Virus record (IMG/VR): IMGVR_UViG_3300044627_000097
Coordinates: 1-25,927 of that record
Source: a virus
Strand: one strand, 5' to 3'
DNA: 25,927 bases
In this document: in pieces, positions 1-25,927 of the stretch
How positions within the stretch are numbered: the stretch's first letter is position 1
How the letters are laid out: each line of letters begins with the position of its first letter
Made by a program: the position numbers and the translations under genes
The notes under the pieces: model-generated
Seen by the model: the letters and a program-made list of their open reading frames with translations, nothing else
Database searches by the model: none
What the model was told of the DNA's origin: nothing

Positions 1-107
1 ATACCCATTGACGCATCACGCAATGGCAATGCGCTTAATTCTTTAATGACTTGATCGCAAGTGTCAGAATCAACTTTCCCCAAATACCAAATTGGCAAAT
101 GACTCAT
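1..107 (-). CDS. Possible 2OG-Fe(II) oxygenase, N-terminus only
   Basis: This gene is cut by the left window edge; only its first 35 codons are visible. It starts with ATG at 107, overlapping the stop of the upstream gene as ATGA, so it belongs to the fibre operon. The visible protein contains LPIWYLGKVD, a CDQVIKEL helix and ALPLRDASMG. Those elements recall the start of the phage 2-oxoglutarate/Fe(II) dioxygenase (prolyl-4-hydroxylase-like) family, in which a W-Y segment, a Cys-containing helix and a D-A-x-M-G turn precede the conserved RNT strand. The iron-binding HxD...H residues would lie outside the window, so the assignment rests on memory of the family's N-terminus and is tentative. 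If correct, the enzyme would hydroxylate a protein or small-molecule substrate; the neighbouring collagen-like fibre is an obvious candidate. Confidence 0.5.
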   Translation of the reverse strand, partial: MSHLPIWYLGKVDSDTCDQVIKELSALPLRDASMG

Positions 108-454
108 GGTGCAACAGGCTCCGGTGTTGGGTTCCAGGGCAGCGGCTGTTCGATCACCGGATCAATTTTGTCTGCAATTTGTTTTGCAATAAGACCATTA
201 ACGTGTTCCTCATATGAACCCGTCACCATTGGCTCGATCCAACCCAAAACAATTTGCTCGGTCAATTGATCGAATGGAATAAAACCGGGTTGATTTGGGG
301 TCGGCGCAAATGGGGTCGCTCCTGTAAACGTGCCGGTATTGCCGTTTGCATCAGTGCCGGTTTTTGTCCAATACGTTTGCACAACATAATTGGTTTCACT
401 GCCGACATTTGTGACTTTCATGCCGGTGACAGCCCAGGTATATGTGATGGTCAT
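104..454 (-). CDS. Small tail-module protein of unknown function
   Basis: A 116-residue protein starting with ATG at 454, overlapping the fibre gene stop as ATGA. It opens with a beta-rich segment ([14 protein letters not shown], then a strand containing [13 protein letters not shown]), followed by a Gly/Thr/Pro-rich middle (GTFTGATPF) and a helical segment ([15 protein letters not shown]). It ends in a proline-rich tail ([13 protein letters not shown]). There is no signal peptide, membrane segment or catalytic motif. Similar small proteins with a TYTW...VVQTYW start sit beside fibre genes in many aquatic phages, but I know no assigned function. Position suggests a fibre accessory or assembly role; this is inference only. 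Confidence 0.65.
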
Positions 455-3400
455 TTTTGATCCCCAATTAATTTTTCTACAAGGGCTTCAAGCCTTGCAA
501 TTTTCTCATCTTGATGAATAACTTTTTCTGCCAATTTGACAGCCGCCACAAGCGCCGCATTGCCGTAAGCCACCGATAACATTCCATTGTCATCTGCCGC
601 CACAGCTTCTTTTAGAACCTGCTGTAATGATTGCGCCCCAACGCCGACCTGCCTCGCGCCTGAATCCGTTCTAGTGTAGGTTCCCGCTTTTACCAGCGCA
701 AGCGATTTGATGAAGTCATCTTCAACATTGGCCCAATCCGTTTTTAATCGTTCATCAGAGTTTGCTTGCACCGTTCCGGGAACAACTAAATCACCCGTGC
801 TTGCATTGAATGAAAACGCTGTTGCAGTTGTGCGAACATATGGCGTTGCGTTTACGCCGCCAGCAGTTACAAACACTGGGTAATACGTTGCCGAAACCGT
901 CGTATTGGTGCAATTAATTACGTTTGACGGGCCTGCTGGGCCAGTTGGGCCTGTCGGGCCGGTCGGGCCTGCTGGGCCGGTTGCACCGGTTGGCCCCGTT
1001 GGGCCTGTCGGCCCAGAAACGCCAGCAGCCCAAACGCCATCACCGCGCCAGAACGTCGATGATGACGCACTTGTTCCGCTGTTTAAGCGTGAAACTGGCA
1101 GATTGGCGCTCAGTGATCCCGCGCTGCCGGTGACGTTAATGCCCCAGGTGCCAGAAGCATCGCCACCCGTGCGGGTTGGGACGTTTAAAGATGCTCGGAA
1201 TCCGGTAGCGTTGTTCTTTCGAATGTAATCATCTGTTGATGAATAAAAAATAGTGTCGCCTGTCGCGCCAGATACCCCGTGCGACATGTTGAAATAACTT
1301 GCAAAACCATATCTGCGGAAATCATCGCCACTTGAATCTCGCAAAACAATTTGATTTCCGTTTGCCGCTACAGATGCCGTAGTCGTTGCGCTGTTAGCTT
1401 GGTTTGTAATTGTGGCGGCATTACCGTTGATGCTCCCGCTAATTGTGTTTGCAACAGTAAGGCCAACAATGCTGCTTGTGCTTGACGGATTTACAAAATA
1501 TGACGTATTGCTTGGGTTGTAAAACGAACTTGCATAAGCAGCATTATTATTGTTTGTGCTGCTTGTTGGCGGGTAAACAGTATGCGTCGCCTGTATACTG
1601 TTGTAAGACGAAGCGTTAAACGTAATTGCCCAGCCGTTATCCCAACGATCATATTCATAATTGGTGTAACCAACCTGAACCTCAGTGATAAACACCTGCG
1701 GATATGACCACGACGAACCCAATTCACCAATGTATACATACATGGTGCTTCCGTCGCTGGTAAATCTTACATTTAGGGCAGACCGATTTTGCGTCCCCAT
1801 GTAAGCGAACGTGTTGTACCAGTAATTTCCGGATGTATGGCCGCCACAATAAATGTCGAACGACAACCCGTCGTAAGTGTACACACGGACAGTAAACCGG
1901 ATCATCGGATATACCGACTGCGGCAATGCAATTCTTATTGCTCCACTTACGGTTGATGCGCTTGTTACATAAGAGCCGCCACCCGGATTTATGTTTCGAA
2001 GTCCATTTGAGTTGTTGCTGACAGCTTCCTGCGTGACAATATTCACAAGACTTGATACGCCGTTCGGATCAACGTAATAGGCGGTGTTGTTGGAATCGTA
2101 AAAAATTGGCGCTCGAAATGAACTGGCAACCCAGTTATTACCGGACATGTCCAATTCCCAACGATTAGCAGCAGCAGACCAGCCGCCAACCCGCATCACG
2201 TTGTCAGAATCAAGCCCAAAATTAACAGCGTATTGATTGGCTCGATGAAAGGCCATAATGGCCCCGCTGCCGTTGTCGGAATATGCTTGTAAAGGCGACC
2301 CAGAAGTTGGCGCGGTGTTTCCGTTGGATCGGAAATAGTTTGCCCCCGTCCATGTGTTTGTCGTGCCCAAAATGCTTGCGCCAGATGGCCCAGGCGGGCC
2401 AGCGGGGCCGGTGGGGCCGGTCGCTCCGGTTGGGCCTGTTGGGCCAGGGTTTCCCGTTGGGCCTGTTGCACCAGTTGGGCCTGCGGGGCCAGTTGGCCCA
2501 GGCGCTCCCGTTGGCCCCGTTCCACCCGTTGGGCCGGTCGGGCCGGTTGGAATAGTGAAATTAAATACCGCAGCAGATGATGTGCCGCTGTTGGTTACCG
2601 ATGCAGCCGATCCTGCGGGGCCGGTTGTAGTTGGGCCAACCGCAATTGTTGCTGCGGCTCCTGCCGCCCCTGCGGGGCCGGTTGGGCCGGTCGGGCCGGT
2701 TGTTCCAGGCGGGCCAGCAGGGCCGGTAGGGCCAGGGCCACCTGTTGGCCCCGTCGGGCCTGTGGGGCCGGTCGCCCCAGTTGGGCCAATCGGAATGCCA
2801 AAGTTAAACGTAGCTGCCGACGATGTGCCGCTGTTTGTTACCGTTGCCGCGCTTCCTGCTGCAAGGTTTGTGGTTGTACCAACCGCAATGGTTGCCGCTG
2901 CACCTGTAGGGCCGGGACTACCTGTTGCGCCAGTTGGCCCTGTTGGCCCCGTTAAGCCAGTTGGCCCTGTTGGGCCTGCTGCACCTGTAGGGCCGTTAGG
3001 GATGCCGAAATTAAATACCGCCGCCGATGATGTGCCGCTGTTCGTGACCGTAGCAGGACTGCCAGCCGTCAGGGTGCTAGTAGTGCCAACCGCTATGGTT
3101 GCGGCTGTTCCGGTTGGGCCGGGTGCGCCAGTTGGGCCGGGCGATCCTGTGGCTCCTGTTGGCCCTGTGGGGCCGGTTGGGCCAGCAGGGCCGGGTGCGC
3201 CTGTTTCTCCAGCGGGGCCGGGTGATCCTGTTGGCCCCGGCGCTCCAGTGTTGCCTGTTGGGCCTGTTGGCCCGGTCGGGCCGGGACTACCTGTAGGGCC
3301 GGGCGCGCCTGTTGGGCCAAGCTGTGTATACATCACCTGCGTTGCCGTAAGGATGATGCTCGGCGTGACCGGATAATTGCCGCTTGCCGGTATTGTTTCT

Positions 3401-3984
3401 AGCGAAACGCTCGTGTTATTTGTTTGCCAGAAAATTTCGATGTAATCGTTTGCGGCAACATTCAAAACGTAATTGACCGTAAAAACTTCACTGCGAATAG
3501 AACCGCTTTGTTTGTCTTGAACGTCAAAATGCGAATTGCTGTCGGCTAAATTGCTGCCGTTTTTCTTCAGCCAAACTTGCGTTGACCCAACAGCATTGCT
3601 TGCATTTGTAAATTGAATTGAAAACGTGATGCTGTAAACGCCGACATATTGAAATGTCAATCGCGTACCAGAAACAATAGAAACGCCGCTGTTTGCCGCG
3701 TCAGCATTATTTAAAGCAACAGCGTATGCCGTATTTGCGGCTGCTGCTGTTTGGTCTGCTGTTGACCAAAACGAACCCCAGTACCCTAAAGCACCGCCTG
3801 CCCCGGTCGGGCCTGTCGGGCCGGTAGCCCCGATTTGGACAATGCTTTGACTGCCGCCAACATCTTTTTTTATGAACAGCTTGCCGTCAGTTGTGTTGAC
3901 CGCAAACTCGCCTAAATCAAGATCGGATGTTGTCGGCACTTTCCCGAGAACAGATGATCGCTTAACCTGAATTTTGTTTGGCAT
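451..3984 (-). CDS. Collagen-like tail fibre with S74 intramolecular chaperone
   Basis: An 1177-residue receptor-binding fibre. Residues 1-50 form a short virion-anchor domain (KIQVKRSS, then LGEFAVN and DGKLFIKK). Residues 64-220 resemble a C1q/TNF-like jelly-roll beta domain. Residues 223-535 hold Gly-X-Y collagen blocks, mostly GPT, interrupted by three copies of a 37-residue module. Residues 536-990 are a long beta-rich, Asn/Ser/Tyr-rich shaft or binding region with repeated F/Y-Y-x-x-x-N-T-x-Y-x-V-x-P units. Residues 991-1019 are a second collagen block. The C-terminus carries the endosialidase-type peptidase S74 chaperone with the SDERLK motif; Ser1076 and Lys1081 match the self-cleavage dyad of the family. 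It ends in a coiled coil. ATG at 3984 has AAGGGA seven bases upstream. The domains imply a homotrimer released from its chaperone after folding. The receptor is unknown. Confidence 0.88.
454..759 (-). other. S74 chaperone domain, predicted self-cleaved
   Basis: This is the last 102 residues of the collagen-like fibre. They begin at Ser1076 in the sequence AN-SDERLK and contain the GVGAQSLQQ and [20 protein letters not shown] elements. They end in a coiled coil ([14 protein letters not shown]). In characterised S74 proteins, such as the phage K1F endosialidase, this domain trimerises, folds the fibre and is then cut off in front of the conserved serine. Cleavage here is predicted between Asn1075 and Ser1076 from family knowledge. 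Confidence 0.8.
928..1014 (-). repeat. C-terminal collagen-like GXY block
   Basis: This stretch encodes fibre residues 991-1019, an uninterrupted Gly-X-Y run dominated by GPT, just before the final 56-residue linker and the S74 domain. At DNA level it is a degenerate nine-base GGNCCNACN periodicity. It probably forms a short triple-helical stalk next to the chaperone. Confidence 0.8.
2380..3318 (-). repeat. Collagen-like GXY region with three interrupting modules
   Basis: This encodes fibre residues 223-535. Collagen blocks cover residues 223-292, 331-361, 400-443 and 481-535. Between them lie three copies of a 37-residue module at residues 294-330 (2995-3105), 363-399 (2788-2898) and 444-480 (2545-2655). 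Each module starts ATIAVG, has VTNSGTSSA in its centre and ends FNF(G/T)IP. The blocks share a nine-base DNA periodicity, so length variation by recombination or slippage is likely. Confidence 0.85.
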
Positions 3985-4023
3985 ATGCCTTTCCCTTCTT
4001 GGCTATTGAGCCGGGATGATGCG

Positions 4024-5223
4024 TCAGTATGTGCCGCCGTCCACGTTGATATCGTAAGTTGCCGCTGCGGTCAGTTGGCCTTGCGCGTTGACCGTAAACA
4101 CCACGGTTTGAGTGCCGTTTACGTTGCCATAGGTTGCCGCCGTAACCGCCGTGTTTGTGATGCTGAACTGATTGCCGGTCAGCGTCAGACCCGTGCCTGC
4201 GGTGTATGTGCCAGCCCCACTAAATTGCACGAACTCGATTGGGTCTGTGCCAATGACGTTAACCGGCTCTGTCTGAACCCAACCCGTGTTGTCCAGCACC
4301 GTGCCAGCAGAAACAAAAGTAAAGTCGCCACCAGCAATTTCCGCTGCGGTATCGAAATCGCTTGCGCGTGTCAGCACCGTTGCGCTTGTTCGCACATAGA
4401 TGCCGTTGTTGGCAAGGTTGGCTTCGTTCTTTACAAGAATGCGGAAACCATTGCTTAGCGTCACGCCGTCCAGCACGGTTAACGGGTTGCTCAAAGTCAA
4501 CGTAGCGCCAACGCCTGCCGTGCCGTTGTTGTAGGTGACTGTGCCGCCCGTGATGCTTGCCAGGGATGCGGTTGTACCGGCTTCGCACGATGCGTGAACA
4601 TGCAAGCCTTGTGCGATGCCGTCAACGTAGTTTTTTGTCGCCGCGTCCTGGGGATTGATCGGCTCAGGCAAGTTGCTCAGCGTGAAATTGTTCATGCTGA
4701 AATTTGCCGTTGGCGCAGCCAAGTCGGTCAGGCTTGCTTGACTTGCTGCCGTTGCCAAGCCTTTGGCGTTAACAGTAATCTTGGTGAATGCGCCAACGTT
4801 GGCGTTGACTGTTGCCAGCGTAAGCGCAATGTCTGCGTTTGCCGACCCGTTAAAACTTGTCGATCCCGTAGCGTCTGAACTCACGCTAATGGTGCGGGCT
4901 GTCGTCAGTTGATTGGCCTGCGTTGCCGTGCCTGATGTGGTCGCAGTCGTCGCGGTCGCCGCGTTGCCAGTAATGTCGGCCGCAATCGCGCTGCTGAACG
5001 TTTTCACGCCGCCAATCGTTTGATTGGTGCTTACGTCTACAAATGCGCCATTGCCAGCAATCGGGATGATTGACGTAGCCGACCCTCCACTACCGCCTGT
5101 GCCCGTGCCGTAGTACAGGATATTAGTTTGTTCGTTAAACGCCATCTCGGCGTTTGCAAGTGTAGCTGGTGCGCCTGCGCCACCACCGTTAGCCCGACGT
5201 TTGATGCGGATTGTGTTCGCCAT
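4024..5223 (-). CDS. Tail fibre / receptor-binding protein
   Basis: A 399-residue fibre-type protein. Its first 45 residues (NTIRIKRR, then LANAEMAFNEQTNILYYG) match in pattern the anchor domain at the start of the collagen-like fibre downstream, so both probably plug into the same virion site. Residues about 60-140 carry fibre repeats (TIGGVKTFSS, ITGNAATATTATT, GSANADIALTL). The middle contains INPQDAATKNYVDG, a common fibre-shaft element. The C-terminal half (TLSNGFRILVKNEAN, NNGIYVR, ADFDTAAEIAGGDFTFV) is a beta-rich region often seen in phage fibre proteins. ATG at 5223 follows AAGGGG by eight bases, and this Shine-Dalgarno sequence touches the stop of the upstream gene. There is no enzymatic motif. 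The receptor is unknown. Confidence 0.8.
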   Translation of the reverse strand: MANTIRIKRRANGGGAGAPATLANAEMAFNEQTNILYYGTGTGGSGGSATSIIPIAGNGAFVDVSTNQTIGGVKTFSSAIAADITGNAATATTATTSGTATQANQLTTARTISVSSDATGSTSFNGSANADIALTLATVNANVGAFTKITVNAKGLATAASQASLTDLAAPTANFSMNNFTLSNLPEPINPQDAATKNYVDGIAQGLHVHASCEAGTTASLASITGGTVTYNNGTAGVGATLTLSNPLTVLDGVTLSNGFRILVKNEANLANNGIYVRTSATVLTRASDFDTAAEIAGGDFTFVSAGTVLDNTGWVQTEPVNVIGTDPIEFVQFSGAGTYTAGTGLTLTGNQFSITNTAVTAATYGNVNGTQTVVFTVNAQGQLTAAATYDINVDGGTY

Positions 5224-5234
5224 AATTTACCCCT

Positions 5235-5480
5235 TTAAAAATTACCGCCGTCTGCGATTTCGGTTTGCGGCACGTTAACCCATTGATTGCTGACAAACAT
5301 TAGCGCATCGTAATTTGCTGCGCCTGTGATGCTGATTGGATACCCGCCAATTGAGTTTGGCCCAGGTGGGCCAGCGGGGCCAGCCACGCCACGATCAATT
5401 GTGATTGTTTGATCCGGTGTGGGCGTGACTTGGACGTTTAGGTTGTTACCATCAACCACGGTGACATTGAGATTTGCCAT
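5235..5480 (-). CDS. Small collagen-containing tail protein
   Basis: An 81-residue protein with a beta-rich start (ANLNVTVVDGNNLNVQVTP), a very short collagen stretch ([12 protein letters not shown], residues 31-42) and a C-terminus (GAANYDALMFVSNQWVNVPQ) that resembles the short strand-turn ends found in fibre-associated proteins. ATG at 5480 follows GAGG by seven bases, and that Shine-Dalgarno overlaps the TGA of the upstream gene. Because of its size and location between a beta-rich 165-residue protein and the first fibre, a connector or trimerisation adaptor is plausible, but its function is unknown. Confidence 0.7.
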   Translation of the reverse strand: MANLNVTVVDGNNLNVQVTPTPDQTITIDRGVAGPAGPPGPNSIGGYPISITGAANYDALMFVSNQWVNVPQTEIADGGNF

Positions 5481-5489
5481 CGTTTGACC

Positions 5490-5987
5490 TCAAACGCCCG
5501 CTGTAGTGTTTACAACACCATCCGACCTTACAAGGAACAACAAAAAGATGATCGAATCATCTTCAGGGACACCGACTGCTGACGGAAATCCAATCTTTAC
5601 GCGCCCAGAAAAGCACACGGGATTTTGTGCCGAAATGTCCAATTCGGGATCGCCTGCTATCACATCCCAAGACGTTTGATTGATAACAAGCGTAAACGAT
5701 CCAGCCACATCATTGCGATTGCTGATCGTCATGGGTACAGGCGATGGTGGCGGGCTGTAGTCTGAAATGTCAAACGTTAACCCGTTTCGGGTGTCTTGCA
5801 GATTAGAAATCTGCCGCCTGACGATTTGGGCGTTGATTGTTGCGCCCGTCAGGTTTACAGGGACATTGTTTGTGCCTGTAAAAACAAGATTCCAATACGT
5901 TTTCTGCTGATAGACCAACTCGCCAGCAATGATCGGGTTGTTGAATCCCGATACTTGTATCAGCGTGTTTTTTGAAAAGACAGCCAT
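5490..5987 (-). CDS. Beta-rich baseplate/tail-tip-like protein
   Basis: A 165-residue protein starting with ATG at 5987 behind GGGGAAGCA. The segment YQQKTYWNLVFTGTNNVPVN, followed by a LTGATINAQIVRR strand, resembles the N-terminal immunoglobulin-like domain of BppU-type baseplate and fibre-linker proteins. The rest alternates beta strands with polar loops (DISDYSPPPSPVP, GSFTLVINQTSWDVI) and ends in a hydrophobic strand (SIIFLLFLV). No catalytic residues are evident. It is the first gene after the candidate promoter at 6060-6088 and heads the fibre cassette. BppU-like is a structural resemblance judged by eye, so function is only inferred. Confidence 0.65.
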   Translation of the reverse strand: MAVFSKNTLIQVSGFNNPIIAGELVYQQKTYWNLVFTGTNNVPVNLTGATINAQIVRRQISNLQDTRNGLTFDISDYSPPPSPVPMTISNRNDVAGSFTLVINQTSWDVIAGDPELDISAQNPVCFSGRVKIGFPSAVGVPEDDSIIFLLFLVRSDGVVNTTAGV

Positions 5988-6016
5988 TGCTTCCCCAATT
6001 CTCGGGTGTTGACGCG

Positions 6017-6036
6017 CCGCTAAGCACTCTCAGCGG
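6017..6036 (-). other. Hairpin in leader of fibre cassette
   Basis: In the transcribed strand, CCGCTGAG-AGTG-CTTAGCGG forms an eight-base-pair stem with one G-U pair and a four-base loop. No U-tract follows, so it is not a classical intrinsic terminator. It lies between the candidate promoter and the ATG at 5987, where it could affect mRNA stability or translation. Confidence 0.45.
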
Positions 6037-6059
6037 AACGGATCGTGTCTTGTGTTGTG

Positions 6060-6088
6060 ATTATCACCGAATGCAAAAAACAAGTCTA
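6060..6088 (-). promoter_or_regulatory. Candidate sigma70-type promoter
   Basis: On the minus strand a TAGACT -35 element (6083-6088, 4/6 to TTGACA) is 17 bases from a GATAAT -10 element (6060-6065, 5/6 to TATAAT). The upstream gene's TAG stop forms part of the -35 box, and the spacer is T-rich. It sits in one of the few gaps near 100 bases (5988-6085), directly ahead of the distal fibre cassette. Prediction is by eye, with spacing and gap position as support. Confidence 0.45.
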
Positions 6089-6505
6089 TTTTTTTGCTGT
6101 CAATGCTCGCAATTCTTCTATGCTTTGGCATTGATCTGCCAATTCGGGCAAGTGTCTAAGCCTTTGTTTTTCTTCGATTATTGTTTCTGTGCTTGCATTT
6201 GTTTCTAATGCCCTTTGAAACGCAATATCTTGTTCGATCAACAACGGCGCCCGCTCAATTCTTAAACGGGCTTTTGTGATTTCTTTTGCTTTTGCTAAAT
6301 TGATCGTTACCACGCTGCCTATGTGTTGCCACGCTTCAAAAAAATCATTTGCATTTGCTGGCAAATTTGCAACATCAACAATAAACGATTCGCAGTCTTT
6401 TGGAATGTCTTTTTGTTGCACCTCTTCAATTGGCAATTCTCCTGTGGGAATACACATAGAAAATTGCCCGTCAGCGTCGGTAAAAACAATTACTTGATTG
6501 GACAT
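6086..6505 (-). CDS. Tail-fibre assembly-like small protein
   Basis: A 139-residue protein. The N-terminus (QVIVFTDADGQFSMCIPTGE, then LPIEEVQQKDIP) forms a small alpha/beta part. From residue about 70 it is helical (NLAKAKEITKARLRIERAP, then QDIAFQRALETN, EEKQRLRHLPEL and IEELRALTAKK). This two-part plan, with a C-terminal R-x-x-R/LL-x-x-x-D-x-x-F-x-R-A-L-E helix, is typical of small fibre-cassette proteins annotated as tail-fibre assembly or DUF4376-like. ATG at 6505 follows AGG by nine bases; the stop TAG overlaps the promoter candidate described at 6060-6088. An assembly chaperone for a fibre is the best guess, not proven. Confidence 0.6.
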   Translation of the reverse strand: MSNQVIVFTDADGQFSMCIPTGELPIEEVQQKDIPKDCESFIVDVANLPANANDFFEAWQHIGSVVTINLAKAKEITKARLRIERAPLLIEQDIAFQRALETNASTETIIEEKQRLRHLPELADQCQSIEELRALTAKK

Positions 6506-6510
6506 TTTAT

Positions 6511-6861
6511 TTACCTGAATACACTTACATTAACAAATGCTTGATCCACATAAAACGTGCTTACATAAACAGAAATATATGCTTGCGTTGTACTTACTGG
6601 CCCAGACCCCGTAAATCCAAACGATAAATCACTTTCACTGCTACTTGCTACAGTTGCATAATTTGAATCTGACATTGCAGTCGTAAAATTAATATAATAT
6701 CGACCTACCGCATTTTTTGTAATGCTTGAAACATTAAATGCCGATCTGATGGTTGCTGCCGTTCCATTAAAATTTGCGTATGCTCTTGCCGCTTGACGCC
6801 CACTTGATTGCGTAGAACTATCATTAAATAAAATATCAGTGTTTCTTAATGTGGTTGGCAT
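6511..6861 (-). CDS. Small fibre tip-domain protein
   Basis: A 116-residue protein. I chose ATG at 6861 because AAAGGA lies seven bases upstream; an upstream in-frame TTG at 6879 would overlap the preceding stop and has no comparable ribosome-binding site. The protein is essentially one domain: DILFNDSSTQ, then YANFNGTAATIRSAFNVSSI, then RYYINFTTAMSDSNYATVAS and a C-terminal strand pair. This FNG..-IR.-FNVSSI-..-Y-.-INFTTAM-.-NY pattern is a widespread domain at the ends of phage fibres. Here it is a free-standing gene rather than a fused C-terminus, so it may be an adhesin tip or a shuffled receptor-binding module. Confidence 0.7.
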   Translation of the reverse strand: MPTTLRNTDILFNDSSTQSSGRQAARAYANFNGTAATIRSAFNVSSITKNAVGRYYINFTTAMSDSNYATVASSSESDLSFGFTGSGPVSTTQAYISVYVSTFYVDQAFVNVSVFR

Positions 6862-6875
6862 TGTGTTTTCCTTTG

Positions 6876-7475
6876 TCAATAAAATTCATACCACTCGCCA
6901 ATACCCAACCCCCCAGCCGCAACAGTTTGCACTCGATATGTTGCGCCGGCAGGAACTGCCATAAATTGCTGAATCCTAATTGCCGAACTGCTGGCACCAA
7001 TTTGCGAAATTGTTATTCCGGAAACTTTAAAATCACTTGTGCCGCCATTGTTCAATACACCCGACACCGAAACAAAAATCATCTTGCCTTGATTGTTTGT
7101 GTAAGTTGTATCAATTGCCCTGCTTGCGGTTACGTTATTCCAAACAGCCGCATTAGTTGGGAAATATCCAGAATCATTTGTAAAGGCCGAAACTGTTGTT
7201 GGCCTCCCGGATACATTTGTCCAATTGACGCTACTTGCGGTTGATGCTGTTGTTGCTGTTGCCGCATTGCCGCTTATGGAAATTGACCACGTTCCTGTTG
7301 CTCCGCTTCCGCTGCGGGATGGCACATCTAAATTTGTCCTTGCACTTGTCGTGTTTGATGCTCCTGTGCCTCCGTTGCCAACCGGCACAGCATTTACCAA
7401 ACCATCTTGAGCATCAAGCTGCCCCGATGTGTTTAGATTGTTTGCAAGTTGTGAAAGGTTATATGCTTGGGTCAT
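6876..7475 (-). CDS. Tail fibre-like protein
   Basis: A 199-residue protein starting with ATG at 7475 behind AAGGA. Residues 1-60 contain NLNTSGQLDAQDGLV and GNGGTGASNTTSARTNLDVP, and residues 60-85 contain GTWSISISGNAATATTAS. These are repeat elements of phage fibre shafts, and they recur in the collagen-like fibre ([20 protein letters not shown]) and in the 399-residue fibre. The C-terminal half (WNNVTASRAIDTTYTNNQGK, MIFVSVSG, AVPAGATYRV) is a beta-sandwich-like domain commonly found at fibre ends. It is probably a receptor-binding or tip component. It lies just after the J-like tip protein gene, the usual place for fibres in siphoviruses. Confidence 0.75.
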   Translation of the reverse strand: MTQAYNLSQLANNLNTSGQLDAQDGLVNAVPVGNGGTGASNTTSARTNLDVPSRSGSGATGTWSISISGNAATATTASTASSVNWTNVSGRPTTVSAFTNDSGYFPTNAAVWNNVTASRAIDTTYTNNQGKMIFVSVSGVLNNGGTSDFKVSGITISQIGASSSAIRIQQFMAVPAGATYRVQTVAAGGLGIGEWYEFY

Positions 7476-7484
7476 GGGTTATCC

Positions 7485-10400
7485 TTACGCTGCACCATCT
7501 CGGGCAAAGGTCTGCTGATTTAACAGGGTGAAATTGTTGGGGATGGCGGTTGTGAGGTTGTAACCTGCGCTTGTCGCAGTGTAATCGTAACCGGATCCCT
7601 TGGCAAACAAAGCGCCATTGGCATAAAGCGCCATTGAAAGCGGATTGTTTGGAAATGTATACGACAACGCCCCAGACGTTGAATATGCAACCGTGTTGGT
7701 AATGTTTGACGCAGGCACACCAAAATTATTTGCCGCCATTTGAATTATTATAATTCGTCCCGTTAATGGTGATGGGAATCCTCCGATACCAAATCCTTCT
7801 AAATCATAATCAATTTCATTTAATGCAGACCCATTAACAAACACCAATTCAAACCCGTTGGTAATTGTAATTATTCCTGACGCATAATCAGAAACAAACG
7901 TTACGTCATCTTCAATCCTGCTAAATGGCCTATATTCGCTGCCTGCTGCTCGATATCTATAAATTTGCGAACCCGCTGCAACACCTGCAACTGATGTTGT
8001 AAATGTAATATTGTTAAATGTTGTGTCTGTTGATGCAACCGTGTATTGTGTTGGCGTTCCGGTGTTTGCAAACGTAATTTTATCTCCCGGCTCAATAATC
8101 TGATACGGATTAAACGTGTAATTAACTACAAACCCTGCCGCCGTATTTACGCTTGTTTGCAACGGCTCATAATAAATGTCGGTACTCACCGCCCGCATGT
8201 TAAACACCACAACCGTTTCGCCTGCCGCGCAAGCATTATTTAAAACAACTGTTGTGCTTGTTTCTGTGTATTCTGTTGTGCTTAACAAAATGCCATTGCG
8301 AAACACCAACACATTGCCAACGGTATGCGTTACAGCAAACGATGTTTGCCCGCCCGTTGCGGTAAAAACGGACTCGGTAAAATAAAACGAATCCGGTTGA
8401 GTAAATCCTACCACTCGGCCATAAATGTCAATGGTCAATGTGGCGGCGTTAAAGGTTTTACTGTAAACCCCTGCACCAAAGTTTAAGAATCGCTCCAACG
8501 AAACAACCATTGATCCGCTTGTGTTGTTGGTAATGCTTAACAACCCGTCTGCGCTGCTAATTGATGTTGTGCCAACCCTTGTTAATTGCCCCGTCCGTTG
8601 GTCAAGATCAATAATATTAATGCCATCAGGCAACCCACTCCAAAGCGAATCATCAAATTTGCTTGTGTCAGTTGGTACAAAAGTCGCCGTTTGATTGGCT
8701 TGTGCTGCATTGCCAATATCAAAACTAAATTTTCGGTTTTGGCGATTTGCAAACAGCAAATAATTTGTTGTGCCGAAATTGCTGCTTGCTTGATACCATG
8801 TGTAGGCGCTTGCGCCCGCTGCGGGAGGGTTTGCTGTAGCGTTGTTGTACAGGCCAAAATAGGCTTTGTTCCTTGGGTTGGTTGTAAATCCAACCGTGCC
8901 CGTTGCGTTGTCAGCGTAAGCAACCGCAATATAGCGATCCACATATTGGAATGTCAACGGTCGCCACACCAGCACACTGGATGCCGTGCTAAACGCACTG
9001 CTGCCCAAAGCATTTACCATGCGAACAAAAAAATACCAGTCCCCCTGCGGTATTTCGGTCAGCGTGACAACGCCCATGCTTGAACTTGGGTTGTAAGGAT
9101 TGCCGCCAGGGTTTACCGCCGTTGTCCCTGCAAAGATGCGCTGTGCGTCTGTTGGGTTTGCAAACGCCGAATAATAAACTTCCGCATATTGAACAATCCC
9201 GTTTGCTGATGCCGTTACAGACACGCCAAACGATGGCACAGCCGCGCTTGGCTGCACCGAAACAATTGCGGGCGGCGTCAAGGTGCCAAAGCCCAACGGT
9301 GAACCAATTCCGGTATTTGGGGCCGGGGTAAATTGCGTTACGTTTGCATCATCAAACACCGCTGGATTAAATTCCATTAGCGTAAGGTTTGCCGTGATTG
9401 ATCCATCTGCGCCAAACTGCTCGACAACCTGCGAAATTCTAAACAGCTTTGCAACCCAACCATAATTTGCATTTGTTACCGTGACAATATCGCCAGCTTC
9501 TAATTGCAAACCAACATAATTGATATTGACCTTGATTTGCAAATCTTCCCGCGCTGCCTCAAGCAACCTATTAGCAATGTATTGAGCCCGCACGTTGTTA
9601 TTGACCAACCCAAGCGTTACGGTCTGTTTGTTGACCGGCTCGTTTGGATACATCAACGACGGATTTACAACCGCCAGATTAAATAATGCGGTATTAAATG
9701 AATCTTGGTTTGTCCCGTCTGGAAATTTAACCTCAATGATGTTATAGCTTGAGGCTAAATCAATAGGCGTGATTTGAATGGCCGACACCATATTGGAATC
9801 GTTAACGTCCATTGCCACCGTGTACGATGACGATTGAACAATAACGCCCCATTTGCCGGTTATCTCGTTGTATCGAATCAAGCAATCAGCACAAGATGCC
9901 ATTGCTTGGATGTTATCCATAACCGTTTGATTGGTGTCCAATGCACCATCAAACCTGAACCTAATTTGATTTGCAGAAGTTCCAGAAAATGTTGTGTATG
10001 TAACCGCCGTGTCGCTGTATACGTTTAACGCCGTCAGCGTTGCGTAATCAATCTGCAAAGTTGTCAGCGCCGCGCCATATCGAGCCGATTGCAAATAATC
10101 AGCCAAGCAATCCCCAGGTTTATATCGGCTGTTTGTAACTTGAAACCTTGTTTGTTGTAAACCAGTTAAGTTTGCCGACTGACTGTAGGTAATCTCAACT
10201 ATGGCAAATGCGACATTTGACATTAGCTTGGTGTTGTCCCATTGATACACCAGCCCCGCGCTTGACATAATTTGAATCGCCGTTTGCGCTGTGTTTGCGC
10301 CTGATGACGATCCGTTGCGGAACAAATAAATATTTAGCCTGCCCGATACCGTGTTATCGGTGACACCCGTTGACTCATCCAGCAGCCCAATTACTTTATA

Positions 10401-10802
10401 TTGATCGACAGCATCAAAAAGACAACGCTTGCCGCCCCAATACACGTTGCCAAAACTGATTGTGTCGGGCGTTTGCCCCGGCTCTGTGTTTGTCACTTCG
10501 CATAGCGTCATGACGTAAAACAGTTTTTGATTGTCGCTAGTGATGCTAAGGTCGGTTACGATGCCGCCTAAAAATGCCGTGCCATACACAACCGGAACTT
10601 TGTTATCGCCTGCTGGCGGCAATTGCACCGGACTGCCAGGGTTTGGCGTTGCGTCATTGGTTCCAAAGCCTTTTGGTGCAAATGCTTTGCTAATGATAGA
10701 CGATGCCACCATATTGACAGCAAATGCCACAGCAGTTGCCGCAAATCCTGCCGCAATGACTCCCGCATTCACCAAATAAGCCGCAATGATTGATCCCGGC
10801 AT
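7485..10802 (-). CDS. Tail tip attachment protein (J-like)
   Basis: A 1105-residue protein, the largest of the tail tip. I start it at ATG 10802, which overlaps the upstream stop as TAATG; four codons further upstream there is only an in-frame TTG. Residues about 4-41 are strongly hydrophobic (SIIAAYLVNAGVIAAGFAAT and following). Then comes the tip-protein signature (LPPAGDNKVPVVYGTAFLGG, residues about 60-85). Residues 100-500 contain hub-like elements, including RYKPGDCLADYLQSARYGA, QAMASCADCLIRYNEITGKW and LEAGDIVTVTNANYGWVAKL, resembling lambda J and GTA-type hub proteins. About 520-620 is FN3-like. The C-terminus, about 815-1105, holds three small modules with the NG...YT/YD pattern. It is expected at the distal tail end, contacting the host and carrying fibres. 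Confidence 0.85.
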   Translation of the reverse strand: MPGSIIAAYLVNAGVIAAGFAATAVAFAVNMVASSIISKAFAPKGFGTNDATPNPGSPVQLPPAGDNKVPVVYGTAFLGGIVTDLSITSDNQKLFYVMTLCEVTNTEPGQTPDTISFGNVYWGGKRCLFDAVDQYKVIGLLDESTGVTDNTVSGRLNIYLFRNGSSSGANTAQTAIQIMSSAGLVYQWDNTKLMSNVAFAIVEITYSQSANLTGLQQTRFQVTNSRYKPGDCLADYLQSARYGAALTTLQIDYATLTALNVYSDTAVTYTTFSGTSANQIRFRFDGALDTNQTVMDNIQAMASCADCLIRYNEITGKWGVIVQSSSYTVAMDVNDSNMVSAIQITPIDLASSYNIIEVKFPDGTNQDSFNTALFNLAVVNPSLMYPNEPVNKQTVTLGLVNNNVRAQYIANRLLEAAREDLQIKVNINYVGLQLEAGDIVTVTNANYGWVAKLFRISQVVEQFGADGSITANLTLMEFNPAVFDDANVTQFTPAPNTGIGSPLGFGTLTPPAIVSVQPSAAVPSFGVSVTASANGIVQYAEVYYSAFANPTDAQRIFAGTTAVNPGGNPYNPSSSMGVVTLTEIPQGDWYFFVRMVNALGSSAFSTASSVLVWRPLTFQYVDRYIAVAYADNATGTVGFTTNPRNKAYFGLYNNATANPPAAGASAYTWYQASSNFGTTNYLLFANRQNRKFSFDIGNAAQANQTATFVPTDTSKFDDSLWSGLPDGINIIDLDQRTGQLTRVGTTSISSADGLLSITNNTSGSMVVSLERFLNFGAGVYSKTFNAATLTIDIYGRVVGFTQPDSFYFTESVFTATGGQTSFAVTHTVGNVLVFRNGILLSTTEYTETSTTVVLNNACAAGETVVVFNMRAVSTDIYYEPLQTSVNTAAGFVVNYTFNPYQIIEPGDKITFANTGTPTQYTVASTDTTFNNITFTTSVAGVAAGSQIYRYRAAGSEYRPFSRIEDDVTFVSDYASGIITITNGFELVFVNGSALNEIDYDLEGFGIGGFPSPLTGRIIIIQMAANNFGVPASNITNTVAYSTSGALSYTFPNNPLSMALYANGALFAKGSGYDYTATSAGYNLTTAIPNNFTLLNQQTFARDGAA

Positions 10803-11257
10803 TACATCACCCAAAATTCTTCAAGTTTTTTAAACCCAAATTTTTCATATTTCAAATCTGGGCTGCTGACCATTTTGCTGATAAAACAATTGGCAATGCG
10901 GCCTGCTTCCTTCATCTTAACCGCTTCGTTTAAATACTCGCGCAACAATCGGTAGCCTGTCGTGCCGCCCCTGGCTTCTTCGTCCACCCAATACGCAAAT
11001 TCAGTCAGCATCAAATGCTTAGGCGACCAAACAGATGGCATCACGCCCGCGATTAAAACGCCCACAAGGCGCTCGTCTTGCTCTGCCACTATCACCACGC
11101 CCTGGCCCGCCATCAGATGCGCCAGCATCGTTTTAACGTGTTCTGCGTCATCAGCATTTGCCAAGAACCCATAGGGCATGTGCGAACGGTAATCCCGCAG
11201 CTTGTCCAAAATCTGCGGAACATCAAACGGTGATGCCTTACGAATTTGCGGGCGCAT
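10802..11257 (-). CDS. GNAT-family N-acetyltransferase
   Basis: A 151-residue protein with the GNAT layout: an N-terminal helix region (KASPFDVPQILDKLRDYRSH), a beta strand pair (GVVIVAEQDERLVGVLIAGV), a strand at 82-91 (LMLTEFAYWV) and the acetyl-CoA pyrophosphate loop at about 95-104 (ARGGTTGYRLL). Near the C-terminus is the usual GF-containing strand (YEKFGFKKLEEFW). It transfers an acetyl group from acetyl-CoA to an unknown amine. The gene overlaps its upstream neighbour by 20 bases and shares a TAATG with the tip gene, so it is translated with tail-tip genes. GNATs in tail cassettes are known in other phages without a settled role; modifying a virion or host protein is possible. Confidence 0.8.
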   Translation of the reverse strand: MRPQIRKASPFDVPQILDKLRDYRSHMPYGFLANADDAEHVKTMLAHLMAGQGVVIVAEQDERLVGVLIAGVMPSVWSPKHLMLTEFAYWVDEEARGGTTGYRLLREYLNEAVKMKEAGRIANCFISKMVSSPDLKYEKFGFKKLEEFWVM

Positions 11258-11843
11258 CTTTTCCGAATTGATAGTTAATCGTTTCGATAAACGGAACCCG
11301 ATTCATGCTTGTGTCTGTGCTGTTGTAGAACTGCCATGAACTGTTGTTTGTGTATCGGCCCGCGATGCGATTTTGCAAGATCAATTGAATCGACGATGCC
11401 GAAACGCTGATTGTTCCGACATACATTCGCGCTTCGTCCATCCACTGTTCACTGATGGCAAACGATGTAATGATGCCGCTAAAGTATTGATACAAGCCAC
11501 CCGTGCCGCCCGTTGTAATCAATGCGCCGTCGGTGTCAAAGAATCCATGCCACAGTTGAATTGGCGAACCCTTGACGTTTTGCCCAAGGACAAAGCCCAG
11601 CATTGAAGTGTCGATGCCCGACAATGAGATTGTTGTATCGTTGGCAGTTGATTTAATGTCGCGCTGTATTTGACCAATTGCCAACAATGTGCCAACCGAT
11701 TGGAATGGCGCAGCGTCGACTGCTGGTACCGTCATGTTTGAGGGCGCGGTTGTCATCAAATATGCGCCGCTTGTGGTGTATATACGCAAGAAATCCGCAA
11801 TGCGAATATTGCTTGTGTTTTGAACTGGGGTGATTACGTTCAC
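11238..11843 (-). CDS. Tail tip / hub-associated protein
   Basis: A 201-residue protein using GTG at 11843, where GTGA overlaps the stop of the upstream gene. It is beta-rich, with DTTISLSGIDTSMLGFVLGQ, a stretch GSPIQLWHGFFDTDG, YFSGIITSFAIS, then an ARMYVGTISVSAS strand pair. The C-terminus (LQNRIAGRYTNNSSWQFY, then DTSMNRVPFIETINYQFGK) has the R-x-Y/W-T...D-x-x-x-x-x-V/P pattern seen at the end of several siphovirus tip proteins located between tape measure and J. It is in the place of lambda L/K genes but lacks visible cysteine clusters or peptidase motifs. Role in the tip complex is inferred from position and this pattern. Confidence 0.6.
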   Translation of the reverse strand: MNVITPVQNTSNIRIADFLRIYTTSGAYLMTTAPSNMTVPAVDAAPFQSVGTLLAIGQIQRDIKSTANDTTISLSGIDTSMLGFVLGQNVKGSPIQLWHGFFDTDGALITTGGTGGLYQYFSGIITSFAISEQWMDEARMYVGTISVSASSIQLILQNRIAGRYTNNSSWQFYNSTDTSMNRVPFIETINYQFGKDAPANS

Positions 11844-12520
11844 AGCACCAACTCCAACGCTCTAAACGGGCCAGACCAATTTATAAACGAATCATTAGCG
11901 GTTGGCACAAGGCTGTAATTTGGATATTCGCGCAACACAACTTGGAATGTAACGCCCGTGTAGGTTGTGCCACCCATTGCCACGGTAGTGCCGTATTGAC
12001 CAGCAACGCAAGCGACAGTTGTTGCCAAGGTTGCTATTAGGTTGCGATGCACAGGCACATTCACTGTGCTGCCGCTTCCCCTTTGCACATCAGCCGTGAC
12101 AATGTAAGAATACAAACCAACTTGCACAAAATCGCCGACCCGAAACAGATAGGCTGTCGATGCTAAAGCAGGCAACGCCCCAAGCACAAGCGTTTTATTT
12201 GCACTGGCTGTTAACCACAAACAATTGCCAATTTCAATTGCGCTCATGTCTCCTTGATATTTGACATAGTTGAGCCATCCAGTTTGACCAAAGTTTAAAT
12301 ATTGCGGCAATGATTTATCAGGAATTCGCAAGCTATTTAGCGTTGTCCGATTTTGCGAATAAAACAAATAATTCATCGGTCGCAATTCAAACTCAAACGG
12401 AACAACCGTCAGAATTTCCGACGTTGTTAGTTTCTGATTGCGGCTTAGCGTTTGCCCAACAAATCTTTGATCGTTAATGCCGACCGATTCGCAAATGCTT
12501 AAAATGGTTTGTAAGCTCAT
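11840..12520 (-). CDS. Putative distal tail protein
   Basis: A 226-residue protein starting with ATG at 12520, two bases after the tape measure stop. The N-terminal 60 residues are helical then beta (LQTILSICESVGIN, LSRNQKLTTSEILTVVPFEF). The rest is beta-rich with YLNFGQTGWLNYVKYQGDMS, FRVGDFVQVGLYSYIVTADV and VPVHRNLIAT. The last part is consistent with a tail-tube-like or distal-tail beta barrel. It sits right after the tape measure, where siphoviruses encode their distal tail protein (lambda M/L position). I do not recognise a named family; the call is by position and beta-rich composition. Confidence 0.55.
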   Translation of the reverse strand: MSLQTILSICESVGINDQRFVGQTLSRNQKLTTSEILTVVPFEFELRPMNYLFYSQNRTTLNSLRIPDKSLPQYLNFGQTGWLNYVKYQGDMSAIEIGNCLWLTASANKTLVLGALPALASTAYLFRVGDFVQVGLYSYIVTADVQRGSGSTVNVPVHRNLIATLATTVACVAGQYGTTVAMGGTTYTGVTFQVVLREYPNYSLVPTANDSFINWSGPFRALELVL

Positions 12521-12521
12521 G

Positions 12522-14579
12522 TTATCGGCTCATTGGTAAAGACCGCTGGGCGCTTTGATTTGCCGCCCAGACCGCTTGCTTATTTTGCGCCAAAAACTGC
12601 ATTCCTGACTGCGTGTCAATTGCGCTCATCTGCTGGATATATGGGCCGTTGTAATTGATCGTTTGCCCACCCATTGCGTTTGCCAATTGATTTGTGGGAA
12701 CGATCATGCCGCTTCTTTGCGGCACAAACAACTCCGGGCCGCGCTCGCCAACAATATACGGACTGTTCCCTGATACTGGGCCACCGTTTGCCATCATTGG
12801 GATGACGCCAGCATTTGGATTTGCAAGATATTGGTTAAAGTCTGCTGGCAATGCGTTTTGTGCTAAACCTGGGCCAATAAAACTACCTGAGCCTACATTA
12901 CCAATTAACCCACCGACTAAACGCGAAAACAAAGCACTTGCTTGCGCTCGCATTTGAATCAAGATCAAATCTTGAATAATGCTCCGGGTCAAATCTTTAA
13001 AACTCAATTTGCCCGTTTGAACAAATTTAGTTAAAGCCGCATCCATACTGCCGACCATTGATCGAAAAGCCTCTCCACCATATTGGAATGCAGTTCTTGC
13101 GTTTTGCGCTTGTTGTATTGCAGCCGCAAAGAAACCAATTGTCCCCATATCTTCCGATTCCATTTCCACTCGGAATTTATGACGCTCCCTTGCGACAGCA
13201 AATTCAGCTTCCGTAACTTGTTTTTGCAGCCACAATGCATCTTTTTTTTGTTTGTCTGTCAATGCTTGATTTTCGTTTATCTCTTTTACTTTATCAGCAT
13301 ATTTAAATTGCAATTGCAGAACTTCTTCGGCAAGTTTTACATCCCTGTCTTTCATTAACAGTGCTTGTTTTTGCAAATCAAAAATAGTTAATTGACGTTT
13401 TGCAGTTTCCTCATCTGCTCTTGCTTGTCGAGCATAAAACAATTGCGCTTGCTGTCTTTGATCGTCTTGCTGGGCAAATGCCCGCGCATCTTCTTCCCTT
13501 TGATTCTGTCGATCAAATTGAGCATCTACGATTCGTTGCTGCCTTTTGTTTTCTGCTTCTTCTTCTGCTTCGCGGTTTTTTCTTTGATAATCAAATAGCT
13601 CTTGATTTTCTTTGTTTATGCGCTCTCGGTCTTGCTCTCTTAACTGCATTACTCGTAATCTTATTGCCAATTCTTTTTTGGCAGCTTCTTCTGCTTCTTT
13701 ATCAACTCCAGCCTTAACTGGCCGTCTTTGTATAACCGGCGCTCCAGCATTTGCAACGCCAGCCACATCAGCCGGTGTTGGTTCATTGCTTTCGGGTTTA
13801 GGTGTTTGTTTATTTCCAGCGCCATATCTAATTTGCGGAAAAATCATTTTCCACAAATCAGAATCTTCAAATTTTTTACCTTCTAAAAAAAGTTTTTTTA
13901 CTTCATCTGTCAAAAACTTCATTGTTGGGCCAACAGTTGACGCCATCTTTTCTGATGCCCTGCGGCTCATTTCCGCAAGATTGTCATAAGCATCTGCCGC
14001 CGCTTTTATTCCGTCTTCATGCTGTTTTGTAATTGTTGTTAATTTGTTAATTTCTTCGCCAAATCCTTGGGCATCAACTCCTTTAAAGGATTTACCAAAA
14101 ACCTCCATGCCTTTTGCGCTGCGGGTCAGCGCGTCATCCATTCCAGCAAGGCCAATTGCTGTTTTCCTGAACAACTCATCTATGCTTAATGTTTTTAAAT
14201 CTTTTAGGGAAACGCCCAGCCCTTGTAGCGTTTTCTGCGCCTCAAAAGAACCTTCCGCAGCTTTGTCAATGTACTGGGTAAAACTGGACAAAAACTTTGA
14301 TGCGTTACCTGCCTCGCCGCCGCTTTTAGACAGCGCATCGCGCAATTGAATAATTGACGAAACCGCTACGTCATTTGCTTTTGCAACATCTACAATTTCA
14401 TCAGCGTATCTTGCCGCCGCGAGACTTGCCCCTGCAAATGTCGTCGCTGCAATTGCGCCATATTGCTGGGCAAACTGCCCAATCGATTGCAACCCGCGTT
14501 TAGCGCCCTCGATACCGCGTGTAAATTCCGCGCTGTCAAGCCCCAGCGTAACGCCCAATCGACCAATAAAGTTTGTCAT
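12522..14579 (-). CDS. Tail tape measure protein (lambda-type C-terminus)
   Basis: A 685-residue protein that fixes tail length and is delivered into the cell during DNA ejection. It starts with ATG at 14579, overlapping the chaperone gene stop as ATGA. The N-terminus (RLGVTLGLDSAEFTRGIEGA) is the typical tape measure start. Residues about 40-65 are Ala-rich and hydrophobic. Residues about 295-470 form a long charged coiled coil (KRQQRIVDAQFDRQNQREED and similar). Residues about 505-550 match the lambda tape-measure C-terminal domain (MDAALTKFVQTGKLSFKDLT). Around residue 600-630 is the conserved GGPVSG...VGERGPELFVP element. At about 0.15 nm per residue, a tail near 100 nm would be expected; this is a family rule of thumb, not a measurement. 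Confidence 0.92.
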   Translation of the reverse strand: MTNFIGRLGVTLGLDSAEFTRGIEGAKRGLQSIGQFAQQYGAIAATTFAGASLAAARYADEIVDVAKANDVAVSSIIQLRDALSKSGGEAGNASKFLSSFTQYIDKAAEGSFEAQKTLQGLGVSLKDLKTLSIDELFRKTAIGLAGMDDALTRSAKGMEVFGKSFKGVDAQGFGEEINKLTTITKQHEDGIKAAADAYDNLAEMSRRASEKMASTVGPTMKFLTDEVKKLFLEGKKFEDSDLWKMIFPQIRYGAGNKQTPKPESNEPTPADVAGVANAGAPVIQRRPVKAGVDKEAEEAAKKELAIRLRVMQLREQDRERINKENQELFDYQRKNREAEEEAENKRQQRIVDAQFDRQNQREEDARAFAQQDDQRQQAQLFYARQARADEETAKRQLTIFDLQKQALLMKDRDVKLAEEVLQLQFKYADKVKEINENQALTDKQKKDALWLQKQVTEAEFAVARERHKFRVEMESEDMGTIGFFAAAIQQAQNARTAFQYGGEAFRSMVGSMDAALTKFVQTGKLSFKDLTRSIIQDLILIQMRAQASALFSRLVGGLIGNVGSGSFIGPGLAQNALPADFNQYLANPNAGVIPMMANGGPVSGNSPYIVGERGPELFVPQRSGMIVPTNQLANAMGGQTINYNGPYIQQMSAIDTQSGMQFLAQNKQAVWAANQSAQRSLPMSR

Positions 14580-14920
14580 GTTTTAAACCTGTCTTGCCGA
14601 AATCCGGGCGCAGCCGTCATGTACGTTTTCAAAGCGTTATTGGTGGCTTCTTTTTGCTGCTCTGGAGTCAGTGGCGGCACAATGTAATCATAAGCGGATG
14701 ACAAAATCTTGGCTAGCTTGAAATCCGGTGTGTTTGGCGCACGCATGTAATTAAACACACCCGCCGTTAATTGTGCTAAAACTGTTATCACCCCTTGATT
14801 GCCCAGCACCCCATCCGAATACATTACTTGGATTTGGGCCATCGTCATTTCGTCCAACTGCGCTAGGCTGTCGTGTGTGTGCCCATTGAAGATCATCGCG
14901 CATTCAACCTGCGTCCTCAA
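14576..14920 (-). CDS. Tail chaperone T domain, reached by -1 frameshift
   Basis: This frame holds the lambda T-like part of the tail assembly chaperone. It has no good start of its own: the first in-frame candidate at 14920 is TTG without a ribosome-binding site, and the first ATG is at 14896. The frame is open back to the slippery site at 14932-14938, adding LISS before this ORF, so the natural product is a 280-residue G-T fusion spanning 15417-14576. The T portion is mostly helical (LAQLDEMTMAQIQVMYSDGV, then QGVITVLAQLTAGVFNYMRA, then TPEQQKEATNNALKTYMTAA). In lambda, gpGT binds the tape measure and recruits tail-tube subunits. Its stop overlaps the tape measure ATG. Confidence 0.8.
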   Translation of the reverse strand: MRTQVECAMIFNGHTHDSLAQLDEMTMAQIQVMYSDGVLGNQGVITVLAQLTAGVFNYMRAPNTPDFKLAKILSSAYDYIVPPLTPEQQKEATNNALKTYMTAAPGFRQDRFKT

Positions 14921-14928
14921 TGAGCTAA

Positions 14929-15417
14929 TCAGTTTCCCCGCGTTTCCTTGTAACTTGGGCTGATTGCCTCGGTGATCTTTTCAATCAAAGCAACTTGCAC
15001 AGTCCACGGCCATTCTGATTCCACTTCTTCGTATGTCAAATCATCAAGTTTCATGTCAGGCTGTTCAGGAACCAACAGCTTGATATATTCCACAACTCGA
15101 TTTTCCGTCATCGCTTTATTTTTTGCCGCTTCCCTCATGGATCGGCCTTTAACCACAATATCGTTTTCTTGATACTGAATTTCCGAATCTGCTGTTGCTT
15201 GATCTTTTAGCACAAGCAATGGCTCGGCCAGTTGCTGATAGATGCGCTCAATATGCTCTGCGTCTGGGTCGCTGATCTTTTTGTAGATCGCGTCCGATTC
15301 CGCAACAAACGGAATGCGAACTTTGAATGTGTGCCCGCCCAGTTCAAATGAACGGATAAAAATATTTGCGCGTTTGGCTTGGTATTTTTCGCCAAGAAGA
15401 TTTGAAAGTTTTGTCAT
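14929..15417 (-). CDS. Tail assembly chaperone G-like protein
   Basis: A 162-residue protein starting with ATG at 15417. It begins with a beta-rich part (FIRSFELGGHTFKVRIPFVA) followed by helices (IERIYQQLAEPLLVLKD, SMREAAKNKAMTENRVVEYI) and an acidic helix (DDLTYEEVESEWPWTVQVAL). This is the layout of the shorter tail chaperone encoded ahead of the tape measure in lambda-like phages. The final codons read CGG GGA AAC TGA, a canonical -1 slippery heptamer immediately before the stop, so a minority of ribosomes should continue into the T frame. It acts in the cytoplasm during tail assembly and is normally absent from virions. Confidence 0.85.
   Translation of the reverse strand: MTKLSNLLGEKYQAKRANIFIRSFELGGHTFKVRIPFVAESDAIYKKISDPDAEHIERIYQQLAEPLLVLKDQATADSEIQYQENDIVVKGRSMREAAKNKAMTENRVVEYIKLLVPEQPDMKLDDLTYEEVESEWPWTVQVALIEKITEAISPSYKETRGN
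14932..14938 (-). promoter_or_regulatory. Programmed -1 ribosomal frameshift site (G GGA AAC)
   Basis: The heptamer fits X XXY YYZ in the zero frame of the G gene: codons GGA AAC, preceded by a G and followed at once by TGA. After slipping back one base, the ribosome reads CTG ATT AGC TCA and enters the open T frame, giving 280 residues. An internal Shine-Dalgarno-like AAGGA lies six bases upstream (14945-14949). I see no obvious strong downstream stem-loop. Lambda uses GGGAAAG at the same position in G/GT. Confidence 0.88.
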
Positions 15418-15420
15418 GTC

Positions 15421-15975
15421 TTATGCTGTTTGTTTTGCTCGGAATTGAGCGATTCGCCGTTTTAAAATGTCTGCTAATCGTGTGACTGTGCTTTGTGCGT
15501 TTGCCTCCAATGCTGGCCTTAAATAAGGCTGTGCGCCATGTTTTGCGGTGCCAAACTCTTGAGCGATTGCCCGCGCATCAGATTCGATTCCTGCAAAAGA
15601 TTCTGCATTATCGAATCCCATTTTCTTTAATCTTTTCCTTGCCGCGATAAGCCCCTTGCCTTCGCTCATACGCGCCAGTTTTTTCCCTGACGCTGTGGTG
15701 ACGGCTCCGATAACCGTATCGGTTTGCGTAATATATTTGCTGCGCCGATCTTTTGCTGTTGGCCTTCTTGCTTCGATTTGCAATGACAACGCAAGCCCCA
15801 TTGTGTCCTTGGGAGCATTCTGTATTGCTGCCGATAGCACCGGCTTTAACGCCTCGCGCACCGCAGGCACCAGCACCCGCTTTGCGCTTTCCTTTTGTCC
15901 AAAATCTTCCTCAAGGCTTTTTAATGCTTTGTCAACTTCGCCAATGCCTTCCAGCTTAATGACAACGCCGCCCAT
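15421..15975 (-). CDS. HK97 gp10-like / minor tail protein Z-like
   Basis: A 184-residue basic protein. The C-terminal EFGTAKHGAQPYLRPALEAN element is the hallmark of the HK97 gp10 family, which includes tail-completion and lambda Z-like proteins. Upstream are helices (VDKALKSLEEDFGQKESAK, VLVPAVREALKPVLSAAI, NAPKDTMGLALSL), matching the family plan. ATG at 15975 directly follows the previous stop. Family members act at the head-tail junction and are usually encoded between head closure and tail terminator; here the gene lies after the tail tube instead. It is probably a neck or tail-completion protein. Confidence 0.85.
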   Translation of the reverse strand: MGGVVIKLEGIGEVDKALKSLEEDFGQKESAKRVLVPAVREALKPVLSAAIQNAPKDTMGLALSLQIEARRPTAKDRRSKYITQTDTVIGAVTTASGKKLARMSEGKGLIAARKRLKKMGFDNAESFAGIESDARAIAQEFGTAKHGAQPYLRPALEANAQSTVTRLADILKRRIAQFRAKQTA

Positions 15976-16209
15976 TTAAGCCCCCGGCTTGATAATGCGG
16001 TGAAAAATTTCGTTGTTCAACTCTTTAACGTAATTGACAACTTCGGCAGGGGTCATTGTGTCGGCATGACGCGCCGCAATTTGATGGCAAAGGCTAACGC
16101 CGGTCATCCGCTGCTGCAAATAACCGAACCATTGCTTGCCGTCTTTTTCGGCCTGAGCAGCCAAGAATGCCAGCAGGTCATCGCTGGTCTTTATATCGTG
16201 TTGGATCAT
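15976..16209 (-). CDS. Small helical protein of unknown function
   Basis: A 77-residue protein between the tail tube and the gp10-like gene. It is largely helical (SDDLLAFLAAQAEKDGKQWF, TPAEVVNYVKELNNEIFHRI), cytoplasmic in character, with no membrane segment or known motif. I place the start at ATG 16209, after the strong hairpin at 16217-16244. An alternative ATG at 16251 overlaps the tail-tube stop as TAATG, but its extra residues simply translate the hairpin and look unlike coding sequence. Neither start has a clear Shine-Dalgarno sequence. Position suggests a tail assembly accessory factor; no family recognised. Confidence 0.6.
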   Translation of the reverse strand: MIQHDIKTSDDLLAFLAAQAEKDGKQWFGYLQQRMTGVSLCHQIAARHADTMTPAEVVNYVKELNNEIFHRIIKPGA

Positions 16210-16216
16210 GTCTTGT

Positions 16217-16244
16217 AATGCCCCGCCCCATAGGGCAGGGCATC
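16217..16244 (-). other. Strong hairpin after the tail-tube gene
   Basis: In the transcript, a stem of 12 base pairs (two of them G-U) joins 16233-16244 to 16217-16228 around a UAUG loop; the core is GCCCTGCCC paired with GGGCGGGGC. It begins seven bases after the tail-tube stop codon. The bases after it contain no U-run, so it is unlikely to be a simple intrinsic terminator. A 3'-end stabiliser, processing site or weak attenuator would fit a highly expressed tube gene. Confidence 0.7.
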
Positions 16245-16250
16245 CCACCA

Positions 16251-16781
16251 TTAGGTGTTGGTTGACCAGCCGTAGCTGTTGCCGCCAACCGGGTGCAGCG
16301 TGAAATTGAACTTGCTTTCCGCTGCGGTGTTCAAGTCCCAAGTCATGCCGCCCACGCGAGCGTTGAAGGCGTAAGCCACGGTGTTGGTGCCGTCATACAC
16401 AGCCACCACATAGGTGCGGATAACCGACCCGCTGTAGCCGTCACCGCGAATCAGCAACAGGGCAGGGTCTGCGCTGTTCCAAGCTGCGGTGATGGTCATG
16501 CTCGTGACCTGATTCTGTGTCGTGATCTTCGCGCCTGTCCGGGCACCAGCAACCGCGTAAGCAGCCATTGCATCATCGGCACCGAATGGGGGAATGTTCT
16601 CAACGGGAATCAAAAGACAGGTGGTACTTGTGCCAGTACCGCCAGCAGATGAGCCAATCAGATTGGCAACTTGCGCCGTCCAGGTAGACAGTTGTGCATC
16701 TGTCAGGGCAACGGGCGACACCTCGTCTTGCATCCACAGGGTTGCCACATAACCGGGCATTACTTTATTAATAAGAGCCAT
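16251..16781 (-). CDS. Major tail (tube) protein
   Basis: A 176-residue beta-rich protein in the tail-tube position, after the tail terminator gene and before the chaperones and tape measure. It begins MALINKVMPGYVATLWMQDE and has strands such as TTCLLIPVENIPPFG, SMTITAAWNSADPALLLIRG and IRTYVVAVYDGTNTVAYAF, ending GWSTNT. The start ATG 16781 has AAAGGA nine to ten bases upstream in a 41-base gap, a better ribosome-binding site than most neighbours, as expected for an abundant structural protein. The tube polymerises around the tape measure. Family assignment is by position, size and beta content; no strong signature motif is visible. Confidence 0.75.
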   Translation of the reverse strand: MALINKVMPGYVATLWMQDEVSPVALTDAQLSTWTAQVANLIGSSAGGTGTSTTCLLIPVENIPPFGADDAMAAYAVAGARTGAKITTQNQVTSMTITAAWNSADPALLLIRGDGYSGSVIRTYVVAVYDGTNTVAYAFNARVGGMTWDLNTAAESKFNFTLHPVGGNSYGWSTNT

Positions 16782-16822
16782 TTTGCTTTCCTTTAAACAG
16801 GGTTGAAGATATTAGTATCTTG

Positions 16823-17242
16823 TCAGTTTGGAATGTACAGTGTGCAATCCATCACCACCTGGGCGAGATTTTCGTCGTTGTCATAACTGTTGTAAAGCCA
16901 TGAAACGTCTGCTTTTGCCAAGAAAAACCCATTTGTTGATGGGTTGCCAAACATGCCACTGTACCCATGCAAGGCTTGCAAAATCTGATTTGAAATCGTA
17001 AACCCATTTTCGATGTTTTGCGTGTACACCGAAATTTGGAAAACCGGCGTGTCGATACCTTTGTTGCTTTGCAATTGCCCCGTGTAGACCGGTTGATGCA
17101 CGTTCCGCAACATCCAAACAATGAACTGGGACTGCGTAGCAAAATTGCGGTTAAAGGCTGCGTACACCGGCACAGGCGCGGCAATGGATGCCAGTTGATA
17201 CTGGATCGCTTGTCCTAGCGCGAACGGGTTTGTTTGAGCCAT
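16823..17242 (-). CDS. Tail terminator / tail completion protein
   Basis: A 139-residue protein with the plan of gpU/DUF3168-type tail completion proteins: an N-terminal helix (NPFALGQAIQYQLASIA), VPVYAAFNRNFAT, a hydrophobic strand and then FQISVYTQNIENGFTISNQI. This is followed by a helix (ILQALHGYSG) and a final strand (LAQVVMDCTLYIPN). The gene starts at ATG 17242 just before the stop of the head-closure gene and is in the standard place between closure and tail tube. It would cap the tube and dock the tail to the head. Confidence 0.75.
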   Translation of the reverse strand: MAQTNPFALGQAIQYQLASIAAPVPVYAAFNRNFATQSQFIVWMLRNVHQPVYTGQLQSNKGIDTPVFQISVYTQNIENGFTISNQILQALHGYSGMFGNPSTNGFFLAKADVSWLYNSYDNDENLAQVVMDCTLYIPN

Positions 17243-17587
17243 TTATACCGCCGTTACAGGGTCTGTCCGGTAGCAAAGCAATTTAACTTTCATCCGATCA
17301 TTTGACTCCCGAGCATCCGTGATTCGCCAATCATGGTCGCGCCATCTGATCGAATATAAATTTTGATTATTAACAATTGTCCGAGCGTTGGGCGTGTAAT
17401 TGATTGTGAAATTTACCAAATCTTGATAGACGCGATATTTCTCACTTATCTTTAGGCTGTTCGCAACCTCGGACACTTCGGCCCGCGTTGCAAACCATTT
17501 GGTTTGAGTGGTCGATTGCTGACCAAAACTTGACTGCCCAAAGGTCAAATTGTTTACGTCAATTGCCTCAAAACGCCTAATCGACAT
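17243..17587 (-). CDS. Head closure / head-tail joining protein
   Basis: A 114-residue protein. I choose ATG 17587, which overlaps the connector gene stop as TAATG; upstream in-frame starts lie inside that gene. The C-terminal part YSIRWRDHDWRITDARESND followed by RMKVKLLCYRTDP is the beta-rich signature of SPP1 gp16/HK97-type head-tail joining proteins. A beta strand with Trp-Phe and an arginine-rich helix precede it. Its position after the connector matches. It probably forms the ring that closes the portal channel and binds the tail. Confidence 0.75.
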   Translation of the reverse strand: MSIRRFEAIDVNNLTFGQSSFGQQSTTQTKWFATRAEVSEVANSLKISEKYRVYQDLVNFTINYTPNARTIVNNQNLYSIRWRDHDWRITDARESNDRMKVKLLCYRTDPVTAV

Positions 17588-18255
17588 TACATCACCAACG
17601 GCTTGTAGGGGCGCAACAAAGTAGCAACGCCAAAAGGAATTTCTTTTAAAGAAATTTCTGTAGTGTTGCTGCGGTTGTTGTACAAATGCACGAACAACAA
17701 CAAACCGGCCTGCTTTATGACAGGATATGCCGCAATTGGATTTGCCGTCGTTGTGTATTCGCAAAAGACAGGGCTTGTCATTGCGACATTTAAATTACTT
17801 GGCAGGCTTGCTAAAACAACTTTGTTGCCGCTGGGATCGTAATAATATTGGCTCGGGTTTACCGTGTTTAAAACAGGCACTGCCGCCTGCGTCCAATATT
17901 TGACCGCGTTAATTGTTACGCCTTCCAAAGATGGCGCAATGTTTTGGCTTACTTCTGGCAAATCCAGCGTTAAAGGGGTTCCATACAACGATGATGCGTT
18001 ATACCAAACCCGATAAGACACGGGGAAAATGCTTAGGCCCAAAAAATCCTCAATAGCCTGTCGCGTTGCCAGTTCCAGGCTTTGAATGTAAGCATCCTGC
18101 GATTCGTCATCGTAAAGGTTGATCTGTTGCGTCAACTGCTCAAGCGTTAACCACGCCGTTACGTTGTCGCGGTTGATCTGCTCAACCTTTTCGTAATTGA
18201 ACGGATTGCGTGTCGGCGCACCGTAGTTTAGATAACCGACCTGCTCTGTCGTCAT
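17587..18255 (-). CDS. Head-tail connector (HK97 gp6-like)
   Basis: A 222-residue protein with the layout of connector proteins: an N-terminal region with VTAWLTLEQLTQQINLYDDE, a long helix (DAYIQSLELATRQAIEDFLG), a beta-rich middle (YYYDPSGNKVVLA), and the C-terminal helix AGLLLFVHLYNN followed by EIPFGVATLLRPYKP. That end is the signature of the phage connector / gp6 family. It forms a ring under the portal. The gene follows the second capsid gene by 13 bases and overlaps the head-closure start. Confidence 0.85.
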   Translation of the reverse strand: MTTEQVGYLNYGAPTRNPFNYEKVEQINRDNVTAWLTLEQLTQQINLYDDESQDAYIQSLELATRQAIEDFLGLSIFPVSYRVWYNASSLYGTPLTLDLPEVSQNIAPSLEGVTINAVKYWTQAAVPVLNTVNPSQYYYDPSGNKVVLASLPSNLNVAMTSPVFCEYTTTANPIAAYPVIKQAGLLLFVHLYNNRSNTTEISLKEIPFGVATLLRPYKPLVM

Positions 18256-18268
18256 GCTTGGCCCCTAA

Positions 18269-19285
18269 TTAGGCTGCGCTCATGCGAACACCGGCAAACG
18301 GATCACGCACAGATGACACCATGCGCTTTTCCGCAAACATCGTAATAAACCCAGGCTGTGTTTGTTCAAATGCTTTAATTGTCATTTGCTCAGTGTCGCC
18401 AATGGTCAGGAATCGCGTCCAATTTGCAAGGTAAATCGGGAATGCGCTTGTCAGGTAAGGATTGGCAATAACCGGGAACCCAAACACATGGCCCAAAGCG
18501 TAGCCGTCTTTTTCGCCAATCTCAAGAAACAGCGGCAAACCTTGACTGTCTTTAAGCTGGCGTAGCGTTTGAATCATGGTCGGGGTCATGTGCCACATCG
18601 TCCCCGGCAGCATCCAATATTGCGGAGGCAAGGCGTTTACCATGTCCACAACCTTGTTGTAGGTTACAGCCGACCCGCCAAGCGCCACCGTTGCCAGCGT
18701 GTGGATGCCGTTTGTAATTGCAGTGCCGCTGGTGCCAAATGCGCTTGCTGCGCCGCTGGCGTACATGTCCAAGCCCCGCAAGCCATTTGTGCCGCCTGTG
18801 CTTGTTGTAGTGCTTCCAGCTTGATCGTTATTGACCGCCATTGATGTGGCCTCAAGAGCCGAAAACTCTAGCATCAAATCTTCGGCAATCGTCGGCTCAA
18901 GGTTGTTAACGTCCGACAGCACTGCTGTGCGGATCGGCAATTGAGCCACCAACACGCGCACAGGCAATTGCCAAATGCTGGTGTTTACATTGGGCGAACC
19001 GCTATTAGGCGTGAAAGTGTAGCCCCAAGGATTCGTGCTGTTTGCTGCGTTACCTGTTTTGGCAACAAATTGCATATCCGATCCAATGGCAGGAATTTGT
19101 CGCGCAGCCAAACGAAAAGGGTTTGCATATCGCAACGCTGCGAAAGCATCATCAAAAACAACATTACCGCCAACACCCGAACCCGAGCCGGTAATTGCCG
19201 ACGCTTCTTGCAAATCAATTTTTGCCTCACCGCCTTCGGTGATTGCCTGCTTAATACCGCTGAGGATTTTTTCGGTGATGGTCAT
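18269..19285 (-). CDS. Second major capsid protein paralogue, no delta domain
   Basis: A 338-residue HK97-fold capsid protein clearly related to the one upstream: both share E-A-S-A-(I/L)-T-G near their start, FPIRTA, G-L-R-G-L-D, PPQYW/PQQYW, PGFIT and the C-terminal SVRDPFAGVR. Residue 27 here aligns with residue 106 of the upstream protein, so this copy lacks the 80-residue N-terminal coiled coil and begins close to where that domain would be cut. ATG 19285 lies just downstream of an intrinsic terminator and has only a weak GGA ribosome-binding element, which predicts lower expression. Likely roles are a vertex (penton) or minor shell protein, as T4 gp24 is to gp23; a decoy remnant is the alternative. 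The reading frame is intact. Confidence 0.85.
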   Translation of the reverse strand: MTITEKILSGIKQAITEGGEAKIDLQEASAITGSGSGVGGNVVFDDAFAALRYANPFRLAARQIPAIGSDMQFVAKTGNAANSTNPWGYTFTPNSGSPNVNTSIWQLPVRVLVAQLPIRTAVLSDVNNLEPTIAEDLMLEFSALEATSMAVNNDQAGSTTTSTGGTNGLRGLDMYASGAASAFGTSGTAITNGIHTLATVALGGSAVTYNKVVDMVNALPPQYWMLPGTMWHMTPTMIQTLRQLKDSQGLPLFLEIGEKDGYALGHVFGFPVIANPYLTSAFPIYLANWTRFLTIGDTEQMTIKAFEQTQPGFITMFAEKRMVSSVRDPFAGVRMSAA

Positions 19286-19307
19286 GATTTGTCCGTTTAT
19301 TGTTTGG

Positions 19308-19335
19308 AAAAAAGGCAGGGGACGAATCCCCCGCC
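19308..19335 (-). terminator. Intrinsic terminator between the two capsid genes
   Basis: In the transcript, GGCGGGGGA pairs with TCCCCTGCC (nine pairs, one G-U) around a TTCG loop, followed immediately by six U residues (19308-19313). It lies 15 bases after the first capsid gene stop and 22 bases before the second capsid start. No separate promoter for the second capsid gene is apparent, so it likely acts as a partial terminator (attenuator). Confidence 0.88.
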
Positions 19336-19350
19336 AATGGCTTCCTGCAA

Positions 19351-20700
19351 TTAGGTCGCGGTGCCGGTCGAGCGATAACGCACACCAGCAAACGGGTCGC
19401 GCACAGATGTTGCCAAACGCTTTTCCCCAAAGAATGTAATAAATCCTGGGAGCGTCTGGTCATATCTCCGCATAACCATGTTCAGACGGTCAATGATGGT
19501 ATGGAACCGGCTCCAATCCGCAAAGTACATCGGATACAGGCTAGTTGTGCCAGCCGACCCCGTTGCGGTTTGCGATGGCGTGTCCAAATACTTGTTGACC
19601 ACAACGTCAAAGCCCAGCAACTGCCCAACAATACCCTCAACCGACAGACCCTCGTTACGGTTAAAGATTGGTGCCCCGTTGTTGTCCTTCAAATTCCGAA
19701 TGCCGTTCAGCAAAATCGGGCTAATCAGGAACTTGGCGTTTTCTGTCCAATACTGCTGCGGCAGTGCATAGATCAGATTAATAACATCGTTGTAAGTGAT
19801 GTTATTTGCGCCGACGGTATTGCCGTTGGTGGTGATCTGGTCATAGGTTGCAACGTTGTGCAAACCGCTGGTCGAACCGGTGCCGCTAGTGCCGAATGCC
19901 GAAACGCTGAACGTGCCGCCCGCGTATGTAGCATTTGCGCCAGGGTACTGATCCAGACCGCGCAGGCCATCAGCGCCGCCAGTTGCAACCGATGTGCCGG
20001 TGCCGCTTTGGTCATTATTGGCGATCATCGAAATCGCCTCAGACTGTGCGAATTCGGCCAGCATGTCATCGACAACGTTTGCCTCAAGGCCATCAATGTC
20101 ATCCAGAGCCGCAGTGCGGATCGGGAATTGGACGTTGATATCCTTCAGCACGATTTGCCAAATGCTGGTGTCCTCGGTTGTTGCCGCGCCGTTGTTTTGA
20201 ATGGCGTAGCCCCACTGTGCGCCAGCGTTGCCGGTCTTGACGCGGAATTGATAGCTTGAGCCATCAGTTGCCACGGTGCGGGACATGCCGCGCAGCGGGT
20301 TGGCAAGACGCAGCGCACGAAACACGGGGTCATACGCGGTGCGTCCACCCTGATTATTACCGCCGCCGGTCAGGGCCGATGCCTCGCTCAAATAGGCTTG
20401 CATCTCAGCTTCGTTGGCAAAAATCTTCAGTTCTTTTTCAAACTGCGATTTGCCGCCAATAACTTGTTTCAGTTGCTCACGAACCGATTTGTTCACTTCT
20501 TTGCGAACACTGGGGCTTGTGCGCTCAATGTAAGCAGGCGCTTGCAGGGTGGAAATTTTGGCTTCCAGGGCTGCGACTTTTTCAGTCAGTTCCGCTTTTG
20601 CGGCATCTACTTTGGCTTCAGCAGCCGCCGTGATTTCGCTAATTTTGGCTTCGTTGGATGCTGCGATAGCGTCCAGCTTTTCAATGATTTTGTCAGACAT
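19351..20700 (-). CDS. Major capsid protein (HK97 fold) with N-terminal scaffolding domain
   Basis: A 449-residue capsid protein. Residues 1-55 form an alanine-rich coiled coil (KLDAIAASNEAKISEITAAA and onward), residues 56-105 are helical linker, and LSEASALTGGG at 104-114 marks the probable start of the mature protein, giving a delta domain of about 105 residues (103 in HK97). The capsid body has WGYAI, FPIRTAALDDIDGLEA, GADGLRGLDQY, a helix around ALPQQYW and the C-terminal GFITFFGEKRLATSVRDPF. ATG 20700 follows AAGG by six bases and the protease stop by two, as usual for HK97-type protease-capsid pairs. It builds the shell after protease maturation and should be the most abundant product of this block. 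Confidence 0.92.
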   Translation of the reverse strand: MSDKIIEKLDAIAASNEAKISEITAAAEAKVDAAKAELTEKVAALEAKISTLQAPAYIERTSPSVRKEVNKSVREQLKQVIGGKSQFEKELKIFANEAEMQAYLSEASALTGGGNNQGGRTAYDPVFRALRLANPLRGMSRTVATDGSSYQFRVKTGNAGAQWGYAIQNNGAATTEDTSIWQIVLKDINVQFPIRTAALDDIDGLEANVVDDMLAEFAQSEAISMIANNDQSGTGTSVATGGADGLRGLDQYPGANATYAGGTFSVSAFGTSGTGSTSGLHNVATYDQITTNGNTVGANNITYNDVINLIYALPQQYWTENAKFLISPILLNGIRNLKDNNGAPIFNRNEGLSVEGIVGQLLGFDVVVNKYLDTPSQTATGSAGTTSLYPMYFADWSRFHTIIDRLNMVMRRYDQTLPGFITFFGEKRLATSVRDPFAGVRYRSTGTAT

Positions 20701-20702
20701 GA

Positions 20703-21506
20703 TTAACCTTTCAAACGTGCATTAAGGGCTTGCATCAATTCGCGTTGCTGAAGTGCTTCAAGAATTGCTGCTTCTTCGGCCACCGCATCGGACTCACTCA
20801 CGATTTGGGGTTTTTCGACAGGCTTTTGCTGGGCCTCACGCGCCAACAAAATTTTGTCGAACAACAAAGATGCGGTGGTCGCATCCTTTCGGCAAAGCCC
20901 TGCCTCACGCAGAGCCTTTTCCATCGTGCGAGGGTTTACGCGCCCCTCGGCTGTAAAGTATTCCAGCTTTTGCACTTCGGCTGCTGGATTGTTGGGGTAC
21001 ATCACCACAGACACTTCGCGCAGCCCGCCTTTGGTGATTTGAAAATAGCCTTCGTCCCAATATTCGCCAGAGCCAGCCGGGAACACTTCGCCATCTTCTT
21101 TGACCCACTGAAATTCTTCAGCATATGCGCCAACCGAAACGCCGCCAAACATTGCGGGGCTTTCGCTCATGACGTTATATAGGTCTGCGCCCTGTGTGGT
21201 GTTCATGTACAGCCGTCCGGTAGCTGTCATTCCCTCATCATCAAACGCAAATTCTGTCCATTCACCAACAGGGATTTGATCTGCGGAATGGTTGACAAAC
21301 ATGGGCAGCGGCCTGCCCGACGATGTAAATTCTTTTGCCCAATCCATAAAGCCCTCGGCTTTATAGAAAAAACGCCGACCGTCTGCGCCTTCACGCGGCC
21401 CCCAGGTGGTAACTCGGGCCTCAATCTTTCCGGTCGGTGCTTTTCCGCTTTGTGCGGCCTCGGTTGCTAGTTTGGCTTCGCACAGGATCAGCATTTGCTT
21501 GGTCAT
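20703..21506 (-). CDS. Prohead maturation protease (HK97 family, S78)
   Basis: A 267-residue protein. The family signature is present: His73 in PMFVNHSADQIPVGEW, Ser124 in MFGGVSVGAY, and LREVSVVMYPNNPAAEVQKL around residues 165-185. His and Ser match the catalytic residues. The C-terminal 80 residues are helical and include PRTMEKALREAGLCRKDATT, a common tail of fused protease-scaffold proteins, then an acidic/glutamine-rich coil (EEAAILEALQQRELMQALNA). It cuts the delta domain from the major capsid protein and itself during prohead maturation. ATG 21506 follows GAGG by six bases. It is preceded by a 135-base gap with repeats and dyads. Confidence 0.9.
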   Translation of the reverse strand: MTKQMLILCEAKLATEAAQSGKAPTGKIEARVTTWGPREGADGRRFFYKAEGFMDWAKEFTSSGRPLPMFVNHSADQIPVGEWTEFAFDDEGMTATGRLYMNTTQGADLYNVMSESPAMFGGVSVGAYAEEFQWVKEDGEVFPAGSGEYWDEGYFQITKGGLREVSVVMYPNNPAAEVQKLEYFTAEGRVNPRTMEKALREAGLCRKDATTASLLFDKILLAREAQQKPVEKPQIVSESDAVAEEAAILEALQQRELMQALNARLKG

Positions 21507-21641
21507 GTATTACCTCAACGACGTTTGATCTATCAATGTCGTATATTATTTTAGGTGGCCTCCCGCGTTTAGGTGGCGGGTTAGCATGTGGCTTATATGT
21601 TGCCAGGGATGCTACCACTATTCGGAAAATAATGGACAATT
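21507..21641 (-). promoter_or_regulatory. Structured gap ahead of the head genes
   Basis: This is the largest gene-free stretch in the window (135 bases). It contains a 25-base interrupted dyad (21518-21542; ACGAC/GTCGT outer arms, TTGAT/ATCAA inner arms) just upstream of the protease Shine-Dalgarno. A ten-base direct repeat TTTAGGTGGC occurs at 21550-21559 and 21568-21577, with a CCCGC/GCGGG stem at 21562-21580. A two-part stem uses TAGCAT/ATGCTA (21582-21614) around TGGC/GCCA. An AT-rich TAAAAT -10-like element is present without a matching -35. A reading frame crosses it but has only TTG/GTG starts. A regulatory leader or operator is the best reading. Confidence 0.5.
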
Positions 21642-23048
21642 TTATTTGCCAATGTTCATTTTCCGGGTCTGATTGCCGCCCCCGCCCCCGGTGTCTTGCG
21701 GGCTGCTGCCAGGAATTGGTTCCGCTGGTTTTGCGTCACTTTTCAATTGGTCGGCGTTGTCAATTTTACTCATGCCCAAATATTCCCGTGCTTCATTTGG
21801 TGTCATGATGCCATTGGACACGCCAGATTGAGCAAAATTCATTTGATCCAGCGGCGCACCCTTCAGGAAATTTTTGGTGTCGAATTCCACATACAAATTT
21901 GGGTAGCCGTTGAAAAGCTGCTGCTTTAATTTCTGTTGGACGTTCACCAAAACCGGATACATCGTCGATTTATAAAACTCGTCCAGCATCGTTTGCGTGT
22001 TGTTGTATTTGCTGTCCCCCACGCCAACCATGCTTGGCGGCACACCATACACAGCGCAAATCCGCTTCATGGTTTGCAGCTTCAGGTTTGCCAAATCGGT
22101 ATCTTGCAGGGTCAAGGGTTTAAGGGCTTCATATTTCATGCCCTGATCTAGCAGCATGCCCTGTCCGGGTTTGCTTTTGTCGGTCTTTTGGCTCCCGACC
22201 ATACTTGACCACGCCTCTTTTAGACGCGCTGCAATTTCTTTATATTTGCTGTCGGGAATCACCTGTTCAGTGATAAACAACCCGCTGGGCTTGGCCCCGT
22301 TTAGCATGACGTAATTGGCATACAGATCAATATCTTGATCCAGCCCGACCAACTCAGCAGCCAAAATGCCTTTGTTAAAACCTGCCGAACCTTGCCACGC
22401 CTGATCCTTAACGTGCATCACCTGATGCGCTGCCAGCGGCTCATCTTTGCTGAATCCGTAGCTGGGCGTTGACAGTCGGTAACTAGGATATCGAGCAGGC
22501 GTAATCGTGACAGCAATCAATGTGCTGTCCAAGATGTACATCTCCAAAGGCGTTTGCGTGTTGCTGTCTTGGTCTTTCCTCCACCACAAGGTGAAGGCTT
22601 CGCCAAGCATTTCATGCCACATCATCCACTGATACCAAAACTCGTATTGGCTTTGAAAGTTATTAGGGTTTTCCAGTAGAGTTAAAACAGATTTGGCTTT
22701 TGCTTTATCCCTTGTTCCAACTTTGTCCGAGCAGATAGCATCGACATATGTGCCATCGTCGGCTTTCGCCATAATCTTGATTGGCAACTGCGAAATGGCC
22801 CGAGCCTTGACGGAAACGCACGACATAACCGTGCTGTTGCGCGATAGCAGGCTTGTATCAACCGGCCTGCCTGCATCTGTAGTGCTGCTGGTGGTTACAT
22901 ACAGAATCTGGGTGTTTACCGTTGGACGCTTGTTGTCGCCTTGGTAAACGATATTATTCCCAAGCGCCGTTTGCCCATAAAGCGTGTTTGATTCATCCGC
23001 TTTTGCAGCTTTACGCTGAAAAATTTCGGGGATACCTGGGATTTTCAT
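21642..23048 (-). CDS. Portal protein (HK97 family)
   Basis: A 468-residue protein. It shows the family order: an N-terminal region leading to VDTSLLSRNSTVMSCVSVKA (clip/stem start), QLPIKIM, LLENPNNFQSQYEFW, then AAHQVMHVKDQAW and a C-terminal crown region. LQTMKRICAVYGVPPSMVGV and the TMLDEFYKSTMYPVLVNVQQ helix are hallmarks of HK97-type portals, as is the NEAREYLGMSKID end. The last 30 residues are Pro/Gly-rich (five glycines) and probably disordered. Twelve copies form the DNA gateway at one capsid vertex. ATG 23048 lies nine bases after the large terminase stop. Confidence 0.93.
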   Translation of the reverse strand: MKIPGIPEIFQRKAAKADESNTLYGQTALGNNIVYQGDNKRPTVNTQILYVTTSSTTDAGRPVDTSLLSRNSTVMSCVSVKARAISQLPIKIMAKADDGTYVDAICSDKVGTRDKAKAKSVLTLLENPNNFQSQYEFWYQWMMWHEMLGEAFTLWWRKDQDSNTQTPLEMYILDSTLIAVTITPARYPSYRLSTPSYGFSKDEPLAAHQVMHVKDQAWQGSAGFNKGILAAELVGLDQDIDLYANYVMLNGAKPSGLFITEQVIPDSKYKEIAARLKEAWSSMVGSQKTDKSKPGQGMLLDQGMKYEALKPLTLQDTDLANLKLQTMKRICAVYGVPPSMVGVGDSKYNNTQTMLDEFYKSTMYPVLVNVQQKLKQQLFNGYPNLYVEFDTKNFLKGAPLDQMNFAQSGVSNGIMTPNEAREYLGMSKIDNADQLKSDAKPAEPIPGSSPQDTGGGGGNQTRKMNIGK

Positions 23049-23057
23049 GATGCGTCC

Positions 23058-24719
23058 TTACAAGGTGCGGAAACCAAATCCACTCATTGCGGGATGATCT
23101 AAGCTGCAATGCATCGCAATGATAAGCGCAATAATACCATCTACTTTTGCGCTTTTATCTGCTTCATTCTTGCGAACCTTGACGTTTCCGTTCACATCTA
23201 TATAAACCTCGCAGTTTCCCAACTGCCATCCCACGAATGGATTGCCATCATGCTTAATCGCATGTTGCATGATGAGTTTTTCAACGTGTTTCGACGGGTT
23301 GCTAAGTACCGCCATGCCTTGCCCAACCTTTTTAACCGGCAATCCTGAATCGTGCAGCCTTGCAACCAGTGACGCTGCGTTGTATGCGTCATAGCCAATT
23401 TCCGTCACATGATATCGGTTCGACTGCTGGATGATGTAATCGCTTATCTCGCGGTCATCCATCACATTGCCTTCTGTGATGTGCAAAATGCCTGATTGCC
23501 GCGCCACCCGGAAAATATCGCCGTAATGTTTTGGGATTAGGGAAAACCCTTCCTCGGGCATGAAGAATTTCCACTCTGCTTGGAAATCCGTTTCGTCGTA
23601 CCGCTTGAGCGTACACACCGCATTTAAGTCGCGCACGGCTGCTAAGTCAAAGCCAATAAAAACCGATTCTGGCTCTCGCTGGGTAATGATGTTGCACTTT
23701 GGGTCATCCCAATAATTGCGATCCACCCAGGCGCTGTTTGCACTGACGTACAAATTAAGGGTCTTGCACAAAAACTCATTCAGGGCTGCGGGCTTGTGCT
23801 TGGCTTCGTCTGCCCGCTGTGCAATGGCTTCCTCAAAAACGCTGATGCCATGCATAGGGTTTGCCTTTGCCCAGGTGGTTGGATCGCGCCAATCATCGCC
23901 AGGATCAAGGCTGTAAAGCAGGCCAAACCATCTAGGGTTGTCCTCGGCTTCCCCGGACAGCATTGCTTCCAGCATCTGCATGTCCTCAAAAAATTTGGTT
24001 TCTTTTGTAAAGCTGGCGGTGGTGATGTAGACCCGCAGCGGGTTTTGACGCGCCACCATGCCCGAGAAAAGAACCTCGATGCTGTTGCGGTCAACAATCT
24101 GAGCCGCTTCGTCGATGATGGCGCATGATGGGTTTTTGCCGTCCCCGGTCTTTTTGGTGTCCCTGCTAAGGGCTTCAAACCGGCTTTGGGCATCGCCCAG
24201 CTTTGTAATGCGGTTCCTGCTCGGGTTGAACAGCGCAGCCACATCTGGCGGCATTGCATCAACGAAACCCTGCGCCGCCGTGAACACGATTGATGCTTGG
24301 TCGCGGTTTGTTGCCAAGCAATAGACTTCGGCCCCGGATTCCCCAAAGGCCAGCTCATAAAGCCCGATGGCCGCAATCAGGGTAGATTTGCCCGCTTTTC
24401 TGGGGATGTACACAATCACATCCCGCACCATTCTTTGCTTTGGGTCTTTCTTTGACCTAAAGCCATAAATGGCGCAAATCAGGAAAACTTGAAACGGCTG
24501 CAAAACCAAGGGCTTGCCAGCGTCTGGGCCTTTTGTGTGACAAAGCGTACCGGCAAACTCTAGGAAATGCTCAACGTAACGGGTGTGGAATTCCCACGCC
24601 CACGCCTTATCCTCAAGCTGGTTTAAGAACCGTTGGCAGGCCAGCCGCACATTGCGACAAACGGGTATTTCACCTTTTACGACACCGACAGCGTATAGGA
24701 TGCCATCTTCATAGTTCAT
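23058..24719 (-). CDS. Terminase large subunit (ATPase and nuclease)
   Basis: A 553-residue packaging motor. The ATPase has the Walker A variant PRKAGKST at residues 106-113 (Lys111), Walker B with the catalytic Glu in CAIIDEAAQ (Asp203, Glu204) and the coupling motif YITTASF near 231-237. The RNase H-like nuclease begins with GFDLAAVRDL (Asp358, Asp364), and its last metal ligand is likely the Asp in KSAKVDGIIALIIA near residue 536. The length and motifs fit P27/HK97-type Terminase_1 large subunits. It cuts the concatemer with the small subunit and pumps DNA through the portal. ATG 24719 follows the methyltransferase stop by eight bases. Confidence 0.94.
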   Translation of the reverse strand: MNYEDGILYAVGVVKGEIPVCRNVRLACQRFLNQLEDKAWAWEFHTRYVEHFLEFAGTLCHTKGPDAGKPLVLQPFQVFLICAIYGFRSKKDPKQRMVRDVIVYIPRKAGKSTLIAAIGLYELAFGESGAEVYCLATNRDQASIVFTAAQGFVDAMPPDVAALFNPSRNRITKLGDAQSRFEALSRDTKKTGDGKNPSCAIIDEAAQIVDRNSIEVLFSGMVARQNPLRVYITTASFTKETKFFEDMQMLEAMLSGEAEDNPRWFGLLYSLDPGDDWRDPTTWAKANPMHGISVFEEAIAQRADEAKHKPAALNEFLCKTLNLYVSANSAWVDRNYWDDPKCNIITQREPESVFIGFDLAAVRDLNAVCTLKRYDETDFQAEWKFFMPEEGFSLIPKHYGDIFRVARQSGILHITEGNVMDDREISDYIIQQSNRYHVTEIGYDAYNAASLVARLHDSGLPVKKVGQGMAVLSNPSKHVEKLIMQHAIKHDGNPFVGWQLGNCEVYIDVNGNVKVRKNEADKSAKVDGIIALIIAMHCSLDHPAMSGFGFRTL

Positions 24720-24727
24720 GCTTAAAT

Positions 24728-25411
24728 TTATATTAATAATTCTTGTTTTTGCAGCACGTTTATATTTTGATCTTCAAAAATATCGCTTTGTCGTTGCGCT
24801 TGCTCTATTCTTTCGCAAGCAATATCAAAATATTTTGGTTCGCGTTCGATGCCGATAAATTTGCGTTTCATTTGCACCGCCGCCACGCCTGTAGTGCCGC
24901 TGCCCATAAATGGGTCAAGGATGATGTCGGGGTTGCCAGCTTGCTCAATGCACCACGCCATCAATCTGATGGGTTTTTGTGTTGGATGAACTGCGCCATC
25001 TTGAGCAATTGCTGCACGGTTAAGCAAATAAACACGCATTGCTCCTTTCATTGAAGTCCATGCAAGTTCCCCGTCTGCTTGATCTATCCTCTGCCCTTTA
25101 TCCCAAAAAAGCCACTTGCTTGTTGCTGGAATAAGGTCTGCAAAATAGTTGCCACCCCAAACAATTTGCACATCTGATTTTTTGATGATGCAATCAAAAA
25201 AATATTTGCTTGGCCTTCCTTGATCCCACCCTAAAAACTCATAGCCTTTGTGGCCTCCGTGGGAACTGGTGGATTTTGGTTTTCCATCACGCTTGATCCC
25301 ATAAGGCGGGTCTGTAATCACCGCATCCACCTTATCAAGCGTTGGCAGCACTTCCATGCAATCGGCCAAATACAAAGTTGCTAGGCCAATTTCAACTTTT
25401 TTAATGGTCAT
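24728..25411 (-). CDS. DNA methyltransferase (N6-adenine/N4-cytosine type)
   Basis: A 227-residue SAM-dependent methyltransferase. The catalytic motif IV VITDPPYGI (Asp34-Tyr37) comes before the SAM-binding motif I DPFMGSGTTGVAA (166-178), the circularly permuted beta-class order. VHPTQKP (141-147) is the conserved element before motif I. DPPY favours N6-adenine; N4-cytosine is possible. The short central segment (38-140) must carry target recognition, and the recognition site cannot be read from sequence. ATG 25411 overlaps the small terminase stop (ATGA). Likely roles are self-methylation of phage DNA against restriction or marking of packaging substrate. The gene sits between the two terminase genes; no partner endonuclease is in the window. 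Confidence 0.9.
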   Translation of the reverse strand: MTIKKVEIGLATLYLADCMEVLPTLDKVDAVITDPPYGIKRDGKPKSTSSHGGHKGYEFLGWDQGRPSKYFFDCIIKKSDVQIVWGGNYFADLIPATSKWLFWDKGQRIDQADGELAWTSMKGAMRVYLLNRAAIAQDGAVHPTQKPIRLMAWCIEQAGNPDIILDPFMGSGTTGVAAVQMKRKFIGIEREPKYFDIACERIEQAQRQSDIFEDQNINVLQKQELLI

Positions 25412-25866
25412 GGCCCGTTAAGCAGCTTGGAATATTTGCCGCCTTCTTGTTTGCCAGTTGCTAATCGTCCTTTGGGGGTCAAGCCCAATTCGCCCATCAG
25501 GGCAACAGCGCGAACCAATGCTTTGTCGCCAATTGCAACGTGAGGGTTTGGGCCTTGTGTAAAACCGCCTTTTAACTCAACCACCACGCCTTCCGCTTTA
25601 ATATTGCGCCAGCATTCCACCCAGATTTCAATTTGGGATGCCAGAGCCGCCAAAACGTGTTTGTCTTGGTCGCTGCCAATGCCGTATGTCTGCCAAAGAA
25701 AATTGCTTGTTTCCTCAATAAACTTGGTTCGATCCCACGCATCAGGATTGTCCAGCCACGCAGCCTTCGGAACCCTTGCGCGAATTTGCTCAGGCAATGG
25801 CTGCGCTTTATGCTCGGCTTTTGTGCCATGCACCAAATGCAATTCAGCCGGTAGGCGGTTTGTCAT
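25408..25866 (-). CDS. Terminase small subunit (P27 family)
   Basis: A 152-residue protein with the P27-type small terminase layout: an N-terminal basic/proline segment, AAWLDNPDAWDRTKFIEETS, a long helix (HVLAALASQIEIWVECWRNI), a beta turn with GGFTQGPNPHVAIGDKA and the conserved C-terminal LMGELGLTPKGRL. It recognises the viral packaging site and assembles with the large subunit. ATG 25866 is the first start after the upstream gap. Transcription appears to enter here from the right; the promoter lies in the gap or beyond the window edge. Confidence 0.9.
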   Translation of the reverse strand: MTNRLPAELHLVHGTKAEHKAQPLPEQIRARVPKAAWLDNPDAWDRTKFIEETSNFLWQTYGIGSDQDKHVLAALASQIEIWVECWRNIKAEGVVVELKGGFTQGPNPHVAIGDKALVRAVALMGELGLTPKGRLATGKQEGGKYSKLLNGP

Positions 25867-25927
25867 GTCAAAACCCTGGGGGATTGTTAATCTAGCTTAA
25901 TCTTAACCCAATTTCTGAAGAAATGGG
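25867..25927 (-). promoter_or_regulatory. Region upstream of small terminase: direct repeat and hairpin
   Basis: The 61 bases before the small terminase ATG hold a seven-base direct repeat TTAATCT at 25887-25893 and 25897-25903, offset by exactly ten bases (one helical turn). At 25907-25927 an imperfect hairpin pairs CCCA/TTTC with GAAA/TGGG around a TGAA loop with one bulged A. No convincing promoter is seen. Such helically phased repeats could be a small-terminase (pac/cos) or regulator binding site. The region is cut by the window edge. Confidence 0.35.

Follow-up and report, generated by a model that had tools for sequence, protein, structure and literature searches.

What does a very stable hairpin do directly behind the stop codon of a phage tail tube gene, when it carries no U-run of the kind that marks an intrinsic terminator? 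The locus that raises this question belongs to a freshwater phage and lies in the IMG/VR record IMGVR_UViG_3300044627_000097, whose 25,927 nucleotides were analysed as a whole and are called the window below.

The hairpin and its flanking genes

The hairpin, GAUGCCCUGCCC-UAUG-GGGCGGGGCAUU, occupies positions 16217-16244 on the minus strand, which is the coding strand of the late operon, and refolding of this strand returned the coordinates, the 12-pair stem, the UAUG loop and the missing U-tract just as the preliminary description had given them. Two of the 12 pairs formed by GAUGCCCUGCCC and GGGCGGGGCAUU are G-U. The minimum free energy is -22.9 kcal/mol (z -4.59), a value reached by none of 200 dinucleotide shuffles, and the hairpin is not due to chance. 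Of the 16 gene ends of the window that were compared, this one has the lowest energy, followed by the end of the first capsid gene at -20.6 kcal/mol, and the hairpin also provides the overall minimum (-25.2 kcal/mol) of the 3236 sliding 44-nt segments of the minus strand. As 38 of these segments reach -19 kcal/mol or lower, many of them within GC-rich coding sequence, strength alone does not make the element unique, and its place and covariation are decisive.

Regarding known signals, the stable GC-rich stem-loop of an intrinsic terminator is present and its U-run is absent, the eight bases past the GC core, ATTACAAG, having a T content of 2/8. The tube hairpin is likewise absent from the consensus terminator scan of the window, in which the capsid hairpin described below ranks first and which as a whole is at chance level (24 sites, 29.1 expected). 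The 41-nt spacer holds no promoter-like site, such sites being at chance across the window (25 against 27.0 expected), and an Rfam search of the window at the gathering score gave no match.

The upstream gene (16251-16781, minus strand) encodes 176 aa and ends in a TAA at 16253-16251; six bases follow before the hairpin, the first stem base being the seventh after the stop. Pfam and PHROG searches with the product were without match. Its AlphaFold2 model, built with 33 related sequences as input (mean pLDDT 77.6, pTM 0.80), has phage tail tubes as its best PDB matches, including 9mfe, the tail core of Escherichia phage YDC107 (E 2.8e-5), and it matches lambda gpV at E 2.9e-4 (7t2e) and 3.2e-4, with a TM of about 0.5 for the tail-tube matches. 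The name tail tube, in the sense of a gpV-type tube, is thus supported by the predicted fold.

Between the tube stop and the next start lies a spacer of 41 nt (16210-16250, minus strand), which contains the hairpin and measures 40-43 nt in the close clade. The next gene (15976-16209, minus strand) encodes 77 aa, is conserved in relatives and begins with the ATG at 16209-16207, seven bases after the 3' arm, without a canonical Shine-Dalgarno (SD) motif. Among the relatives introduced below, this motif precedes 133 of 137 tube starts, compared to 2 of 65 starts of the 77-aa gene in rows with a hairpin and 4 of 69 in rows without one.

The hairpin was also considered as coding sequence, as the window and the relatives nearest to it have an ATG that overlaps the tube stop (TAATG) and opens a frame of 91 aa running through the hairpin and on into the next gene. 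This candidate was rejected because the spacer of the clade is 40, 41, 42 or 43 nt long, covering all three frames, so that the frame is not kept, and because the conserved start of the next gene lies after the hairpin.

Occurrence and covariation among relatives

Relatives of the tube gene were collected by six IMG/VR scans, each contributing up to 80 loci, so that the counts below describe a sample weighted to close relatives. The 236 sequences obtained (the window plus 235 loci, which include a stretch of phage P19250A and two MAG loci) were reduced to 139 distinct rows by leaving out those that matched another exactly across the tube gene plus 60 nt and those ending less than 110 nt after the stop. 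One locus left out in this way, L190, shows on visual reading a C-first stem of terminator type behind the tube gene, and L189 carries none. A nucleotide search of the phage collection gave no match, and the protein search found one record, Methylophilaceae phage P19250A, which at 49.7% identity is the closest cultured relative. Two MAG contigs, of Betaproteobacteria and Rhodocyclaceae, carry relatives too, and together with P19250A they make a betaproteobacterial host likely.

A stem was counted when a GC stem of -7 kcal/mol or lower, with at least four G-C pairs, lay no more than 60 nt past the tube stop, and it was classed as U+ with at least four T in the eight bases past the GC core, or as U- with fewer. 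By this rule, 68 of the 139 distinct relatives among the matches listed have a GC stem at the same site and 71 have none. The 68 stems (among the matches listed) divide into 50 U+, with 4-7 U in the eight bases, and 18 U-, although stems near -7 kcal/mol arise in 22% of shuffles, so that chance may account for a few of the U+ assignments, and the class of three rows (L021, L103 and L183) is sensitive to the threshold. The median distance from stop codon to GC core is 7 nt in U+ and 8 nt in U- rows. As 71 of the 139 relatives, the cultured P19250A included, lack the stem, it is dispensable in the family. Two relatives, L019 and L045, have in place of the GC stem a larger one behind the tube stop, made of GAATCTTT-like repeats, and their next ATG follows at about 95 nt.

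A smaller set of 101 rows (39 U+, 19 U-, 43 without stem) allows the tube site to be compared with other gene ends of the operon. A hairpin of -9 kcal/mol or lower follows the tube gene in 52 of 101 rows, compared to the second capsid gene in 6/84, the connector in 7/94, head completion in 4/62, gene 16823 in 0/96, the gp10-like gene in 4/88 and gene 14576 in 6/86. The exception is gene 14929, with 56/89 at -9 kcal/mol, where a second, overlapping frame also runs through the sequence. At the stricter level of -12 kcal/mol within 45 nt of the tube stop, 37 of 101 rows have a hairpin, against 4.5 expected from shuffles.

Covariation was examined in an ungapped alignment of 11 close rows (the window, L002, L004, L006, L010, L014, L015, L024, L027, L050 and L139), picked as close relatives for their shared 4-nt loop; L011, L013 and L052, whose loop measures 8 nt, are not part of it. 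Pairing is kept in 97.3% of the 110 cells (shuffled mean 90.0, none of 500 shuffles as high), and sliding the partner out of register lowers it to 47-59%. Changes on both sides occur in 4 of 10 pairs, a number reached by 6 of 500 shuffles and compared to 0-1 such pairs in the slid controls, and in nine cells, which none of 500 shuffles reach; relatedness is ignored by all of these shuffles. Further pair types are not above shuffles in the 11 rows (8 compared to 7.1; 159/500). In addition, G-U pairs are tolerated, one pair being U-G in 7 of 11 rows and another G-U in 2 of 11. Covariation in relatives had been proposed in the preliminary description as a check on the hairpin, which came through it, since 4 of the 10 pairs have changed on both sides. 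As judged from the alignment, the end of the tail-tube gene carries an RNA hairpin under selection.

Outside the close rows, the stem has changed more quickly than the sequence around it: the tube gene of L011 is 85.5% identical to that of the window and its spacer 52.3%, the stem being quite different. Among relatives, stems at the tube site come and go and are exchanged as a whole. Such turnover is what could be expected of a DNA- or repeat-type element, for example a REP-like sequence, an insertion remnant or a recombination site, without a role in RNA. We regard this as very improbable, as the record of 25,927 bases, which may be a fragment, contains the sequence once at up to three mismatches, its polarity and place relative to the tube gene are constant, and the tolerated G-U pairs fit RNA rather than DNA pairing.

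U-runs at the tube and capsid sites

The second stem to be considered lies after the first capsid gene (19314-19335, minus strand), where a hairpin followed by TTTTTT has the appearance of an intrinsic terminator. The window has two tandem genes of major-capsid type (19351-20700 and 18269-19285, minus strand), both assigned to phrog_10, and this hairpin with its TTTTTT stands between them. The preliminary description had drawn a parallel between the tube and capsid hairpins. It holds for the strength of the stem, as all 98 rows readable after the first capsid gene have one of -12 kcal/mol or lower, and not for the rest: the U-tract is retained at the capsid stem, with at least four T in 83 of these rows, and the polarity of the arms is opposite, the 5' arm being C-rich in 68/68 tube stems and G-rich in 97/98 capsid stems. 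In the window's own clade, the capsid stem has TTTTTT in all nine readable rows, which makes the lack of a U-run a feature of the tube site in particular; neither the base composition of the genome nor an unusual host polymerase readily accounts for it.

On the tube tree, the window's clade is uniformly U- (12/12 rows; SH-aLRT 99 on one tube tree and 95 on the 139-row tree), and a wider group of 22 rows (support 96) contains 13 U-, 5 stemless and 4 U+ rows. The three states require at least 19 changes on the 139-row tree, compared to a shuffled mean of 55.8. Since most of the other hairpin rows have a U+ stem at this position, a loss of the U-run in the window's clade appears the more economical reading, and no proof, as the rooting of the tree is arbitrary.

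The stronger the stem, the fewer U follow it (Spearman 0.69 for 39 distinct stems, 0.64 after correction for GC). A trade-off between stem strength and U-run is not claimed from this, because only three independent pairs are found on starred branches (sign test p 1) and common descent remains.

That 50 of the 68 hairpin rows have a U+ stem at this position also favours the possibility that the tube stem is a working partial terminator, at which NusA/NusG or Rho of the host aid release despite the poor U-run. Its end lies 34 nt past the stop, within the 25-75 nt at which most E. coli termination points fall according to the available text of PMC12207403. Against this, only 2/8 bases after the tube core are T, compared to six at the capsid stem of the same genome, and the stem begins a mere 6 nt past the stop. 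As described in the excerpted part of PMC4824070, a trailing ribosome blocks the folding of a terminator, full efficiency being reached at more than 27 nt, and moving a stop to 5 bp from tR2 lowered efficiency from about 90% to below 10%, so that a close ribosome would suppress termination here. This interference applies to the U+ relatives too, given their median of 7 nt between stop and GC core. A working partial terminator is thus considered possible, on the doubtful side.

Candidate roles of the stem

The reading preferred here, to which we give a probability of about 0.5, is that the element would be a terminator-derived gene-boundary hairpin, marking the tube mRNA at its 3' end and lowering the expression of the next gene. 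The two roles suggested in the preliminary description, protecting the 3' end of a processed tube mRNA and slowing RNA polymerase, are putative. It starts from what is observed directly, namely the place of the hairpin, its covariation, the distribution of U-runs and the SD-less next gene, and the canonical terminator-like stem at the tube site of relatives is the reason why the element is best understood as derived from a terminator. In the U+ relatives, the GC stem with its U-run would release some of the transcripts, as a leaky intrinsic terminator behind a gene whose product is needed in abundance. The window's clade has no U-run and keeps, under selection, a longer and stronger stem. There, the stem may block 3'-to-5' exonucleases arriving from the distal part of the transcript and so fix where the tube mRNA ends, and by separating the SD-less next gene from the tube stop it may let ribosomes re-initiate less often. 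Both effects, exonuclease blocking and reduced re-initiation, probably weigh more than termination in the clade, and the net outcome would be more tube protein than downstream protein.

The part played by re-initiation follows from the distance between the two genes, as the median gap from tube stop to next start is 8 nt in hairpin-less rows, 32 nt in U+ rows and 41 nt in U- rows. A gap of 8 nt suits re-initiation at the next gene's ATG, and one of 32 or 41 nt with a stem, compared to 8 nt without, suggests that the stem probably weakens the coupling between the tube gene and its neighbour.

Published systems resemble the gene-boundary hairpin in part. In Listeria phage CKA15, a mapped intrinsic termination site follows the tail tube gene (PMC12282133, available text), and the likeness extends to a GC-rich stem directly after that gene and, in the window's relatives, to a U-run; unlike the CKA15 terminator as presented there, the stem of the clade has no U-run and stands 6 nt after the stop, and termination at it is putative. 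For E. coli, the accessible portion of PMC11696848 describes low-energy terminator stems of -28 to -22 kcal/mol and about 14 nt as best for the abundance of the upstream transcript, to which the tube hairpin compares with its 12 pairs, about -23 kcal/mol and its place at the 3' end of an mRNA in high demand. However, those stems, as far as that portion goes, also bore U-runs and ended their transcripts, whereas some transcripts must here continue into the next gene, so that a stabilising effect of a stem lacking the U-run goes beyond that work. In the literature searched, no paper on late transcripts of this phage group was recognised.

Hairpins are also known in translational coupling between neighbouring genes. 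Such a role would mean that the stem hides the G-run of its 3' arm, as the sole ribosome-binding sequence of the next gene, until the ribosome terminating on the tube gene opens it. As in coupling hairpins, a stop codon precedes the stem and an SD-less start follows it, and the stem contains the only complement to the anti-SD: pairing of -4 kcal/mol or lower is found in 60 of 65 hairpin rows when the 3' arm is counted and in 0 of 65 from the bases past the stem alone, and a G-run lies in the 3' arm in 68/68 tube stems, compared to 1/98 capsid stems. Unlike them, it has no canonical SD, its spacing is long and the next gene is SD-less in hairpin-less relatives too. The 3' arms are G-runs rather than GGAGG, with GGAG, GAGG or AGGA in 2/65, though the stem could easily carry the motif, and the G-run lies 11-14 nt from the ATG in 42 of 65 rows and 5-10 nt in only 13. 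Moreover, a G-rich 3' arm is a trivial outcome of C-first polarity, GCCC..GGGC-UUUU being a common terminator form. Coupling of this kind is therefore judged unlikely.

It is still less likely, in our estimate, that the stem would be a bifunctional switch, combining a terminator-type brake with a cover over the only ribosome-binding stretch of the next gene. The ribosome finishing the tube gene would then prevent the brake and uncover the start, and the clade would have dropped the half of the device that depends on the U-run and kept the translational half. If this were true, the downstream gene would be made only in proportion to active translation of the tube gene.

Taken alone, the gene-boundary hairpin is a modest regulatory element. 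Its wider value lies in the natural series that more than 100 related phages present at one gene end (no stem, stem with U-run, U-less stem), for which the U-bearing capsid stem of the same genomes serves as an internal control. The series lets one ask which parts of a terminator stem selection keeps at the ends of the most abundant structural genes.

Other features were noticed in the window. The gene at 14929-15417 (minus strand) ends in ..CGG GGA AAC TGA, with the slippery heptamer G GGA AAC at 14932-14938, and its -1 frame is open into the gene at 14576-14920 (minus strand), just before the tape measure gene; the pair looks like a tail assembly chaperone with a G/GT-type -1 frameshift. The sequence after the stop of gene 14929 is similar at the nucleotide level among the relatives compared. 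A 151-aa ORF within the tail genes (10802-11257, minus strand) resembles by eye a GNAT acetyltransferase, and a 227-aa ORF with a DPPYG motif (24728-25411, minus strand), which adjoins a terminase-like ORF, resembles by eye a DNA methyltransferase. Finally, the long ORF at 451-3984 (minus strand), of 1177 aa with collagen-like G-P-T repeats, is probably a tail fibre, and the 340-aa open antisense frame at 2354-3376 (plus strand) is a product of that repeat.
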